A DNA stretch of 64,000 nt, from positions 1 to 64,000 of the forward strand of contig DYEV01000023.1 of assembly GCA_020725545.1 (NCBI GenBank), in the 5' to 3' direction. The DNA comes from Desulfobacca sp. GTDB lineage: Bacteria; Desulfobacterota; Desulfobaccia; Desulfobaccales; Desulfobaccaceae. This document shows positions 1 through 64,000 of the stretch, piece by piece. Positions within the stretch are counted from its first letter, which is position 1. Each line of letters opens with the position of its first letter. The notes under the pieces are model-generated. The model searched no databases. It saw nothing but the letters and a program-made list of their open reading frames with translations, and was not told the DNA's origin. Made by a program: the position numbers and the translations under genes.

Positions 1-100
1 CTTGCCGATCTGGGGAGCGGCGCTGCTTGCCGATCTGGAGAGCGGCGCTGCTTGCCGATCTGGAGAGCGGCGCTGCTTGCCGATCTGGAGATCGGCGCTA
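1..100. repeat. Four tandem 25-bp palindromic units
   Basis: Four consecutive 25-base units fill positions 1-25, 26-50, 51-75 and 76-100 and differ at only a few bases. Each contains an inverted repeat; the fourth copy holds the perfect palindrome GCCGATCTGGAGATCGGC. The array runs off the left edge, so its full copy number is unknown. The same palindrome recurs singly at 8830-8847 and 21252-21269, so this is a dispersed element that has been tandemly amplified here just upstream of the first gene. Confidence 0.9.
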
Positions 101-152
101 CTAAGTGGCGGCGTTCGGCAAAAGATCATTTTAGAGCCGGAGGATCGGGGAA

Positions 153-662
153 ATGGCGTTGCAGCCGTGTCGGTCGTGTCAGCGGGAGGTCAGCACCGAG
201 GCGGCCTTCTGCCCTCACTGCGGCGCGCCGCAGCCCACCAACCTGAACTGGCGGGGACCGGGGTTTGACTGGCGCTCCTCCCAGACACTCTTTGGCTACC
301 CGTTGGTGCACATCGCCTTTGGCAAAGATGAAAAGGGCAAGTTGCGGGTGGCCAAAGGCATCATCGCCATCGGGCAATTCGGCCTGGGTGTGATCACCAT
401 TGCCCAATTTGGGGTGGGCCTGCTCTTCGGCTTCGGTCAATTCATCCTGGGCTTCACGGCCTTGGCCCAGTTTGCCGGTGCTCTCTGGTTCGGCATCGGC
501 CAGATTGCCACTGGCTATATCGCCATCGGCCAATTTGTCTTCGCCGACATCGGCCTGGCCCAGATGGGCTTCGCCCGGGCCATCTGGACCCCTGATCATC
601 AGGATCCGGAGGCAGTAGCTTATTTCCAGCAGCTCTGGGAGAATATCAAGCACTGGTGGTAG
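153..662 (+). CDS. Zinc-ribbon protein with Gln-Phe hydrophobic repeats
   Basis: A 169-residue protein of unknown function. Residues about 6-26 form a zinc ribbon (CRSCQ ... CPHCG). Residues about 72-145 are a hydrophobic, glycine-rich repeat in which a Gln, usually inside I/A-G/A-Q-F, recurs seven times at spacings of 10, 11, 10, 11, 10 and 10 residues. That regularity suggests a beta-solenoid-like or membrane-associated repeat rather than ordinary transmembrane helices; this is inference. The ATG at 153 follows a purine-rich GGAGGATCGGGG ribosome-binding region. It sits alone between the palindrome array and the biotin carboxylase gene. I know no named family for the repeat half. Confidence 0.8.
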   Translation: MALQPCRSCQREVSTEAAFCPHCGAPQPTNLNWRGPGFDWRSSQTLFGYPLVHIAFGKDEKGKLRVAKGIIAIGQFGLGVITIAQFGVGLLFGFGQFILGFTALAQFAGALWFGIGQIATGYIAIGQFVFADIGLAQMGFARAIWTPDHQDPEAVAYFQQLWENIKHWW

Positions 663-766
663 GCAACATGTTGCGGAGTCCAGACCTTTGCCGCAAACAG
701 GCCTAATCTAGGCTAAACTCTTCTCTTTCCTCTTTTCCCGCCGTCCTGCCCTGACCAGCTTTAACC

Positions 767-795
767 TTGACAATAACCTGTCAAATATATTTAAA
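767..795 (+). promoter_or_regulatory. Candidate sigma-70 promoter of the carboxylase pair
   Basis: TTGACA at 767-772 is followed after 17 bases by TTTAAA at 790-795. It lies 35 bases upstream of the biotin carboxylase start. The -35 box is perfect and the -10 box is poor, so the exact -10 position within this AT-rich stretch is uncertain. Confidence 0.4.
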
Positions 796-829
796 TTAAG
801 GCAGAATCAGTGGTAAGGGGCCTCAATCT

Positions 830-2266
830 ATGTTCAAAAAAATCCTGGTAGCCAATCGCGGCGAAATCGCCATCCGCATCATCCGGGCCTGCAAAGAGCT
901 GGGTCTGAAGACGGTGAGCATCTACACGGAGCAGGACGCCAACGCCTTGCATATCTCCAAAGCGGATGAAGCAATTCTGGTGAAACCGGGGCCGATTGCC
1001 GGCTATTTGGATTATGAGCAGATCATCAGGGTGGCCCGTTGGGCCGAAGCGGATGCCATCCATCCCGGCTATGGCTTTATTTCGGAAAATTGGCGGTTTG
1101 CCCATGCCTGCGAAGAGGCTGGCATCGCCTTCGTCGGCCCGACGTCATCGGCCGTTCGGGCCATGGGGAATAAGATCAGGGCCCGGGAGGTGATGACCGA
1201 GGCCGGGGTGCCTTTAGTGCCAGGTTCCCCGGTGGTGGAAGACGAAAACGCCGCATTGGCTTGGGCGGCGCAGATCGGCTATCCGGTAATGATCAAAGCC
1301 AAGGCCGGCGGCGGCGGCAAGGGTATGCGGCTGGTCCACAGCGATGAACAACTGCGCCAGGGATTGGCCATTGCCCGGGCCGAGGCCAAAAAGGCCTTCG
1401 GGGATGAAGCGGTCTATCTGGAAAAATTCATTGTGCAGCCCAAGCACATTGAGATTCAGATTATGGCCGACAGGTACGGCCACGTCATCCACCTGGGGGA
1501 ACGGGACTGTTCCATTCAGCGGCGGCATCAGAAGCTCATTGAAATTGCCCCATCGTTGGTGCTTACCCCGGAAAAGCGGGAAGCGATGGGCGAAATCGCC
1601 ATCACCGCAGCCCGGCAGATCGACTATCATACCGTGGGTACCGTGGAATTTCTGGTGGACCGGGATCTGAATTTTTATTTTCTGGAAATGAACACCCGCA
1701 TCCAGGTGGAGCATACCATCACGGAAATTATTACGGGCATTGATATCGTCCAGGAGCAGATCCGCCTGGCCGCGGGGGAGCCCCTGCGGTTTCGTCAGGA
1801 GGATGTGCGGTTTTGGGGCCATGCCATCCAATGCCGGATCAACGCCGAGGATCCCCGCAACAATTTTTTTCCCTCACCCGGCCGGATCACCAAATACCAA
1901 TCCCCCGGGGGCATCGGCATCCGCATCGACGGCTGCGTCTTCGGCGGCTATGAGGTCCCTCCCTATTTTGATCCCTTGCTGACCAAACTCTGCGCCTGGG
2001 GCCTGACTTGGGAGGAGGCCGTCAACCGCATGGCCCGGGCTTTGGACGAATATATTATCCGGGGCATCAAAACTACCATACCTCTGTATAAGAAGCTGTT
2101 ACAGGATGAAGAATTCCGCTGCGGGCGCTACACCACGGAATATATGGAGAGAAAGATCCAGGAGCTGACTTACGAAGACGTCAAGGAACCCTTTGATATC
2201 TATTATCTGGCGGCTGCCGCCCTATTTTTTGAGATGAATTATTTCTATACGGAAGGCCAAGAATGA
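830..2266 (+). CDS. accC: Biotin carboxylase subunit (AccC/PycA type)
   Basis: Catalyses ATP-dependent carboxylation of biotin on a carrier protein, the first half-reaction of acetyl-CoA, pyruvate or acyl-CoA carboxylases. The 478-residue protein has the full biotin carboxylase layout: N-terminal ILVANRGEIA, HPGYGFISEN, the glycine-rich ATP loop GGGGKGM, the ERDCSIQRRHQK segment and the catalytic EMNTRIQVEH region, followed by the C-terminal domain. The ATG at 830 has an AAGGGG ribosome-binding site. Its stop overlaps the start of the carboxyltransferase gene in an ATGA junction, which indicates a two-gene operon and a pyruvate-carboxylase-like partnership. The AccC versus PycA label cannot be settled from sequence. 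No biotin carrier gene is seen nearby. Confidence 0.88.
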   Translation: MFKKILVANRGEIAIRIIRACKELGLKTVSIYTEQDANALHISKADEAILVKPGPIAGYLDYEQIIRVARWAEADAIHPGYGFISENWRFAHACEEAGIAFVGPTSSAVRAMGNKIRAREVMTEAGVPLVPGSPVVEDENAALAWAAQIGYPVMIKAKAGGGGKGMRLVHSDEQLRQGLAIARAEAKKAFGDEAVYLEKFIVQPKHIEIQIMADRYGHVIHLGERDCSIQRRHQKLIEIAPSLVLTPEKREAMGEIAITAARQIDYHTVGTVEFLVDRDLNFYFLEMNTRIQVEHTITEIITGIDIVQEQIRLAAGEPLRFRQEDVRFWGHAIQCRINAEDPRNNFFPSPGRITKYQSPGGIGIRIDGCVFGGYEVPPYFDPLLTKLCAWGLTWEEAVNRMARALDEYIIRGIKTTIPLYKKLLQDEEFRCGRYTTEYMERKIQELTYEDVKEPFDIYYLAAAALFFEMNYFYTEGQE

Positions 2267-3954
2267 AGCTGCCGTTTCATGTCACCGACGCCACCCTGCG
2301 GGATGGTCTGGAAGATTTTGTCCTGAAGCGGATGCATCACGAAGAAGTCAGCCGCCTGGGGACATTGCTGGACCGGGTGGGTTTTTACTCCATTGATTGT
2401 TGGGGAGGCTCAACGTTTTATAACGCTCTCACCGGCCTGTTGGAAGACCCCTGGGAACGGTTAAAACGGCTGCGTCGGGCCATCCGCCAGACGCCGCTGC
2501 AGATGGTAGTGCGGGGCCAGATGCTGGTGGGTTTCAAACCCTACCAGAAAGAGTTAGTCCGGAAATTTTTAGCCAAAGCGGCCAATTTGGGCATGGACAT
2601 CTTCCGGATTTATGACCAGCTCAATGATCTGGCCAACATGCGTCCGGCCATCGTTATTGCCAAGGAACTGCGCAAGGAAGTGGAAGCCACGGTGCTCTAT
2701 TCCCGCAGCCCCACCGTCACCCAGGCCGATTATCTGCGGTTGGCCGAGGATCTCATCAATGTGGGGGCGGACTGCATCTGCATCAACGATTCCTTGGGGA
2801 CCATGACCCCGGAAGAAGTGGCCTCCCTGGTCACCACGTACAAGTGGAACTTTCATCAACCTTTGCGCCTGCATTTGCACGACAGCCAGAGGAAGGCTGT
2901 GGCGGCCTATCTGGTGGGCGTGCAGGCCGGGGCCGAGCGGGTGGACACCGTCATGGCCCCCCTGGTCTGGTCCGATTCGCCGCCGGCCGCGGAACAGCTG
3001 GTGGCGGCCCTGACCGGGACCTCTTTTGATCCCCAGATTGACACGGGGGCCCTCGCGGCGGTCACTGATTATCTCGAGGAATTAAAGGCTGCGCACCGCT
3101 ATCAAGAACCGCCGCGGCGGAAAGCCGAAGAAACTGGAGCGGAAGGATATCTGCCCGGCTTGCTCAAGGATTATCTGCGGGAGGAACTCCGCAGCCGTCA
3201 GGCCCGGGATCGGTTGCAGGCCGCGTTCAAGGAGGCCCATCGGGTTTGGCAGGACCTGGGTTTCCCGCCCCTCAAAGGCCGCATTTTGGAGATCGTCGGG
3301 GACCAGGCGCTGGCCAATCTCTTTGCGGCCCAGCGTTATGAGAACCTCACCGACGACATGCAGGACCTGATCAGGGGGCGGTATGGCAGCCTCTATTCCA
3401 TCGCTGATGAGACCCTGCGCCACCTTGCCCTGATGCTGCGGGAGAGGGAGCGCAGCCATCCTTGGGAGGGCCGTCTCCGGCAGCCACCGGGCATCACCCA
3501 GGAGGAAGATATCCTCACCTACTCCCTATTTCCCGATGAAGCGGCCTATTTCTTTCAGCAGCGGGACAAGAAACCGGCGGCTCCCCCGACTGCCAAGCCC
3601 GCGGCGCCCAAAACCCCCACGGCCCCGGCCACCCGCCTGACCCAAGCCATGCCCCGGGGACTCAGTCTGACCCTCAAGGGTGAAGAAGTGGGGGCCCGTC
3701 TGGAGGCCATCGGCCCCTTGCGCGGCAATAAACAGACGCTGTTTATAAATATTGGCGATATGACCGAAGAGATTGAGGTGACCTTCCTCGCCAGCGGCGA
3801 TGCCAAACCCGAATACCTGATCACCCTGCATGGCGAAACCCATCGCCTCAAGATCAAGAAAGTCTTTCCCAAAGAAGAGGAATATACCCCCATTTTTCTA
3901 GAGATTGACGACAAAATGGAAGAGTTCCTCATCAAACATCTGCACATCGATTAA
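2263..3954 (+). CDS. Carboxyltransferase (PycB/OadA-like), atypical
   Basis: A 563-residue homologue of the carboxyltransferase subunit of two-subunit pyruvate carboxylase or oxaloacetate decarboxylase, with an HMGL-like TIM barrel at about residues 1-260 and a conserved carboxylase domain behind it. The barrel keeps the metal ligands Asp9 (DATLRDG) and His204/His206 (LHLHD). The Lys that is normally carboxylated and binds metal (IKDMAG in the family) is Asn175 here (ICINDSLG). After a Pro/Ala/Lys linker near residues 430-465, the C-terminus lacks the biotinyl AMKM motif. It overlaps the biotin carboxylase gene by 4 bases. It may use a separate biotin carrier or a different acceptor. Confidence 0.72.
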   Translation: MKLPFHVTDATLRDGLEDFVLKRMHHEEVSRLGTLLDRVGFYSIDCWGGSTFYNALTGLLEDPWERLKRLRRAIRQTPLQMVVRGQMLVGFKPYQKELVRKFLAKAANLGMDIFRIYDQLNDLANMRPAIVIAKELRKEVEATVLYSRSPTVTQADYLRLAEDLINVGADCICINDSLGTMTPEEVASLVTTYKWNFHQPLRLHLHDSQRKAVAAYLVGVQAGAERVDTVMAPLVWSDSPPAAEQLVAALTGTSFDPQIDTGALAAVTDYLEELKAAHRYQEPPRRKAEETGAEGYLPGLLKDYLREELRSRQARDRLQAAFKEAHRVWQDLGFPPLKGRILEIVGDQALANLFAAQRYENLTDDMQDLIRGRYGSLYSIADETLRHLALMLRERERSHPWEGRLRQPPGITQEEDILTYSLFPDEAAYFFQQRDKKPAAPPTAKPAAPKTPTAPATRLTQAMPRGLSLTLKGEEVGARLEAIGPLRGNKQTLFINIGDMTEEIEVTFLASGDAKPEYLITLHGETHRLKIKKVFPKEEEYTPIFLEIDDKMEEFLIKHLHID

Positions 3955-3956
3955 AG

Positions 3957-3981
3957 CCCGGGGCTCTGCTCCCGGGGTTTT
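3957..3981 (+). terminator. Probable intrinsic terminator after carboxyltransferase
   Basis: A 6-bp GC stem (CCCGGG at 3957-3962 with CCCGGG at 3971-3976) with an 8-base loop is followed by G and TTTT. It starts directly after the carboxyltransferase stop and sits immediately ahead of the next gene, so it could attenuate rather than fully stop transcription. Confidence 0.5.
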
Positions 3982-3993
3982 GTGGAGACTGCC

Positions 3994-4836
3994 ATGCAGA
4001 TCCGCCCCCGCACCCTCCCTGTCGGTTGGTACCCCGGCTCGGCCCGGGAGTGCCAGAATGAATTGGCCGCCTTTGTGGCCGGCGTCAAGCCGTTGCCGGC
4101 CGGGACCGTCGCCTACGGCGGCGTTATCCCTCACGCCGGTTGGTACTTCTCCGGCCGTCTGGCGGCGCGCGTCTTTTTTCTGGCCGCCCAGACCAAACAA
4201 CCTCAGGTGGTCTGCATCTTTGGCGGGCATTTGGGGAGCAATTCACCCCCCCTATTGGTGGAGGAGGCCGCCTGGGAGACGCCGCTGGGGACCGTCACCC
4301 TGGCCACGGAGATGTACGAACCCCTGAAAAGCAAAATCCCTTGCGCGCCCGAATACCCCGGGGACAACACCATAGAAATTCAACTTCCCATGGTGAAGTA
4401 TTTCTTCCCCCAGGCCAAAGTCTTGGCGGTGCGGGCGCCCCACTCCCAAAAGGCCCTGGACCTGGGCAAGGCGGTGGCTCAAACGGCCCAGGAACTGAAT
4501 CTGTCGCTCCTGGCCTTCGGTTCCTCGGACCTGACCCACTACGGCCCCAATTATGGCTGGGCCCCCCACGGCTATGGCGACAAGGCGGTGCAATGGGTCA
4601 AGGAGGTAAATGACAAGACCTATGTGGACCGGGCCCTGCGGCTGGACGCCAACGGCGTCCTCCAAGCCGCGGCCAGGGACCAGAGCTCCTGCAGCGCCGG
4701 CGCCACGGCCGCAGCCATCAGCGCGGCCCAGACCCAGGGGGCCGGCAAAGCCACGTTGGTGGATTACTACACCAGCTATGACATCAGGCCGGACCATAGT
4801 TTTGTGGGTTATGCCGGGATCTTATTTTTAAAATAG
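3994..4836 (+). CDS. MEMO1/AmmeMemoRadiSam protein B family protein
   Basis: A 280-residue MEMO-family protein, related to the metal-binding dioxygenase-like fold also seen in the AmmeMemoRadiSam B component. Family landmarks include GGVIPHAGWYFSGR near residue 35, the GDNTIEIQLPM segment near 120, the FGSSDLTHYG stretch near 175 and the C-terminal SFVGYAGILF. The biochemical function of bacterial members is not established. The ATG at 3994 was chosen because GGAG lies 6 bases upstream; an in-frame GTG at 3982 is possible. No AMMECR1 or radical SAM partner is adjacent, so the system is either split or this member acts alone. Confidence 0.85.
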   Translation: MQIRPRTLPVGWYPGSARECQNELAAFVAGVKPLPAGTVAYGGVIPHAGWYFSGRLAARVFFLAAQTKQPQVVCIFGGHLGSNSPPLLVEEAAWETPLGTVTLATEMYEPLKSKIPCAPEYPGDNTIEIQLPMVKYFFPQAKVLAVRAPHSQKALDLGKAVAQTAQELNLSLLAFGSSDLTHYGPNYGWAPHGYGDKAVQWVKEVNDKTYVDRALRLDANGVLQAAARDQSSCSAGATAAAISAAQTQGAGKATLVDYYTSYDIRPDHSFVGYAGILFLK

Positions 4837-4866
4837 AGATAATTGCGGTCTGGTGCGGACAGAGAG

Positions 4867-4896
4867 AAGGCGAGAAGCGAACGTGCTTCTCGCCTT
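4867..4896 (+). terminator. Perfect 12-bp hairpin after the MEMO gene
   Basis: AAGGCGAGAAGC at 4867-4878 pairs perfectly with GCTTCTCGCCTT at 4885-4896 around a 6-base loop. It lies 30 bases after the MEMO-family stop codon. Only a weak T-rich tail (GCTGTTT) follows, so it is terminator-like without a classical U tract. Confidence 0.55.
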
Positions 4897-5440
4897 GCTG
4901 TTTCGCCGGGCGGCCCCACTGGCATTATCCTTAGACACCGTTTTCCCGTGCTATCTGGCCTTTTGGCGCAGCCAATTCCCCCCATCGGGGTGGGCTCGCC
5001 CTTGCCCGCAAAATAGGAGGGAGAGGCAGACGGACTATCTTCTCTGATGAAAATAATTATATTTTTAACCACCTCACCCAATTCCTCTCCCCCTATCCTG
5101 TGCCCTGACCGGAGAGATGGCTGGCAATGTGCGCGGACAGGGGGAACACTCCATTTCAGAGAGCTCAAGCCGGTGCCGTCCAAGCCGGGCGCAGCCTCCG
5201 GCCTGGGGCCCGGCGGTCCGGACCAATCAGGCTCCCCGGGAGGACAGGAATAATCCTGGTGAGCATTTAACTAACCTAATCCCTTTGGATGGTGGCCAAA
5301 AGAGACAGCCAGCAGTCCTGCTGTCTGGGGTTGCCGCGGCCGCTTGTTTTGGCAAAAAGCCGTTGACCACTGCGAGTATTCTTGGTAATCTGCTAAGATT
5401 GCAATGTCGACTTGCCATCTTCTCGGAAAGGACCGGCTGG
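4897..5440. other. Spacer with no supported gene
   Basis: Short open frames cross this stretch but show no family motif, codon pattern or ribosome-binding site that I can support. It contains a GC-rich, pyrimidine-biased segment around 5160-5240. The upstream signals of the formyltransferase-like gene should lie near its right end. Confidence 0.5.
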
Positions 5441-6262
5441 ATGTTTTCATTCGGATGGTTTTCCAGCGGCCGGGGCCAGGGTTCCATTGCCCTGTTGACC
5501 ACCGCGCACCAAAAAATGACGGAGGGCTTTATCCCGGGGCGCATCGCCTATGTCTTCTGTGACCGGGAGCCGGGCGAGACCCCGGCGGCGGACCGGTTCC
5601 ACGCCGTGGTCCATTCCTTGGGCCTGCCCTTAATCACCCTATCCTCCCGGCCCTTGCGGGAGGCCATCCGGCGGCGGGATAACGATATGGAGGTGCGGCG
5701 GCGGGATTTTGACGCCCAGGTGTTGGCCAAGCTGGCCGCCTACAATACCCAGGTAGTGGTGTTGGCCGGCTATATGTTGGTCTTGAGTCCCCTGCTTTGC
5801 GAGCATCTCCTCTGTTTGAATCTGCACCCGGCCGTGCCTGGCGGACCCAAGGGCACCTGGCGGCAGGTGATGTGGCAGCTCATGGAGACCGAGGCCGCGG
5901 AGGCCGGGGCCATGCTGCACCTGGCCACGCCGGCTCTGGATGAAGGACCGCCGGTGACCTATTGCCATTTTTCCCTGCGAGGTCCGGACTTTGACCCACT
6001 CTGGCAGGCTTATCGGGAAAAACGGCGGCGCCTCAGCCAGGCCGACATCAAAGACCAGGAAGGGGATCAGGAGCCTTTATTTGCCCGCATCCGGGCCGAA
6101 GAACTGCGCCGGGAATTCCCTCTGATCTTAGTGACCTTAAGAGATTTGGCCACCGGGACCCTGGTGCTGACCCCGGCCGGTGTCAAGCAGGGCGACCGTC
6201 TGATTCCGGGTGGGTTCGATATCAGCGCGGCGGTGGAGGCCTATGTCCAGGGGGAGCTGTGA
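5441..6262 (+). CDS. PurN-like formyltransferase family protein
   Basis: A 273-residue protein of the formyltransferase fold that includes glycinamide ribonucleotide transformylase (PurN). It keeps the catalytic Asn-x-His (LNLHPAVPGG) and the downstream Asp (LDEGPP), and a Gly-rich FSSGRGQGS near the N-terminus in place of PurN's ISGNGSN. VVVLAGYMLVLSP matches a PurN core strand. It is about 60 residues longer than PurN, and the Arg-rich stretch REAIRRRDNDMEVRRRD is unlike housekeeping PurN. It may act on a substrate other than GAR. The ATG at 5441 has AAAGGA upstream; the open frame extends further 5' without coding character. Downstream lies a TldE-like gene. Confidence 0.72.
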   Translation: MFSFGWFSSGRGQGSIALLTTAHQKMTEGFIPGRIAYVFCDREPGETPAADRFHAVVHSLGLPLITLSSRPLREAIRRRDNDMEVRRRDFDAQVLAKLAAYNTQVVVLAGYMLVLSPLLCEHLLCLNLHPAVPGGPKGTWRQVMWQLMETEAAEAGAMLHLATPALDEGPPVTYCHFSLRGPDFDPLWQAYREKRRRLSQADIKDQEGDQEPLFARIRAEELRREFPLILVTLRDLATGTLVLTPAGVKQGDRLIPGGFDISAAVEAYVQGEL

Positions 6263-6511
6263 GTGGGCGGCTGCCGGCCAGCTGGGGCCATGCAGCCGAA
6301 CGGCTTGTGCCAAAAGTGCTTTGAGGAGAGCGGACCAGGGGACGCTGCCCCTCCCCTCCAACCCCTCCCCCAACCCCAACGCAGCTTTTTGGCCACGCCA
6401 AAAGGCTGGAAAAGGGATTTTCACCCACTGAAACAGGATGAAGAGCGATTTTCAGAAGCCTGCTGTCATCTTGACGGTTGCTCTGGATGGTACCGGGGAG
6501 ATGATATAGTG

Positions 6512-7831
6512 ATGGCGGGAGTTAAAACCGGAGCCAATACCTTGGCTGAGTTGACGGGCCTTTTGGCGCAAGCCGGGGTCGACGGCTGGCAGGTGCGGCG
6601 GCTGCGGCAGGTAAGCGAACAGCTTTATCTAAACTTTGACCAAGTGGAGTCGCTCCGTCGGGTGGAAACCGAAACCTGCCACGTCACCATTTATCTCCAG
6701 GTGGCCAAGGATGACCGCACTTGGCTGGGGGAATCCAGTTTTACGCTGAATCCGGGCGATGACGCGGCCGCGGAGGTGGATCAGGCCAAAGAGCGGGCGG
6801 TCCTGGCTTTAAACCCCGTCTTTGCGTTGCCGGGACCGGGGCAGCGGTATCAATCCCTGAAATTAGTGGATAGCGACTTACGGGACCAGCCCCGCCAGGT
6901 CCTGTGGCAGGTGCGCCATGATCTGGAGCTGGCCATGGCAGGGGCCGAGCCGGTGGCATTGGCCTCTACGGAAATTTTTTGCCATTATCGGGAGATAGAA
7001 CTTGCCAACCACACAGGTCTCCACGGTGGCTATGCCGAAACGGAGTTGGAGGTCCACTTTGTGCTGTTGGCCGCCGTGGCGGGTGAGGAGGCGGAAAGCC
7101 TCGGCGTGCGGCGGGCCAGGTTCAGGCGGGACCTGCAGATCAGCGACGTTCTAGCCCGTTATCGCCGTTATGCCATGGACAACGCCCGGGCCGAACTGCC
7201 GCCCAGCGGCAGCTATCCCGTAATTTTTGGCGAGGAGGCCTTAGATACTATCTTTCACCACCTCGTGGCCCAGGCCGGCGGCGAAGCGGCCTTTCAAGGG
7301 TGGTCCCGCCTGCAGGCGGGCAAACCGGTGATTCCTCAGCCCCGGCGGGACCTGCTGACCTTGACCAGCGACCCCTGGCTGCCCGGCGGGCTGGCTTCCC
7401 GACCTTTTGACCAACAGGGGCTAGCTTTGCGGCCCTTAACGTTTATACGCGACAATATCTTTCAACAGCCCCTGGCCGATTGCCGCTATGCCGCTTATCT
7501 TGGGGCAGAACCGACCGGAGGTCTCACCAACCTGCAGGTGGCCCCGGGGCGGGCCACCTTGGCAGAGATGTTGGCCGCAGAACCGGTGCTGCACCTGTTG
7601 CGCTTCTCCACCCTGGAGCCCAATCCGGTCACCGGCGCCCTCTCCGGGGAAATTCGCACCGGCTACCTGCACCAACACGGCCGGGTCGTGCCCCTGAAAG
7701 GCGGCTCGGTCAGCGGCAATCTGGAAGAGGCCTTCCGCTTCTTAACCCTCTCCCGGGAAACGGAACAGCGGGAGGCGTATCTGGGACCGCTGGGTCTGCG
7801 TCTGGAGGGCATGAGCATTGCAGGTGCCTAA
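6512..7831 (+). CDS. TldD/PmbA (TldE-like) family protein
   Basis: A 439-residue member of the TldD/PmbA metallopeptidase family, whose TldD-TldE heterodimers degrade unfolded peptides and mature some ribosomal peptides such as microcin B17. The C-terminal half has the recognisable PVIFGEEAL and LTLTSDPWLPGGLASRPFD regions. The zinc-binding HExxxH of TldD is absent, as in the non-catalytic TldE subunit. No TldD partner is adjacent. The ATG at 6512 is preceded by GGGGAG; a GTG one codon earlier is possible. The gene ends inside the start of the next gene. The preceding 249-base spacer holds no supported gene. Confidence 0.75.
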   Translation: MAGVKTGANTLAELTGLLAQAGVDGWQVRRLRQVSEQLYLNFDQVESLRRVETETCHVTIYLQVAKDDRTWLGESSFTLNPGDDAAAEVDQAKERAVLALNPVFALPGPGQRYQSLKLVDSDLRDQPRQVLWQVRHDLELAMAGAEPVALASTEIFCHYREIELANHTGLHGGYAETELEVHFVLLAAVAGEEAESLGVRRARFRRDLQISDVLARYRRYAMDNARAELPPSGSYPVIFGEEALDTIFHHLVAQAGGEAAFQGWSRLQAGKPVIPQPRRDLLTLTSDPWLPGGLASRPFDQQGLALRPLTFIRDNIFQQPLADCRYAAYLGAEPTGGLTNLQVAPGRATLAEMLAAEPVLHLLRFSTLEPNPVTGALSGEIRTGYLHQHGRVVPLKGGSVSGNLEEAFRFLTLSRETEQREAYLGPLGLRLEGMSIAGA

Positions 7832-8579
7832 ATGGCCACCGCGCCTCGGGCGCGGCAGCTGGCAGATAAGCATCCTCTTGGTTTTCCTGGTAGGAACGGC
7901 CATGGCAGCAGCCACCTTGGAGCAGGCCGACCGGCTGCTGGTTGACCCCCAGGTCACCAAGGACAAGGCCCTCCAAGCCTTAAGCATCTATGAGAGCCTG
8001 TTGCCGGCAGCCGGGGCGGAGCGGTTGCCGGTGCTGGCGCGTCTGGCCCGAGCCGGATTTTTTCTGGGCGACCTGGCGGACGGCGGACAACGGCGGCTGT
8101 ATTATGAACAGGGCCGTCACTATGCCGAAACCATAATACGGGAATTTCCCGACCGGGTGGAAGGTCATTATTGGCTGGGCCTGAACCTGGCCGGCCTGGC
8201 CGACGTCAACCGCATGCAGGGTATGCGGCTGCTTCCCAAGATTATGGCGGCTCTGGAGCGGGCCGCGGCCATCGATCCCGCCTATGATCAGGCCGGGGCC
8301 TACCGGGTCCTGGGCCGCATCTATTACGAGGCGCCGGGCAGACCCTTCTCGGTTGGCGATATCTCCAAATCTGTGGCGTTGTTAGAAAAGGCCAGCCAAT
8401 TGGCCCCCGGCAATTCCACCAATTACCTGTATCTGGGGGAAGCCCTCTTAAAAGCCGGACGACGGGAACAGGCCCAGGCCGAACTCCAAAAAGTTCTCAC
8501 GGCCTCGCAAAATGCCGACGGTCCCCGGGGTCTGGAAGCGGATCGGCGCAAGGCCAAGGAGATCCTGGCCCAATGGTGA
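7818..8579 (+). CDS. Secreted TPR protein (TatT/TRAP T-component-like)
   Basis: A protein of about 253 residues with an N-terminal signal segment (ISILLVFLVGTAMAAA) followed by all-helical TPR-like sequence. The WLGLNLAGL, ALERAAAIDPAYDQ and YRVLGRIYYEAPG stretches fit the TatT family, trimeric periplasmic proteins that associate with TRAP transporter substrate-binding proteins. No TRAP transporter gene is near, so the partner is unknown. The reading frame opens with TTG at 7818, overlapping the TldE-like gene by 14 bases; a GTG at 7824 is a second candidate start. The overlap suggests co-transcription. Confidence 0.68.
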   Translation: MQVPKWPPRLGRGSWQISILLVFLVGTAMAAATLEQADRLLVDPQVTKDKALQALSIYESLLPAAGAERLPVLARLARAGFFLGDLADGGQRRLYYEQGRHYAETIIREFPDRVEGHYWLGLNLAGLADVNRMQGMRLLPKIMAALERAAAIDPAYDQAGAYRVLGRIYYEAPGRPFSVGDISKSVALLEKASQLAPGNSTNYLYLGEALLKAGRREQAQAELQKVLTASQNADGPRGLEADRRKAKEILAQW

Positions 8580-8905
8580 CAGTAAGACCAAACGGCAGGC
8601 TTGGCAGGCTGTAAAAACCAGGGGCATTCTGCCAACGTTACAACCCAACCAAAAGATTCAAGCTTTTAAAACGTGCAACCGACACTTAAGAAAATACCCT
8701 TTTGAGGTTCGAGAAAATGCCCAATCGGCCGATCTGCCTTCAAGGGGAAGAGGGAAAGAAGTTATGACCTTCATGAGATGGCTATTATGGGCAAGGCTTA
8801 TACAGGAACGAGTGGACTAGATTCAGAGCGCCGACCTCCAGGTCGGCAGCCGGACGTCCAGGTCAGGAAAATTCATTAACCCCTCCCTTAACCACAGAGG
8901 TCCAG
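8580..8905. other. Spacer with one dispersed palindrome
   Basis: No supported gene. It contains the palindrome GCCGACCTCCAGGTCGGC at 8830-8847, the inverse-orientation form of the unit repeated at 1-100, followed by a partial second unit ending near 8866. The region right of it carries the YggT ribosome-binding site. Confidence 0.6.
8830..8847. repeat. Dispersed GCCGACCT palindrome
   Basis: Perfect 8-bp stem GCCGACCT/AGGTCGGC around CC. It belongs to the same family as the array at 1-100 and the copy at 21252-21269. Confidence 0.8.
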
Positions 8906-9214
8906 ATGTTTGCGTTGGCACATTTCCTCAAGGCCCTGGCCCAGGTCATTGATATTGTTCTGAGTATTTATATGTGGCTGATCATCGGCCGGGCCCTTCT
9001 TTCCTGGGTCAGTCCCGACCCCTACAACCCTATTGTCCGCTTTTTATATAATGTTACGGAACCGGTCCTGGGGTTCTTTCGGCGCCTCCTGCCGCTGCAG
9101 TTCGGCGGTTTGGACCTGACGCCCTTGGCAGTGCTGTTGGTCATCGTCTTTTTGCAGAAATTCCTGGTGGCAACCCTTCTTGATTTAGCCTTCCGGATCG
9201 GTATGGGGGGCTGA
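8906..9214 (+). CDS. YggT family membrane protein
   Basis: A 102-residue integral membrane protein with two YggT halves: helices near residues 8-28 and 70-92, and the family motif GRALLSWVSPDPYNPIVRFL between them. YggT/YlmG proteins are linked to cell division and membrane organisation, but the exact function is unclear. The ATG follows AGAGG. DivIVA and DUF167 genes follow within 8 and 9 bases. This recalls the ylmG-divIVA cluster of Gram-positives and points to an envelope or division role. Confidence 0.87.
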   Translation: MFALAHFLKALAQVIDIVLSIYMWLIIGRALLSWVSPDPYNPIVRFLYNVTEPVLGFFRRLLPLQFGGLDLTPLAVLLVIVFLQKFLVATLLDLAFRIGMGG

Positions 9215-9222
9215 GAGGTCGT

Positions 9223-9687
9223 ATGGAGCAGATGGACAACCTTACTCCGGCAGAAATCCGTCAGAAGCAATTTACCATCGTGCGCAAAGGCTATGACCCC
9301 GCAGAAGTCAAGGCCTTTTTGGAGCAGCTGGCCGAGGCGCTGGCCGCCAGCAAACAGGAGAATGACACCCTTCGGGCAGACCTGGAAAGGCAGCAGGGGG
9401 AGTTGCAGGAATTTAAGAAACGGGAACAGCTTCTGAAAGATACCCTGATCAACGCCCAGCAGGTCATCGAGGCCATGAAGGCCAACGCCCAGAAGGAAGC
9501 GGAGTTGCTCATTCATGAGGCCGAGATCAAGGCGGAAAAACTCTTGCAGGAAGCCTTTGCCCGGCAGGGGAAGGTGCGCACCGACATCGACGAACTGAAA
9601 AGGCTCAAAGTAACCCTGGCGGCCCAGGTACGGGGGATCCTGGAAACCCATCAACGCCTATTGGCGGAAATCGAGGCCGCGGAGTAA
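9223..9687 (+). CDS. DivIVA-domain protein
   Basis: A 154-residue DivIVA-like protein. The N-terminus has the lipid-binding DivIVA region (LTPAEIRQKQFTIVRKGYDPAEVKAFL at residues 7-33), followed by an extended coiled coil rich in Glu, Lys, Gln and Ala to the C-terminus. DivIVA proteins mark curved membranes and poles and recruit partners. The start at 9223 follows GAGAGG and is 8 bases from the YggT stop, so translation is probably coupled. DivIVA is best known from Gram-positives, and its target in deltaproteobacteria is not known to me. Confidence 0.87.
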   Translation: MEQMDNLTPAEIRQKQFTIVRKGYDPAEVKAFLEQLAEALAASKQENDTLRADLERQQGELQEFKKREQLLKDTLINAQQVIEAMKANAQKEAELLIHEAEIKAEKLLQEAFARQGKVRTDIDELKRLKVTLAAQVRGILETHQRLLAEIEAAE

Positions 9688-9696
9688 AGGGGCAGG

Positions 9697-9999
9697 ATGA
9701 CGGCTTGGCTGCAGGTAACCTGCACCGGTTGGCTCCTTAAGGTACAGGTCTCGCCGGGCGCAGCCCAGAATCAGATCGTCGGGCCGCACGGCGATCGACT
9801 GAAGATCCGCATTGCCGCGGCGCCGGCCAAAGGCGCGGCCAATAAGACCTTGCTGGAGTTCCTGGCCCAGCGTCTGGGGATTGCCAAACAACACCTGCGC
9901 CTGAAGAGCGGCGCCGGCGACCGCCTGAAGGTGGTGGAGATCGACGGTTTGGAGCCCGAACTCCGGGCTCGACTGCAGGACCTGGCAACGCCGGGGTAA
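9697..9999 (+). CDS. DUF167 (YggU) family protein
   Basis: A 100-residue DUF167 protein. Typical features are VQVSPGAAQNQIVG near residue 17, PAKGAANKTLLEFLA near 43 and the Lys-rich LRLKSGAGDRLKVV stretch. The family has a small alpha/beta fold and no firm function. It is the third gene of the YggT-DivIVA-DUF167 run, with AAAGGGG as ribosome-binding site. Confidence 0.87.
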   Translation: MTAWLQVTCTGWLLKVQVSPGAAQNQIVGPHGDRLKIRIAAAPAKGAANKTLLEFLAQRLGIAKQHLRLKSGAGDRLKVVEIDGLEPELRARLQDLATPG

Positions 10000-10138
10000 G
10001 CCTGGCACTTTTAACCCCAGCACGGTCCTGTGGTTACGCCCCAAAGCAAGAAAGAGGAGAGCTTTGCAACAGCCGGTTAGATCCGGAGACCATGGCAACT
10101 TTAAGAAACTTGCAAGCGGTTGTCTTTTGGTCCCGATC

Positions 10139-10167
10139 TTGACAAAGGGCTAATTGTGTTCAATATT
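10139..10167 (+). promoter_or_regulatory. Sigma-70-like promoter upstream of dnaJ
   Basis: TTGACA at 10139-10144, a 17-base spacer, then AATATT at 10162-10167, 87 bases before the dnaJ start. The -35 box is perfect and the -10 box matches 4 of 6. No CIRCE-type inverted repeat is seen. Confidence 0.55.
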
Positions 10168-10253
10168 TCCTGTATGCAGTGCAGGGCTTTTGGCAGCCAC
10201 GGGCACGGAGCAAGTGGAACACCAAATCGCTAAAAGCAGGGGGCCTTGGTTTT

Positions 10254-11366
10254 ATGGGGGAGAATGTTGACTATTATCAAGTCCTGGGAATTGCTCGGGA
10301 TGCTGATCCGGAGGAGATAAAAAAAGCGTATCGCCGTTTGGCTCTAAAATATCACCCTGACAGAAATCCGGGCGATAAAACGGCCGAGGACCAATTCAAG
10401 GCTGCGGCCGAAGCCTACGAGGTTTTGCGTGATCCCCAAAAACGCCTGCTCTACGATCAGTTTGGCCATGCGGGCTTGGCGGGAACGGGCTTCAACCATT
10501 TTTCTACCTTTGACTCGATTTTCAGCAGTTTCAGTGACATCTTCAATGATTTTTTCGGTTTCAGCAACACTGCCCAAACCCGCCCCCGCCACCAGCCTGG
10601 AAGAGACCTTTATTATCAATTAGAAATAAAATTTCAGGACGCAGTCTTCGGTCTGGAGACCGGTATCGACATCTCCAAAGCCGTCCCTTGTCAGGAGTGT
10701 CAAGGCAGCGGCCGCCGGGATGGCGGCCAGGGGGTGCGGGCCTGTTCCTGCTGTCAGGGTTATGGCACCATTACCCGGCTGGAGGGATTTTTCCGCATCA
10801 ATACCACCTGTCCCCATTGTGGCGGCACCGGCCGCGACGTGGGCGAGCCCTGCCTGGCCTGCGACGGTCGGGGGCTGGCGCGCCAGCAGAAACGGGTTAC
10901 CCTGAAAATTCCGGCGGGGGTAGATGACGGCACGCGGCTGCGGCTGCGGGGCGAGGGCGACGCCGGTCTGGGCGGCGGCCCGCCCGGCGATCTCTACGTC
11001 GACCTAAAAGTAGCGCAACATCCCCTATTTCAACGGGAGGAGAACAACCTGATCTATCGGGCCCAGTTATCCTTCGTGGACGCGGCCCTGGGGACGGAAG
11101 TGGAGATCCCGACCCTCACCGGGTCGGTGCCCTTGGTCATCCCGGCGGGGACCCAACCGGGCGCCCGGTTTACCATCTATGGCGAAGGGGTGCCCATTCT
11201 CCGGGGCAACGGCCGGGGCAATCTCATCGTCGAACTGGACTTGCGGACCCCCACCAACCTGACGCCGCGCCAGGAGGAGCTGTTGCGCAAATTTTTAGCC
11301 ACCAACCGCCCCGGCAAAGGCAAATCCTCCCGTCGCCAGGCAGCTGCCACCAAGGCCGTGGCCTGA
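10254..11366 (+). CDS. dnaJ: DnaJ co-chaperone (Hsp40, type I)
   Basis: A 370-residue type I J-domain protein that stimulates DnaK ATPase and delivers substrates. It shows the J domain with HPD (residues about 5-70), a Phe-rich linker of the G/F type (FNHFSTFDSIFSSFSDIF), four CxxCxGxG-like zinc repeats (CQECQGSG, CSCCQGYG, CPHCGGTG, CLACDGRG) and the C-terminal beta domains. The ATG at 10254 starts the J domain; the frame extends 5' without family similarity. It is convergent with uvrB. dnaK is not in the window, and a second J protein without zinc repeats lies at 23040. Confidence 0.88.
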   Translation: MGENVDYYQVLGIARDADPEEIKKAYRRLALKYHPDRNPGDKTAEDQFKAAAEAYEVLRDPQKRLLYDQFGHAGLAGTGFNHFSTFDSIFSSFSDIFNDFFGFSNTAQTRPRHQPGRDLYYQLEIKFQDAVFGLETGIDISKAVPCQECQGSGRRDGGQGVRACSCCQGYGTITRLEGFFRINTTCPHCGGTGRDVGEPCLACDGRGLARQQKRVTLKIPAGVDDGTRLRLRGEGDAGLGGGPPGDLYVDLKVAQHPLFQREENNLIYRAQLSFVDAALGTEVEIPTLTGSVPLVIPAGTQPGARFTIYGEGVPILRGNGRGNLIVELDLRTPTNLTPRQEELLRKFLATNRPGKGKSSRRQAAATKAVA

Positions 11367-11412
11367 CCAGCTGCACCAAGCCAACGGCAGTCAGAGTGCA
11401 GCCCAGGCTTCT

Positions 11413-13404
11413 TTACCGCAAGCCGGCTTCCTCGAGTTTTTTAATCTGATCCCGCAAGCTGGCAGCCCGCTCAAAATCCAACTTTTTGGCGGCAGCCTGC
11501 ATCTCTTTTTTTAACTTGGCAATCTGACGGGGAATATCCTGGGGCAGGAGATACGGCACTGTTTCTTCGGCGGCCATGGGGACGGTGACGTAGTCTTTCT
11601 CATACACCGAGGCCAGGATGTCCTGGATGCCCTTTTGAATGGACGTCGGCGTAATCCCATGGCGGCGGTTATAGGCCTGTTGCCGGCGGCGCCGGCGATT
11701 GGTTTCTTGGATGGCCTGCTGCATAGATGGGGTGACGGTGTCGGCATAGAGGATCACCTCGCCATGGACGTTGCGGGCCGCCCGGCCACACGTCTGGATA
11801 AGCGAACGTTCGGAGCGCAGAAAGCCTTCTTTATCGGCATCCAAAATGGCCACCAAGGATACCTCGGGTAGGTCCAAGCCCTCCCGCAAGAGATTGATGC
11901 CGATTAATACCTCAAACACGCCCAGGCGCAGATCCCGCAAGATCTCCATCCTCTCCAAGGTGGTAATGTCGGAGTGGAGATAGCGCACCTTGAGTCCCAG
12001 CGTGTTGAAGTATTCGGTCAGGTCCTCGGCCAGACGTTTGGTCAGGGTGGTCACCAAGACCCTTTCCCGCCGGGCCAGACGAGCTCTGATTGCGCCCAGG
12101 AGATCATCCACCTGGTTGGTCGCGGGTTTGACGGTAATTTTGGGGTCCATGAGGCCGGTGGGCCGGACGATCTGCTCCACCACCCGGCCGGCCGCCTGTT
12201 CCAGTTCATAAGGGCCAGGGGTGGCCGAGACATAAATGAGCTGCTGCACCCGACCGGAAAATTCCTGGAAATTCAACGGTCGGTTGTCCAGGGCCGAGGG
12301 CAGTCGAAAGCCATACTCCACCAGGGTTTCTTTGCGGGAGCGGTCGCCGTTGTACATGCCCCGGAGTTGGGGGATGGTGATATGACTTTCATCAATGACC
12401 ACCAGCGACCGACGGGGCAGATAATCCAGGAGGGTGGGAGGTGGTTCCCCCGGTTGGCGGCCGGTGAGATGCCGAGAATAGTTCTCGATGCCGTGGCAGA
12501 ATCCCACTTCCCGCAGCATCTCCAGATCAAAACGGGTCCGTTCCCAGAGACGTTGGGCCTCCAAGAGCTTCCCCTGGGTCTTGAACCAGGCAACCCGCGC
12601 CTGCAACTCCGCCTCAATGGCCAGAAGTGCCCGCTCCCGCTGCGACTCAGGGGTGACATAGTGGCTGGCCGGATAAATGGCGATTTTTTCCAGCGAACGC
12701 CGGCTTTGGCGCCGCAGCGGGTCGATCTCCTGGATGGATTCCACCTGATCTCCCCAGAAATGAACGGCGATGGCCCGATCCTCCTCGTACGCCGGAAAGA
12801 TCTCCAGCCGATCTCCCCGGACCCGGAAGGTCCCCCGGTGAAAATCCACATCATTGCGTTCGTAGAGAATCTCCACTAATTTGGCCAGCACCTCCTCCCG
12901 GCCCTTGGTCATGCCGGTCTCCAGATAAAGGAGCATGCCCTGATAGGCCTCCGGCGACCCCAGACCATAAATGCAGGAGACGCTGGCTACAATGATCACA
13001 TCATTGCGGTCCAAAAGGGAGCGGGTGGCGGAGTGACGCAGGCGATCAATGGCCTCGTTGATGGCGGAGTCTTTCTCAATATAAAGATCGCTTTGGGGGA
13101 TATAAGCTTCCGGCTGATAATAATCGTAGTAGCTGACAAAATACTCAACCGCATTGTGGGGGAAAAACTCTTTGAATTCCCCATACAACTGGGCCGCCAG
13201 GGTCTTGTTGGGGGCTAGCACGAGGGTGGGCAGATTGACTTGTGCAATAACGTTGGCAATGGTAAAGGTCTTGCCAGAGCCAGTCACCCCCAGGAGGACC
13301 TGGTGTGGGGCACCGGCCTTGACCCCGGCCACCAACTGGCTTATGGCCTGGGGCTGATCACCACTGGGGGCAAAGGGCACGACCAATTGAAAGTTCTCAG
13401 CCAT
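11413..13404 (-). CDS. uvrB: Excinuclease ABC subunit B
   Basis: Damage-verifying helicase-like subunit of UvrABC nucleotide excision repair. The 663 residues match the family length. Walker A GVTGSGKT is at residues 39-46 and the damage-probing beta-hairpin region around [12 protein letters not shown] is near 93. Helicase motifs include [12 protein letters not shown] and [16 protein letters not shown] motif ([18 protein letters not shown]) ends the protein and contacts UvrC. It stands alone, convergent with dnaJ. The ribosome-binding site is weak. Confidence 0.96.
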
Positions 13405-13891
13405 ACTATTAGATTATGTCTTTTGAGACTTATCTGCAAGAGAATTCCGAGTCAAGGGGCAGGAGAAGCTTGCGGTCTCAGAACCTGGACTTAGACGTGC
13501 CGCCCTCAAGCCCTCTCATCTTGAGAAAGCCTGTCAAGATGGTGCCATTTGCCCCTCAAAAGGGGAAAAATTCCCCATGCAACCGAGACCGGTCGGGGTT
13601 GCCTGGGTCTGGGCAAGGTCCCGGCCGAGATAAGGTGCCGAGTCGGGGTTGGCTGCCGGCAGGTTCTCCAGTTACCGGACAGGCTTAAAAAAGCCGACCG
13701 GGTGCTGCTTGCCCAAGACAAAAGGCTTGAAAATAATATTAAAAATCAAAAGAGAGGAAAATCCACACAGGTTTCTCATAACCGGTGCGTAGATTAAACG
13801 GCATGAGAGGACGCCAGGGGGTCAGCAAGCGGCATATAATTTGCATTAAATATTGTGAAAAGTCCAACGAACAAGAAAGGAGGAGTGGACT
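13405..13891. other. Spacer between uvrB and the mini zinc ribbon gene
   Basis: No supported gene. It contains a small hairpin CCCCT/AGGGG near 13553-13566 and a TATAAT-like hexamer near 13835 without a good -35. It must carry the uvrB promoter (leftward) and that of the downstream small gene. Confidence 0.45.
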
Positions 13892-14080
13892 ATGCCTATG
13901 TATGAATACAAATGTATCCAGTGCCAGGCCGAAGATGAACGACTGGGCGGCTTGGACGATGACACCGCCTTATGCTTGGAATGCGGCAATCTCATGCTGC
14001 GCCTGAACGACGATGCCTTTCGGCCCTATTTTGAACAGCCCGAAGAGGAGCGCACTGCCCAGGAACAAAAAGTGGCCTGA
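13892..14080 (+). CDS. Small FmdB-like zinc-ribbon protein
   Basis: A 62-residue protein that starts like FmdB/rubredoxin-type mini zinc ribbons (MPMYEYKCIQCQ) and has a second Cys pair, CLECG, near residue 32, giving a four-Cys metal site. The C-terminus is acidic. The start has a strong AAAGGAGGAG ribosome-binding site. Function unknown. It stands alone between uvrB and purM. Confidence 0.75.
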   Translation: MPMYEYKCIQCQAEDERLGGLDDDTALCLECGNLMLRLNDDAFRPYFEQPEEERTAQEQKVA

Positions 14081-14289
14081 GAGAACTTCCTGTAAGAAAG
14101 AATGATATTTTTTGACGCTCAAGTCAAAATGTTGACGGAGTGGTGAGTTTTTTGTAATTTGGAGGAAGTTGTTCGCTTCCGGCAGAAGAGCAATTTTATC
14201 CTTCCCTCCCGCAGCACCTGTTATCTCCTTAGGTCCCGGTTTGACCGCGGGGAGAAATTATCCCCCGGTGCGCCGCGCCTAGCGCCGTT

Positions 14290-15327
14290 TTAGGCATAGA
14301 GGAGCGGTTCGCTCCCCGATTTGCGGCGGACAATTTCGCCCAGGATGTAGGCGGTCTCTTGCAAGGCCGCCAAACGCTGCAAAACGTCCTGGACGTATTC
14401 TTCCCCCACGACGATGACCATGCCGATGCCATTGTTGAAGACCCGCCACATCTCTGCCTCAGGGATATCGCCTTTTTCCTGTAAAAACGAGAAGATCGGT
14501 GGAGGCGACCACTGCCGCCGGTGGATCACTGCCTGACAGGATTGGGGCAGGATACGGGGCAGGTTTTCGGTCAAGCCGCCGCCGGTGATATGGGCCAGGC
14601 CGGCCAACGGGAAGTCCCTGACCAGATTGAGGATGGCATCCACATAAATCCGGGTCGGCTGCAGGAGTTCCTCACCCAAGGTGCGGCCCAGGAGAGGCTG
14701 ATACTCTTCCAGGGAAAGACCGTGCTGCTCCAGAAGGACCTTGCGCACCAGAGAGAAACCGTTGGCGTGCAGACCGCTGGAGGCGATGCCGATGAGCCGA
14801 TCCCCCACGGCGATCTCGGAGCCATCGATAATCCGGTTCCTTTCCACCACCCCGACGATAAACCCGGCCAAGTCGTAATCATCGGTTTGATACATCCCGG
14901 GCATTTCTGCGGTCTCGCCGCCGATCAGGGCACAGCGGGCCTGCAGGCAGCCGGTGCTGATTCCCTTTATAATCTGGGTGGCCACCTCCTGACGCAGCCG
15001 CCCCATGGCCAGATAGTCCAGAAAAAAGAGGGGTGTAGCCCCATGGACAATAATATCATTGGCACACATGGCCACCAGGTCGATGCCGATGGTGTCATGC
15101 TTGTTCATGGCCACGGCGATTTTTATCTTGGTGCCCACCCCGTCCGTAGAGGAGACCAGGACCGGATCGGTATACTTATGGACATTGAGGTGGAAAAAAG
15201 CGCCAAAACCGCCGATTTCTCCCAAGACGCCACTGCGAAAAGTAGTTTTCGCCAGGGACCGGATATTTTGCAGAAGCGACGTGGCTTCAGCAATATCAAC
15301 CCCGGCATCGCGATAGGTCACCGCCAT
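14290..15327 (-). CDS. purM: Phosphoribosylformylglycinamidine cyclo-ligase
   Basis: Converts FGAM to AIR in de novo purine synthesis. The 345-residue protein has the PurM landmarks VSSTDGVGTKIKIA near residue 60, the CANDIIVHGATPLFFLDY segment, the GGETAEMPGMY loop and the C-terminal HITGGGLTENLPRILP. The ATG at 15327 was chosen because GGGGAAAG lies just upstream and PurM proteins begin here; the frame runs 22 codons further. It lies 81 bases downstream of a DUF134 regulator on the same strand. Confidence 0.95.
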   Translation of the reverse strand: MAVTYRDAGVDIAEATSLLQNIRSLAKTTFRSGVLGEIGGFGAFFHLNVHKYTDPVLVSSTDGVGTKIKIAVAMNKHDTIGIDLVAMCANDIIVHGATPLFFLDYLAMGRLRQEVATQIIKGISTGCLQARCALIGGETAEMPGMYQTDDYDLAGFIVGVVERNRIIDGSEIAVGDRLIGIASSGLHANGFSLVRKVLLEQHGLSLEEYQPLLGRTLGEELLQPTRIYVDAILNLVRDFPLAGLAHITGGGLTENLPRILPQSCQAVIHRRQWSPPPIFSFLQEKGDIPEAEMWRVFNNGIGMVIVVGEEYVQDVLQRLAALQETAYILGEIVRRKSGSEPLLYA

Positions 15328-15408
15328 ATTGATTCTTTCCCCCCAATAATTACTGTCCCTGCCTACACCTCGGCTGCCATCAGGTGGTGCCAACCTCTGG
15401 TAAGGGCA

Positions 15409-15834
15409 TTACAGACCGGCACGGCCGCGCCAAAAGCGTTGGATGGCAGAACCGTGGCATTTCGGGCAGGTGCGCGTGGTTGCGGCCGCCTCCGTCGCGT
15501 CGTCCCAGGTATACTGGCACTGCTGGCAGATGAAACGGGGCTGGGCCACCTGATAATCTCCCCCTTCGATTTTGATGGCCTTCCCATAAACCAGGGCCTC
15601 GGCGATGGCTTTGTGGGCCTTGGCTAACATCCGGGTGACGGTGGGCCGGGAGACGTTCATCTCCTGGGCCACATCTTCCTGATTCAAACCGAGATAATCT
15701 GACAGCCGTAAGGCCTCCAGTTCATCTACACTGATGATCACCTGCTCCAAGCCCCGCATGGGTATGCCTTGCGGCTTAAAGAACGTCACCCCCGGTTCTG
15801 AGGCAACCCAGCGGCATTTTCGCGGACGCGCCAT
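15409..15834 (-). CDS. DUF134 DNA-binding protein with zinc ribbon
   Basis: A 141-residue DUF134 protein. It opens with the typical MARPRKCRWV, then FFKPQGIPMRGLE, and a sigma-4-like helix-turn-helix (LNQEDVAQEMNVSRPTVTRM at about residues 50-70). The C-terminal third is a zinc ribbon, CQQC ... CPKC, near residues 103-124. DUF134 proteins are presumed transcription regulators. It is divergent from the purine nucleoside phosphorylase and upstream of purM on the same strand, so a link to purine metabolism is possible but unproven. The 200-base divergent spacer is markedly AT-rich near 15841-15910. Confidence 0.87.
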   Translation of the reverse strand: MARPRKCRWVASEPGVTFFKPQGIPMRGLEQVIISVDELEALRLSDYLGLNQEDVAQEMNVSRPTVTRMLAKAHKAIAEALVYGKAIKIEGGDYQVAQPRFICQQCQYTWDDATEAAATTRTCPKCHGSAIQRFWRGRAGL

Positions 15835-16034
15835 GAATAGAAAATAACCCCTTGCTCTATTTTGATTTTTAAAAATACCATAATTTTTGATAAATATCTA
15901 ATATTATTTCTTTGCTTGGTTGGGTGGCTGATTTCTCGGCCAATATTTGCCGTTCGGCCGAAGTCACCGCCCGGCCGCCGGCGCCAGACCTTTCGGGCCG
16001 CGGCCCGAGATGGGAAAAACTTGCAAAAGGTTAT

Positions 16035-16880
16035 ATGCTTATGGACATGCAGAGGTATGAACAGCAGGTGGCTGAGGCTACGGCCTGGGTGCAGAGGCAA
16101 TTGCGCCAGCCGCCGCAGTGCGCCATTATTTTAGGGACTGGCGCTGGCGGCTTGGCCGCCTATCTGGAAAACTCGGTCGCCATCCCCTACCACACCATCC
16201 CCCATTTCCCCCAGGCCTCCGCTCCCGGCCATGTTGGCCAGTTGCGGCTCGGCAGCCTGGCCGGACGGTCGGTGCTCCTATTTCAGGGACGGTTTCACGC
16301 TTATGAAGGGCATGATCTCCGTCAGGTAACCTTTCCAGTCCGCTTGGCGGCCGCTTTGGGAATCAACATCCTCATCCTGACCAACGCCGCCGGCGGTTTG
16401 CGTCCCACCTTCCGGGCCGGCGATCTCATGGTCATCCGGGATCAGATCAATTTGCTGGGGGATAATCCCTTGGTCGGGCCCAATATCGAGACTTGGGGTC
16501 CCCGGTTCCCTGACATGAGCCGAGTCTACGACCGGGAGCTGGCCGATTTGGCCGTGGCCACCGCCCTGCAGTCAGGCCTGCGGCTCCAGGAAGGGGTGTA
16601 TGTGGGGGTGCGAGGCCCCAGTCTGGAGACGCCGGCAGAAACCAGGATGCTGCGGTTCTTGGGAGCCGATGCCGTGGGCATGTCCACGGTCGCGGAAGCC
16701 ATTGTCGGGGTCCATGCCGGCCTGCGGCTGTTGGGGATTTCGGTCATCAGCAATGTCAATCTTCCTGATGCCATGCAGCCCGTATCCATCGCCGACATCA
16801 TTGCCGTGGTCCAGCAGGCCGAGGAATCTTTGGCCCGGCTTCTGCAGGGAGTGGTAGCTAATCTGCCCACCGCAACCTGA
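16035..16880 (+). CDS. Purine nucleoside phosphorylase
   Basis: A 281-residue trimeric-type purine nucleoside phosphorylase, which splits inosine or guanosine with phosphate to base and ribose-1-phosphate (salvage). Visible motifs are the phosphate-binding IILGTGAG near residue 30, APGHVGQL, the GRFHAYEGH loop, LTNAAGGL, GPSLETPAE with the purine-binding Glu, and SNVN near the C-terminus. Three ATGs (16035, 16041, 16047) follow an AAAAGG site; 16035 is used. A longer open frame upstream lacks family similarity. It is divergent from the DUF134 regulator. Confidence 0.9.
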   Translation: MLMDMQRYEQQVAEATAWVQRQLRQPPQCAIILGTGAGGLAAYLENSVAIPYHTIPHFPQASAPGHVGQLRLGSLAGRSVLLFQGRFHAYEGHDLRQVTFPVRLAAALGINILILTNAAGGLRPTFRAGDLMVIRDQINLLGDNPLVGPNIETWGPRFPDMSRVYDRELADLAVATALQSGLRLQEGVYVGVRGPSLETPAETRMLRFLGADAVGMSTVAEAIVGVHAGLRLLGISVISNVNLPDAMQPVSIADIIAVVQQAEESLARLLQGVVANLPTAT

Positions 16881-16960
16881 CCGGTGATCGGTTGCCCGTT
16901 TCCCATTTATTAGCATTGCCAAGCCTCGGCTTGATTGATTTATCCAACAAGGAGAAATGT

Positions 16961-17335
16961 ATGGAAAAAGTATTCCCCGCTGGCAGCCGGGAGGCCATCT
17001 TGGGGTTTCATCTGGCAGATCGGCTGAAGGCCGAATTGCAGGTGGCTTCCAGCCTGTTGCAGAGTCTCCGGGAGATGACCGGCCCCGAAGAATTGGGGGC
17101 CCGCCGCCTCTATATGGAATTTTTGCGGTCCTTGGATCAGGATATGACTCTGTGCCAATCCATCATCAGCGAGTCGGAGATGGTACGGCTGAAAACGGTC
17201 TTCACCGGACTGCGCGGCCTGGTGGCCGAAGGGCAGTTGGCCGATATCCAAACAAACCTGACCTGGATGATTACCATCATGACTACCTATGCCCAACGGG
17301 CTATGGAGTATTTGCTTAAAGAAAAACTGCTCTAA
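16961..17335 (+). CDS. Small helical protein of unknown function
   Basis: A 124-residue protein, Leu- and Glu-rich and predicted helical throughout, with no cysteine cluster or signal peptide. I do not recognise the family. The ATG at 16961 follows CAAGGAG, and the gene ends 28 bases before nagZ, with which it is likely co-transcribed. Confidence 0.7.
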   Translation: MEKVFPAGSREAILGFHLADRLKAELQVASSLLQSLREMTGPEELGARRLYMEFLRSLDQDMTLCQSIISESEMVRLKTVFTGLRGLVAEGQLADIQTNLTWMITIMTTYAQRAMEYLLKEKLL

Positions 17336-17363
17336 TCTGGTACCTTTGAGGCGAGAAATCAAT

Positions 17364-18350
17364 ATGCAAACCCTGTGGGGACAGCTGTTCATGGTGGGCC
17401 TGCCCGGCCCGGAAATGGATGAGACGGCCCGTTGGCTCATCCAGGATCTGCAGGTGGGCGGCATCATTTTGTTTCAACGCAATATCATCGAGCCGACCCA
17501 GGTCGCGGCCCTGGTGCGCGCCTGCCAGGAAGCGGCCCTGGCGGCCAGCGGCTTCCCCCTGTGGGTGGCCGTGGATCAGGAAGGCGGCCCGGTGCAACGG
17601 CTCCGCCAACCCTTTCCGGAGATGCCGTCGGCCCATTATTATGGCTCCAGGGGCGACCGGGCGGCAGTGAGGACTGCGGCCCAACAGGTGGGTGGGGCTC
17701 TGCGGTCTTTGGGGATCACCATGAATCTCGCCCCGGTGCTGGATGTGCCCCGGGCGGCGGCTTGCCCCCTCTGGGAACGGTCCTATAGTTCCGACCCAGA
17801 GGAGGTGGCTGCCTTCGGTCTGGCCGCCATGGAGGGCTACCTGGCCGGCGGCGTCCTGCCAGTCGCCAAACATTTTCCCGGCTTGGGCGCCACTCATTTG
17901 GATTCCCATCTGGACCTGCCCACCGCGGCGGCCGGAGAGGAGGAGCGGGGGAGGGATCTTTTGCCCTTCCGGCGGGCCGTGGCGGTTGGCGTCCCCGGTG
18001 TCATGGTGGCCCATGTGGTGGTGCCGGAGTGGGATACCCTGCCCGCCTCCTTGTCGCCGGTGGCCGTCTCCCAGGTTCTGCGGCAACGCCTGGGCTTCAG
18101 CGGCCTGGCCTTTACCGATGATTTGGAAATGGGAGCGATCCGCAAGCACTATCCCATAGCGAAGGCGGCCACTCTGGCTGCCGCGGCGGGGCACGATGTC
18201 CTGTTGATCTGCGAACAGGCCCAGCACGTTGAAGAATCCCTGGCCGCTTTGTCACAGGCACCTTTTCTTCAAGAGGTGCTGCCTCGGACCCGCAACCGGG
18301 TGCTGACCTTTAAACGCCTTTTTATGGCCGGCCAGGGTGTCAGGCTCTGA
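17364..18350 (+). CDS. nagZ: Beta-N-acetylhexosaminidase, GH3 (NagZ)
   Basis: Glycoside hydrolase family 3 enzyme of 328 residues that removes N-acetylglucosamine from muropeptides in peptidoglycan recycling. Motifs include WVAVDQEGGPVQRL near residue 72, KHFPGLGATHLDSH, which holds the family's flexible-loop His (about residues 173-186), and TDDLEMGAI with the nucleophile Asp near 255. No signal peptide, consistent with a cytosolic enzyme. The ATG at 17364 gives the usual GQLFMVG beginning. Downstream is a 190-base spacer to a convergent gene. Confidence 0.9.
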   Translation: MQTLWGQLFMVGLPGPEMDETARWLIQDLQVGGIILFQRNIIEPTQVAALVRACQEAALAASGFPLWVAVDQEGGPVQRLRQPFPEMPSAHYYGSRGDRAAVRTAAQQVGGALRSLGITMNLAPVLDVPRAAACPLWERSYSSDPEEVAAFGLAAMEGYLAGGVLPVAKHFPGLGATHLDSHLDLPTAAAGEEERGRDLLPFRRAVAVGVPGVMVAHVVVPEWDTLPASLSPVAVSQVLRQRLGFSGLAFTDDLEMGAIRKHYPIAKAATLAAAAGHDVLLICEQAQHVEESLAALSQAPFLQEVLPRTRNRVLTFKRLFMAGQGVRL

Positions 18351-18540
18351 AGCAGGGTCGGCTGCTGGCACCGCTGCCGCAACAGGGTCCGCCTTGCCCA
18401 CAATTGGCTCCCAAGCTGAGGAAAGAGGGGAGTCTCGAGTTTCTGTGCGGTTTAAGATTGCCAGACTGCCTTGCTGGGGGGTGGTTCTCGGGAACAAGCG
18501 CCTTTCGTTTCCGGATCCAGAGGCCCTTGAAATCCTGGCA

Positions 18541-19779
18541 TTAGACCGGCTGGACCAGTTCGGCGCTGTACAGAAAGGCCCCATCCCGCCGGAGCAGTCG
18601 GCCGGCCTTTTTTTCGAGAATCCAGCCGCTGTCTTTTTTGCCGCCAAAGGGCAGTCGCAGAGGCGTAAAGGTAAAATCGGGGTTGAGGTAAACCATGCCA
18701 AAGGCCTGACGCAAAAGGTCGAGGTGGTCGAGCGGCGCCGATCCGAAGAGAGAAACCGCGAAGGGATAGCGGGTCCGCACCGCCCGGGTCACGGCCTCGG
18801 TGACATCCTTGACTTTTATCAGGGCCAAAAAGGGCCCAAACATCTCCAGATCAGGGACAGCCGCCACTTCGCAGATTATGGGGCGGATATACTCCCCCGA
18901 AAAATCCGGGGCCGCTACATAATGGGGCTGCTCCAGGCGGGCTAGAGCGGTCTGCAGCAATTGGCGGGTGCGCTGGACCTTGACGGGGCCAATCCAGACC
19001 TCCGGATCCTGAGGGTCCCCCACCTTGATCTCGGGGAGCAGGTCCAGGAGGGCTTCCTTGACCCTCGTGTAGATGGGGGCGGCGATATAAGCTTTTTTCA
19101 GGGTAGTGCAGTATTGGCCGCCGTTGATAAAGGCACGCCGCAGCAGAAACGTGGCTGCCGCCTCCACCGGACTGTCTGCCGCCAGGATGGCCGCTGGCAT
19201 GCCGCTGGGTCCGGCAAAAAAGAGTTTGGCCACATTCCCGGCCCGGGCAGCATACAGGCGCCCCACCTCCCCGCCGCCGGAGATAAACAAGACCTGGACA
19301 CGCGGATCGGCCACACAGGCCGCACCAAAGGCCCGGTTGTCCAAAGTCAGATTGGGCTGCAGCTGCGACCAGGGGGAGACGAGGTCGGCCAGCAAGGCGG
19401 CGGTACGCGGAGTTTGGGAAGAAAAGCTGAACCGGAAGGTATTGCCCCCCAACACCGCGGCGCCGCCCACCCGGGCCAACATCACCGGCGCCGCATCATA
19501 CGGAAAAATGGCCGCCACGGTGCCATACGGTTTTTTCCCTAAGACATGGGACACTTCTTCCTGCATGGTCTGCAGATGCGCCACCGCCAGGCGGATTTCC
19601 ATGGCCGCCACGCGGCACGGCGTACCGATATCTGCGCCGGCTGCGGCCACCAGCTCCCTCTCCTGGGCCCCCAAGGCAGCCCCCAAAGAGGCCAACAGTT
19701 CCAGGCGGGCGGCCAATTCCGGCGGTATGCTTTTGTCTTTGGTTGTTTCCGGCGCCTCGCTTGACTCAGGATGGGCCAT
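18541..19779 (-). CDS. Aldehyde dehydrogenase superfamily protein, atypical
   Basis: A 412-residue member of the NAD(P)-dependent aldehyde dehydrogenase superfamily, shorter than the usual 470-500. The N-terminal region is reduced. The nucleophile Cys region is present (INGGQYCTTLKKAYIA), as are VAAIFPYDAAPVML and the C-terminal LPFGGKKDSGW. The ELGGK motif with the general-base Glu is replaced by AGPSGMPAAIL. Enzymes without that Glu can be acylating dehydrogenases, but the substrate cannot be inferred. It is monocistronic and convergent with nagZ; the 190-base spacer between the stops shows no clear terminator. Confidence 0.8.
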   Translation of the reverse strand: MAHPESSEAPETTKDKSIPPELAARLELLASLGAALGAQERELVAAAGADIGTPCRVAAMEIRLAVAHLQTMQEEVSHVLGKKPYGTVAAIFPYDAAPVMLARVGGAAVLGGNTFRFSFSSQTPRTAALLADLVSPWSQLQPNLTLDNRAFGAACVADPRVQVLFISGGGEVGRLYAARAGNVAKLFFAGPSGMPAAILAADSPVEAAATFLLRRAFINGGQYCTTLKKAYIAAPIYTRVKEALLDLLPEIKVGDPQDPEVWIGPVKVQRTRQLLQTALARLEQPHYVAAPDFSGEYIRPIICEVAAVPDLEMFGPFLALIKVKDVTEAVTRAVRTRYPFAVSLFGSAPLDHLDLLRQAFGMVYLNPDFTFTPLRLPFGGKKDSGWILEKKAGRLLRRDGAFLYSAELVQPV

Positions 19780-19835
19780 TTTCCTCCTCCCGCCGCTTTT
19801 GAATTTTACCGCAGTTTACTATACAATAAAAAGGC

Positions 19836-20498
19836 ATGGCAAGCCGGACAATAGTGACGGAAAAGTGGGCAGTATTGGTGGTCCTCTGGGGCAGCGGCGC
19901 GGTGACGTTCGGCCTCGGGATTTTGTTGGCCCGGATAAACGGCTATCCGCTGCAGCCCTGGCGCAGTGGCGGGCTGGCGCTGCTCCAGGCCGCAATCCAG
20001 GCCGCAGTACTTTGGCGGTTGACCTGGGGCCGGGAAGTATGGGGTGGCCTGGCCTTGGGCCTGCTGCCCCTCTATCTGGGGTTTTTCGGGCAGAGCGGCC
20101 ATTGGGTCAGCGAGGTCTGGATACTGGGCCTGCTGCTCAGTCTGGCGGCCGGCAACGCCCTGCTGGCCTACCGCTGGCACCAAGAATGGCAGCAGCTGAC
20201 TGCGACGCCGACCGCGCCACCGCCCGGCGGCGCCCCGCGAGCCCTGGTTTTCACTCTGATCAACATCGTCCTCCTCACCGGACTGGTGTTCATCTGGTAT
20301 TTTCCGGCTAACCCGCTGCCGGGCCGGGATGGCGCCTGGTTGGTGGCCCTGGCGGCTGTGGGCAACCAGGAGCTCATCAAGCGCAAATACTACACTTCCC
20401 CCCGGGGCAGCCTCATCTTGGCCTGGAGCGCGGCCGGTTTCCATCTGCTCCTGACCGCCTGGCTGCTCCTGGTTTTTAGCTGGCGGGCCAGCGCTTAG
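19836..20498 (+). CDS. Integral membrane protein, unknown
   Basis: A 220-residue protein with about six hydrophobic helices (near residues 10-30, 44-60, 68-83, 92-110, 138-155 and 195-215) split by a Pro/Thr/Ala-rich loop around residue 130. No catalytic motif is recognised. It lies divergently next to the aldehyde dehydrogenase homologue, 56 bases away. Confidence 0.65.
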   Translation: MASRTIVTEKWAVLVVLWGSGAVTFGLGILLARINGYPLQPWRSGGLALLQAAIQAAVLWRLTWGREVWGGLALGLLPLYLGFFGQSGHWVSEVWILGLLLSLAAGNALLAYRWHQEWQQLTATPTAPPPGGAPRALVFTLINIVLLTGLVFIWYFPANPLPGRDGAWLVALAAVGNQELIKRKYYTSPRGSLILAWSAAGFHLLLTAWLLLVFSWRASA

Positions 20499-20552
20499 GC
20501 GGGATTCCCCACAAACCGCCTATGGTTATGACTAGGTATAGTCAGAAAATAC

Positions 20553-20587
20553 AGTTCATAGTTCGCAGTGGTCAGTTGTCAGAAAAT
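20553..20587. repeat. Heptamer repeat patch (AGTTxxx)
   Basis: Five consecutive 7-base units: agttcat, agttcgc, agtggtc, agttgtc, agaaaat. The 7-base register matches other patches in the window though the unit sequence differs. Confidence 0.6.
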
Positions 20588-20596
20588 ATCTGTAAT

Positions 20597-20661
20597 GGGG
20601 CGGGCCTCCGTGCCCGCCCCATGGTTGGTAGCTTGTAGGGGCGGACCCGCATGACCGCCCC
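20597..20661. repeat. Two REP-like GC palindromes
   Basis: The first palindrome has a perfect 9-bp stem, GGGGCGGGC (20597-20605) with GCCCGCCCC (20612-20620), loop CTCCGT. The second has GGGGCGG (20638-20644) with CCGCCCC (20655-20661). The first recurs almost unchanged at 35628-35649. Confidence 0.8.
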
Positions 20662-20714
20662 CCAAGCGGCATCCCACCCATATTTTCATGTTTTGCTGGT
20701 GACTTTTAGAACGA

Positions 20715-21002
20715 ATGGCAATTTTACGGAAAATTCCAGGAGCGGGGCCGCGCCTCCTGGCCCTGGCCCTCATCTTTCTGCTCCTGCCGGGCTGCGGCCT
20801 TAATATCAATCAAGTGCTGGTACCTCTGGCCTATGCCGGCATCGGCATTTGTGTAGCCCTGTTGGTGTCGCCCTCTCTGACCGCTGCCCTCATTGGCTGT
20901 GTCCTGGGCGGCATCATCGGCGCTGCGGTGTATAATAACTCCCTGAAAGCCGACCTCATGGAGCGCCAGGATTGGCCCCGCAGCGACCCGGATGGCACCT
21001 GA
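20715..21002 (+). CDS. Small lipoprotein with glycine-zipper helix
   Basis: A 95-residue protein with a lipoprotein signal ending in the lipobox LLPGC near residue 31, then a Gly/Ala-rich hydrophobic stretch (ALIGCVLGGIIGAAVY near residues 58-73) like a glycine zipper. Probably anchored in the outer or inner membrane. No family name recognised. Confidence 0.65.
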   Translation: MAILRKIPGAGPRLLALALIFLLLPGCGLNINQVLVPLAYAGIGICVALLVSPSLTAALIGCVLGGIIGAAVYNNSLKADLMERQDWPRSDPDGT

Positions 21003-21357
21003 CCGTCGGCTCAGGGGGGCAGCAAGAGCCTTTCTTTTTGCCTTTTGGCATAGCCACGAGACTGCGTTGGGGGCGAGGGAGGGGTTAGAAGCAATGCTGC
21101 GGCATTAGGACTGGTGGAACAGGCTTTCCAGCCTGTTTAGAGGTTGTTGCAAAACCTCTAAAGACCTTGTCCTTACCAACAAATGGGAAGCCATGGGGAT
21201 AATATTCATCTCTGTGGGAGGCGCAGATCTTTAGATCTGTGCCTCTCGCATGCCGATCTGGAGGTCGGCGCTACCAGTTTTCCCCCGATGAGGGCAGCAA
21301 CGGTGAGGGGGCAGGTCTTCAGTGTCCACCCGCGCCGGCAAAATATTTTGAGGCACC
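21003..21357. other. Spacer packed with hairpins
   Basis: No gene. Four hairpins in 150 bases occupy its middle, listed as the next repeat entry. The birA start follows 88 bases after the last. Confidence 0.6.
21118..21269. repeat. Cluster of four short palindromes
   Basis: Four stem-loops stand in a row. AACAGGCT/AGCCTGTT is at 21118-21137. AGAGGTT/AACCTCT is at 21139-21159. GCGCAGATCT/AGATCTGTGC is at 21221-21242. GCCGATCT/AGGTCGGC is at 21252-21269. The last belongs to the family at 1-100 and the first resembles the outer stem at 49015-49059. Confidence 0.75.
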
Positions 21358-22374
21358 ATGGTAATAGAGGCATCGTCCCTTATCCCCGGGGCCGTCAGGC
21401 TCGATGACGTTCTGCAAGAACTCCTGCGCCTGCTCCAGACCACTTCGGCCCATCTTTCTGGAGAGCAGCTCGGCGCCCGTCTGGGTCTAAGCCGGACGGC
21501 CGTATGGAAGCGCATTGAACGGCTGCGGGCCTTGGGGTATCAGGTGGAAGGCAGTTCCCGGCGGGGCTATCGGCTGGCCCCGGGCCAGGACCTACTTTTG
21601 CCCGCCGACCTTAGCGCCGCGCTGCCCTTACGATGGCTCCAGGCACCGGTCTACCACTTTGTCAGCCTGCCGTCCACCAATGACGCGGCTAAAGAATTGG
21701 CCCGGCAGGGTGCTCCCGAGGGGACCCTGGTGCTATCCGAGACCCAGAGTGCCGGCCGGGGCCGGTTGGGACGGACCTGGGAATCCCCCCCAGGTACCGG
21801 TATCTATCTGACCCTGCTGTTGCGGCCGCCGCTGCCGCCGGCCGAGTTGCCCAAGCTCACCTTGTTGGCCGCAGTGGCTGTGGTGGAGGCCATTCAGGCG
21901 GCGACCGGCCTGATCACTGGGATCAAATGGCCCAATGATATTATCTTCCAGGGAAAAAAATTGGGCGGGATTCTCACGGAAATGGAGACGGAAAGCGATG
22001 CCATGCGCCATGTCGTCCTGGGGGTGGGTCTCAACCTGAATACCCCAGAATTTCCGGACCACTTGCGGGAGATCGCCACCTCCTTGGCCAGCACCGGCCA
22101 GACCTATTCTCGGCTGGCCACGGTCCGGGCCTTTTTGGCGGCCATGGCTGGTCTTTATGGGAGATTTTTAAATCAGGAGTTTCCTGCGATTCTGGATCAG
22201 TGGCGGCAGTTAACGGTGACGTTGGGAAAAACGGTGACCATCAGGCGCGGCAATGACGTGTATAGCGGCCTGGCCCTGGACGTGGCGCCAGACGGCGCCT
22301 TGCTCCTGGCCCGGGCGGATGGGACGATAGAGAAGATCCTCTCGGGTGAAATTCAACAGGCCTCCTACTCCTGA
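21358..22374 (+). CDS. birA: Biotin protein ligase / biotin operon repressor
   Basis: Attaches biotin to carrier proteins. The N-terminal winged helix (about residues 15-75, ARLGLSRTAVWKRIERLRALGY) suggests that it also represses biotin genes. The ligase domain shows STNDAAKELA, the biotinyl-AMP loop SAGRGRLGRTWESPPGTGIY, KWPNDI and GKKLGGILTE, and ends with a small SH3-like domain. The full length is 338 residues. GAGG precedes the start. A supply of biotinylated carrier fits the biotin carboxylase at 830, although no carrier gene is seen in the window. Confidence 0.93.
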   Translation: MVIEASSLIPGAVRLDDVLQELLRLLQTTSAHLSGEQLGARLGLSRTAVWKRIERLRALGYQVEGSSRRGYRLAPGQDLLLPADLSAALPLRWLQAPVYHFVSLPSTNDAAKELARQGAPEGTLVLSETQSAGRGRLGRTWESPPGTGIYLTLLLRPPLPPAELPKLTLLAAVAVVEAIQAATGLITGIKWPNDIIFQGKKLGGILTEMETESDAMRHVVLGVGLNLNTPEFPDHLREIATSLASTGQTYSRLATVRAFLAAMAGLYGRFLNQEFPAILDQWRQLTVTLGKTVTIRRGNDVYSGLALDVAPDGALLLARADGTIEKILSGEIQQASYS

Positions 22375-22395
22375 TCAGCAGGAGGCCCTATTTTT
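22359..22395 (+). terminator. Intrinsic terminator of birA
   Basis: GGCCTCCT (22359-22366) pairs with AGGAGGCC (22380-22387) and is followed by CTATTTTT. The stem overlaps the last codons of birA, and the hairpin separates birA from a convergent small gene. Confidence 0.75.
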
Positions 22396-22407
22396 CTGGG
22401 GGGCAGG

Positions 22408-22692
22408 CTATTTTTTGAGTTCTTCGATTTCCGCTTTCAGCCGCTCCACTTCAGCTTTATATTTTTCCACTTCGGTATCCGTCGTAGCCGTTGCGGTCGG
22501 GGCCGGCGTCTCAGATTTCTTAAAGATTTTGTCCTTGGCCTCTTCGTAGCCCAGATAGACCGCCAGAGCGCCGCCCAAGAGGAGCAGCAACGGGATGGAA
22601 CCGGCCAACAGATTGAGGAATTGTTTCCACCAGATGCCCAGCCCGATGAGACCCAGGGCTACCGCCGCTAAACCACCAATTAAAGCTGTCAT
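22408..22692 (-). CDS. Small membrane protein with coiled-coil tail
   Basis: A 94-residue protein with two hydrophobic helices (about residues 3-22 and 27-48), a Thr/Ala/Pro linker and a Lys/Glu coiled coil at the C-terminus. The start has a strong AGGAGGTGAC site 6 bases upstream. Function unknown. Confidence 0.72.
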   Translation of the reverse strand: MTALIGGLAAVALGLIGLGIWWKQFLNLLAGSIPLLLLLGGALAVYLGYEEAKDKIFKKSETPAPTATATTDTEVEKYKAEVERLKAEIEELKK

Positions 22693-23039
22693 ACAGTCAC
22701 CTCCTTACTTTTCCTGACTCGCTATGAATTTAGGCACACCTTTCTTTTGCCGACAGCAGGCATGTCGTGTTGCTGGCAATAACGTTCGATAAATATCATA
22801 CTTTGGAAATTTAAGCAAGCGGCGGATGTGCCATTTTTCTCAAGTCCCGTCGCCCTGGGCCAGGCGGTGTGGGGCGGCTCACCGAGGCACTGCACCTCGC
22901 TGCTGGATGGCAGGCCGGATCAGGCACATTGACAAACGGCCGCCTACTTTTTATAATATTACAATAAATTTATTTAGTTCATACCTTTTTTCATGCAGTT
23001 CTCGCCAGCAATCCTAACAGCAGCGGTTTTGATAAGGTT
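22693..23039. other. Divergent spacer with cbpA promoter
   Basis: No gene. It carries the promoters of two divergent genes. The rightward promoter at 22929-22957 is clear; the leftward one is not identified. Confidence 0.55.
22929..22957 (+). promoter_or_regulatory. Consensus sigma-70 promoter of the CbpA-type gene
   Basis: TTGACA at 22929-22934, a 17-base spacer and TATAAT at 22952-22957: both boxes match the consensus exactly. It would give a 5' leader of about 75 bases before the start at 23040. Confidence 0.8.
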
Positions 23040-23981
23040 ATGATGGAACAGGATTATTATACCATTCTAGGGGTGCCCCGCAACGCCAGTCAAGAGGATC
23101 TGAAGAAGGCTTACCGGGCCCTGGCCAATAAGTATCACCCGGATAAAAACAAGGGTGATAAACAGGCCGAAGAGATGTTTAAAAAAATCAGTGAGGCCTA
23201 CGCGGTCCTGAGCAATCCCGAGAAACGCCAGGAATACGACTCGTTGGGCTCCTCGGCCTTTCATGGGAAATTTTCCCAGGAAGACATTTTCCGCAATTTC
23301 AACTTTGATATGTTCCGCGACGTCGGCCTCTCCGGAGATATCTTTTCCCGGCTCTTCGGCGGTCAGGCTTGGACGGCCGGCGGCTTTGGCAAGAAAGGCC
23401 GGGGCCGGATCTTCGATTTTTCCTCTTTCGGCGATTTTGGCATCGGCGATCAGGTCCCCCAGGGTCAGGATTTACAGCTCGAGCTGCCGCTGACCCTCCA
23501 TGAAATCGCCTTCGGCGCCGAAAAAATGGTGGAATTCCGCCGTGACGGCCAGATCGAAAAGGTAGCCGTCAAGATCCCCCCTGGCCTGGGGCACGGCAAA
23601 AAACTACGGGTCCCCGGCAAAGGCAGCGTCCATCCGGGGGGTGGCCAGCCGGGTGACTTGTATATAAAAATCAAGGAGATCCCCCATCCGGTCTTCAAAC
23701 GGGAGGGACACGATCTCTATGTGGATAAACACATCAAATTTTCCGAGGCGGTCTTGGGCACCAAAGTGACGGTGCCGACTTTAGATGGCAAGACCCTCAG
23801 CCTGAAGATTCCGCCCGGGACCAACAGCCACACCAAGATGCGTCTCAAAGGACATGGCCTGCCCATGGGCAATGGCAAGGCCCGGGGGGATGAGTATGTC
23901 CGTATTCTTGTCGATATCCCCGCCGCCATTACCAAAAAACAGAAAGCCTTGATCGAAGAGTTGGCCAAGGAGGGGATGTAG
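23040..23981 (+). CDS. CbpA-type DnaJ co-chaperone
   Basis: A 313-residue J-domain protein of type II. The J domain holds HPD ([11 protein letters not shown]), followed by a Phe/Gly-rich linker ([11 protein letters not shown]) and two C-terminal substrate-binding beta domains ([38 protein letters not shown]). It lacks the four Cys repeats of DnaJ, so it is CbpA-like. Starts at 23040 or 23043. DUF434 follows after 35 bases. A strong consensus promoter suggests constitutive expression. Confidence 0.87.
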
Positions 23982-24016
23982 CCGCGGCGGGATAGGGGCC
24001 TGCCAAACCACCGCAG

Positions 24017-24748
24017 ATGATGACCACCTCGCCGCCGCCGGCTGGCGGTGCCTCGTGCCTGCCGGTCGAGGAAATCGCCCTGCTGCCGGATGCCGCTTGC
24101 GACTACCGCTATCTTCTGGCCAGGGGCTATCCTCGTCAGGCCAGCCTGACCTTGGTGGGCAACCGCTACCATCTGTCCCAAGCCGGCCGCGAGATCCTGC
24201 ACCGGGGCGTCTGTGCGCCGGCAGTGGCCCGGCAGCGACGGGCGAAACTCGTGGCAGTGGCCCGTCTCCGGGGTCGACCCTTGGCCATGGACGGCCACAA
24301 CATCGTCATTACCCTGGAATGTGCCCGGCGGGGCCTGCCCCTCGTGGCCGCAGATGATGGTTTTATCCGGGATATCGGCCGCCTCTCCCGGGCCTATCGG
24401 CCCTCACCGCTAACCACGTCAGTGCTCCAGGAAATCGCCCACTATCTGGCTGATCACGACGTCGGCCCGCTCACCATCTATTACGATGCCCCCATGAGCC
24501 GCAGCGGCGAATTGGCGGACTTGACCCGCACCATCCTCTCCGCCGCCGGCCTTGCCGGCTCGGCCCAAGCCGTGCCCGTGCCCGAACCCTGGCTCCTGGC
24601 CCACCGCGGCGTCATTGCCAGCAGTGATACCGACCTGATTGACCGCTGCAACCAAGTGGTTGATGTGGCAGGAGAAATTATCCAGCAGAGTGGCGCTGGC
24701 CTTCTGGTTTCCTTAGATTTTGTGGGGAAAGAACTTGACAGCTATTAA
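24017..24748 (+). CDS. DUF434 domain protein
   Basis: A 243-residue protein of the DUF434 family, with the characteristic DYRYLLARGYPRQASLTLVG and YHLSQAGREILHRGV near the N-terminus, and a C-terminal part (AMDGHNIVITLE, TIYYDAPMSRSGELA, VIASSDTDLID) resembling a nuclease-like or PIN-type fold with several Asp residues. No experimental function is known to me. It is probably in one transcript with the CbpA-type gene. Confidence 0.78.
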   Translation: MMTTSPPPAGGASCLPVEEIALLPDAACDYRYLLARGYPRQASLTLVGNRYHLSQAGREILHRGVCAPAVARQRRAKLVAVARLRGRPLAMDGHNIVITLECARRGLPLVAADDGFIRDIGRLSRAYRPSPLTTSVLQEIAHYLADHDVGPLTIYYDAPMSRSGELADLTRTILSAAGLAGSAQAVPVPEPWLLAHRGVIASSDTDLIDRCNQVVDVAGEIIQQSGAGLLVSLDFVGKELDSY

Positions 24749-24887
24749 AAATCAGATAGACTTATAATTCTCGACAGCCAGACGGATGCCTATCTTATCC
24801 AAAACTGGATAAAATTTTGTGTAGATACGAGGTTTACTTCATCTACTCCCCGTCAGGTTGATTTAACAAGGGAGGAGGCGAAAATGG

Positions 24888-25088
24888 ATGCCGGGCGTAA
24901 GGGTCAAACCAAATGAGCCCTTCGAGATCGCCTTAAAAAGATTCAAAAAACAATGTGAGAAGGCTGGGATTTTATCGGAAATCAGGAAACGTGAGCACTA
25001 TGAAAAACCCAGCATCAAACGGAAGAAAAAGGCATTGGCGGCCAAGAAGCGGGCTCTAAAAAGAATCCGGAAATTAGGGGCCAGATAA
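24888..25088 (+). CDS. rpsU: 30S ribosomal protein S21
   Basis: A 66-residue S21 protein of the small subunit with the usual beginning [25 protein letters not shown] and a very basic tail. The ATG at 24888 follows GGAGGAGG; another ATG at 24884 is out of frame. A small hairpin TTATCCA/TGGATAA (24795-24812) lies in the leader. It is the first gene of an rpsU-yqeY-mutS2-dnaG-rpoD series, the macromolecular-synthesis cluster. Confidence 0.95.
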
Positions 25089-25534
25089 TGTCGCTTCTGG
25101 AAGACATTGACCACTGTTTCAAAACTGCGCTCAAGAACCAGGACCAGATGCAACTGGCGACGCTCCGTCTCTTGAAGACGGCGTTGAAAAACCGGCAGGT
25201 GCAGGAGCGGCGACCTTTGACTGATACGGAAGTGGTAGCAGTCATTACCAGCCAGGTGAAACAGCGGCGGGACTCTGTAGCAGAGTACGAACGTGTCGGC
25301 CGGAGCGATTTAGCCCAAAAAGAACAGGAGGAATTACAATTCCTCCTTTCTTTTTTGCCGCAACAATTGGCGACCGCAGACCTGGAACGGGAATTAGCCC
25401 GCATTATCAAAGAACTGCAGGCAGTCGGGCCCCAGGACCTGGGCCGCGTGATGAAGACGGCCATGGCCCAGTTGGCCGGCCGGGTGGACGGCCGTCAGGT
25501 GCAGGCTTTAGCAAAAAAGATGCTGGCAGGATAA
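25088..25534 (+). CDS. yqeY: GatB/YqeY domain protein
   Basis: A 148-residue YqeY-like protein, related to the tRNA-binding tail domain of the GatB amidotransferase subunit. Motifs are LRLLKTALKNRQVQ near residue 26, LLSFLPQQL and the C-terminal MAQLAGRVDGRQVQALAKKML. The start overlaps the rpsU stop (TAATG), so translation is coupled. This placement between rpsU and dnaG is common in bacteria. Function not established. Confidence 0.9.
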   Translation: MSLLEDIDHCFKTALKNQDQMQLATLRLLKTALKNRQVQERRPLTDTEVVAVITSQVKQRRDSVAEYERVGRSDLAQKEQEELQFLLSFLPQQLATADLERELARIIKELQAVGPQDLGRVMKTAMAQLAGRVDGRQVQALAKKMLAG

Positions 25535-25570
25535 ACGCCGCGGTCGCGAGGCCGGGAGCTGGCGAGGGCT

Positions 25571-27949
25571 ATGGCATTACAGACCCAAAAGGTTTTGGAA
25601 TTTCCCCAGGTATTGCGGATTGTTGCAGGGTTTGCCGGCACTCCCTTGGGGCGTCAGTACCTGGACCAGTTGCAGCCACGGTGGACCCTGGCCGAGGTCC
25701 AGAACTTGGTGGCGGAAGTGGCGGAGGCCGCCGATTTCCTGGTCGTCGAAGGCCCCTGTAATTTCTCCGGCTGCCCTGACCTCAGCACCGTCTTGCCCCG
25801 GGTGACCGTCCCCGGCAGCATTTTGATCCCCGAAGATTTCAACCAGATCCTGGCGGCGTTGCGCCTGATGAAGCGGGTGCAGCGCTATTTTCTGGGAGCC
25901 CAAACCCGGCACGAGCGCCTCGGCCGTTATGGCCGGGAGATGCGGGATCTGAGCGTCCTGCAGACCGCCATCCAGACTGCCATCAGCCCCCATGGCCATA
26001 TCCTGGATCAGGCCAGCCCCGCCCTGGCCCACATCCGCCAGGAAATCCAAGCCACCCGTCAGCAGATCAGCCAAAAACTCCATGCCCTCTTTCAGCAGCC
26101 GGCCATCCGGGATATTCTCCAGGATCAGATCATTGCCCAGCGCCACGGCCGCTTTGTCATCCCCATCAAGGCCGATTGCAAGGGCAAACTCAACGGCATC
26201 ATTCACGATCAATCCCAGAGCAAGGCCACCCTGTTCATTGAGCCCTTCGAGATCGTTGCCTGGAATAATTCCTTGAATCTCTTGATCGGCGAAGAAAAAC
26301 GGGAAGAAGAGCGCATCCTCTTGCATCTGTCCAATGTGGTGCGGGCGCATTTAGACGCCCTGCAAGCCAATCTCGCCTTGGTGGGCGAAGCCGACGCGCT
26401 CCAGGCCAAAGTGTTATTTGCCCAAGCTTACCAGGCCCGCCCCCCGGTATTGACCAACAGCGGCCGGGTCCGCCTCAAAGAAGCCCGTCACCCCCTCCTG
26501 CTGCATCGGGACAAAACAGAGCCGGGGTATCAGCCTACGATTCCCGTGGATCTGGAGCTGACGCCCCAAGCCCGTTTTCTGGTCCTGTCCGGTGCTAATA
26601 CCGGCGGCAAGACCGTCACTTTAAAAACCCTGGGGCTGCTCTGTCTCATGGCCCAGGCGGGGATACCCCTGCCGGTGGCGGAAGGCAGCGAGGTCTGCGT
26701 GTTTTCCGGCATCTATGCCGACATCGGCGATACCCAGGACCTGGCCCAGAATCTTAGCACTTTTTCCGCCCATATCAAACGGGCCGGGGAGATCCTGACG
26801 CGCCTCGAGGGCCGCTGCCTGGTGTTGTTGGACGAATTGGGCACCGCCACCGATCCCACGGAAGGCGGCGCCCTGGCGTTGGCCCTGCTCCGGGCCTTGG
26901 CCCGCAAAGGCGCTTACGGCGTGGTCACCACCCACTACCATCTCTTGAAAGCCTTTGCCCATGAGGAGCCGGGGTTTGCCAACGTGGCGGTCTTGTTTGA
27001 TGAACAAACCCACAAGCCGCTCTATCGCTTGGCCTACGGCGTGGCCGGTCCCAGCAACGCCCTAAAGATTGCCCGGGAGTTGGGCTTGCCGCCCGAGATC
27101 ATTGCCGAGGCGGAATCGTTTCTGGGCCAGGAAGGGCTGCAGGCCCTGCAGCAGTTGGCCCGCTGTGAAGCGGCCCAGCAAAGCCTGGCCCAACGGGAGC
27201 AGGACCTGCAGCGGGCCGAGGCCGAGCTGGCCCGCCGCGAGGCGGCCCTGGCAGCCCGACAAGAGCAGGTAGAGGCCGAACGCCGCCGTCTGTTGGAGGA
27301 AGAACGCCGGGAAATCACCGCCGCCATTCAAAAAGCCGAGCGGGAATTTAAGGAAATCCTGCAACGCTTGGAAAATCGCCAGGATTCCTGGGGCCGCCTA
27401 CGCCAGGAATTTTCCGCCGGCCAGCGCCGTCTGAAGCTGTTGGTGAGCCCCCAAGCGTCGGAACCAACCCCTGAGTTTCAGCCCCAGCCCGGGCAGAACG
27501 TTTGGGTCGTGCCCCTGGGACAAAAAGGCGTGGTCGCCTCCGAGCCCGACCGGGACGGTCGGGTGGCAGTAAGCTTGGGCGCCGCCACCATCCGGGTAGC
27601 ACGCCAAGACCTGCAGCCCACTGCACCGCCGGCCAAAGAAGGCCGGGTCTACCGCAGCCGGGCCCGGGGCGGGACCGTGGTGGTGCCCCAGGCTTCCACC
27701 TGGCAATCGCCCTCCCTCAATATCATCGGTCTCCGGGTGGATGAGGCCCTGCCTCTGGTCGACCGCCTCCTGGACCAGGCCACCTTGCACGGCTGCCGCC
27801 AGGTGGAAATCATCCACGGCCTCGGCACCGGCCGACTGCAGCAGGCCGTGCGGCAACATCTCCAACAACACCGGCTGGTGGCTGAATACCACGCCGGCGA
27901 GGCCGATCAGGGAGGTCGCGGCGTTACCATCGTCAACTTGCGGGATTAA
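25571..27949 (+). CDS. mutS2: Endonuclease MutS2
   Basis: A 792-residue MutS2. It has MutS core and clamp helices, an ABC-type ATPase with Walker A GANTGGKT near residue 341 and Walker B LVLLDELGTATDPTEGGAL, then a long coiled coil (about 525-630), a KOW-like region and a C-terminal Smr nuclease domain (LNIIGLRVDEAL; IIHGLGTG). MutS2 proteins suppress homologous recombination and, in Bacillus, rescue collided ribosomes. It lies between yqeY and dnaG, 36 bases after yqeY, linking it to the macromolecular-synthesis cluster. Confidence 0.95.
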   Translation: MALQTQKVLEFPQVLRIVAGFAGTPLGRQYLDQLQPRWTLAEVQNLVAEVAEAADFLVVEGPCNFSGCPDLSTVLPRVTVPGSILIPEDFNQILAALRLMKRVQRYFLGAQTRHERLGRYGREMRDLSVLQTAIQTAISPHGHILDQASPALAHIRQEIQATRQQISQKLHALFQQPAIRDILQDQIIAQRHGRFVIPIKADCKGKLNGIIHDQSQSKATLFIEPFEIVAWNNSLNLLIGEEKREEERILLHLSNVVRAHLDALQANLALVGEADALQAKVLFAQAYQARPPVLTNSGRVRLKEARHPLLLHRDKTEPGYQPTIPVDLELTPQARFLVLSGANTGGKTVTLKTLGLLCLMAQAGIPLPVAEGSEVCVFSGIYADIGDTQDLAQNLSTFSAHIKRAGEILTRLEGRCLVLLDELGTATDPTEGGALALALLRALARKGAYGVVTTHYHLLKAFAHEEPGFANVAVLFDEQTHKPLYRLAYGVAGPSNALKIARELGLPPEIIAEAESFLGQEGLQALQQLARCEAAQQSLAQREQDLQRAEAELARREAALAARQEQVEAERRRLLEEERREITAAIQKAEREFKEILQRLENRQDSWGRLRQEFSAGQRRLKLLVSPQASEPTPEFQPQPGQNVWVVPLGQKGVVASEPDRDGRVAVSLGAATIRVARQDLQPTAPPAKEGRVYRSRARGGTVVVPQASTWQSPSLNIIGLRVDEALPLVDRLLDQATLHGCRQVEIIHGLGTGRLQQAVRQHLQQHRLVAEYHAGEADQGGRGVTIVNLRD

Positions 27950-28052
27950 GTTGTTTAGCAGTGAGACCGGCAAAACCAATTGCCAGGACTAGATAAATCA
28001 CCCGTGCAGAAGGAAAACAGTGAGGCGTAAAAACCGCATACCCCTTTTGGCT

Positions 28053-28094
28053 AACAACCAACAACTATAAACCAACAACTATAAAATAACAACT
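28053..28094. repeat. Heptamer repeat patch (AACAACT/ATAAAxx)
   Basis: Six 7-base units in a row: aacaacc, aacaact, ataaacc, aacaact, ataaaat, aacaact. It sits directly in the leader of dnaG, ending 7 bases before the start codon. Confidence 0.7.
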
Positions 28095-28100
28095 GGATTC

Positions 28101-29873
28101 ATGGCACCTTTGATTTCCGAAGCTAAGATCCTGGAAATTAAGGACGCAGCTCCCATCGCTGAAGTCATCGGGCAGTATGTCAGATTGACCCCGCGGGGTC
28201 GCTATCTGGTGGGCCTCTGCCCCTTTCATGCCGAAAAGACTCCTTCTTTTACCGTCTATCCGGAACGTCAGATCTTTCATTGCTTCGGCTGCGGCGCCGG
28301 CGGCAATGTCTTTTCTTTCCTGATGCAGCATCTCCGTCTGACCTTTCCGGAAGCCGTGGCCGAACTGGCCCAGCGCTTTGGCATTGCCCTGAACTGGCAA
28401 AAAGACCTGGGGCCGGGGCCGGCCCGTTTGAGTCGCCAGCGCCAGACCTGGTTTGAGGTCAATGAGATGGCCGCGGCTTTTTTTGCCCAAACCTTGGCCC
28501 ATCCCCAGCAGGGCAAGATTGCCAGGGAGTATTTGGCCCAAAGGGGTCTGCCCGAAGCAGTGGCCAAGACCTATCGGCTCGGTTATGCTCCGGATGATTG
28601 GCGGCTGTTGGTTCGGACGCTGTCGGAGCGCGGGGCCAATCTGGAGGCAGCCCTGCAGTTGGGCCTGCTCGTCCAGAATAATTCCGGGGGGAATTACGAT
28701 CGTTTCCGGGGTCGCCTCATGTTTCCCATCTTTGACCTGCAAGGCCGGGTCATCGCCTTCGGCGGCCGCATCATCGGCGCAGGGGAGCCCAAATACCTCA
28801 ATTCGCCGGAGAGCGGCCTGTATACCAAAGGTCGGCACCTCTATGGCCTATATCAGGCCAAGGACGCCATCCGTCAACAGAATCTGGCCATCGTCGTGGA
28901 AGGTTACATGGATCTGTTGGCCCTCCGGGCCCGAGGGATTGGACCGGTGGTGGCCACCCTAGGAACGGCCCTGACCCGGGAGCAGCTCCGCCTGCTCAAA
29001 GGCTACACCTCCCGGGTGGTCTTGGTCTTTGATGCGGACGCTGCCGGTCTCAAAGCAATGCAGCGCAGTCTGCCCCTCTTTTCCGGGGAGCGGCTGCCGG
29101 CCCGGGTCCTGACCCTGCCAGCCGGCGAGGATCCGGATACCTACGCCGCCCGATATGGCGTGGCGATCTTTCAGGACCCCTGGGACCAGGCGCAACCCCT
29201 CTTTGAATTTATCCTGGATCAGGCCATGGTGGGGGCCGCTGACAGTCTCGAGGGCAAACTCAGCGCTTTTAACACCCTAAAACCGTATCTGCAGGATGAT
29301 GTCGATCCGGTGGAAAAAAACCTTTGGCTGCAACTGGCAGCTAAACGCCTGGGCGTGCCCGAATCGGTCCTGGCCGCCTCCTGTCAAGCGGCCCGGCCGA
29401 CGCCGCTGCTGACCAGGCCGGCCCAGGATGACAGTTTCAACCTGGAGAAGAGATTTATCAAACTGCTGCTGACCTACCCGGAGGTGCTGGCCAAATTTGA
29501 TCTGGCCGCATATTTAGACCAGTTCCGCAATCCGGAGATGCAAACCATCGCCCGCTGCATTCACGCCTGTTATCAGCAGGTGGGCTATCTGGATCACAGC
29601 CTCCTGGTGATGCAGATCGAAGAAGAGGATCTCTGCCGGCGCATCTGTTCCCTGGCTTTGGCCGCCGAAAATTACCGCCTGGAGAATCTCGAGGCAGAAT
29701 TGGCTGATTATACCCGTAGTTTTGAGAAGATCCGCCTGAAGCGGGATTATCAACATCTGCGCCAGAAGATGGAGCAGGCTTATAAAAATGGCAAAGGAGG
29801 TGAGGTCCTAGCCTTACAGGCCGAATTGCAGAATCTCAGGCAAAGGCTCAAAGAATTGGCAAGCGCTCATTAA
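28101..29873 (+). CDS. dnaG: DNA primase
   Basis: Synthesises RNA primers at the replication fork. The 590 residues contain the CHC2-type zinc ribbon (Cys40, His43, Cys61, Cys64), the catalytic core with the EGYMD and DADAAG Toprim acidic motifs (near residues 267 and 312), and a helical C-terminal domain that would bind DnaB. The start at 28101 lacks a good ribosome-binding site and is preceded by the heptamer repeat. rpoD follows 25 bases later. Confidence 0.95.
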
Positions 29874-29898
29874 CCTTGGGGGTAGAAGGAGAAAATGG

Positions 29899-31608
29899 AT
29901 GGGCAAGGGAGTATCGCATGATAACTTGGGGGGATACATTTCCTTGGATGAGCCGCACAGCTATCTTGGCTATGAGGATTATACCGACAAGGACATCTCA
30001 CCACTGGCTTTCCCTGCCAACGCCGAGGATTTCCTGGCGTATGGGGATCTGGACTTTGAGTTAATGACGATGCCGGGCCATATGGAGATGGCCGCTCCAG
30101 AGACAGCGACCGCCGAGGAGCCGTTGTTCCCGTTGGAGGCCAGTCCTGCCACCCGCCTCGATGACCCGGTGAAGATGTACTTGAAAGAAATGGGCATGGT
30201 CTCCTTGCTGACCCGGGAAGGCGAGATTGAAATTGCCAAAAGAATCCAGGAGGGTACCCGAGAAATGATTGCCGCCCTCTTAGAGACTCCTCGCGGTCGA
30301 CAAGAACTCCTGCAGGTGGCCCAACAGATGGCCGAAGGTAAAGTGCACAACTCTGATGAGCCGGGGGAACTGCTGGAGGAAGAGGAATTAGACCAGGGGC
30401 GGGACCGTTGGCGGCCCCTCTTAGATGAGGCCTGTCGTCTGGAGACGCTTTCCCGACGACTGCGAACCTGTCTGCAGAATAGAACCTTGACGGCCGCAAA
30501 ACGGCAGCGCCTCTTAGTCCGCCAGGAAGAATATCATCAGCGCTTGAGCCAGATTTTGGGGGAGATGAAGATACCGCCAAGCCATCTCAACCGGATCATC
30601 CGCCAAGTGAACGAATATGGCTATGCCGTCCGGTCTTGCCGGCAAGAGATGAGGAACTGCCTGCGCCAATCCGGCCTGCCTCCCTTGGCATTTCGCCGCT
30701 TGATCCGGGCCTGCGGCCACAGTGGGCCTGGGCAAGCCGAATTTTCTTCGGCACAGCTGCAATTGGCGATGGCGTGGCGGCGAGCCCAGGAACAGCTGCG
30801 CACCATTGAAAAAGAGACGGGGCTGAAACGAGGCCAGGTGCAGGCGATCCAGGCCCGGCTGCAGCGGGGCGAACGGCAGGCCTCCCGGGCGAAACGGGAG
30901 TTGGTGGAAGCCAACCTGCGCCTGGTGGTCAGTATTGCCAAAAAATATACCAACCGGGGGCTGCAGTTTCTCGATCTCATCCAGGAAGGCAATATCGGCC
31001 TGATGAAAGCCGTGGAAAAATTCGAATACGAACGGGGCTATAAATTTAGCACCTACGCCACTTGGTGGATCCGCCAGGCCATTACCCGGGCCATCGCCGA
31101 CCAGGCCCGGACCATCCGCATTCCAGTCCACATGATCGAAACCATCAATAAACTCTTGCGCACCTCCCGTTATTTGGTGCAGGAGCTGGGCCGGGAACCC
31201 ACTCCCGAAGAGTTGGCCGAAAAAATGGAATATCCTCTGGAAAAAGTGCGCAAGGTCCTCAAGATCGCCAAAGAGCCCATTTCCCTGGAGACCCCCATCG
31301 GCGAAGAAGAGGACAGTTACCTGGCCGATTTCATTGAAGATAAAAAGATCGCCCTGCCCACTGAGGCCATTGAAAACCTGAATCTGGCCGAAATTACCCG
31401 GACGGTCCTGTCCACGCTGACCCCCCGGGAGGAGAAAGTCATCCGCCTGCGCTTTGGCATCGGCGAAAAAACCGACCACACCCTGGAAGAAGTGGGGCGG
31501 AAATTTATGGTGACCAGGGAGCGTATCCGCCAGATTGAAGCCAAAGCTCTGCGCAAATTGCGGCATGCCTCCCGCGTTAAACGCCTGCAGAGTTTTACCG
31601 AAAATTGA
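29899..31608 (+). CDS. rpoD: RNA polymerase primary sigma factor RpoD
   Basis: Housekeeping sigma-70 of 569 residues. Region 1.2 ([12 protein letters not shown]) is near residue 89. Region 2 ([23 protein letters not shown], then [14 protein letters not shown]) is at about 342-405, region 3 is around [10 protein letters not shown], and region 4 ([19 protein letters not shown]) ends the protein. A long non-conserved segment separates 1.2 and 2, as in other proteobacterial RpoD. GAAGGAG precedes the start. The N-terminal region 1.1 is short and acidic. It is the last gene of the cluster, 102 bases upstream of a tRNA. Confidence 0.96.
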
Positions 31609-31643
31609 GCGGCTGGGCGGCCGGCCTCAGGCCCAAAAAAGGG

Positions 31644-31671
31644 TCGAAAAATTTTTTCTGTGTATTATAAT
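31644..31671 (+). promoter_or_regulatory. Candidate promoter of the CAU tRNA
   Basis: TATAAT at 31666-31671 is exact; TCGAAA at 31644-31649, 16 bases upstream, is a 4-of-6 match to the -35 consensus. It lies 40 bases before the tRNA. Confidence 0.45.
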
Positions 31672-31710
31672 TTTATGAGTATGCTTAACGTGGTGCCAAG
31701 ACGAGCGCGG

Positions 31711-31786
31711 GGGCCCATAGCTCAACGGTCAGAGCCACCGGCTCATAACCGGAAGGTTCCTGGTTCGAATCCAGGTGGGCCCACCA
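31711..31786 (+). tRNA. tRNA with CAU anticodon (Met, possibly Ile2)
   Basis: A 76-base tRNA: acceptor GGGCCCA/TGGGCCC, D stem GCTC/GAGC, anticodon loop CTCATAA with CAT at 31744-31746, T stem CCTGG/CCAGG, discriminator A and encoded CCA at 31784-31786. The anticodon stem has an A-A mismatch at its top. A CAU tRNA of this shape is most likely elongator Met; lysidine-modified Ile2 cannot be excluded by eye. Confidence 0.92.
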
Positions 31787-31854
31787 GGATCATGCTTATG
31801 GATCTAAAATTCATCAAGACAGCTGTATCGAGATAACAGAGTCAAAAGAAAGGG

Positions 31855-31878
31855 ATGGGGTGCTGGAGAGCACCCCAT
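31855..31878 (+). terminator. Perfect 10-bp hairpin before the Nif3 gene
   Basis: ATGGGGTGCT (31855-31864) pairs with AGCACCCCAT (31869-31878) around GGAG. It ends 11 bases before the ATG at 31890. The following CTTGCCTT is only weakly T-rich. It may terminate the tRNA transcript or lie in the leader of the next gene; the loop GGAG could also act as a sequestered ribosome-binding site. Confidence 0.5.
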
Positions 31879-31889
31879 CTTGCCTTGCG

Positions 31890-33008
31890 ATGCCCGCTAC
31901 TGTCCGAGACATCCTCTCTCTTGTGGAAAAACAGACCCCCGCGGTCCTGGCGGCTGATTGGGATCGGGTGGGGTTGCAGCTGGGCTCACCCCAACAGCCG
32001 GTGCAACGCCTGTTGGTAGCCTTGGAACCCACCTGCCCCGTGATCCAAGAGGCGGTGGCGGCAGGAGCCCAGATGCTCCTGACCCATCACCCTCTCCTCT
32101 TTCAAGCCGTGCAGCAGCTCAACCCAGACAACCCGCTGCATCGACCCATTGCCCTGGCCATCAAACACGACTTGGCGGTGGCCGCCGCCCATACCAACCT
32201 GGATGCTGCGACCGACGGTCTCAATGCCTATCTGGCCCAGCTTCTCGGTCTGAGCAACCCGGAACCTTTGGCCCGCACGCGCACCGAACCTTTGATAAAA
32301 CTCGCGGTTTTTGTCCCGGTGGGCTATGAAGACCGGGTCCGGCAAGCCGTCTGCCAGGCCGGCGCCGGCCTTATTGGCAACTACTCCCACTGCACCTTTC
32401 AGGTCCGGGGGCAAGGCACCTATCTGCCGCTGGCCGGAGCCCGCCCCTGGCAGGGAACGGCGGCAGTCCTGAACCGGGCTGAGGAAATCCGCTTGGAGGT
32501 TGTGCTCCCCGAAGGCTTAGTCCCGGCCGCCGTGGCTAATCTCAAGGCGGTCCATCCTTATGAGGAGGTCGCCTACGATCTCTATCCGTTGGCCAACGCC
32601 GGGGTGTCCTACGGCTTCGGCCGGATCGGCACCTGGCCGGCGCCCCGGCCCTTTGGTGAGGTGGTGGCCGAGTTAAAGCGTCTCTTTCACCTGGATCGCC
32701 TGAAAATCGCCGGCAAACCTCGTCCGGCCGTCCAACGCCTGGCCGTTTGCGGCGGCAGCGGCGGCGATCTCATCCCACGGGCCTGGGAACAGGGCGCTGA
32801 CCTTTATCTCACCGGAGATGTCCGTTATCATCAGGCCGCTCCCTTCGCCCAGGAAGAGATGGCCATTATTGACTTGGGGCATTATGCCACCGAAGTGCTT
32901 TTTATCCCAGAGTGGGGACGACGATTGCAAGCAGGCCTGCAGGCTGCCGGCCTGAACGTGGCAGTTACGGTAGCTGCCAAGGATACCGACCCCTTCAGCT
33001 ACCGGTAA
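31890..33008 (+). CDS. Nif3-like dinuclear metal centre protein
   Basis: A 372-residue protein of the NIF3/YbgI (DUF34) family, toroidal hexamers with a two-metal site and debated hydrolase activity. Metal-site motifs: LLTHHPLLF near residue 65, AAHTNLDAA near 98 and LGHYATEVL near the C-terminus, with an inserted domain in between as in longer members (VHPYEEVAYDLYPL). The ATG at 31890 was preferred over an in-frame GTG at 31860 that would lie inside the hairpin stem. A zinc-ribbon coiled-coil gene follows, a frequent neighbour of this family. Confidence 0.88.
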   Translation: MPATVRDILSLVEKQTPAVLAADWDRVGLQLGSPQQPVQRLLVALEPTCPVIQEAVAAGAQMLLTHHPLLFQAVQQLNPDNPLHRPIALAIKHDLAVAAAHTNLDAATDGLNAYLAQLLGLSNPEPLARTRTEPLIKLAVFVPVGYEDRVRQAVCQAGAGLIGNYSHCTFQVRGQGTYLPLAGARPWQGTAAVLNRAEEIRLEVVLPEGLVPAAVANLKAVHPYEEVAYDLYPLANAGVSYGFGRIGTWPAPRPFGEVVAELKRLFHLDRLKIAGKPRPAVQRLAVCGGSGGDLIPRAWEQGADLYLTGDVRYHQAAPFAQEEMAIIDLGHYATEVLFIPEWGRRLQAGLQAAGLNVAVTVAAKDTDPFSYR

Positions 33009-33088
33009 TCCGGCCCTCAAGAGCGCCATCTTGGCGGGCCCCGTCGTCCACCGCCTCTGAAGACCTTTTTAAACTGGAGGAAACCCCC

Positions 33089-33832
33089 TTGTTACCGGAA
33101 CTGCACAAGCTCATTTCTCTGCAAGAAGTGGATCTGGAGATCCGCGGCCTCTTGCATATCCAGCATGAATTACCCCAGACCATGCGGGAACTGGAAGCCC
33201 AGCTGGCCGAACTCCTGGCCAGCGCCGCAGAGAAACAGCAGGAATTGGAAGAAACCAAAAAACAGCATCGCCAACTGGAACAGGAAATGGCCATGCTGGA
33301 TGAGGGCATTACCCGCAGCCGGCAGCGCCTTATGGAGATTAAGGATAATATCGAATACAAGGCCATGCTGAAAGAAATAGCCTTCAAAGAGGACCGCAAA
33401 GATCAGAAGGAAACGGAAATCCTGGAGATCATTGAGCAGGTGGAAGCCTTGACCACGGAATTGGCCGCTCTCCAGGAGGAGATCGACACCCGGCAGGCCC
33501 ATCTGAAGAAATTGCGGGCCGAGGTCGAAGCCGAACTGGCCGAACAGGAGGCGAAAATTACGGTGTTGCAGACCCAGCGTCTGGAGATCCAGCAAAACAT
33601 CCCGACGTCCCTATTAAAACGCTATGATTTTATCCGAGAAAAACGACAGGGGATTGCGGTTGCCGAAGTGCGCCAGGGGGTCTGTCAGGCCTGCCACATG
33701 AATCTGCCGCCCCAAAAGTTCATAGAACTCCAGATGGATTTGGAGCTGATGACCTGCCCCCACTGCCAGCGGATCATCTACTTTGTCCCCCAGGAGGAGA
33801 ACAGCAGCGCCAATCCGGCCGAAGCCGCCTGA
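33089..33832 (+). CDS. C4-type zinc-ribbon coiled-coil protein
   Basis: A 247-residue protein: residues about 1-175 form a long coiled coil rich in Glu, Leu and Gln, followed by a zinc ribbon with CQACHMNLPPQ and CPHCQRIIYF. This is the family often annotated as C4-type zinc ribbon and found beside Nif3. Likely nucleic-acid associated; function unknown. The start is a TTG at 33089 preceded by CTGGAGG; no ATG fits the conserved LPELHKLISLQEVD beginning. Confidence 0.85.
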   Translation: MLPELHKLISLQEVDLEIRGLLHIQHELPQTMRELEAQLAELLASAAEKQQELEETKKQHRQLEQEMAMLDEGITRSRQRLMEIKDNIEYKAMLKEIAFKEDRKDQKETEILEIIEQVEALTTELAALQEEIDTRQAHLKKLRAEVEAELAEQEAKITVLQTQRLEIQQNIPTSLLKRYDFIREKRQGIAVAEVRQGVCQACHMNLPPQKFIELQMDLELMTCPHCQRIIYFVPQEENSSANPAEAA

Positions 33833-33974
33833 GCCGGTCGGCTCAAGCCAATCCCGAGGCTGTCAGGGAGGACAGCCCGGCTGCCAACCGCCCTCGGCCC
33901 GAGAAGCACGTCGCGTCTGCTCCCCGGTGCCGGGGTAGTCCCTCCCTGGCCGGACCAGCGGAGAAATCTGGTTC

Positions 33975-34003
33975 TTGACCAGCCGCCAGAAAAATCTTAT
34001 AAT
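33975..34003 (+). promoter_or_regulatory. Sigma-70 promoter of rnpB
   Basis: TTGACC at 33975-33980, a 17-base spacer and TATAAT at 33998-34003. A start site about 7 bases on agrees with the RNase P RNA 5' end at about 34011-34022. Confidence 0.82.
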
Positions 34004-34021
34004 ATTATTAGATAAATCATC

Positions 34022-34387
34022 AGAGCAGGCCGGATGATCGCTGGCCAACCATCGGTTGGCGGGAGGAAAGTCCGAGCTCCACAGGGCAGGGTGCTGGGTA
34101 ACACCCAGTGGGGGCGACCCTAAGGACAGTGCCACAGAAAATAAACCGCCGTCGCGACCGCGTCGCGGCGGTAAGGGTGAAACGGTGAGGTAAGAGCTCA
34201 CCAGTTCCGGTGGCGACACCGGAAGCTCGGTAAACCCCACCCGGAGCAAGGCCAAATAGGGGAGCGTTTGAGGGCGGCCCGCCCAAAGCTCCCGGGTAGG
34301 CCGCTGGAGACCGTCGGCAACGCCGGTCCGAGAGGAATGATCATCACCGGCATTTCCGGATACAGAACTCGGCTTATGGCCTGCTCT
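34022..34387 (+). ncRNA. rnpB: RNase P RNA, type A
   Basis: Catalytic RNA that trims the 5' leaders of tRNA precursors. Ends pair as helix P1 (AGAGCAGGCC at 34022-34031 with GGCCTGCTCT at 34378-34387). Conserved core segments are visible: GAGGAAAGTCCGAGCTCCA near 34063 and ACAGAACTCGGCTTATGG near the 3' end, with GGTAAACCCCACCCGGAGCA between them. The length is about 366 bases. Confidence 0.95.
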
Positions 34388-34406
34388 CGATGATTTGTTT
34401 TTCAGG

Positions 34407-34427
34407 CGGCCGCGGGCCGTTTTTTTT
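34407..34427 (+). terminator. Terminator of rnpB
   Basis: CGGCC/GGCCG stem with a GCG loop followed by eight T residues at 34420-34427. Confidence 0.85.
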
Positions 34428-34497
34428 ATCAGGGAAAGCCAACCTTTGACCGTCATTCAGCCCGGCGACAGGTCGCCGTTGTGGAAGGTTCAGCAAA

Positions 34498-35478
34498 ATG
34501 AAGCAAGCCACCTCACCGGTCGAATCAAGCACCGGTGCTTCTCCTTATGTTTCCGTCGTTATCCCCGTGTACAACGAAGAGGAAAATCTCCCCGAACTGG
34601 CCAGACGCCTCTTTGCCACCCTGGACACCCAGCCCTACTCGTACGAAATCATCTTTGTGGATGACGGCTCCGCCGATCGGTCCTGGGAGATCATCTGCCG
34701 CCTGCACCAGGAACATCCCGAAAAAGTGCGCGGCCTGCAGTTCATCCGCAATTTTGGCCAACATCCGGCCATCTTCGCCGGTTTTCAGGCCGTCCACGGC
34801 CAGGTCATCGTCACCCTGGACGCGGACCTGCAAAACCCGCCGGAAGAGATCCCCAAACTGGTGGCCAAAATCGAGGAAGGCTACGACACCGTGGGCGGCT
34901 GGCGGGAGATCCGCCAAGATTCCTTTTTCCGCCGCCTGCCCTCCGCCTTTATCAACTGGCTCATGTCCAAGGTGACGGGAGTCTACCTACGGGATTATGG
35001 CTGTATGCTCCGGGCCTACCGCCGCAGCGTCATCGACAGCATCAACCAATGCCACGAATCCACCAGCTTTATCCCGGCCCTGGCCAACAGCTTCGCCCGG
35101 CGCATCACCGAAGTGCCGGTGCAGCACGCCGAACGCACCCGGGGCCAATCCAAATACAGCCTGGTGAAGCTCATCCGCCTCAATTTTGACTTCATGACCG
35201 GCTTTTCCCACCTGCCCATCCATTTCGTGGGCGTCACCGGCCTGCTCATCGCCCTGGCCGGCCTGGGTTTCGGCGTCTTCCTCATGCTCCGCCGCCTCTG
35301 GGTGGGCCCGGAAGTGGAAGGGGTCTTCACCCTCTTCGCCATCCTCTTCGTCTTCGCCGGCCTGCAGATGTTCGGCCTGGCCCTCATCGGCGAATACGTG
35401 GGCCGCATCTACCGGGAAGTCCGCCACCGCCCCCGTTTCGTGGTGCGGGAGGAGTTGGGGGAGGTGGAACGGGGATGA
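34498..35478 (+). CDS. Polyprenyl-phosphate glycosyltransferase (GT2, ArnC/DPM-like)
   Basis: A 326-residue family 2 glycosyltransferase that should transfer a sugar from a nucleotide sugar to a membrane polyprenyl phosphate. The catalytic domain shows VVIPVYNEEENLPEL, the IFVDDGSADRSWE motif and LDADLQNPPEEIPKL; two transmembrane helices near residues 240-262 and 276-298 anchor the C-terminus, as in ArnC or GtrB. RTRGQSKYSL near residue 215 is typical. The sugar is unknown. AAGG precedes the start. Confidence 0.88.
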   Translation: MKQATSPVESSTGASPYVSVVIPVYNEEENLPELARRLFATLDTQPYSYEIIFVDDGSADRSWEIICRLHQEHPEKVRGLQFIRNFGQHPAIFAGFQAVHGQVIVTLDADLQNPPEEIPKLVAKIEEGYDTVGGWREIRQDSFFRRLPSAFINWLMSKVTGVYLRDYGCMLRAYRRSVIDSINQCHESTSFIPALANSFARRITEVPVQHAERTRGQSKYSLVKLIRLNFDFMTGFSHLPIHFVGVTGLLIALAGLGFGVFLMLRRLWVGPEVEGVFTLFAILFVFAGLQMFGLALIGEYVGRIYREVRHRPRFVVREELGEVERG

Positions 35479-35915
35479 GAAAGATTTTTTCTAACAATAA
35501 ATATAGTTCTTTTAATTCAGCTAGATATATGCTAAATGGGCAGTAGTTTCGCGATGATTTCTAGTTGACCGTTGTTAGCGAAATCTCTTTCCGGTTGCTC
35601 GTTTCCCAAGGGGGTTCTCCCTTAGTGGGGCGGGCCTCTGTGCCCGCCCAAGCTCGCCAGCTGAGGGAAGCGTGAATTTGCTTGCAGTGCAGAAGACCGC
35701 GCAGTCATGAAAATTGGCCAGTGAGATAGTTTGCGGTTAATAGCAAATTATTGTAAATTTTTCTCCAAAAATTTCCGCACAGCCGTCTGACCAGAGATTA
35801 AAAACAATGCCAACCTTGCCCTCCCGGGAATCGGCGAGGGAATTTTCCCCCTGTGGACGGGGGATACAGGGGGGTCGACCTGTCGACCATATTGGCCTCC
35901 CAAATAATTGAATTG
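35479..35915. other. Spacer at the left edge of the accessory patch
   Basis: No gene. AT-rich at 35490-35540. It holds a REP palindrome at 35628-35649 and a small palindrome GGTCGA/TCGACC near 35873-35888. The base composition is lower in GC than the neighbouring glycosyltransferase gene. Confidence 0.5.
35628..35649. repeat. REP-like GC palindrome
   Basis: GGGCGGGC (35628-35635) pairs with GCCCGCCC (35642-35649), loop CTCTGT. It is a near-identical copy of the palindrome at 20597-20620. Confidence 0.82.
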
Positions 35916-36329
35916 TTACTCTAAGTTATTAATAGTAATATCAAAATTATCTATGAAATCACGGAAACTTTCCAAGGGAGGCTCCCCTTGGTCGTGCAAT
36001 TGCCAGAGGGATGGCAGGAACTTGCGAAAATAAGCGATGATCTTTTCCTGGAGCGGGAGGCGCCCGACTTCCTCAGCCAATTCCCGAAAGAGGCCGGCCA
36101 TGGTCTGGGCGGCGTCCCGTTGGGCCTTGGCGAAGGCTAAGGCCTCAAGGCGCAGGAAGGTCAGGGTTGTGGCATATGCCAGGGCGACGATGTGCCCGCC
36201 TGGTTCCTGGACACCGATTATAACGGTAGGTGTTTCCAAGTCTGCCAGGCGTTTTTCCCTCGCACCGCCGCCTGGGTGAACCTGAAAAAGGCCCTGCCAG
36301 GGGTGTATGATGACTCGGTGGGGTACCAC
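35916..36329 (-). CDS. Doubtful open frame; C-terminal half possibly real
   Basis: An open frame of 137 codons. The last 80 residues are helix-like (AFAKAQRDAAQTMAGLF, PLQEKIIAYFRKFLPSLW). The first 50 residues lie antisense to the methyltransferase remnant on the plus strand, and I do not think that half is coding. A shorter gene from the ATG at 36101 (about 61 residues) is possible. Unrecognised; may itself be a truncated remnant. Confidence 0.3.
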   Translation of the reverse strand: MVPHRVIIHPWQGLFQVHPGGGAREKRLADLETPTVIIGVQEPGGHIVALAYATTLTFLRLEALAFAKAQRDAAQTMAGLFRELAEEVGRLPLQEKIIAYFRKFLPSLWQLHDQGEPPLESFRDFIDNFDITINNLE

Positions 36330-36448
36330 TTGGCCGGGGGACCGTGAGCGCCCTTTTTGAGGGCGGGGAGCACGGGCAGGCGGCCGTGCAGGTGATTGAC
36401 GACCGAGGCACTGAACTCCTGGTGATGAAAGCCCGGTGGGGATGTTGA
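36141..36448 (+). pseudogene. DNA methyltransferase C-terminal remnant
   Basis: Translation of the plus strand from about 36183 gives DDVPAWFLDTDYNG, then CFQVCQAFFPRTAAWVNLKK and a stop at the end of HLAGGP. After a frameshift in the G run at 36336-36340 it continues TVSALFEGGEHGQAAVQVID and DRGTELLVMK to a stop at 36446-36448. The order of WF-DTDY, a Phe-rich strand, a KKAL helix and an AVxVIDxRG strand resembles the C-terminus of type III-like site-specific DNA methyltransferases; this is recalled similarity, not a search. The upstream catalytic part is missing. Confidence 0.5.
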
Positions 36449-36574
36449 CCTTTATTCGCCTTGAAGCAGCGTTAGGCCGAGATCTTGGGTTGGCGGGTGG
36501 ACCTGGCCACCCCCAAGGCCCGCCGCCCGGCGTGGCGGGAGCGCATCCTGCAAGAGGCTGTTCATGCCGTCTAG
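36442..36574 (+). pseudogene. MNT-type nucleotidyltransferase remnant
   Basis: Starting at ATG 36442 the frame reads MLTFIRLEAALGRDLG; after a one-base shift near 36486 it reads VDLATPKARRPAWRERILQE and AVHAV with a TAG at 36572-36574. This matches the C-terminal half of minimal nucleotidyltransferases (usually L-D-L ... LLGRKVDLVTP ... LRERILREAVYV), the antitoxin-like partner of HEPN toxins in MntA-HepT pairs. The catalytic GSxxxGxxxxxSDxD part is absent and no HEPN gene is recognised after it. Confidence 0.6.
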
Positions 36575-36693
36575 AAACTGGAAACTGCGGATACCGGGTA
36601 TCCTCCAGGCCATAGGGAAATTCAGGAATTAGCCGCCGGCCAAGCCAGCTGCGCCGTGGCCCGGATATTGGCTGGCTGGCACTGGCCGGCGCT

Positions 36694-36972
36694 TCAGGCC
36701 AGATAGCGGGCCAGGGCCTTCATGGCCTTGGCAATATCCGCAATGGCCTCGTGCATGCCCTCGCCATATGAACTGACCTTGGCGCCTTCCTGCTTGCTGA
36801 TCTGGTCCTGAACCTCGGCCTTAAGTTTTTTTAAGCTCTGGGCCTGCTCCTCCAGGAGCGCCCGTTCTTCTTCTGCCAAGTAGGCCAGAATCTCGGGATC
36901 GAGCTGTCCCAGGAGCTCTTCGGCCTCGGCCAGAAGCTGCTCAAGCTCTTCTTGACGAACAGTATCTGCCAT
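36694..36972 (-). CDS. Small coiled-coil protein, unknown
   Basis: A 92-residue, very Glu/Leu/Ala-rich protein, probably a helical hairpin or coiled coil, with no Cys, signal peptide or known motif. The ATG has GCAGGAGGCAGC just upstream, which supports translation. It is the first intact gene beyond the remnants. Confidence 0.65.
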   Translation of the reverse strand: MADTVRQEELEQLLAEAEELLGQLDPEILAYLAEEERALLEEQAQSLKKLKAEVQDQISKQEGAKVSSYGEGMHEAIADIAKAMKALARYLA

Positions 36973-37088
36973 GCTGCCTCCTGCCGTTGGCTAACCTTCT
37001 CTTCTTTCTCGAGTATACCCTAGGGAGGGCCACACCTGCCAGTCCTCTGCAGCCCCCGCCAGCATCTTTATCTGTCAACTGCCGCACT

Positions 37089-37244
37089 TTAGAGCCGCCC
37101 CAGCAGGAACAGAATCAGAACCACGATCAGGACCGTCCCTAAAAGACCACTGGGGGCATACCCCCAACTTTGACTATGACGCCAGGTGGGCAGGGCGCCG
37201 ACGAGAAAAAGGATAAGAACGACGATTAAGATGGTGCCTAACAT
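37089..37244 (-). CDS. DUF3309-like small membrane protein
   Basis: A 51-residue protein built of two nearly identical hydrophobic helices (GTILIVVLILFLVGALP and GTVLIVVLILFLLGRL) joined by WRHSQSWGYAPSG. This matches DUF3309 proteins. The ATG at 37244 has AAAGGAG 8 bases upstream. The function is unknown; such small proteins are often stress induced. Confidence 0.78.
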   Translation of the reverse strand: MLGTILIVVLILFLVGALPTWRHSQSWGYAPSGLLGTVLIVVLILFLLGRL

Positions 37245-37332
37245 GATGATTTCTCCTTTCAGGTTGGTGGTAAACTGCAAACCTGGGCCAGCTACTGTTC
37301 CCGGCAGTCGCGCCAGGGACAGATCCGGGTGG

Positions 37333-37524
37333 TTATCTCCCTACCCGAATCTGGGCGAGATTGCCAATGATCCCAAAAACGCTCAAGAGCCACAAAACCA
37401 CGGCAATGATGACCACGGCATTCAAAATCATTTTAATGGAACCGGCCATGGGAATGTAGGAATTGATGAGCCAAAGAATGACACCAACGACGACCAGGAC
37501 AATAATTACTTGAATTAAAGGCAT
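37333..37524 (-). CDS. Thivi_2564-like small membrane protein
   Basis: A 63-residue protein with two hydrophobic helices around INSYIPMAGSIKMILNAVV, matching a small-membrane-protein family seen in many proteobacteria (named Thivi_2564 in databases). The ATG at 37524 has AAAGGAGGATATT upstream. It is followed on the same strand by the DUF3309-like gene 88 bases later. Confidence 0.72.
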   Translation of the reverse strand: MPLIQVIIVLVVVGVILWLINSYIPMAGSIKMILNAVVIIAVVLWLLSVFGIIGNLAQIRVGR

Positions 37525-37589
37525 AATATCCTCCTTTCTTTTGAGACAATCAGCACCTGTGACTATATTCACCGGTTTGGCTAAATCTA

Positions 37590-37745
37590 TTATCCCGTTA
37601 GACAATAAATATTTTTATATATAAGATAATTATTATGTATAATAATGTCAAGGTTTATAATAATATTTGATTATATTTATATTTTAACAATAAATTATAT
37701 TGACTTTTATAATATTTTATTATTTAATAATTATATATACCTATG
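37590..37745. other. AT-rich island
   Basis: About 155 bases of almost pure A and T within a GC-rich chromosome, between the two small membrane-protein genes and the HTH gene. Several TATAAT- and TTGAC-like strings occur (for example TTGACT near 37700), so promoters in both directions are likely. The composition also fits acquired DNA or a binding site for a nucleoid protein. Confidence 0.7.
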
Positions 37746-37783
37746 GTCTTATCTAAAAGCAAATGGCAGGCTGGAGGGCAGTG

Positions 37784-37978
37784 ATGGAAAATAATCTCGT
37801 GCTCACCACCACCGAGGCGGCAGAGTTTTTAAAACTTACGCCCTTTACGGTGCGGGACTATGCCCGGCGAGGGATTCTCCCCGGACGGAAGTTAGGCAAG
37901 GGCTGGCGTTTCTATAAGCCCGATCTCTTGGCTTGGCTGCGGGACTACCCGGCACCCCATGGCGGGGGCAGGCCATGA
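37784..37978 (+). CDS. Excisionase/MerR-like HTH protein
   Basis: A 64-residue HTH_17-type protein: LTTTEAAEFLKLTPFTVRDYAR, then GILPGRKLGKGWRFYKPDLL. The size and layout match the excisionase (Xis) or DNA-binding domain family that controls prophages and integrative elements, though stand-alone regulators look alike. GGAGGG precedes the ATG. An excisionase role fits the integrase tail at 39657 and the tRNA-Pro target at 39836. Confidence 0.75.
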   Translation: MENNLVLTTTEAAEFLKLTPFTVRDYARRGILPGRKLGKGWRFYKPDLLAWLRDYPAPHGGGRP

Positions 37979-38083
37979 AGAATGATTCCGGCAAGACGAG
38001 AAGCGCCGGGGCCATCGACCGGCAGCGCGCCACAGCGGAGCCGGATAATTTCGTAGTGGAACCATAATCTGGTGAGTCCGCCT

Positions 38084-38875
38084 ATGAACCAAGAATTGTT
38101 ATATGACATCAATATCTGGTTTATCTTCGGGGCCAGTATCGTGCTGCTCCTCGGGGCCACCTGGCTCGGCTTCGCCATGGGCCGGCGGGCGTCGCAGTCC
38201 GGCGCCGGCGACTCGGCCAGATCCCAGTTGGCCACGATGCAAGCCGCCCTCCTGGGGCTGCTGGCGCTGCTGCTCGGCTTTACCTTTGCCATGAGTATGT
38301 CCCGCTACGATAAACGCAAGCAGATGATCCTGGAAGAAGCCAATGCCATCGGCACCACCTTTCTCCGCACTCAACTGCTGCCGGAACCGCCCCGCCAGGA
38401 GATTTCCCACCTGTTGCGGCAATACGTCGACGCCCGGCTGGCATATTACGACGCCGGCATCGATGCGGCCAGGCTGCATCAGGCCATTGCCCGAACCCAG
38501 ACCTTGCACCAGCAGATCTGGTCCTTCACCACCGCCCTGGGGGACAGAGATCCCCGGGCGGTCACCACCGGCTTATTTCTCCTGTCTCTGAACGAGATGA
38601 TTGATCTGCACGCCAAGAGATTGACCGCCATGGAAAACCATGTGCCCGAAAGCGCCCTGATCCTCCTCTATGTATTGGCCATCTTGGCGGTCTGGTTGGT
38701 GGGCTATGCCTCCGGCCTGGCCGGGCTCCGCAACTTTTTCATGATCATGCTGCTGCCGCTCCTCATTGCCGCCGTAATCCACGTCATTATCGATATTGAA
38801 CGCCCACGCCGCGGGCTCATCAAAGTAGGGCAACAGCGCCTCATCGAGCTCCGCCAGACCCTGGCCGAGCGGTAA
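38084..38875 (+). CDS. DUF4239 (bestrophin-like) membrane protein
   Basis: A 263-residue membrane protein with helices near residues 10-30 and 55-75, then a long helical soluble stretch, and two more helices near 190-210 and 215-235. The LLGLLALLLGFTFAMSMSRYDKR motif and the GLAGLRNFFMIMLLPLLIAAVIHVIIDIERPR end fit DUF4239. The ATG at 38084 follows GGTGAG. Function unknown. Confidence 0.7.
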   Translation: MNQELLYDINIWFIFGASIVLLLGATWLGFAMGRRASQSGAGDSARSQLATMQAALLGLLALLLGFTFAMSMSRYDKRKQMILEEANAIGTTFLRTQLLPEPPRQEISHLLRQYVDARLAYYDAGIDAARLHQAIARTQTLHQQIWSFTTALGDRDPRAVTTGLFLLSLNEMIDLHAKRLTAMENHVPESALILLYVLAILAVWLVGYASGLAGLRNFFMIMLLPLLIAAVIHVIIDIERPRRGLIKVGQQRLIELRQTLAER

Positions 38876-38909
38876 GCTGAGAGGCAACTGCGTGAAGGAG
38901 AGCAAAGAA

Positions 38910-39314
38910 ATGAAAAGAAACGATGCGCTCTGGGCTTTATGGCTCTTCCTATCTCTCACCCTGGCCTGCGGGTCGGAAAAGCAGGAGACCTCGGGAATGG
39001 CCGGGGCCGAGAGCGCATCTCTGAGAGCCGCCCTCATCGGCAAATGGCAGTTGCAGGAAATGCTGGAACAGAGCGAGTTTAAGCGTCCTCATGAGACCGC
39101 CGAAAAAAAGTGGGGCAACCTGGAGATCTTTCCCAATCATACCTTGGAATTTTATTCTTCCGGGACCCAGGGACAATGGCAGCTCCTCGCTGATGGCCGC
39201 ATCAAAGTGTTCTCCGCGTATTGGGGCACTTTTTTCCTCGCCATTGCCGGGGAAAACTTAATCATGACCCTGCCCGACGATCAAGCCAGGTATATCTATA
39301 AAAAGATCAACTAA
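38910..39314 (+). CDS. Putative lipoprotein
   Basis: A 134-residue protein with a signal peptide ending in the lipobox LTLAC near residue 20, then a small soluble domain (IGKWQLQEMLEQ, LEIFPNHTLEFYSSGTQGQW, IKVFSAYWGTFFLAI) with a lipocalin-like beta pattern. The ATG at 38910 has AAGGAG 9 bases upstream; a GTG at 38892 is an alternative. It is 34 bases after the DUF4239 gene, probably co-transcribed. Confidence 0.65.
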   Translation: MKRNDALWALWLFLSLTLACGSEKQETSGMAGAESASLRAALIGKWQLQEMLEQSEFKRPHETAEKKWGNLEIFPNHTLEFYSSGTQGQWQLLADGRIKVFSAYWGTFFLAIAGENLIMTLPDDQARYIYKKIN

Positions 39315-39372
39315 TTCAGGAGGGTCCGGTAAAATTGGTGCATTCCATTTTCGCGTCCGTTTGACAAAAAAA

Positions 39373-39439
39373 GTGGACATGTGATTCCCTCAAGGCGACC
39401 CGCCAAAGTCGTCCAGGAAGGGGGAGCAGACATGTCCAC
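39373..39439. repeat. 10-bp perfect inverted repeat, 47 bases apart
   Basis: GTGGACATGT at 39373-39382 and ACATGTCCAC at 39430-39439 are exact inverse copies. They could be a hairpin stem, a regulator site or the trimmed ends of a small mobile element. No transposase is present. Confidence 0.55.
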
Positions 39440-39625
39440 CAGTATGGTTATCATGGTTTTGGTATTCAGGGCTACCAGCATGTTCCCAGCAAATTTCCTG
39501 GTGGCGCCATTTACTTTGGGTTGGAACAGAACCCCTGCAATCTTCGCTGCCCCCGGCCTTTGCCACTGCCTGCCGCAAAGCCGGGCTTGGAAGCTGTGGC
39601 AAAACCCTGAAAGCGGATTCCGTGG

Positions 39626-39648
39626 CATTCTGAGCGCAGCGAAGAATC
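39626..39648. repeat. Dispersed CATTCTGAGCG...GAAGAATC element
   Basis: The segment holds CATTCTGAGCG followed by CAGCGAAGAATC, with ATTCT/AGAAT as inverted ends. Closely similar strings are known to me as a repeat scattered through many unrelated bacterial genomes with no known function. Confidence 0.6.
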
Positions 39649-39656
39649 TTTTCTTT

Positions 39657-39793
39657 CCAATTAGATTAGGCCACATCGACAATAAATGACCATGCGTTAT
39701 GCCCACCTGTTGCAAGCGCACCTAAAAGATGCCGTCGCCACCCTCAATAGCTTGGGAAGTGGGAACATTTCCCTCCCCAAAAGAAAAGGCTGA
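39657..39793 (+). pseudogene. Tyrosine recombinase (integrase) C-terminal remnant
   Basis: PIRLGHIDNK is followed, after a missing A at about 39684-39686, by MTMRYAHLLQAHLKDAVATL and NSLGSG to a TGA at 39791. This is the C-terminal box of tyrosine recombinases (LGHxDIxMTMRYAHL) including the catalytic Tyr. The rest of the gene is gone. It points at the 3' end of the tRNA-Pro gene 42 bases away, the classical geometry of an integrase beside its attachment site. Confidence 0.62.
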
Positions 39794-39835
39794 CAACCTG
39801 TTGATTGCCAACCTCTTGAAATTCCGGCTAATTTC

Positions 39836-39912
39836 TGGTCGGGACGAGAGGATTTGAACCTCCGACCCCCTGAACCCCATTCAGGTGCGCTCCCAGTCTG
39901 CGCCACGTCCCG
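39836..39912 (-). tRNA. tRNA-Pro (GGG)
   Basis: A 77-base tRNA on the minus strand. The acceptor stem is CGGGACG/CGTCCCG, and the anticodon stem CCTGA/TCAGG has loop ATGGGGT with anticodon GGG. It has a canonical T arm, discriminator A and encoded CCA (39836-39838 on the plus strand). Its 3' end faces the integrase remnant and may have been an attachment site; no second copy of the 3' end was found in the window. Confidence 0.93.
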
Positions 39913-40019
39913 ACTTGTTTATCCTTGGTTGCAGCAGCGCTGTCTGTGGTTGCCCCCCAGCATTGCGCAACTTACGAATTTACAATATATCCCTCTCCCT
40001 CATACCTGTCAAGAGATTC

Positions 40020-40622
40020 CTAGGATAACGCCGCCGCTTCCCGCCCCAGGTGAAAGGCCCTGAGGTTGCTCTCCAGGTGGGCTTTGGGGGTACGGCTGGC
40101 GATAATCTCGGTAATGGTGTCGACACTAAAGGGCACCCGGCCGCTGCTGATGAGGGCGCCCAACAGGACCATGTTCACCGCCAGGGCGCTGCCGGCCTGT
40201 TGGGCCAGGGCATTGGCATCCAGGGCGATGAGGCGGCCGCTGTGGGTCTGGAGCAGCTCCAACATCTGGGCGACCGGCGGATAGGTGGACTGGCCCGTGG
40301 CCACCGTGTAGGGCACGTTGACGCCGGTGTTGGTGACCACCAGCGACCCGGTATGGCAGCGGTTGAGAGAGCGAAAGGTCTCCAAGATCTCAAATCCCAG
40401 GAGGATATCCGCTTCGCCCAGGGAGATGATGGGGCTGGCCAGAGACCCCAGGACCACGGTGGATTCCACTACCCCGCCCCGTTGGGCCATACCATGGGTC
40501 TCGGCTACCTGAACGGGATAGCCGGCGGCCATGGCCGCCTCGCCCAGCAGGCGGGTGGCCAGGAGCGTCCCCTGGCCGCCCACGCCGGTGCAATAGATGC
40601 GAAGTTGCAGGTCATGAGTCAT
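40020..40622 (-). CDS. iorB: Indolepyruvate oxidoreductase subunit beta
   Basis: The 200-residue gamma-domain subunit of indolepyruvate:ferredoxin oxidoreductase, which oxidatively decarboxylates aryl pyruvates from aromatic amino acids to aryl-acetyl-CoA with ferredoxin reduction. It shows CTGVGGQGTLLATRLLGEAA near residue 11 and AETHGMAQRGGVV near 40. GAGGTGAGG precedes the ATG. It follows iorA by 39 bases in one operon. Confidence 0.93.
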   Translation of the reverse strand: MTHDLQLRIYCTGVGGQGTLLATRLLGEAAMAAGYPVQVAETHGMAQRGGVVESTVVLGSLASPIISLGEADILLGFEILETFRSLNRCHTGSLVVTNTGVNVPYTVATGQSTYPPVAQMLELLQTHSGRLIALDANALAQQAGSALAVNMVLLGALISSGRVPFSVDTITEIIASRTPKAHLESNLRAFHLGREAAALS

Positions 40623-40661
40623 CGCCTCACCTCTTCGATTGTTATGTCTGGGCTGCCGTTC

Positions 40662-42542
40662 TCAGGCGCCGCTGGCGGACTTGGCCCGGATGGCCTTTTT
40701 CTGGCAGAGCTGCAGGCAGAAGCCACAGGCATTGCACAAGTTTGCGTCGATCACCAGGGGGCCTTCGCCTTCGAGGGGCGGCTGCAAGGCCGGGCAGCCG
40801 AAGTAATCCAGACAGTGGCGGCAGTCCCGGCATTCCGGGCCCACCACAAAGTTCTTGGCCCGCTTTTTTTGCCCCAAGCGCTGCATATAAAGAATGCAGG
40901 GCGCCCGGGAGATGATGACCCGCACACCTTCGGCCGCCACCGCCTCTTTGATGGCCGCCAGGGTCAGGCGATATTGCAGGGGGTTGACCAGTTTCACCTG
41001 CTCGACGCCCAAGGCCTGGACCACCCGATGAATGTCAATGGTCTGGCCGCCGTAACCGGCTGGCGGCGGGCTGACACCGGGATGAGGCTGGTGCCCGGTC
41101 ATGGCCGTGGTGCCGTTGTCCAGGATGATGAGGAGAAAATTATGCCGGTTATGAACCGCGTCAACCAACCCCGGGATGCCGGAGTGAAAAAAGGTGGAAT
41201 CGCCGATAAAGGCGATGACCTTCTGGCGGGTGGCCGTGGCGATGCCGGCCGCGGTGCTGACGCTGGAGCCCATACACAACAGATAATCCCCCATGCTCAG
41301 CGGCGGCAGCAGACCCAGGGTATAGCAGCCGATATCCGTGGGAAAAATGCCCTCCACGCCCAGGTCCCGGAGGGCGATCTTGACTGCATAGTAGGTGGCC
41401 CGGTGGGAGCAGCCCGGACAAAGGTTGGGCGGCCGCTCGGGCAGCGGGCGCCCCAGCAGGGCCGCCGGGTCCAAAGGCGCCGGGGGGTTGTATGGCACCC
41501 CGAAATACGACGCCACGACCTGCCGGACCAGGCCGGGATGGTATTCAAAGAGGCGGCTGAAGAGGCCCGGACCCTTACCCTGAATGGGCGGCGGCTGCCT
41601 CAGCCCCGCGGCGATGGCCCGTAGCGCCTCCTCCAAATACGGCTCCAGTTCCTCCACCACCAGGACCTTCTCTACTTTAGTCAGAAAATTTTGAATCAGA
41701 CGGGTCGGCAGGGGGTGGGTGAAGCCCAATTTCAGGAGGGTGACCCGATCCCCGATCCCCAGATCGGCGATGGCATCGGTGACATAGGCGGCACTGACGC
41801 CGCTGGTAACAATGCCCCAGGGGCCGTTGCCCTGCACCGTATTCAACCCACAGGTTTCCGCCACCTCGGCCGCTTTGGCCTGCTGGCTCAGCAGAATGCC
41901 GTGGGCCTGGCGGGCCACCGCCGGTACCATGACATAGCGGAAGGGGTTTTTGGCAAAGTGACCCTGGCGCACCCGGGGCTTGAGCTCCCCCAGAACCACC
42001 ACACCCCGGCTGTGGTTGAGCCGGGTAGTGGTGCGGAGAATGACCGGCAGACTCAGTTCTTCGGAAAGCGTCAAGGCATAGGTGGTCATCTCCTTGGCTT
42101 CCTGGGCGCTGGCAGGCTCCAACATAGGCAGACCCGAGAGCTTGGCATAGTAGCGGTTGTCCTGCTCGTTCTGGCTGGAAAACAGGGAAGGATCGTCCGC
42201 GGAGACCAGGACCAGCCCCCCTTTGACGCCGCTGTAGGCCAGGGTCATGAGGGTGTCCGCGGCGACGTTCACCCCCACGTGTTTCATGGCGCACAGAACC
42301 CGCAAACCAGAAACCGCAGCCCCAGCCGCCACCTCCAACGACACTTTTTCGTTGGTGGCATATTCAAAATACAGATCGGTCTCCCGGGAAATCTGATATA
42401 GACGATCGCCGATCTCCGAAGATGGCGTGCCCGGATACTGGGTGGCCAAAGCCACACCTCCCTCGAGAGCCCCCCGGACAATGGCCTCGTTTCCCAACAA
42501 CAGGCGTTTTTCCCCCGGTTGACCGGAAAGTAATGGGTGCAT
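40662..42542 (-). CDS. iorA: Indolepyruvate oxidoreductase subunit alpha
   Basis: The 626-residue alpha subunit with thiamine diphosphate (C-terminal ThDP region with GDSTFFHSG and DNGTTAMTG; CPGCSHRATYYAVK upstream) and a C-terminal 2[4Fe-4S] ferredoxin domain (CRDCRHCLDYFGCPA; CNACGFCLQLC). The N-terminal pyrimidine-binding part has TQYPGTPSSEIGD and YATNEKVSLEVAAGAA. ATG at 42542 preferred over an in-frame ATG four codons earlier. The cofactors suit an anaerobe that reduces ferredoxin during amino acid oxidation. Confidence 0.94.
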   Translation of the reverse strand: MHPLLSGQPGEKRLLLGNEAIVRGALEGGVALATQYPGTPSSEIGDRLYQISRETDLYFEYATNEKVSLEVAAGAAVSGLRVLCAMKHVGVNVAADTLMTLAYSGVKGGLVLVSADDPSLFSSQNEQDNRYYAKLSGLPMLEPASAQEAKEMTTYALTLSEELSLPVILRTTTRLNHSRGVVVLGELKPRVRQGHFAKNPFRYVMVPAVARQAHGILLSQQAKAAEVAETCGLNTVQGNGPWGIVTSGVSAAYVTDAIADLGIGDRVTLLKLGFTHPLPTRLIQNFLTKVEKVLVVEELEPYLEEALRAIAAGLRQPPPIQGKGPGLFSRLFEYHPGLVRQVVASYFGVPYNPPAPLDPAALLGRPLPERPPNLCPGCSHRATYYAVKIALRDLGVEGIFPTDIGCYTLGLLPPLSMGDYLLCMGSSVSTAAGIATATRQKVIAFIGDSTFFHSGIPGLVDAVHNRHNFLLIILDNGTTAMTGHQPHPGVSPPPAGYGGQTIDIHRVVQALGVEQVKLVNPLQYRLTLAAIKEAVAAEGVRVIISRAPCILYMQRLGQKKRAKNFVVGPECRDCRHCLDYFGCPALQPPLEGEGPLVIDANLCNACGFCLQLCQKKAIRAKSASGA

Positions 42543-42822
42543 AGTATACCTCAAAGATGTGACGGGGAGGCGCCAGAGGACCTGCCCCGCCTGCTGTTAG
42601 CCCGATCCGAACTCCGGCCGGACCGGAGCCGCTCATTTTCTCCCGGTTGGGTGTTGCCAAACCAGGATTTTGAATTACCATATATACATTCTGATGACAA
42701 TCAAAAATTGCAACGGCGGCGTGTCCGTGACATTGGAAAAAATCCTTGCAAAATCACAAACCGCCGTTTATATATCACTTTCGTCACCTTCAGCCAACGC
42801 CATGTCACAGGGGGGGATTGCA

Positions 42823-43275
42823 GTGAGAGAAGTGGGTAATATCCGGTTCAGCCAGGATCATCTCTGGGCCCGCTTGGAAGAAGACGGCCGTGTCACCATC
42901 GGCATATCCGACTTTCTCCAAGAGGATGTGGGGGAGATTTATAATATCAACCTGCCCGAAGAGGGCGAGGAACTCATTAAAGACGAGGCCTTCAGCGTCA
43001 TTGACGCGCAAAGCGGCCGCCGGGAGCTGTTGGCGCCCCTTTCTGGCGAAGTGGTCGAAGTCAATTATGAATTGAACGATGTCCCGGAACTGGCCAATGA
43101 GGACCCTTATGAAGAGGGCTGGATCCTCCGTCTGGACATGACTGTCCCCGGCGAGTTCAACGAATTGCTTACCGAAGAGGAATACGAGGAATATTTAAAA
43201 GAAGAAGAGGAAGACTTCGATTTCGAAGAAGAATACGAGGAAGAAGAATATCTGGAGGAAGACGAGGACGAATAA
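42823..43275 (+). CDS. GcvH-like protein lacking the lipoyl lysine
   Basis: A protein of about 150 residues similar to glycine cleavage H protein over residues 8-125: FSQDHLWARLEEDGRVTIGI, DVGEIYNINLPEEGEEL, LLAPLSGEVVEVNYELND, PELANEDPYEEGWILRL. The lipoyl-attachment ESVKA is DAQSG here, with Ser64 at the lysine position and no lysine nearby, so it cannot carry lipoate in the usual way. The tail (about 125-150) is almost entirely Glu, Asp and Tyr. The GTG at 42823 follows GGGGGGA; an ATG at 42802 and a longer frame from 42670 are possible. It is divergent from iorA and upstream of ResB/CcsA. Confidence 0.8.
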   Translation: MREVGNIRFSQDHLWARLEEDGRVTIGISDFLQEDVGEIYNINLPEEGEELIKDEAFSVIDAQSGRRELLAPLSGEVVEVNYELNDVPELANEDPYEEGWILRLDMTVPGEFNELLTEEEYEEYLKEEEEDFDFEEEYEEEEYLEEDEDE

Positions 43276-43604
43276 GTTAATAGCTCCTTTTAATCTCGGT
43301 TGCCAGCCACACTCTGGCCTGCCGCCCCTTGCCCGTGTGGCGGTATCCGCCGTCCAGACGTTGAGGTCCAAGGCTAAAGTTCTGCCTGGCTCCCCGTTGC
43401 TCTAGACAGCCGCCGGTTGCCAGGTTGGCCCGGATTTGGTCAACTGCAGTCAGGTCTTAAATCCGTCGGTAAGCGGCTAGTGTTGGCTATGGCCTCTGGT
43501 GGCCGGGCCGCTTCCTCTTCCTGCCTCTCCTGGCGCCTCCGGCTGGGAGTGATTTTTGGGCCGACCCCGCCCCTTCCCGACAAAAATAAGGTATCATTAA
43601 ATTT
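43276..43604. other. Spacer with no supported feature
   Basis: About 330 bases between the GcvH-like gene and ResB. No gene or clear hairpin seen. The right end, GACAAAAATAAGGTATCATT, probably carries the ResB ribosome-binding site and promoter. Confidence 0.45.
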
Positions 43605-44921
43605 ATGTGGCTATCTCTTTGGCAAGGACTTACCTCCGTCCGCCTGGCCCTCCTCTCCCTGCTCCTGGTCGGCCTCGGCTCTATCCTCGGCACCCTCCTG
43701 CCCCAACGGCAGGCCTTGGAGTTCTATCAGGAGCGCTTCGGCACCGTGGGCGCTGCCCTCATCGGCCGCCTGGGTCTGGACGACGTCTATCGCAGTCCCA
43801 TCTTTCTCAGTTTCATCGCCCTGCTGCTGCTCAACCTCATTGCCTGTTCTCTGAAACGGCTGCCGGAGGTTTGGCGCCAAGTGCAGAGCCAGCCGGGTCT
43901 GGAGGCCTATAAAACCCTGCCCCCCCGGCTGCAGCTCACCTGGAACCGGCCGGAGCAGTCGCCCCAGCAATTTCTAATGGGGGCCCTGCCCCGCCTGCTC
44001 GGCCGGCCAAAGGTGGTGGAGGACAACGGCACCACCTGGTATCTTATCCGCCGGGGCCGCTGGGGCCGATTGGGACCTTATATTATCCATCTGAGCATCA
44101 TCATTGTCATCATCGGGGCCATTATCGGCAACCTGGGTGGGTTTCAGGGGCAGATCAACCTCATGCCCGGCGAAGCCACCGACGTCCTCCGCCTCACTGA
44201 CCCGCCCGGGGACAAAAAGCTGGATTTCAGCATCCGATTGGACAATTTTCAGGTCAGTTATTACCCCAATGGCACGCCCCAGGAATTCCGCTCCGACCTC
44301 ACCTTCCTGCAGGGCGGCCAGCCCGTTAAAACAGCCATCCTTCGGGTCAATGATCCGGTGACCTTCGGCCACCTGACCTTTTACCAATCCACCTACCAGG
44401 CCATGCCCCAGGGGCCAGTGGTCCTGGAAGCGACTCTGGGGGAAAAGACGTTTATGGTAGAGGCATCTCTGCGCCAACGCCTGCCCCTGCCCGACGACCA
44501 GGGCATGATCATGGTCTGGAAGGTGGAGAGCAACATCATGGGCCTGGGCCCGGCCGTGCAACTGGCCTATCGGCCGACCGGCGGCGGCCACCCCCTCCTG
44601 TTCTGGGTGCTGGCCGATACCAGCCGGGGTCAACCGCCTCAGCCCGGTCCTCTTACCTTTCGCATTAAAGAGTTGGCCTTAACCTATAGTTCGGGCCTTT
44701 TGGTCAAATATGATCCCGGCGTTGGGTGGGTCTACCTGGGTTTCCTGTTGATGTTGCCCGGCTTCTGGCTGGCCCTGTTCGTGCCCCGGCAGCGCTGGGC
44801 CATCGCCGTGGTACCCCAGGGGAAAGGGAAGTACCGTCTGACCATCGCCGGGGTGGGCGACCGCCACAAAATTGTACTGCAGCGGCGTCTGGAAAAACTC
44901 CAGGCCGCGTTTGAGGAATAA
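43605..44921 (+). CDS. resB: Cytochrome c biogenesis protein ResB/Ccs1
   Basis: The 438-residue partner of CcsA in system II cytochrome c maturation, thought to help deliver haem to apocytochromes outside the membrane. It has a membrane helix near residues 10-30 (LLSLLLVGLGSILGTLLP), one near 65-80, a third near 160-180 (YIIHLSIIIVIIGAIIG), a large extracytoplasmic domain with VNDPVTFGHLTFYQSTYQ, and a last helix near 370-388. The stop lies 2 bases before the CcsA start. It supports c-type cytochromes expected in a sulfate reducer. Confidence 0.92.
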   Translation: MWLSLWQGLTSVRLALLSLLLVGLGSILGTLLPQRQALEFYQERFGTVGAALIGRLGLDDVYRSPIFLSFIALLLLNLIACSLKRLPEVWRQVQSQPGLEAYKTLPPRLQLTWNRPEQSPQQFLMGALPRLLGRPKVVEDNGTTWYLIRRGRWGRLGPYIIHLSIIIVIIGAIIGNLGGFQGQINLMPGEATDVLRLTDPPGDKKLDFSIRLDNFQVSYYPNGTPQEFRSDLTFLQGGQPVKTAILRVNDPVTFGHLTFYQSTYQAMPQGPVVLEATLGEKTFMVEASLRQRLPLPDDQGMIMVWKVESNIMGLGPAVQLAYRPTGGGHPLLFWVLADTSRGQPPQPGPLTFRIKELALTYSSGLLVKYDPGVGWVYLGFLLMLPGFWLALFVPRQRWAIAVVPQGKGKYRLTIAGVGDRHKIVLQRRLEKLQAAFEE

Positions 44922-44923
44922 GT

Positions 44924-45766
44924 ATGAGTGCCAAACTTTTGGGATGGGTCCTACTGCTCTATTTCAGCGGCAGCCTGCTCTATCTGGTGGCTGCAGTCTT
45001 CCAGCAGCGCCCTTTAAACCTCCCGGCCCGCTGGGCAGTGCTGGGCGGCTGGGGCCTCCATACCCTCAGCCTCATCTGGCGGTGGGTTGAATCCCATCAA
45101 TTAAACATCGGCCACGCACCATTGGCCAATTTCTATGAATCCCTGGTCTTTTTCTCCTGGGCGGTCATCTGCGTCGCCTATCTGTCGTTCTGGCGGCAGA
45201 TGCGGGACTACCTGGGCAGCTTCGTGGCCATACTGGCCTGCCTGATCCTGGCCTATGCCTCCTTCGGCGGCCATGCCAGCGACATCATGCCCCTGATGCC
45301 AGCCCTGAAGAGCAACTGGCTGATCATCCACGTCATCACCTGCTTTTTGGCCTACGCCGCCTTTGCCCTGGGCTTTGGCGCCGCGCTGCTCTACTTCTTT
45401 GTTTCCCGGCCAGCCACTGTTAAAAAACAACGGGAACGACAGGCCCAGCTGCTCGTCACTGCCCAGGACTTGGATGACCTCATCTATCGGGCCATTATGA
45501 TCGGCTTTTTCCTCCTCACCTTGGGGATCCTCACCGGCGCGGTCTGGGCCGAATCGGCCTGGGGGCGCTATTGGAGCTGGGACCCCAAAGAGACCTGGTC
45601 CCTAATTACCTGGCTGGTCTATGCCGGACTTCTGCACGCCCGCTTCGCCCGGGGCTGGCAGGGGAAACGCATCGCCCTCCTGGCGGTGGTGGGGTTTGCG
45701 GCGGTGCTGTTCACCTACTTCGGCGTCAGCTTCCTGCTGCCGGGGTTGCATGCGTATTTAACATAG
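44924..45766 (+). CDS. ccsA: Cytochrome c assembly protein CcsA/ResC
   Basis: A 280-residue integral membrane protein with about eight helices. It carries the haem-handling signature WGRYWSWDPKETWSLITWLV near residue 215 (a WWD-type tryptophan-rich motif), with conserved His residues in other helices (for example HTLSLIW, LIIHVITCF and LLHARF). Together with ResB it forms the haem lyase of system II. It starts 2 bases after the ResB stop, so the pair is translated as a unit. Confidence 0.92.
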   Translation: MSAKLLGWVLLLYFSGSLLYLVAAVFQQRPLNLPARWAVLGGWGLHTLSLIWRWVESHQLNIGHAPLANFYESLVFFSWAVICVAYLSFWRQMRDYLGSFVAILACLILAYASFGGHASDIMPLMPALKSNWLIIHVITCFLAYAAFALGFGAALLYFFVSRPATVKKQRERQAQLLVTAQDLDDLIYRAIMIGFFLLTLGILTGAVWAESAWGRYWSWDPKETWSLITWLVYAGLLHARFARGWQGKRIALLAVVGFAAVLFTYFGVSFLLPGLHAYLT

Positions 45767-45777
45767 AAGAGGGGTCA

Positions 45778-45829
45778 AAGGTCGAAGGTCAAAGGTAATA
45801 AAAGAAATCCCTTGACCTTGACCTTTTTT
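45778..45829 (+). terminator. Terminator after ccsA built from heptamer repeats
   Basis: AAGGTCGAAGGTCAAAGG (45778-45795) can pair imperfectly with CCCTTGACCTTGACCTT (45809-45825), followed by a run of T. The left arm comprises 7-base units ggtcaaa, ggtcgaa, ggtcaaa (45773-45793), so a repeat patch may have become the terminator. Confidence 0.6.
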
Positions 45830-45860
45830 CCCCTGACGGCTCAGTGCTCACCTTACCAAA

Positions 45861-45905
45861 GCCGGCCTCCCTGCCTTTTTTGGTGGGGCAGGCCTCCAGG
45901 CCGGC
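45861..45905. repeat. Long REP-like palindrome
   Basis: GCCGGCCT (45861-45868) pairs with AGGCCGGC (45898-45905), with an inner CCTGCC/GGGCAGG pairing around TTTTTTGGTG. It lies just after the TIR pseudogene end (minus strand) and has the same nested layout as 49015-49059. Confidence 0.72.
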
Positions 45906-45914
45906 CTCTCCGGC

Positions 45915-46738
45915 TTAATCCCCCCTCAACACCTCCTCCACCAGGGCCTGCCGCCGGGCCTCCACCTGGGACCCATTTAGGCCCAGCTCCAGGAGCAGGC
46001 CGACATAATTAGTTATCACAGTATCAAGATATGGATGTTCATGGCCGGTGCGGCGGTAAAAGAGTAGGAGGATTGCCAAGGCCCGGCGCTACAGGGGCTC
46101 GGCCTTGGTTAGGCGGTAGGTCTGCCGGAGCAGCCCGGCCAGGTTGTTGAGGCGGATGGCGACCGTGGGGTGTTCCGGCCCGTGGCTGGCCTCGTCAATG
46201 GCCAGGCCCCGGCGCCGCCGGGTGAGGCGCTGGTTCAGGGCTTCTTTGAGCTCAGCCAGCCGCTCCCGGACATCCTGGCGCCGCAGGGCCGCAGGTTAAA
46301 ATGATTATAGCAGCGGGCCTGCCTGACCCACTGGGCCGCCTGGCCATGAACCCCGGGCTGTCCAGCCCCGGGATCGCCACAAAAGAGACGGGCGCCACCC
46401 CCCTCGCCGCCCACGGCCCGGGCATGGACATACTTCAGATACTCAATAACTTCCCACTGGCAGTAGTCGCTGGCCAGATACCCGGGGGAGAGGACCAGCC
46501 GCAGCAGGTGGGAGCCCTGCAGCGCCCCTAGGAGGCGGTGCTGCCAGTCCTCCATGCCGTTGATGTCGCTCAGATCAAAGAAGCAGCGCAGCTCCTGGCC
46601 GACAAAGGTCCGGTAATCCTCCTCAATCTGCTCCTTGAGCGCCGTTACCTGGTCCCGGTCGTTATCGGCCCGGGCGTAGGAGATGAACAGGTCGTAGCGG
46701 TAGTCCAGGGGCGAACTCCTGTTGACGGTGCGCCGCAT
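45915..46738 (-). pseudogene. TIR-TPR protein, frameshifted pseudogene
   Basis: The TIR domain (YDLFISYARADNDRDQV at the start, then ELRCFFDLSDINGMEDW and the catalytic-Glu region SDYCQWEVIEYL) reads in one frame to about 46405. The frame then breaks in the C run at 46398-46403 to give VAPVSFVAIPGLDSPGF, returns for AAQWVRQARCYNHFNLRP, and shifts again for DVRERLAELKEALNQRL and a kinesin-light-chain-type TPR (GLAIDEASHGPEHPTVAIRL). A TAG replaces a conserved Tyr codon at 46089-46091. The frame ends at 45915. Such TIR-TPR proteins are often NAD-cleaving defence or signalling proteins; this one is dead. The start may be 46738 or further upstream (46792). Confidence 0.68.
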
Positions 46739-46846
46739 CAGCCAAAAAATCCCAGCCACGAGCGTCAGCGAATGGTGGGCGGGCCGGACCACTCCCTGAC
46801 AGTCGTGGCGCTGACGGGGACGAGCCGCCGCCCCGCCCTGATGATA

Positions 46847-46876
46847 GTCCCAACCCCTGACCCCTAACCCCTGACC
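46847..46876. repeat. Heptamer repeat patch (CCCCTGA/CCCCTAA)
   Basis: Units cccctga, cccctaa, cccctga occupy 46854-46874, with a partial unit before. It lies directly after the mgtC stop codon (mgtC is on the minus strand). Confidence 0.7.
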
Positions 46877-46881
46877 ACTCC

Positions 46882-47598
46882 TTAGGGTACGGTGGCTTCT
46901 TCCCAGGAGATCTGCCGACAGCCGGCCAAGTCCTGAAAATGCCGGACCACGTGGCCCCAGGGAATGTCCATCTTTGACTGGAGGCGCAGTTTATAGGTCA
47001 GGGTCTGGGTCTGGTGGTCGAGGTAGTAATTGATGAAATTGATTATGAAGTGGTGGGCTTCCAGATAGCTTTTTACAGTCTCCAGATGCACCTGATCCTG
47101 GTCAAAGACCAGGGTCAGGAGGGTGTGTTCATCCCGGGGCAGATATTTTTTGATCTTCCGGAAGCCATAGAGCACCAGCAGGCTGAGGACCACACAGGTC
47201 AGGGCCGGGAGCAAAAAGCCGGCGCCGATGGCCAGACCGATGCCGGTGACCAGCCAGATGCTGGCAGCGGTGGTCAGGCCTTTGACCGTGCCCTTGCCCG
47301 AGATAATGGCCCCGGCGCCCAGGAAACCCATGCTGGCAATGGCATAAGAGGCGATGCGGGCCGGATCCAGGCGGATGACCGAATCGGCCATGGGCACATC
47401 CCGGTAGAGGACGGCGATATATAACGACAGCATCATGAGCAGGCAGGCGCCGGTGCAGACCAGGACGTTGGTGCGCAGGCCGGCCGCCTGGCCGTGGACT
47501 TCCCGTTCAAAACCGATGATGCCGCCCATGAGCGCGGCGATCACCAGTTTCAGCAATTCACACGAAAGTTCGGTGCATATCCACATGGTTCGGTCCAC
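46882..47598 (-). CDS. MgtC/SapB family protein
   Basis: A 238-residue membrane protein with four or five N-terminal helices and the MgtC signatures LVIAALMGGIIGFERE, AGLRTNVLVCTGACLLM and SMGFLGAGAIISGKGTVKGLTTAASIWLVTGIGLAIG. A C-terminal soluble ACT-like domain follows. MgtC proteins are linked to Mg2+ limitation and ATP synthase control in pathogens; in environmental bacteria the role is unclear. The start is a GTG at 47598 (or ATG at 47586). Confidence 0.9.
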   Translation of the reverse strand: MDRTMWICTELSCELLKLVIAALMGGIIGFEREVHGQAAGLRTNVLVCTGACLLMMLSLYIAVLYRDVPMADSVIRLDPARIASYAIASMGFLGAGAIISGKGTVKGLTTAASIWLVTGIGLAIGAGFLLPALTCVVLSLLVLYGFRKIKKYLPRDEHTLLTLVFDQDQVHLETVKSYLEAHHFIINFINYYLDHQTQTLTYKLRLQSKMDIPWGHVVRHFQDLAGCRQISWEEATVP

Positions 47599-47626
47599 CC
47601 ATAAGTTTACAAGAAAAAATATCTTC

Positions 47627-48754
47627 TCACGGGTGCAATTCCACCTTCAGGGAGAAGAAATTGAGCAGGTCCTTAAGGGTGAGGAGCCCCACCAGGCGGC
47701 TGTTTTCCACCACCAGCAGACGGGTAAAGCCCGATTGATTCATGGTGGCCAGGGCTTGCACAGCGTCCATCGTCGGGGGGATGCTGTTTTCCGGCGAGAC
47801 TGGCAGGAGTATATCTCGGACGGTGCGCCGGTCCCAGACCTCCCGGGGCACCTCCCGGACCTGCCGGGTGCTGACCAACCCCACCAGGTTGTCACCCTCC
47901 ATAACGGGATACATCCGGTGTTGGTGGGTGAGGATGTAGTCCTCCACCAATTGCCGCACGGTCAGCTGAGGCGGTACGGTGATGGGGTCGGTTACCATGA
48001 AACGCCGGACCGGCTCGCCCTCCAGGGCTTTGCGCACCAGGAGCTGCTGGTACGAGGTCTGGGCTGCGTGGCGGAGAAACATGCCGATGAGCACCAACCA
48101 CATGCCGCCGATGAGGTTGCCGCCGACAAACTGCAGGATACCCACAAACATCAGCCCCAACCCGAAGGCCGCGCCTACCGTGGAGGAGACCCGGGTGGCC
48201 CAGCGCAGGTCGCCTTTATAACCCCAGAGGATGGCCCGCAGCACCCGGCCGCCGTCCAACGGAAAGGCCGGCAGGAGGTTGAAGACTGCCAGGATGCCGT
48301 TAATGGAGGCGATATAGTAGATTACCGCGTTCACCGGTATTGGCCAACCCATCTGGTCGCCCAGACGATGGATCAGGAAAAAGGCGCCGGCGATGACCAG
48401 GCTAGCCAAAGGACCGGCTATGGCCATGAGGAATTCGGCCTTGGCGGTGGGCGGCTCGTCACCCATTTCGGCCACGCCGCCGAAAATAAAGAGGGTGATC
48501 CCTTTCATTTGCATGTCGAACCGGCGGGCCACCAGGGAATGGGAGAATTCATGGACGACAATGGAGATGAAAAGCCCCAGGGCCCCCACCACCGCCATGG
48601 TCCAATACATTTCCCGGTCCAGGCCGGGATAGAGATAAGGAAAAACCCCGGCGGCCAGCGACCAGGTTACCAGGACGGCGATGATCAGCCAACTGGCGTC
48701 CAGACGGACCTCAAAGCCGAAGAGATTGAAAAGCGTGACACGTTTGCCGAACAT
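47627..48754 (-). CDS. Site-2 protease family protein with CBS pair
   Basis: A 375-residue M50 membrane metalloprotease of the SpoIVFB type: zinc-binding HEFSH near residue 67 and the LLPAFPLDGGRVLRA motif near 160 that provides the third ligand. Six or so membrane helices precede a C-terminal pair of CBS domains (about 250-372), which may bind adenine nucleotides and gate proteolysis. GGAGG is 7 bases upstream of the ATG. Substrate unknown. Confidence 0.9.
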   Translation of the reverse strand: MFGKRVTLFNLFGFEVRLDASWLIIAVLVTWSLAAGVFPYLYPGLDREMYWTMAVVGALGLFISIVVHEFSHSLVARRFDMQMKGITLFIFGGVAEMGDEPPTAKAEFLMAIAGPLASLVIAGAFFLIHRLGDQMGWPIPVNAVIYYIASINGILAVFNLLPAFPLDGGRVLRAILWGYKGDLRWATRVSSTVGAAFGLGLMFVGILQFVGGNLIGGMWLVLIGMFLRHAAQTSYQQLLVRKALEGEPVRRFMVTDPITVPPQLTVRQLVEDYILTHQHRMYPVMEGDNLVGLVSTRQVREVPREVWDRRTVRDILLPVSPENSIPPTMDAVQALATMNQSGFTRLLVVENSRLVGLLTLKDLLNFFSLKVELHP

Positions 48755-49074
48755 AATCGCCTCCTGCTTAACCCCGCCGGGAAGGCGGAGGGGTTGGCTC
48801 CTTAAAAGGATCTCTGAGAAGATGTTCTCCGGTCCGAACAGTCCTTTTTTGTCTTTCCCGGCGGCTCGCTTCCTGATACGCTATCCTGGAAGCATACGAT
48901 TGCTCCGGGGTAAGGCCGCTCCTGTGCCTTTGGGAATGGCTTCTATGATACTCTATTCTTGTTTCTCTGAATAGACCGCAGGCAAAAAATGACCATGTGA
49001 CCAATAATGGTAGCACAGGCTTTTCAGCCGGTGCTCTGCTGAACCGGCTGCAAGCCTGTTCTACTGATATCCCT
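48755..49074. other. Divergent spacer with nested palindrome
   Basis: No gene. Between the site-2 protease (leftward) and the methyltransferase (rightward). It contains a large nested hairpin at 49015-49059, ending 15 bases before the methyltransferase start. Confidence 0.5.
49015..49059. repeat. Nested REPIN-like palindrome
   Basis: Outer stem ACAGGCTT/AAGCCTGT and inner stem AGCCGG/CCGGCT fold as a long hairpin. The outer stem is related to that at 21118-21137. It lies just before the rlmB start and would be part of its leader. Confidence 0.75.
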
Positions 49075-49869
49075 ATGGTTGAATTGATGGATGACCAGAT
49101 CATCTATGGCGTCCATGCGGTCCTGGCGGCCCTGCGGCACCAGGGTGGGACCATCGAGGAGGTCCTGGTCTCTCAGGGCAGCCGCGGGCAGTGGTTCGAG
49201 GAAGTCAAAGCCCTGGCCCAAAAACACGGGGTGCGTTTCCGGGTGACGGACCCCGCTAGGCTGCAGCGCCTGGCCGGCGGCGTGAAGCATCAGGGGATCG
49301 TCGCCCGGACCGCGGGCTATCAGTACGCCCGCCCCGAACTCATGGAAGCCCGCCTGCGGGAGGCTGGCCGGGCGGCGCTGGCCGTCGTGCTGGACTGTCT
49401 CCAAGATCCCATGAATTTGGGAAACCTGCTGCGCAGCGCCGCGGCGGCCGGGGCCCAAGGCGTTTTTCTGCCCAAAGACCGGTCTGTTGGGATCACTGCG
49501 GCGGTGGCCAAGGCTGCGGCCGGAGCCCTGGCCCAGGTGCCGGTCTGCCGGGTGACTAATCTCGTCACGACCCTTAACCAGCTGAAAGAACTTGGGTTGT
49601 GGATTGTCGGAGCCGAGGCCACAGCCCCCCAGCCTCTCTTTGCCGCCGACCTGACCGTCCCCCTCGCCCTGGTCATCGGCAGCGAAGGTCAAGGGCTGCG
49701 GCCCCGGGTGCGGCAGGCTTGTGACCTGCTCCTGCATATACCCATGATCGCCGGCTCCCTGGGGTCGCTGAACGCCGCCACGGCCGGTGGCATATTTCTT
49801 TATGAGATTCTCCGCCAAAGAATTTTGCAGCAAAAACTGGCAGAAAAAACAACACTCGGCCATCCCTGA
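49075..49869 (+). CDS. rlmB: 23S rRNA 2'-O-methyltransferase (RlmB/TrmH group 3)
   Basis: A 264-residue SpoU-family methyltransferase that uses S-adenosylmethionine in a trefoil knot. It has an N-terminal substrate-binding domain (DDQIIYGVHAVLAALRHQGG) and the three SPOUT motifs: VVLDCLQDPMNLGNLLRSAA, LALVIGSEGQGL and IPMIAGSLGSLNAATAGGI. RlmB targets G2251 in 23S rRNA in E. coli; the exact site here is inference. ATG 49075 is preferred; a longer frame upstream would include the palindrome. Confidence 0.87.
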   Translation: MVELMDDQIIYGVHAVLAALRHQGGTIEEVLVSQGSRGQWFEEVKALAQKHGVRFRVTDPARLQRLAGGVKHQGIVARTAGYQYARPELMEARLREAGRAALAVVLDCLQDPMNLGNLLRSAAAAGAQGVFLPKDRSVGITAAVAKAAAGALAQVPVCRVTNLVTTLNQLKELGLWIVGAEATAPQPLFAADLTVPLALVIGSEGQGLRPRVRQACDLLLHIPMIAGSLGSLNAATAGGIFLYEILRQRILQQKLAEKTTLGHP

Positions 49870-50007
49870 AATTTCCCTCCCGTTTGGCCAGAAAAATGTC
49901 ATTGACTTCCGGCATCATCGTTGGTATGAATAAAGAAATCTTATCTTGCAACGCACCATCATCACTTACATTCACAACAACCTAAACAGGCACGCTAATT
50001 TTCAGAC

Positions 50008-50403
50008 ATGAGGTCTGCACTTTATCGCAAAAGATCAATGTTTGCGCCGCGTCCAGCCCGCTGGCGGGCGAGACTGTTATACGGCCTGGCCTTCATCGGT
50101 TTTTTGGCCCTCGCAGGGTTAACCATGATTATCTATGCCGCCCTGCAGGTCCCTGAAACCAATCTGGAGGCCGGCATCGCCTTCCCCAGATTGGCCTCAC
50201 CCCATGAAAAAATTGAGGCTATCCCCAGCGTCACCGCTGCTGCCCAAGCCAAACCCGCGACTGTGGGCAGCGAGCCGGCTTATGCTCATTTCTATACCAG
50301 TCAGGCCAGCGAAGCCGAGCAGTCGAAGGTGAATAAACTGCGGCCCCGGCCCAAACCGGTGAAACGGACGACGCCCGCCACCAAAGCCAAAAAATCGTCC
50401 TGA
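50008..50403 (+). CDS. Single-pass membrane protein, unknown
   Basis: A 131-residue protein (ATG at 50008 or 50038) with a basic N-terminus, one transmembrane helix (LLYGLAFIGFLALAGLTMIIYAA near residues 23-46) and a Pro/Lys-rich tail. It ends 12 bases before murJ, suggesting co-expression. No family recognised. Confidence 0.6.
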   Translation: MRSALYRKRSMFAPRPARWRARLLYGLAFIGFLALAGLTMIIYAALQVPETNLEAGIAFPRLASPHEKIEAIPSVTAAAQAKPATVGSEPAYAHFYTSQASEAEQSKVNKLRPRPKPVKRTTPATKAKKSS

Positions 50404-50415
50404 GTCACCCTGTCC

Positions 50416-52011
50416 GTGAACCAGACGGCTTCCAGTCAGACCGGAACTATCGCCCGTTCGGCCGGCATGGTGGGATTTGCCGTCTTCTGCAGCCGCATCC
50501 TGGGACTGGTCCGGGAACAGGTCTTGGCCAACTTTTTCGGCGCCGGGTTGGCCATGGATGCCTTTGTGGTGGCCTTCCGCATCCCCAACCTCCTCAGGGA
50601 CCTCTTTGCGGAGGGGGCCCTCAGCGCCGCCTTTGTTACCGTCTTTACCGATTATGACCAGCGCCGAGGCCGCGCCGCGACCTGGCGGTTGGCCAACAAC
50701 GTCCTAATCAGCCTTACCCTCCTGGTGGGAGGCATTGCCCTGGCCGGCATCCTGGCGTCCGATTTTCTGGTTCGCCTCATGGCGCCGGATTTCGGCCTGA
50801 TCCCCGGTAAGACCGCCCTCACCGTCGTCATGACCCAGATCATGTTTCCGTTCCTGCCCCTTATCTCTTTAGCGGCCGTGGTTATGGGCATTTTGAACAC
50901 CAAGGGCAAGTTCTTCATGCCGGCTATGGCCTCCAGCTTCTTTAACCTGGGCTCCATCACCACCGGCGTGGCCCTGGCCTTGGCCTTGCCGCAATATGGG
51001 GTCCCGGCCATTATCGGCATGGCCTTGGGGACGCTCCTGGGAGGCGGCCTGCAGTTGGCGGTCCAGCTGCCGTCTTTGTGGCGCGTCGGCTTCCGGGTCC
51101 AGTGGGTCGTGGATTGGCGGGATGAAGGCCTGCGCCGCATTTTTTGGCTGATGACGCCGGCCATGATCGGCCTCTCGGCCACGCAGATCAATATCTTTAT
51201 CAACACCTTCTTCGCCTCGAGCTGTGCCGAGGGCAGTGTTGCCTGGCTCAATTATGCCTTCCGGCTGCTGCAGTTTCCCATCGGCGTCTTTGGCGTGGCC
51301 ATCTCCGTGGCCGCCATGCCGGTGGTCTCCCGCTTTGCGGCCCAACGCGATCTCCCCGGCCTCAAGGCCGCCTTTGCCTCGGCTCTGACCATGTCCCTTT
51401 TAATCACCATCCCCGCTTCCGTGGGACTGGCCGTCCTGGCTGAACCCATCATCGCCCTCATCTTTCAGCACGGCCGCTTCACCGCCTTTGACACCGTCCA
51501 GACTGCCGGGGCTTTGGTCTTTTACACGCTGGGCCTCTTTGCCTATGCCGGGGTCAAGGTGGTGGTGCCGGTCTTTTATGCTTTAAACAATACCAAGTAC
51601 CCGGTGGTCGGCAGCTTTCTGGCCGTGGCGGCCAATTTCGTCTTGGTCGTCCTGACCTTGGCCCCTCTCCAGCACCGGGCCATTGCCCTGGCCACGTCCC
51701 TGAGCATGATCCTCAATTTTGTTTTCTTGAGCGCCATGCTCTATTGGCACGTGGAGGGCTATCCCCTGGGGCAGATGGCCCGCTCGCTGGCCAAAATTCT
51801 CCTGGCCGCCGGTGCTATGGGAGGGCTGGTATATGGGTTGGCGGCGGCCCTGCAGCCGTTTTTCCTGGCCGGCTTCCTCAGCCGCCTGGCCATGCTGATG
51901 GCGGTTATAACGGTCGGGGCCTTGATCTATATGGGCCTGATATATTTCCTACGGGTCCCGGAATGTGCTGCCTTGACCGCCCAACTGCGGCAATGGCTCC
52001 GGAAATCTTAA
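50416..52011 (+). CDS. murJ: Lipid II flippase MurJ
   Basis: A 531-residue MOP-superfamily transporter with 14 predicted helices. It moves the peptidoglycan precursor lipid II across the inner membrane. Characteristic sequence: FCSRILGLVREQVLANFFGAG near residue 22, RIPNLLRDLFAEGALSAAFV near 55, the FPIGVFGVAISVAAMPVVSRFA stretch near 290 and the C-terminal YPLGQM region. The start is a GTG at 50416. nth follows after 19 bases. Confidence 0.93.
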   Translation: MNQTASSQTGTIARSAGMVGFAVFCSRILGLVREQVLANFFGAGLAMDAFVVAFRIPNLLRDLFAEGALSAAFVTVFTDYDQRRGRAATWRLANNVLISLTLLVGGIALAGILASDFLVRLMAPDFGLIPGKTALTVVMTQIMFPFLPLISLAAVVMGILNTKGKFFMPAMASSFFNLGSITTGVALALALPQYGVPAIIGMALGTLLGGGLQLAVQLPSLWRVGFRVQWVVDWRDEGLRRIFWLMTPAMIGLSATQINIFINTFFASSCAEGSVAWLNYAFRLLQFPIGVFGVAISVAAMPVVSRFAAQRDLPGLKAAFASALTMSLLITIPASVGLAVLAEPIIALIFQHGRFTAFDTVQTAGALVFYTLGLFAYAGVKVVVPVFYALNNTKYPVVGSFLAVAANFVLVVLTLAPLQHRAIALATSLSMILNFVFLSAMLYWHVEGYPLGQMARSLAKILLAAGAMGGLVYGLAAALQPFFLAGFLSRLAMLMAVITVGALIYMGLIYFLRVPECAALTAQLRQWLRKS

Positions 52012-52030
52012 ATAAGTTGGAAGAAAACAA

Positions 52031-52675
52031 ATGAGCGAATCACTCCGGCAAAAGGCCCAGGCCATTCTGGCGCTCCTGGCCAAACACTACCCTAGAGCCC
52101 ATTGCACCCTGGATTTCAAGACGCCTTTGGAACTGCTGGTGGCTACGGTTTTGTCGGCCCAATGCACCGATGCCCGGGTCAATCAGGTGACCCCGGCCGT
52201 TTTCCGGAAATACCCCAATGCCGCGGCTTTTGCAGCCGCACCCTTGGTCGACCTGGAAGAGGCCTTTCATCCCACCGGCTTTTTCCGCCAAAAGGCCAAG
52301 AGCATTCAACAGATCTGTCAGACCCTGGTGGAGCGCTACGGCGGCGACATCCCGCCCTCTCTAGAGGAATTAGTCAAATTGCCGGGCATCGGCCGTAAAA
52401 CCGCCAACGTCATCCTGGGCAATGCCTTCGGCATCCCCGGGATTGTGGTGGATACCCATGTGGGCCGGGTAGCCCAACGCCTGGGTCTGACCACCAACAA
52501 GGACCCGGTCAAGATCGAATTCGACCTCATGGCTTTGGTGCCCAAGGAACAATGGACCGTGGTGTCGCACCAGCTCATCTGGCACGGCCGCCAGGTCTGC
52601 ACTGCCAAAAAACCCAAGTGCGGCGAGTGTTTTCTCCGACCCCACTGCGATTACGGACAGAATGCGGCGCAGTGA
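52031..52675 (+). CDS. nth: Endonuclease III
   Basis: Base excision repair glycosylase/AP lyase for oxidised pyrimidines. 214 residues with the helix-hairpin-helix LPGIGRKTANVILG holding the catalytic Lys near residue 120, the catalytic Asp in VVDTHVGRVAQRLG, and the [4Fe-4S] cluster Cys pattern C-x6-C-x2-C-x5-C near the C-terminus (CTAKKPKCGECFLRPHC). It follows murJ by 19 bases. Confidence 0.96.
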   Translation: MSESLRQKAQAILALLAKHYPRAHCTLDFKTPLELLVATVLSAQCTDARVNQVTPAVFRKYPNAAAFAAAPLVDLEEAFHPTGFFRQKAKSIQQICQTLVERYGGDIPPSLEELVKLPGIGRKTANVILGNAFGIPGIVVDTHVGRVAQRLGLTTNKDPVKIEFDLMALVPKEQWTVVSHQLIWHGRQVCTAKKPKCGECFLRPHCDYGQNAAQ

Positions 52676-52756
52676 CTGAGACGCGCCCCGGACGCCTGCC
52701 GGGAACGGCGCTGCCAACGCGGGCAGCAAAACCAAACGCTTTTTACCGTCGGACTG

Positions 52757-52785
52757 TTGACAAATCCCATGGTACGATTTATAAA
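52757..52785 (+). promoter_or_regulatory. Sigma-70 promoter of tRNA-Gln
   Basis: TTGACA at 52757-52762, 17-base spacer, TATAAA at 52780-52785. The tRNA starts 11 bases downstream, so the transcript begins almost at the mature 5' end. Confidence 0.8.
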
Positions 52786-52795
52786 TAAATTCTGT

Positions 52796-52869
52796 TGGGG
52801 GATCGTCTAGCGGCAGGACAGCAGACTCTGGATCTGCTTACCGAGGTTCGAATCCTCGTCCCCCAGCCA
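52796..52869 (+). tRNA. tRNA-Gln (CUG)
   Basis: A 74-base tRNA: acceptor TGGGGGA/TCCCCCA, anticodon stem GCAGA/TCTGC with loop CTCTGGA and anticodon CTG at 52828-52830, T stem CGAGG/CCTCG, discriminator G and encoded CCA at 52867-52869. Confidence 0.94.
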
Positions 52870-53395
52870 AACCTCTTTTTCGGGAATGACCGGTTTCCTG
52901 GCAAAGTTCCCTAATGCCCTTTTTATACCACCTCTTGATCGTCCTTAACTACTCAAACTGATACATTCCCGTCATCCTCTCTCCTGGTTACACATTTCAA
53001 TTTAAAGGACTTGTAATGCCAGAAGCCCCTATCGGCGGGGTCCCTGTTGTATTGCCAATACACCCCTATACCGTTTCCGGTTTTTGGTTTTTATACTCGA
53101 GTTTTTAAAGTGGATAAGGGGGGAGGTTTGTTTTATCTCATCCTGAACGTGCTATTAGAGGGGTCATTTTGCCGTTATCAAAATCGGGAGGAAAAGCCCT
53201 CATTTGCCCGAAGCATCAGGCAAGAGGCTGTGATCAGAACCTAGGTCGAAAACTTAACAAGTTGAGAAGCTATATTTTTTGAACGTGGCAATCCTGGGGC
53301 GGACGTTCGAACTGAGGGTTCTACCCTTCGGCACTATTGGGGGAGGAAGGCGGCAGGATGGATAACCTGATCCCTTGCGTTGTGACTAAGCGAAA
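52870..53395. other. Spacer downstream of the dsr cluster
   Basis: About 525 bases between tRNA-Gln and the cbiA stop with no supported gene; short frames here lack motifs. No clear terminator for either neighbour was found. Confidence 0.45.
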
Positions 53396-54865
53396 CTATG
53401 AGGCTAGGATTTTGTTGGTGATGGATGCTGATATGTTTAAAGACATCCCTGAGTTGGCAGCAACCCTCGTGGATTGCCCGGCCCGCCGATATTGCTGAGC
53501 CTGAGCCAGCAAGGCCGGGGCCCAAGCGGGAGTGCCCAAGGCGTGGATGTGGCTATAGGTGGCCAGAACGTTTTTATAGCAGGCACCATCCCGGTCGCCG
53601 GTGATGCCGTGCCCCCGCTCCAGGCTGAATACCAGGTTTAATTTTCCATGATCTTCAGAGATGATGCGGGAATAATGGAATTCATGGCCCCGGATGGTGG
53701 TACCCATTGGAAAATAGGGGTTGGGGCGGTCCACGGTAAAAACGGTATAGCCGTGGCCCTGGGGCTTTTTCTCCAAGAGGACGGTGAAGGGCAGAGCCCC
53801 CACCATGGGATAACTTTGCTCCCGGACGATGAGGTGGCTACCCAGATACATGAGGCCGCCGCACTCGGCATAAACCGGCAGGCCGCCTTCGATGGCGTTT
53901 TTCAAGGACAGCCGGAAGGTGTGATTATTTGCCAGGGCCTCGGCATTGGTCTCGGGGAAGCCGCCACCGATATAGAGGCCGTCAATAGCGGGCAGGGTTG
54001 CGTCTGTCAAGGCATTGATTTCCACAAGACGGGCGCCGGCGGCCGCCAAGGCTTCCAGGTTTTCAGGATAATAAAATTGGAAGGCAGCATCCCGGATAAT
54101 GCCGATAACCACCGGTTGGCCGAGGCTCGCGGCAACGGTCTGAGGATGTCTGTCAGGTAACGGGAAAGGAGGGGCACCTTGGGCGATTTCCCAGAGGCGG
54201 TTCAGGTCCAGGTATTTTTCCACCAGGTTTTGGGCGGTAGCAATGGCCTGGCAGGCGGCGACATGTTCCGGCGGCGGCACCAGGCCCATGTGGCGTTCGG
54301 GGAAGACCGCGCACTTCAAGCGGGGTACGGCCCCCAGAACAGGGATGCCGCAATACTGCTCGATGGTGGCGCGCAATAGTCCTTCATGGCGCGGCCGGGC
54401 GATCTGATTCAAGATAACGCCCTGGAGGGCCACGTCAGGGTCGAACTTCTGGCAACCCAAAACCATGGCTGCAGCGGTGCGGGTAGTCATGGTGCAATCG
54501 ACTACCAGCACCACTGGAGCGTGGAGTACTTTGGACAGCTCTGCCGTACTAAAGGTGCCGGCGATATCCAAGCCGTCGTAGAGGCCCCGGTTGCCTTCGA
54601 TGAGGGCGCCGTCGGCCGTAGCTGTATGTTGGGCTACGGTCAGGCGGATCTGGTCCCGGGCCATGAGGAACGGGTCCAGATTGTAGCAGGGTCGACCGGC
54701 AGCCAGGGCATGCCAGGCGGGATCGATATAGTCCGGTCCCTTTTTAAAAGGGGTAATTTCCCGTCCCCGTTGGCGCCAAGCCGCGAGCAATCCCAAGGTC
54801 ATGGTGGTCTTGCCGGAGCCACCGCGCAGGGCGGTGAGGAGCAGACGGGGACAGGAGGTAGTCAT
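53396..54865 (-). CDS. cbiA: CbiA-type amidase of the dsr cluster (DsrN-like)
   Basis: A 489-residue cobyrinate a,c-diamide synthase-type enzyme: N-terminal P-loop amidoligase (ALRGGSGKTTMTLGLL; GPDYIDPAWH) and C-terminal glutamine amidotransferase-like domain (GGGFPETNAEALANN; VYAECGGLMYLG with the Cys nucleophile; FHYSRI). In dsr operons this homologue is thought to amidate sirohaem to sirohaem amide for sulfite reductase, as proposed for DsrN. The start overlaps the dsrD stop by one base (TAATG). A cobalamin role remains possible, but position argues for sirohaem. Confidence 0.88.
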   Translation of the reverse strand: MTTSCPRLLLTALRGGSGKTTMTLGLLAAWRQRGREITPFKKGPDYIDPAWHALAAGRPCYNLDPFLMARDQIRLTVAQHTATADGALIEGNRGLYDGLDIAGTFSTAELSKVLHAPVVLVVDCTMTTRTAAAMVLGCQKFDPDVALQGVILNQIARPRHEGLLRATIEQYCGIPVLGAVPRLKCAVFPERHMGLVPPPEHVAACQAIATAQNLVEKYLDLNRLWEIAQGAPPFPLPDRHPQTVAASLGQPVVIGIIRDAAFQFYYPENLEALAAAGARLVEINALTDATLPAIDGLYIGGGFPETNAEALANNHTFRLSLKNAIEGGLPVYAECGGLMYLGSHLIVREQSYPMVGALPFTVLLEKKPQGHGYTVFTVDRPNPYFPMGTTIRGHEFHYSRIISEDHGKLNLVFSLERGHGITGDRDGACYKNVLATYSHIHALGTPAWAPALLAQAQQYRRAGQSTRVAANSGMSLNISASITNKILAS

Positions 54866-55107
54866 TAGTGTTTGGCAGCGCCTTCCACGTGGGGTATTTC
54901 GACGAAGCTACCGCCGAAATAAGTGTAGACACACCGGCCACTGTCAATCAGGTCTTTTATTGCGTACTTTACGTCATTCTTGGGTTGGTCCGGATGTTCC
55001 TTGAGGACCATCTTTTCCAAGTCCTTGGCCTTGAGCTGTTTTTTGCCCTGGGCCGCTTCAACCAGCTTGTAGATAAATTCTACAAGTTCTTCTTTGGGAA
55101 GTGCCAT
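54865..55107 (-). CDS. dsrD: DsrD
   Basis: An 80-residue winged-helix protein (KEELVEFIYKLVEAAQGKKQ, then KNDVKYAIKDLIDSGRCVYT) that follows dsrAB in sulfate reducers. Recent work in the field describes DsrD as an allosteric activator of DsrAB. It is 15 bases after dsrB and overlaps cbiA by one base. The presence of dsrD supports reductive (sulfate/sulfite-reducing) rather than sulfur-oxidising use. Confidence 0.93.
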   Translation of the reverse strand: MALPKEELVEFIYKLVEAAQGKKQLKAKDLEKMVLKEHPDQPKNDVKYAIKDLIDSGRCVYTYFGGSFVEIPHVEGAAKH

Positions 55108-55122
55108 GACTTAATCACCTGC

Positions 55123-56196
55123 TTAGAATTTAAAATGCATTGACGTCCTATAAGTATCATACGCCTGGAATTTATAGTCGTCAATATGCTGGAAGGTGAA
55201 AGGAATTTCGCAGACTTCAAAGAACCGTTCCCAACCGATGCGCTCCACCCATTCGCCGACACGTTCCCATTTCAGGGCGTTTTCGGCGTATTTAATGAGA
55301 ATGCGGCGGATGGTGACCACGGTGTCCGGCCAGCGCGGCGGATCATTGGGGATGTAAGGCACGGCCAGCCGGGAGAACATGGGCGGGCTCTTGGCATTGG
55401 AGACTTTGCCACCCACCAGCAGGGCGACGCCACCCTTTTCGGAGTCGAAGCAGGGCAGAGCCGGGCACATGGTGTAGCAGTTGCCGCAATACATGCACCG
55501 TTCTTCGTTGACGATGACGGATTTCAGGGTCTTGTCAGGATGGGGCCGGATGGCGCCGGTGGGACAAGAGGCAATGGTAGTGGGGATTTCGCACAGGTGG
55601 CGCAGCACTTCGTGTCTGATAGTGGGCGGGGTGCGGTGCACGCCGCAGATGGCGATATCGGAGCAGTGCACGGCGCCGCACATGTTCAGGCAGCAGGCCA
55701 AGGAGATGCGCACCTGGGCCGGCAGCTCATGGGAGCCGAAATACTCGAACAGATCGTCCATGACGGCCTTGACGATACCAGAGGCATCAATGGCCGGGGT
55801 GTGGCAGTGGACCCACCCCTGGGTGTGGACGATGTTGGTGACGGAGTGGCCGGTACCGCCTTTGGGCAAGCCCCGCTGGACTAACTCCGCTTTGAGTCCT
55901 TCCAGTTTGGATTTGTCGGAAACCAGGAATTCCACATTGTGGCGGCTGGTAAAGCGGAGGTAGCCATCACAATATTTATCAGCGATATCGCACAAATCCC
56001 GGGCAAAGAGGGTGGTAATGAGTCGGGGCGAAGCAACCCGGACGGAGATAAGTTCGTCGCCGGTCTCGGATACGTGAATCAAGACGCCGGGTTCGGGAAT
56101 GGTGTGATATTTCCACTTGCCGTAGTTTTCTTTAATAACGGGCGGCAAGAATTTGCTGTAATGCGGGGGGCCGATATCAGTAATCCGTTCGGACAT
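55123..56196 (-). CDS. dsrB: Dissimilatory sulfite reductase subunit beta
   Basis: The 357-residue beta subunit. The sirohaem/[4Fe-4S] ligand region is [13 protein letters not shown], and the ferredoxin domain is [15 protein letters not shown] near residue 235. The DsrB N-terminal [14 protein letters not shown]-type stretch (here [15 protein letters not shown]) is present. The gene lies 62 bases after dsrA with AAGGAGG upstream of its ATG. Together with DsrA it forms the alpha2beta2 core that reduces sulfite to DsrC-bound trisulfide. Confidence 0.97.
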
Positions 56197-56258
56197 GTTA
56201 AAAAAACCTCCTTACCTTAACGGTCGATGTATCTGTTAGTTTCCTACAAAGCCACCAT

Positions 56259-57503
56259 TTACTTGGTGGTATGGTATTTCCGGCCTGCGTCCTCGGCCTC
56301 GAAGTCGGACTTATGCCAGAAGAAGAAGGGGTTGGCCCGCGGGGTTTTAACGGTCTGGGGTACCGGCGGCAAGCCGACGGCTTCCAGGAAGGCCCGCATG
56401 CCCAGCCGCATGATGAGTTCGCCGACCCGCTCCCGGTTCTTGCCGTGCTCAGCCCACCACTCGGTGATATTGGAGGTGAGTTCTTTCAATTCATCAAAGG
56501 GTTCTTCCATGCGCATGAAGGGGACGATGACCCAGCTCATTTGGGCGCCTTCGAGGATGGGGGCATGGGAGCCCAGCAGCACGGTGCAACCCACGTCGGT
56601 GCCAGGACGCAGGGCCTGGGGCATCATGTTGATGCAGTGCATGCAGTGGTTGCACTCCCGGTTGTTGATCTTCAAAGTCTTGCCTTCCAGCCACATACAT
56701 TGGGTGGGGCACAGATCCACGACGTCGGCCTGGACATCCAGTTTGTCCACATTGGCTCCGCCGCCCTTGGGCTTCAATTCGCCGCCCATGTAGGCTTCCA
56801 CGGCAGATTGGTCGATGCGGATGTCATCTTTCCAGACACCGATCATAGACATGTCGGCCCGGGCTACGGCGGCCACGCAGTCATTGGGGCAGCCGGAGAA
56901 TTTCAGTTTATATTTATAGGGATAAGAGGGGCGGTGCAGGTCAAACTGGAATTCCTGGGTCAGCTGATAACAGGCTTCCAGGGTGTCATAGCAGGACCAT
57001 TCACAGCGGGCCGGACCGCAGCAGCAGGAAGGGCTCCGCATGGCCGAACCGGAGCCGCCGATATCCCAACCTTTGGCAGTGAGTTTCTGGAAAGCTGGTT
57101 CCAACTCTTCGGTGCGGGTACCCAAAAAGATAATGTCGCCGGTGGCGCCGTGCATATTCAGCAGGCCGCTGCCATGTTCATCCCAGATGTCAAATAGTTC
57201 CCGCAAGGCTTGGGTGGTGTAAAACCAAGCCGAGGGATGGTTGATCCGCATGGTATGGAAATGTTCCAGGCCGGGGAATTCATCCGGCAGGTCCGAGTAA
57301 CGACCGATGATGCCAGAACCGTAACCCAGCACACCCACGATACCACCATGTTTCCAGTGGGTGATTTTTTCCTTGTAAGATCTTTCCAACTGCCCCAACA
57401 GGTCGTTCACCGCCGGCTTCGTCGGCGCCAACCGCTTCAAATCCTTGACGAAGCTGGGGAACGGACCGGATTCAAGTTGATCCAGTAATGGGGTTTTGTG
57501 CAT
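56259..57503 (-). CDS. dsrA: Dissimilatory sulfite reductase subunit alpha
   Basis: The 414-residue alpha subunit. Sirohaem and cluster ligands: CCCGPARCEWSC near residue 162 and CPNDCVAAVARADMSM near 210; the ferredoxin domain has CNHCMHC near residue 285 after LCPTQC. The length is slightly below the usual 430. Strong GGAGG upstream. First gene of dsrABD-cbiA. Indicates a canonical reductive bacterial-type DsrAB. Confidence 0.97.
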   Translation of the reverse strand: MHKTPLLDQLESGPFPSFVKDLKRLAPTKPAVNDLLGQLERSYKEKITHWKHGGIVGVLGYGSGIIGRYSDLPDEFPGLEHFHTMRINHPSAWFYTTQALRELFDIWDEHGSGLLNMHGATGDIIFLGTRTEELEPAFQKLTAKGWDIGGSGSAMRSPSCCCGPARCEWSCYDTLEACYQLTQEFQFDLHRPSYPYKYKLKFSGCPNDCVAAVARADMSMIGVWKDDIRIDQSAVEAYMGGELKPKGGGANVDKLDVQADVVDLCPTQCMWLEGKTLKINNRECNHCMHCINMMPQALRPGTDVGCTVLLGSHAPILEGAQMSWVIVPFMRMEEPFDELKELTSNITEWWAEHGKNRERVGELIMRLGMRAFLEAVGLPPVPQTVKTPRANPFFFWHKSDFEAEDAGRKYHTTK

Positions 57504-57569
57504 GAAACTGTCCTCCCTGTGTATTTAGATAAACGAGACGTATTTATCCTTTTTTTCACAAACACTGCC

Positions 57570-57600
57570 ATTATATCACTTGCGTGCATTCTTTTGTCAA
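57570..57600 (-). promoter_or_regulatory. Candidate promoter of dsrA
   Basis: On the minus strand TTGACA (57595-57600) is followed after 19 bases by TATAAT (57570-57575), 67 bases before the dsrA ATG. Both boxes are perfect, but the spacer is 2 bases longer than optimal. Confidence 0.6.
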
Positions 57601-57601
57601 T

Positions 57602-57667
57602 AAAAAAAATGGCCGGGACCCAGAGATTTCCTGAAAGTCTCGCCAAAAATCCCAGCGGTTCCCGGCA
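57602..57667 (-). terminator. Terminator of the M16 peptidase gene
   Basis: On the minus strand GCCGGGA pairs with TCCCGGC about 40 bases later and is followed by CA and eight T residues. It directly abuts the dsrA -35 box. Confidence 0.7.
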
Positions 57668-57686
57668 GAAAAGAACGTAAGTACAG

Positions 57687-59009
57687 TTATCCGGCAGGCA
57701 ACAGGGTCACGCGGCCGATTTTTTCCAACTCCAGCCGGCAACGGGCCGCCGGGCCCACCACCAAGATAACCAGCTCTTCGGGGTAGAGATATTTCTGCGC
57801 TGCGGCTTGGGCCGCGCTCTGATCCACGGCAAGAATCCGGGGCCGATAGAGGCTGAGATAGTCCAAGCCAAGGTTGTATAATTCGATGTTTTTGATTTGT
57901 TGTGCCAGGCCGCCGGGGGTTTCCAGGCCCAGGGGGAAGCTGCCCACGTAGTAACTTTGTGCGTCGGCTAATTCTGCCGCCGTCCCGGCGGTTTCCTTGA
58001 CCTCGGTCATGACGTTCTTGATTTCCTGGATCATGGTCGCCGTGTGTTCAGCCGGGGTAAAAGTGGAAATGATAAATGGCCCGGGGGCTCGGCGGCAATG
58101 GAACTGGCTGCGGATGCCGTAGGTCAAGCCTTTTTCGGCGCGAATGCGCATCATCAGCCGGGAGGAGAAGCCGCCCCCCCCCAGGATATAATTAACCAGC
58201 CGCAGGGCAAAAAAGTCCGGGGTGGACCGGGGCGGCCCCAGATGGCCGCAGCGGATCTCACTCTGGGTCAGATCGGGCCGGTCCAGGAGATAGATACCTG
58301 GTTGTGCCAGGGTCTGCGGGGCATCCTGAAAGGCTGGGGCCGGCGCCAGGGGCGAGCGCCAAGTGCTCCAGAACTGCTGCGTAGTTGCCAACGCCTGGGC
58401 TTGAGGTACCATCCCCACGATCACCAGGCTGCACTCCTGGGGGTGGACTTGGGTCTGGAAAAATGACCGCAGATCTTCGAGCTGCAGACCGGCCAGCGAC
58501 TCCGGGCTGCCATCCACCGGGTGGCCGTAGGGGCTGTCACCGAAAAACAGGGGCAAATAGGTCCGGTTGGCCACCTCCCGGGGATCGTCCAGGGCGTGCT
58601 GCAGCTCTGCCCGCCGGCGCTCCCGCAAGAGCAGGAATTCCTCCTCCGGGAAGCCCGGCTCCAGGACGATCTCCGCCAACAGGGCCATGAGCTCGGGGAA
58701 ATCTTCAGCCAAACCCTCCAGGGTAATGGTGGTATGGTCCCAACTGCCATGGGCCTGGAGCATGGCCCCCCGGCCTTCGACAGCCAGGGCCAGGGCCAAT
58801 TGATCCCGGTGTTGGGTGCCCACGGTCAGACACTCGGCCAAGCAGTCGGCAGTGCCACCCTTGCCGGCCGGATCGGCTTCGGCCCCCCGTTTGGCCATAA
58901 AGGTGATATTCACCCACGGGGTGCGGCTATATTCCAGACCCACTAGCCGCAGGCCATTGGCCAGGGTATGGGCATAGATCTCAGGAAGAAAATCATCTCG
59001 GGGTGCCAT
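57687..59009 (-). CDS. M16B peptidase-like subunit without active site
   Basis: A 440-residue M16 family protein (two-domain zinc-peptidase fold). The HxxEH motif is degenerate (CLAEC near residue 55), so it cannot bind zinc normally. It keeps the C-terminal substrate-binding R/Y region (GGFSSRLMMRIRAEKGLTYG near 290). This is the pattern of the non-catalytic partner in bacterial M16B heterodimers. The active partner lies immediately upstream on the same strand (59072-60394). The spacer holds a heptamer repeat. Confidence 0.87.
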   Translation of the reverse strand: MAPRDDFLPEIYAHTLANGLRLVGLEYSRTPWVNITFMAKRGAEADPAGKGGTADCLAECLTVGTQHRDQLALALAVEGRGAMLQAHGSWDHTTITLEGLAEDFPELMALLAEIVLEPGFPEEEFLLLRERRRAELQHALDDPREVANRTYLPLFFGDSPYGHPVDGSPESLAGLQLEDLRSFFQTQVHPQECSLVIVGMVPQAQALATTQQFWSTWRSPLAPAPAFQDAPQTLAQPGIYLLDRPDLTQSEIRCGHLGPPRSTPDFFALRLVNYILGGGGFSSRLMMRIRAEKGLTYGIRSQFHCRRAPGPFIISTFTPAEHTATMIQEIKNVMTEVKETAGTAAELADAQSYYVGSFPLGLETPGGLAQQIKNIELYNLGLDYLSLYRPRILAVDQSAAQAAAQKYLYPEELVILVVGPAARCRLELEKIGRVTLLPAG

Positions 59010-59023
59010 GAAGGGTTCCTTGT

Positions 59024-59055
59024 GAGTTTTGAGTTTCGAGTTTTGAGTTTTGAGG
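59024..59055. repeat. Heptamer repeat patch (GAGTTTT)
   Basis: Units gagtttt, gagtttc, gagtttt, gagtttt and a partial gagg. It fills the spacer between the two M16 peptidase genes. Confidence 0.8.
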
Positions 59056-59071
59056 AAAGGGTATTCCAGCT

Positions 59072-60394
59072 TCAGCTAACAGGTCCCAACGCCTCATTTT
59101 CTTCCGGTGATACGGGCTGCACCACCACCACGGTGCGGTTGTCGGCAGTGAGGTATTTTTGGGCGGCGGTCTGGACCTGTTCCAAGGTCACCTGCTCATA
59201 ATTGGCCAACAGGTCGTTGATGCCGTCAAAACGGCCGGTCTTGAGGTAGAGGAGGCCGGCCAACAGCCCTCGGTAGAAGTTGTTGGCCAGGACCCGGACC
59301 GTCTGGGAGCGCAGGAGTTTTTTGACCCGCGCCAGTTCGGCCTCTTCCAGACCTTTAGTCTGCACCGCCGCAATTTCCTCCCAGACCGCGGCTTCCAGGG
59401 CCGCCACCGGCTGGCCCGGAGGGACCACCCCCAGAACGATCAGGAGGCCCGGATCCTGGGTGGTAAAGGGCGGCGGCGACAGATCAATGTCCACTTCAAT
59501 GGCCCGGCCGGGGCGCACCAGCTTCTGATAACAGCGGGAAGCCTTGCCCATACCCAGGGCTGCAGCCAGGAGCATGACCGGGTAGATGTCAGGGTTGGCC
59601 AAGGCCGGGACATGGAAGCCGGCCAGGAAGGCCTCCACCTGGGAGACCTTTTTGAAAATGGCCCGGCGTTCGCCCCGCTGCGGCGGCTCCACCGTGTGCA
59701 CCGGCGGCGGCGGGCCCTGACTGGGAATGTCCCCGAAATACTTCTGGACCAAATCTTTCGCCTGCTCCGGGTCCACCGCCCCGGCCACCACAACAACCAT
59801 ATTGGCCGGATTGTAATAGGTCCGATAATAGTCCAGGCAGTCGGCATGGGTCATGGCCACCAGATCGGAGTCCCAGCCGATGACCGGCCACTGGTAAGAA
59901 TGCTGAGTATAAGCGGTGGCAAAGAGGAGCTCCAGGGGCAGGCCAAAGGGGCTGTCCACGGAGCGCAACTTGCGTTCACTGCGCACCACCTCCCGCTCCG
60001 AAGCAAAGCTCTCCGGCGTCAGGTCCAGGTTCTTGAGCCGGTCCGCCTCCAAACGCACCACCAATTCCAACTGGTCCGCTGGGATATTCTCGAAATAGGA
60101 AGTGCTGTCCTGGGTGGTAAAAGCATTGACCTCGCCGCCCTTGGCCTGGATGATGCGGGCAAACTCCTCGGGGCCCAATTCCTTGGAGCCCCGGAACATC
60201 ATGTGCTCAAAGAGGTGGCTGATACCGGTGATGCCCTGGCGTTCGTTGCGGGAGCCCACGCCATAATGCACCTGAAAAGAGGCAATGGGCAGACTGCCGT
60301 TGGGCAGGACCAGAAGCTTCAAGCCATTGTCAAAGCGATATTCGTGCACGGCTATGGCCGGGCGCCAATTTTTGGGATCGAGTCGGTCGGTCAT
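59072..60394 (-). CDS. M16B zinc peptidase, catalytic subunit
   Basis: A 440-residue M16 metallopeptidase with the inverted zinc motif HLFEH (GITGISHLFEHMMFRGS near residue 50) and the downstream Glu ligand region. Its C-terminal half lacks the R/Y pair kept by the neighbouring subunit, so the two genes look complementary. The ATG at 60394 is preferred over an in-frame TTG at 60427. It follows the ABC-type binding protein on the same strand. Confidence 0.9.
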   Translation of the reverse strand: MTDRLDPKNWRPAIAVHEYRFDNGLKLLVLPNGSLPIASFQVHYGVGSRNERQGITGISHLFEHMMFRGSKELGPEEFARIIQAKGGEVNAFTTQDSTSYFENIPADQLELVVRLEADRLKNLDLTPESFASEREVVRSERKLRSVDSPFGLPLELLFATAYTQHSYQWPVIGWDSDLVAMTHADCLDYYRTYYNPANMVVVVAGAVDPEQAKDLVQKYFGDIPSQGPPPPVHTVEPPQRGERRAIFKKVSQVEAFLAGFHVPALANPDIYPVMLLAAALGMGKASRCYQKLVRPGRAIEVDIDLSPPPFTTQDPGLLIVLGVVPPGQPVAALEAAVWEEIAAVQTKGLEEAELARVKKLLRSQTVRVLANNFYRGLLAGLLYLKTGRFDGINDLLANYEQVTLEQVQTAAQKYLTADNRTVVVVQPVSPEENEALGPVS

Positions 60395-60420
60395 GGTCTG
60401 ATGTCCCGTTGAAGGTTGAT

Positions 60421-60441
60421 GGGTCAAAGGTCAAGGGTTAG
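60421..60441. repeat. Heptamer repeat patch (GGGTCAA)
   Basis: Units gggtcaa, aggtcaa, gggttag. The unit resembles that at 45773-45795. Confidence 0.65.
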
Positions 60442-60491
60442 AATCTGAAGATGAAAGGCTAGTGGTCCATTTACTTCAGTCCTTTTTAAAT

Positions 60492-60519
60492 AACCACCGG
60501 CCACTGACCACTGCTGATT
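60492..60519. repeat. Heptamer repeat patch (GxCCACT)
   Basis: Units aaccacc, ggccact, gaccact, gctgatt. It lies at the end of the ABC-type binding protein gene. Confidence 0.55.
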
Positions 60520-61477
60520 AATCCCTGTCCGTTCCCCTGGTGCCAGGTGGATAGCTGGCCCAGCGCGACAGCAATCTATCATCCACCTCCACCTTGGCCG
60601 GCGAGAATTGGGCAATGGGGATAGTTTTGGGTCTTTCTCCTGCCAACAGCCGCTGCACCAGATGGCCGGCTGCCACCCCTACCGCGTCGTAATCCAGGGT
60701 GACGCTCAGGACCGCGCCCCGGGGCTCAATCCGGGGGTTGCCGTTGACCACGAGCAGACGTTGTTCGTTCCCCCAGGCCAGCAGCGCCGGGGCATAGGTC
60801 TGGGAAAATTGGTCCGGCGGGAGGAAGAAGATCTCCACGCCCTGGGCGACCATTTGTTGGCTGGCAGCGCTGGCTGCGGCTGCTGAATCGGCGGGCTGCA
60901 CTGTCAGGGTAAGACTGGCCTGTTTGGCCAGGGCGGCAAATTCCTGCTGCAATTCCACCGAGGCCCCTTCGGTGGGGTTATATATCAGCCCCCAGCGGCG
61001 CCGAGTCGGGAAGAGTACCCCAGTCTGGCGCAGGGCCTCAGCCAGTGGTGGCGGGCTGGCAATGCCGGTGATGTTCTCCTGGTGATCATTGGGCCGGGAT
61101 CGGTCATAGGCCGCGCCAGTCTGATAGGGATCGGCTACCATGGCAAAAACTATCGGCGTCCTTTTCAGGCGGGGTGCTGTGGCCATGAGGGCCTGGGTGC
61201 CCAGCACCACCAGAACCTGCAGCTTTTCTGGGGCCAGTTGCCGGCTCACCTGCACCGCCTGCTCCGCATTGCCGTCCGCCGACACGACTGGCAAAGACCG
61301 CTGCAAGACCCGCTCTAAGCCCAGGATGACCGCCTGGCTCTGAGGCGTCAAGGACCAAGAGAAGACCTTGACCGTCTCCGCGGCCCCGGCCAGGCATGGC
61401 AGGAGCAGGGTGAGGAGCAGCGCCAGGTAGCCAGACAAGGGCCAACCTTGCCAGATTGAGGGTTTGCTCAGCGCCAT
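60518..61477 (-). CDS. ABC transporter substrate-binding protein (PF04392-like)
   Basis: A protein of about 319 residues with a signal peptide (YLALLLTLLLPCLAGAAE) and the two-lobed fold of the ABC_sub_bind family: LVVLGTQALMATAP, PIVFAMVADP, GIASPPPLAEAL, WGLIYNPTEGASVELQQEF and the GAVLSVTLDYDAVGVAAGHLV region. Members often pair with their own permease and ATPase, but neither is seen here. The ligand is unknown. ATG at 61477 (or 61489). It lies 15 bases after lepB on the same strand. Confidence 0.82.
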   Translation of the reverse strand: MALSKPSIWQGWPLSGYLALLLTLLLPCLAGAAETVKVFSWSLTPQSQAVILGLERVLQRSLPVVSADGNAEQAVQVSRQLAPEKLQVLVVLGTQALMATAPRLKRTPIVFAMVADPYQTGAAYDRSRPNDHQENITGIASPPPLAEALRQTGVLFPTRRRWGLIYNPTEGASVELQQEFAALAKQASLTLTVQPADSAAAASAASQQMVAQGVEIFFLPPDQFSQTYAPALLAWGNEQRLLVVNGNPRIEPRGAVLSVTLDYDAVGVAAGHLVQRLLAGERPKTIPIAQFSPAKVEVDDRLLSRWASYPPGTRGTDRD

Positions 61478-61492
61478 CCCTTGACCCAATCG

Positions 61493-62170
61493 CTAATGCA
61501 CCAGGCTGCCAACGCGCCCCCAGCGTGGCCAGAATCTGTGCTGGTCCCAGGAGAAGTAGATGATCCAGGCCTTGCCCCGGACGTTGTCGAGAGGCACCGG
61601 CCCCCAGAAGCGGCTATCGTAGCTGTGGTCCCGATTGTCGCCCATGACAAAGACGTGGCCGGGCGGCACCGTATAAGGGCCGAAGTTGTCCCGATAACGA
61701 CCCGAGGCGCCGTTAGCCGAAATCCAGGCGTCATTCTGATCAATGACGTGATAATCCTTGAACACCGCCTCGGGGATGTCCAGAGGCTGGCCGTTCACGT
61801 AGAGTTTCTTATCCACGATTCTGACGGTATCCCCGGCCACGGCCACCACCCGTTTGATAAAATCTTTGGACGGATCAGGGGGAAAGATGAAGACGACGAT
61901 GTCGCCCCGTTGGGGTTGACCTATAGGAATAAGAACTTTATTTGTGAAGGGATTGCGGATCCCGTAGATAAATTTATTTACCAACAGATAATCGCCGATC
62001 TGCAAGGTTTCCAGCATGGAGCCGGAGGGGATGGAGAAGGCCTGGACTACAAAGGCCCGGATGAATAGGGCCAAAAACAGGGCGATGGCAATTGCTTCGA
62101 AATACTCACGCCAAAGGGGTTTTTTCCGCTGCTGCCGTCGGTCGCTGGCTGAAGTTCCGTCGTTGGCCAT
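61493..62170 (-). CDS. lepB: Signal peptidase I
   Basis: A 225-residue inner membrane serine protease that cleaves signal peptides. One N-terminal helix (EYFEAIAIALFLALFIRAFVVQAF), the catalytic Ser in IPSGSMLETL near residue 49 and Lys in KRVVAVAGDTV near 106, plus the GDNRDHSYDSR box. ATG at 62170 lies 2 bases beyond the lepA stop. A longer frame upstream is not used. lepA-lepB order as in E. coli. Confidence 0.94.
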   Translation of the reverse strand: MANDGTSASDRRQQRKKPLWREYFEAIAIALFLALFIRAFVVQAFSIPSGSMLETLQIGDYLLVNKFIYGIRNPFTNKVLIPIGQPQRGDIVVFIFPPDPSKDFIKRVVAVAGDTVRIVDKKLYVNGQPLDIPEAVFKDYHVIDQNDAWISANGASGRYRDNFGPYTVPPGHVFVMGDNRDHSYDSRFWGPVPLDNVRGKAWIIYFSWDQHRFWPRWGRVGSLVH

Positions 62171-62172
62171 TC

Positions 62173-63972
62173 TTACTCCCGCATGCCAAACACCGCCAGA
62201 AAGGCTTCCTGGGGTATCTGGATCTTGCCGATCTGTTTCAGGCGTTTTTTGCCTTCTTTCTGTTTTTCCAAGAGTTTGCGCTTCCGGGTAATGTCGCCGC
62301 CATAGCATTTGGCCGTGACGTTTTTCCGGAGGGCCGGGATTGATTCCCGGGCGATAACCCGGGAGCCGATGGCCGCCTGGATAACCACCTCGAACATCTG
62401 CCGGGGGATGATCTTCTTCAGGCGCTCCGTCAACTCCCGGCCCCAGCGGTAGGCCTTGTCTTTATGCACAATAATGGACAAAGCATCGATGGGTTCGCCG
62501 TTGACCAACAGGTCCATGAGGACCAGGTCAGCCGGCCGATAGCCGAGCATCTCATAGTCCATAGAGGCATAGCCCCGGCTCAGGGACTTGAGCTGGTCGT
62601 AAAAATCCATAAGGATTTCGTTGAGGGGCAGTTCATAGATGAGCAAGGCCTTCTGGTTGGGGAAGAAGCGGATTTCCACCTGTCGGCCTCGTTTTTCCTC
62701 GCAGAGCTTCAAGATATTGCCCAGATAGTCACTGGGGGTGTGGATCTCCACTCGCACCACCGGTTCCTCCAGGTGGGCAATCTTGCCCCAGGGCGGCAGG
62801 TTGCGGGGGTTGTCCACCCAGAGTTCCTCGCCCTTGGTGGTCACCACTTTATAGACGACGGTAGGCGCGGTGGCCAGCAGGGATAGCTCAAACTCTCGCT
62901 CCAACCGTTCCTTGACGATCTCCAGGTGCAGAAGCCCCAGGAATCCCAGGCGGAAGCCAAACCCCAGGGCCGCAGAGGTCTCTGGTTCATAGGTGAAGGA
63001 GGAGTCATTGAGACGCAGCTTCTCCAAACCCTCTTTAAGGCGGCCATAGTCGCCGGGATCAATGGGGTAAAAGCCGCTGAAGACCATGGGTTTGATCTTT
63101 TTGAAGCCGGGAAAAGGCGCGGCCGTGGGGTTGGCCGCGTCGGTAATGGTATCGCCGATCATAGCGTCGGCCAGGTTCTTGATGGTGGCCGTCAGGAACC
63201 CCACTTCGCCGACGCTTAAGCTCTCCACCGGCGTGGCATGGGGGCTGAAAATGCCCAACTGGTAGACCTCGTAGGTCTTGCCGGTGGCCATGAGCAGGAT
63301 TTTCTGGCCCCGGTGCACCGTCCCGGCCAGGACCCGGACCATGACCACGGTGCCCACGTAGGGGTCGAACCAGGAGTCGAAGATCAGCATCTTTAAGGGC
63401 TCATCGGCCCGGCCCGCGGGCGGTGGGATGCGGGTGACGATGGCTTCGAGGATTTCTTCGATGCCGGCCCCGGTCTTGGCGCTGGCCCGGATGGCCGTTC
63501 CCGGATCAATACCCAGGATATCCCGGATCTCCTCGGCAACTTTGTCGGGGTCGGCGTTGGCCAGATCGCATTTATTCAGGACCGGGATGATCTCCAGGTT
63601 GTTGTCCAGGGCCAGATAGGCGTTAGCCAGGGTCTGGGCCTCAACGCCCTGGGAGGCATCCACCACCAACAACACCCCTTCGCTGGCCGCTAGACTGCGG
63701 GAGACCTCGTAGCTGAAATCCACATGCCCCGGCGTGTCAATGAGGTTTAAGAGATAGTCCTGGCCATCCCGGGCCTTATACCACAGACGCACCGCCGCGG
63801 CCTTGATGGTGATGCCCCGCTCCCGCTCCAACTCCATGCTATCCAGGAACTGGTCCCGCTTTTCCCGGGAAGTGATGGTGCCGGTGTGCTCCAGGAGACG
63901 GTCGGCCAGCGTCGACTTGCCGTGGTCAATATGGGCGATGATGGCAAAGTTGCGGATGTATTTGGGATCCAT
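62173..63972 (-). CDS. lepA: Elongation factor 4 (LepA)
   Basis: A 599-residue ribosome-bound GTPase that influences elongation and initiation under stress. G1 motif [15 protein letters not shown] near residue 15, G3 DTPGHVDF near 79, NKCD near 133, and the LepA-specific C-terminal domain ending [20 protein letters not shown]. First gene of the run lepA-lepB-binding protein-M16-M16. Confidence 0.97.
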
Positions 63973-64000
63973 GTAAATCCATACCCATAAGAGACCGCGC

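Follow-up and report, generated by a model that had tools for sequence, protein, structure and literature searches.

An acidic-tailed GcvH-like protein without the lipoyl-lysine, conserved in Desulfobacca and its relatives, as a possible cofactor-free pseudo-carrier

In a 64,000-nucleotide stretch of DNA from Desulfobacca sp. (contig DYEV01000023.1, positions 1 to 64,000; here called the window) we identified a gene for a GcvH-like protein that is almost certainly not an H-protein of the glycine cleavage system (GCS). We give a probability of about one half to the reading of a pseudo-carrier, an H-protein paralogue that is inherited vertically, is free of cofactor and acts outside the GCS by binding a partner, the likeliest partner being the cytochrome c maturation proteins ResB-CcsA encoded just downstream. 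The coordinates of the gene, its diagnostic codons and its neighbours are collected in Table 1.

Table 1. Features of the gcvH-like locus, in window coordinates.
Feature	Coordinates	Strand	Basis
iorB, divergent, conserved in family f1 only	40020..40622	-	POR domain; IOR beta models below cut-offs
iorA, divergent, conserved in family f1 only	40662..42554	-	TIGR03336, 738.6 bits
GcvH-like protein without lipoyl-Lys, 150 aa	42823..43275	+	ORF, GTG start
Leu14 codon, at the Glu14 position (aminomethyl-nitrogen ligand in GCS H-proteins)	42862..42864	+	alignments; PMC7733448
Ser64 codon, at the lipoyl-Lys position (pea Lys63, E. coli Lys64)	43012..43014	+	alignments
acidic C-terminal tail, residues 126-150 (KEEEEDFDFEEEYEEEEYLEEDEDE)	43198..43272	+	19/25 D/E
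resB (Ccs1-like, System II cytochrome c biogenesis), conserved downstream	43605..44921	+	Pfam ResB, 261.6 bits
ccsA/ccsB (System II cytochrome c biogenesis)	44924..45766	+	TIGR03144, 267 bits (cut-off 187.6)

The start codon is preceded, 6 nt upstream, by a G-rich ribosome-binding stretch (GGGGGGG). Residues 8-127 of the protein match GCV_H (PF01597) with 119.4 bits (gathering score 22.2), and among the NCBIfam models it scores 123.1 bits with NF002270, above the cut-off of 117, and 106.4 bits with the equivalog TIGR00527, below the cut-off of 115.85. Identity to the pea, mouse and bovine H-proteins is 35-41%, with the same fold over the full length. The AlphaFold2 model (28 sequences; mean pLDDT 85.2, pTM 0.73, most core blocks about 90 or more) was compared with the PDB and gave Z 20-21 and rmsd 1.1-1.9 Å to the bovine, pea and E. 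coli H-proteins (3klr: Z 21, rmsd 1.1 Å over 125 residues), whereas lipoyl and biotinyl domains scored far lower (Z 7-8). The tail appears in the model as a low-confidence continuation of the C-terminal helix (118-146), and the whole protein has a pI of 4.05, a net charge of -44 and no Cys. The initial annotation had described a conserved H-protein fold, a 25-residue acidic tail and a Ser64 in place of the lipoylated Lys with no other Lys near it; each of these descriptions is borne out, the nearest Lys being Lys53.

When aligned with the pea, bovine and mouse H-proteins and with relatives, the ESVKA of the lipoyl site reads DAQSG, and it is Ser64, not a conserved Lys, that the alignments place at the lipoyl position. 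The lipoyl-Lys is absent in 37 of the 38 members of the clade described below; the exception, G033, still has a Lys there and counts against our reading. The motif is EAQxG or DAQSG in the genus of the window, ETxEG in the other genus of its family and EAKNG, where a Lys precedes the site by one residue, in most sister-family members, and it becomes ESQNE, ESQGE, EAQLS or EAQRS in family f10, ESSES in f18 and ESTDE in f6. Outside the acidic-tailed clade the Lys was lost at least two more times (L126, L054). We are nearly certain that the window protein is not lipoylated.

The pocket for the cargo has changed as well. In simulations of the E. coli H-protein, Glu12 and Glu14 hold the aminomethyl nitrogen, and its exit path runs past Ser67, Asp68 and Tyr70 (PMC7733448). 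Position 14 is hydrophobic and never Glu in 38/38 clade members, Ser67 is mostly Arg in the order, and a G-R(K) motif takes the place of the residues that follow the lipoyl-Lys. Over all loci fetched, 50 of the 51 with Glu14 flank gcvT or gcvP, compared with none of the 62 without it, counts that describe a pattern and carry no p-value because the loci are phylogenetically non-independent (many are from Vibrio). The Glu14-less loci include Nitrospirae gcvH-lpd, Geobacteraceae accBC-gcvH, the acidic-tailed clade and a protein that has the Lys and lies close to lipA and hdr-like genes. Taken together, Lys64 and Glu14 provide an easy way to recognise true GCS H-proteins by sequence.

Several other GcvH-domain genes were observed along the way. 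In the Geobacteraceae loci L129 and L143 (about 6.1-8.4 kb) a Lys-bearing, Glu14-less GcvH-like gene stands right after lookalikes of accB-accC (acetyl-CoA carboxylase). Genome G000 encodes, at C25:174.6-177.5 kb (L049:8604-11522, minus strand), a 972-residue protein that joins HdrA2-like, FlpD/MvhD and molybdopterin-binding parts and ends in a GCV_H domain lacking the lipoyl-Lys; HdrA-like and MetF/MetV-like genes are its neighbours, and it is possibly an uncommon fusion for electron transfer. In the same genome, two pairs of larger proteins with a GcvH domain (230-300 residues where measured), at L050:9432-10124 and 10643-10933 (plus strand) and at L051:8749-9651 and 9727-10416 (minus strand), have neither the canonical lipoyl-Lys (ALIRQGHKAKVLAP type) nor Glu14, and all six GCV_H hits of that genome are without both residues.

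Among the 99 relatives searched are 29 genomes of the order formed by Desulfobacca and its relatives, and 28 of these carry an orthologue (21 of 22 in the sister family); G027, which is 69% complete, was the only one without it. The near-identical gene of G001 (94%) and the orthologue of the single-contig genome G003 (74%), which has the same features, exclude a sequencing artefact. An acidic-rich C-terminal extension of 8-25 residues is found in all orthologues and in the homologues of families f10, f18 and f6, and is longest (24-25) in Desulfobacca. Homologues with both peculiarities, no lipoyl-Lys and an acidic tail, occur throughout the order and in families f10, f18 and f6, apart from G033. 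In a tree built with the lipoyl-loop columns omitted, the acidic-tailed homologues formed one group of 38 rows with support of 94/92 (97/91 without the f6 row), which joins the orthologues of the order to the homologues of the three other families. The loss of the Lys is order-wide and older than the order itself. Our literature search returned no publication describing GcvH proteins that lack the Lys as a family.

The initial annotation had placed the gene beside iorAB and cytochrome c assembly genes, away from glycine cleavage genes, and had proposed to look for co-occurrence with iorAB or with dsr/hdr genes. Both sets of neighbours do adjoin the gene in the window, but only one of the links persisted. 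In all 27 loci with downstream sequence (6 in family f1, 21 in f2) the gene that comes next is resB, in the same orientation as the gcvH-like gene, with ccsA after resB wherever the contig extends that far in the loci examined, and resB-ccsA is the sole neighbour kept across the two families of the order. The pairing with iorAB was rejected, as it is confined to family f1 and missing in the sister family, where a Usp gene occupies the upstream place in several genomes; other tested genes were likewise not conserved across both families, and the ORF lists examined at the locus held no dsr or hdr genes. The gap between the gcvH-like gene and resB is mostly 66-130 bp and about 320-440 bp in four loci, that of the window included, with no conserved terminator or hairpin and no clear-cut promoter or terminator pattern in it. 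These gap sizes, and a shared transcript with resB that is only putative, count against a functional link, and we consider it possible, though doubtful, that the protein acts together with ResB-CcsA. In our literature search, ResB and CcsA occurred together with glycine cleavage only in a paper on iron deficiency in Bacteroidetes, which is apparently irrelevant.

The alternative that survives best also sees a cofactor-free H-protein adaptor, but one with a general housekeeping task such as lipoprotein maturation, translation or acyl metabolism, which has resB-ccsA as a neighbour by descent only. In the outgroup families f10, f18 and f6 the surroundings are wholly different, so that the adjacency to resB-ccsA is perhaps incidental: the gene follows ileS-lspA-lgt, with lspA and/or lgt upstream in 10/10 informative loci, and precedes sir2-tolQR-type genes or fabD instead of resB. 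We regard this alternative as a serious possibility that falls short of probable, since resB-ccsA alone was conserved through both families of the order. In two of the f10 loci (L076:10651-11247 and L082:6897-7640) a Sir2 sirtuin gene was seen directly 3' of the Lys-less GcvH-like gene, a pairing that recalls the sirtuin/GcvH-L operons.

That the gene stands apart from glycine cleavage agrees with the gene content of the order, as GcvP and GcvT were each found in 0 of 29 genomes while the positive controls were detected. In the 22 genomes of the sister family, LipA reached the cut-off in three and LplA/LipB was found in four; both were undetected in 18, of which 17 retain the gcvH-like gene, counts that come from MAGs and cover the known lipoate enzymes, other kinds being possible. 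These numbers bear on the idea of a decoy or inhibitor that, by its likeness to an H-protein, would block or regulate a different lipoyl-protein system of the cell, much as was first proposed for BADC proteins. The well-preserved H-protein surface would suit such a role, as would a separate GcvH-like protein that bears the Lys and whose gene lies beside lpd, lipA and lplA in some genomes of the order. Most genomes of the sister family, however, keep the gene with no detected LipA, LplA/LipB or GcvT/GcvP to inhibit, and a decoy appears improbable.

The Lys-bearing paralogue itself, with the motif IETIKATF, was observed at L192-L198 (G001, G023, G026, G025, G024, G007 and G010), and adjoins lpd, lipA and lplA in G001, G023 and G026. 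Lipoate genes share its contig stretch in G001, G023, G025 and G026, where it is their obvious client; LipA and LplA were undetected in G007 and G010, which also encode it. It lies amid ArsM-, ArsR-, Acr3- and arsenate-reductase-like genes, identified by eye only, and could possibly be the lipoylated carrier of an arsenic island.

A carrier that is still lipoylated or acylated, through Lys63 in the sister family or through the conserved Lys53, is very unlikely for the acidic-tailed protein. Lys63, one residue before the site, is present in 18 of the 38 clade members and Lys53 in 35, but Lys63 is missing from the window protein and from all of family f1, which rules it out as a substitute site; Glu14 is lost, and the lipoate enzymes are mostly undetected in the sister family. 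Lipoylation, moreover, requires a Lys exactly at the tip of the hairpin, as in the lipoyl domains of E2 proteins. A decaying gcvH relic or a sequencing error, suggested by an order without the GCS and by two damaged copies (frameshifted in the G006 MAG, interrupted by an N-run in G014), is scarcely credible against a gene that is intact in about 26 genomes, carries the identical substitution pattern in independent assemblies and gave NG86 dN/dS values of 0.02-0.14 between close pairs, indicating purifying selection and ruling out a pseudogene or frameshift. NG86 values are given because the YN00 results of Biopython were inconsistent, with implausibly low dS; as some NG86 dS values are saturated, the argument is based on the closest pairs.

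As the fold is kept while the attachment residue, the cargo pocket, the Cys and the old pathway partners are all missing, protein binding is the likeliest activity, and the protein is probably an adaptor and not an enzyme or a carrier. Of the repurposed scaffold or carrier that had been suggested at the outset, the part outside the GCS thus stands, with no Lys, Glu14 or GcvP/GcvT and with purifying selection, and the carrier part is unlikely for want of an attachment residue and of Cys. In the pseudo-carrier reading, the rigid H-protein barrel and the C-terminal helix would have been retained as a protein-binding platform to which the acidic extension was added, and the activity would consist in binding a partner, with no group on a lipoyl arm. 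Within the order we name the ResB-CcsA machinery, tentatively, as the best candidate partner. As the outgroup members lie behind lspA-lgt, the partner could more broadly be any component on the cytoplasmic side of the membrane that takes part in the maturation of envelope proteins, a theme that resB-ccsA and lspA-lgt would share. The protein-binding role, the partner and the purpose of the tail are inferred; the missing Lys and Glu14, the order without GcvP and GcvT, the clade, the purifying selection and the conserved gene order are observed.

In its narrowest form, an unlikely one, this reading makes the protein a cytoplasmic accessory factor dedicated to cytochrome c maturation by System II in the Desulfobacca order; no earlier H-protein family would then combine the loss of the cofactor with an assembly role of its own, and System II would have a previously unseen component. 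A real link to ResB-CcsA would mean one more soluble accessory for cytochrome c maturation, and a bacterial counterpart of the BADC-type pseudo-carriers. Databases probably misname the gene as a glycine cleavage carrier: NF002270 would give it the name 'glycine cleavage system protein GcvH', and a metabolic reconstruction could in this way credit the order with the carrier of a missing pathway. A study of Desulfobacterota noted GCSH in all clades (PMC12827605).

A new role for the fold, as initially proposed, holds in kind, but the re-use of H-proteins without the GCS is already known from LbpA, GcvH-L and not_gcvH. With the GCS H-protein the window protein shares the fold and a score above the NF002270 cut-off; it differs in its missing lipoyl-Lys and Glu14, its score below the TIGR00527 cut-off, its remodelled G-R loop and acidic tail, and an order without GcvP and GcvT. 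LbpA, the lipoate-binding protein of sHdr sulfur oxidation, is also GcvH-like and likewise comes without genes for glycine cleavage, but it keeps the Lys, mostly has two conserved Cys and has hdr neighbours (PMC6067878). The window protein is not an LbpA: it has no Cys and lacks the Lys at the lipoyl position, and the ORF lists of its locus contain no hdr genes. GcvH-L is both lipoylated and ADP-ribosylated by SirTM. It is found in Streptococcus and Staphylococcus (PDB 5a35; PMC4518038) and also uses the H-protein fold outside glycine cleavage, but its similarity to the window protein is weak (33 bits) and the window locus has no macrodomain/LplA2 operon. Two curated families of GcvH-like proteins that are not GcvH, the chlamydial not_gcvH (TIGR03077) and GcvH_rel_desulf (NF045810), were rejected, as the window protein scored 56.2 and 38.4 bits against equivalog cut-offs of 144.05 and 150. 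BADC proteins have no biotinylation motif, and were first seen as inhibitors and later reported to assist the assembly of acetyl-CoA carboxylase (PMC11926652). Like the window protein they are a retained carrier fold without the attachment residue, kept in their case as an assembly factor (PMC11926652), but they belong to the biotin family and have acetyl-CoA carboxylase as partner, whereas the window protein belongs to the lipoyl family and has a candidate partner only. By analogy, the window protein may work like a BADC pseudo-carrier while not being a member of the BADC family.
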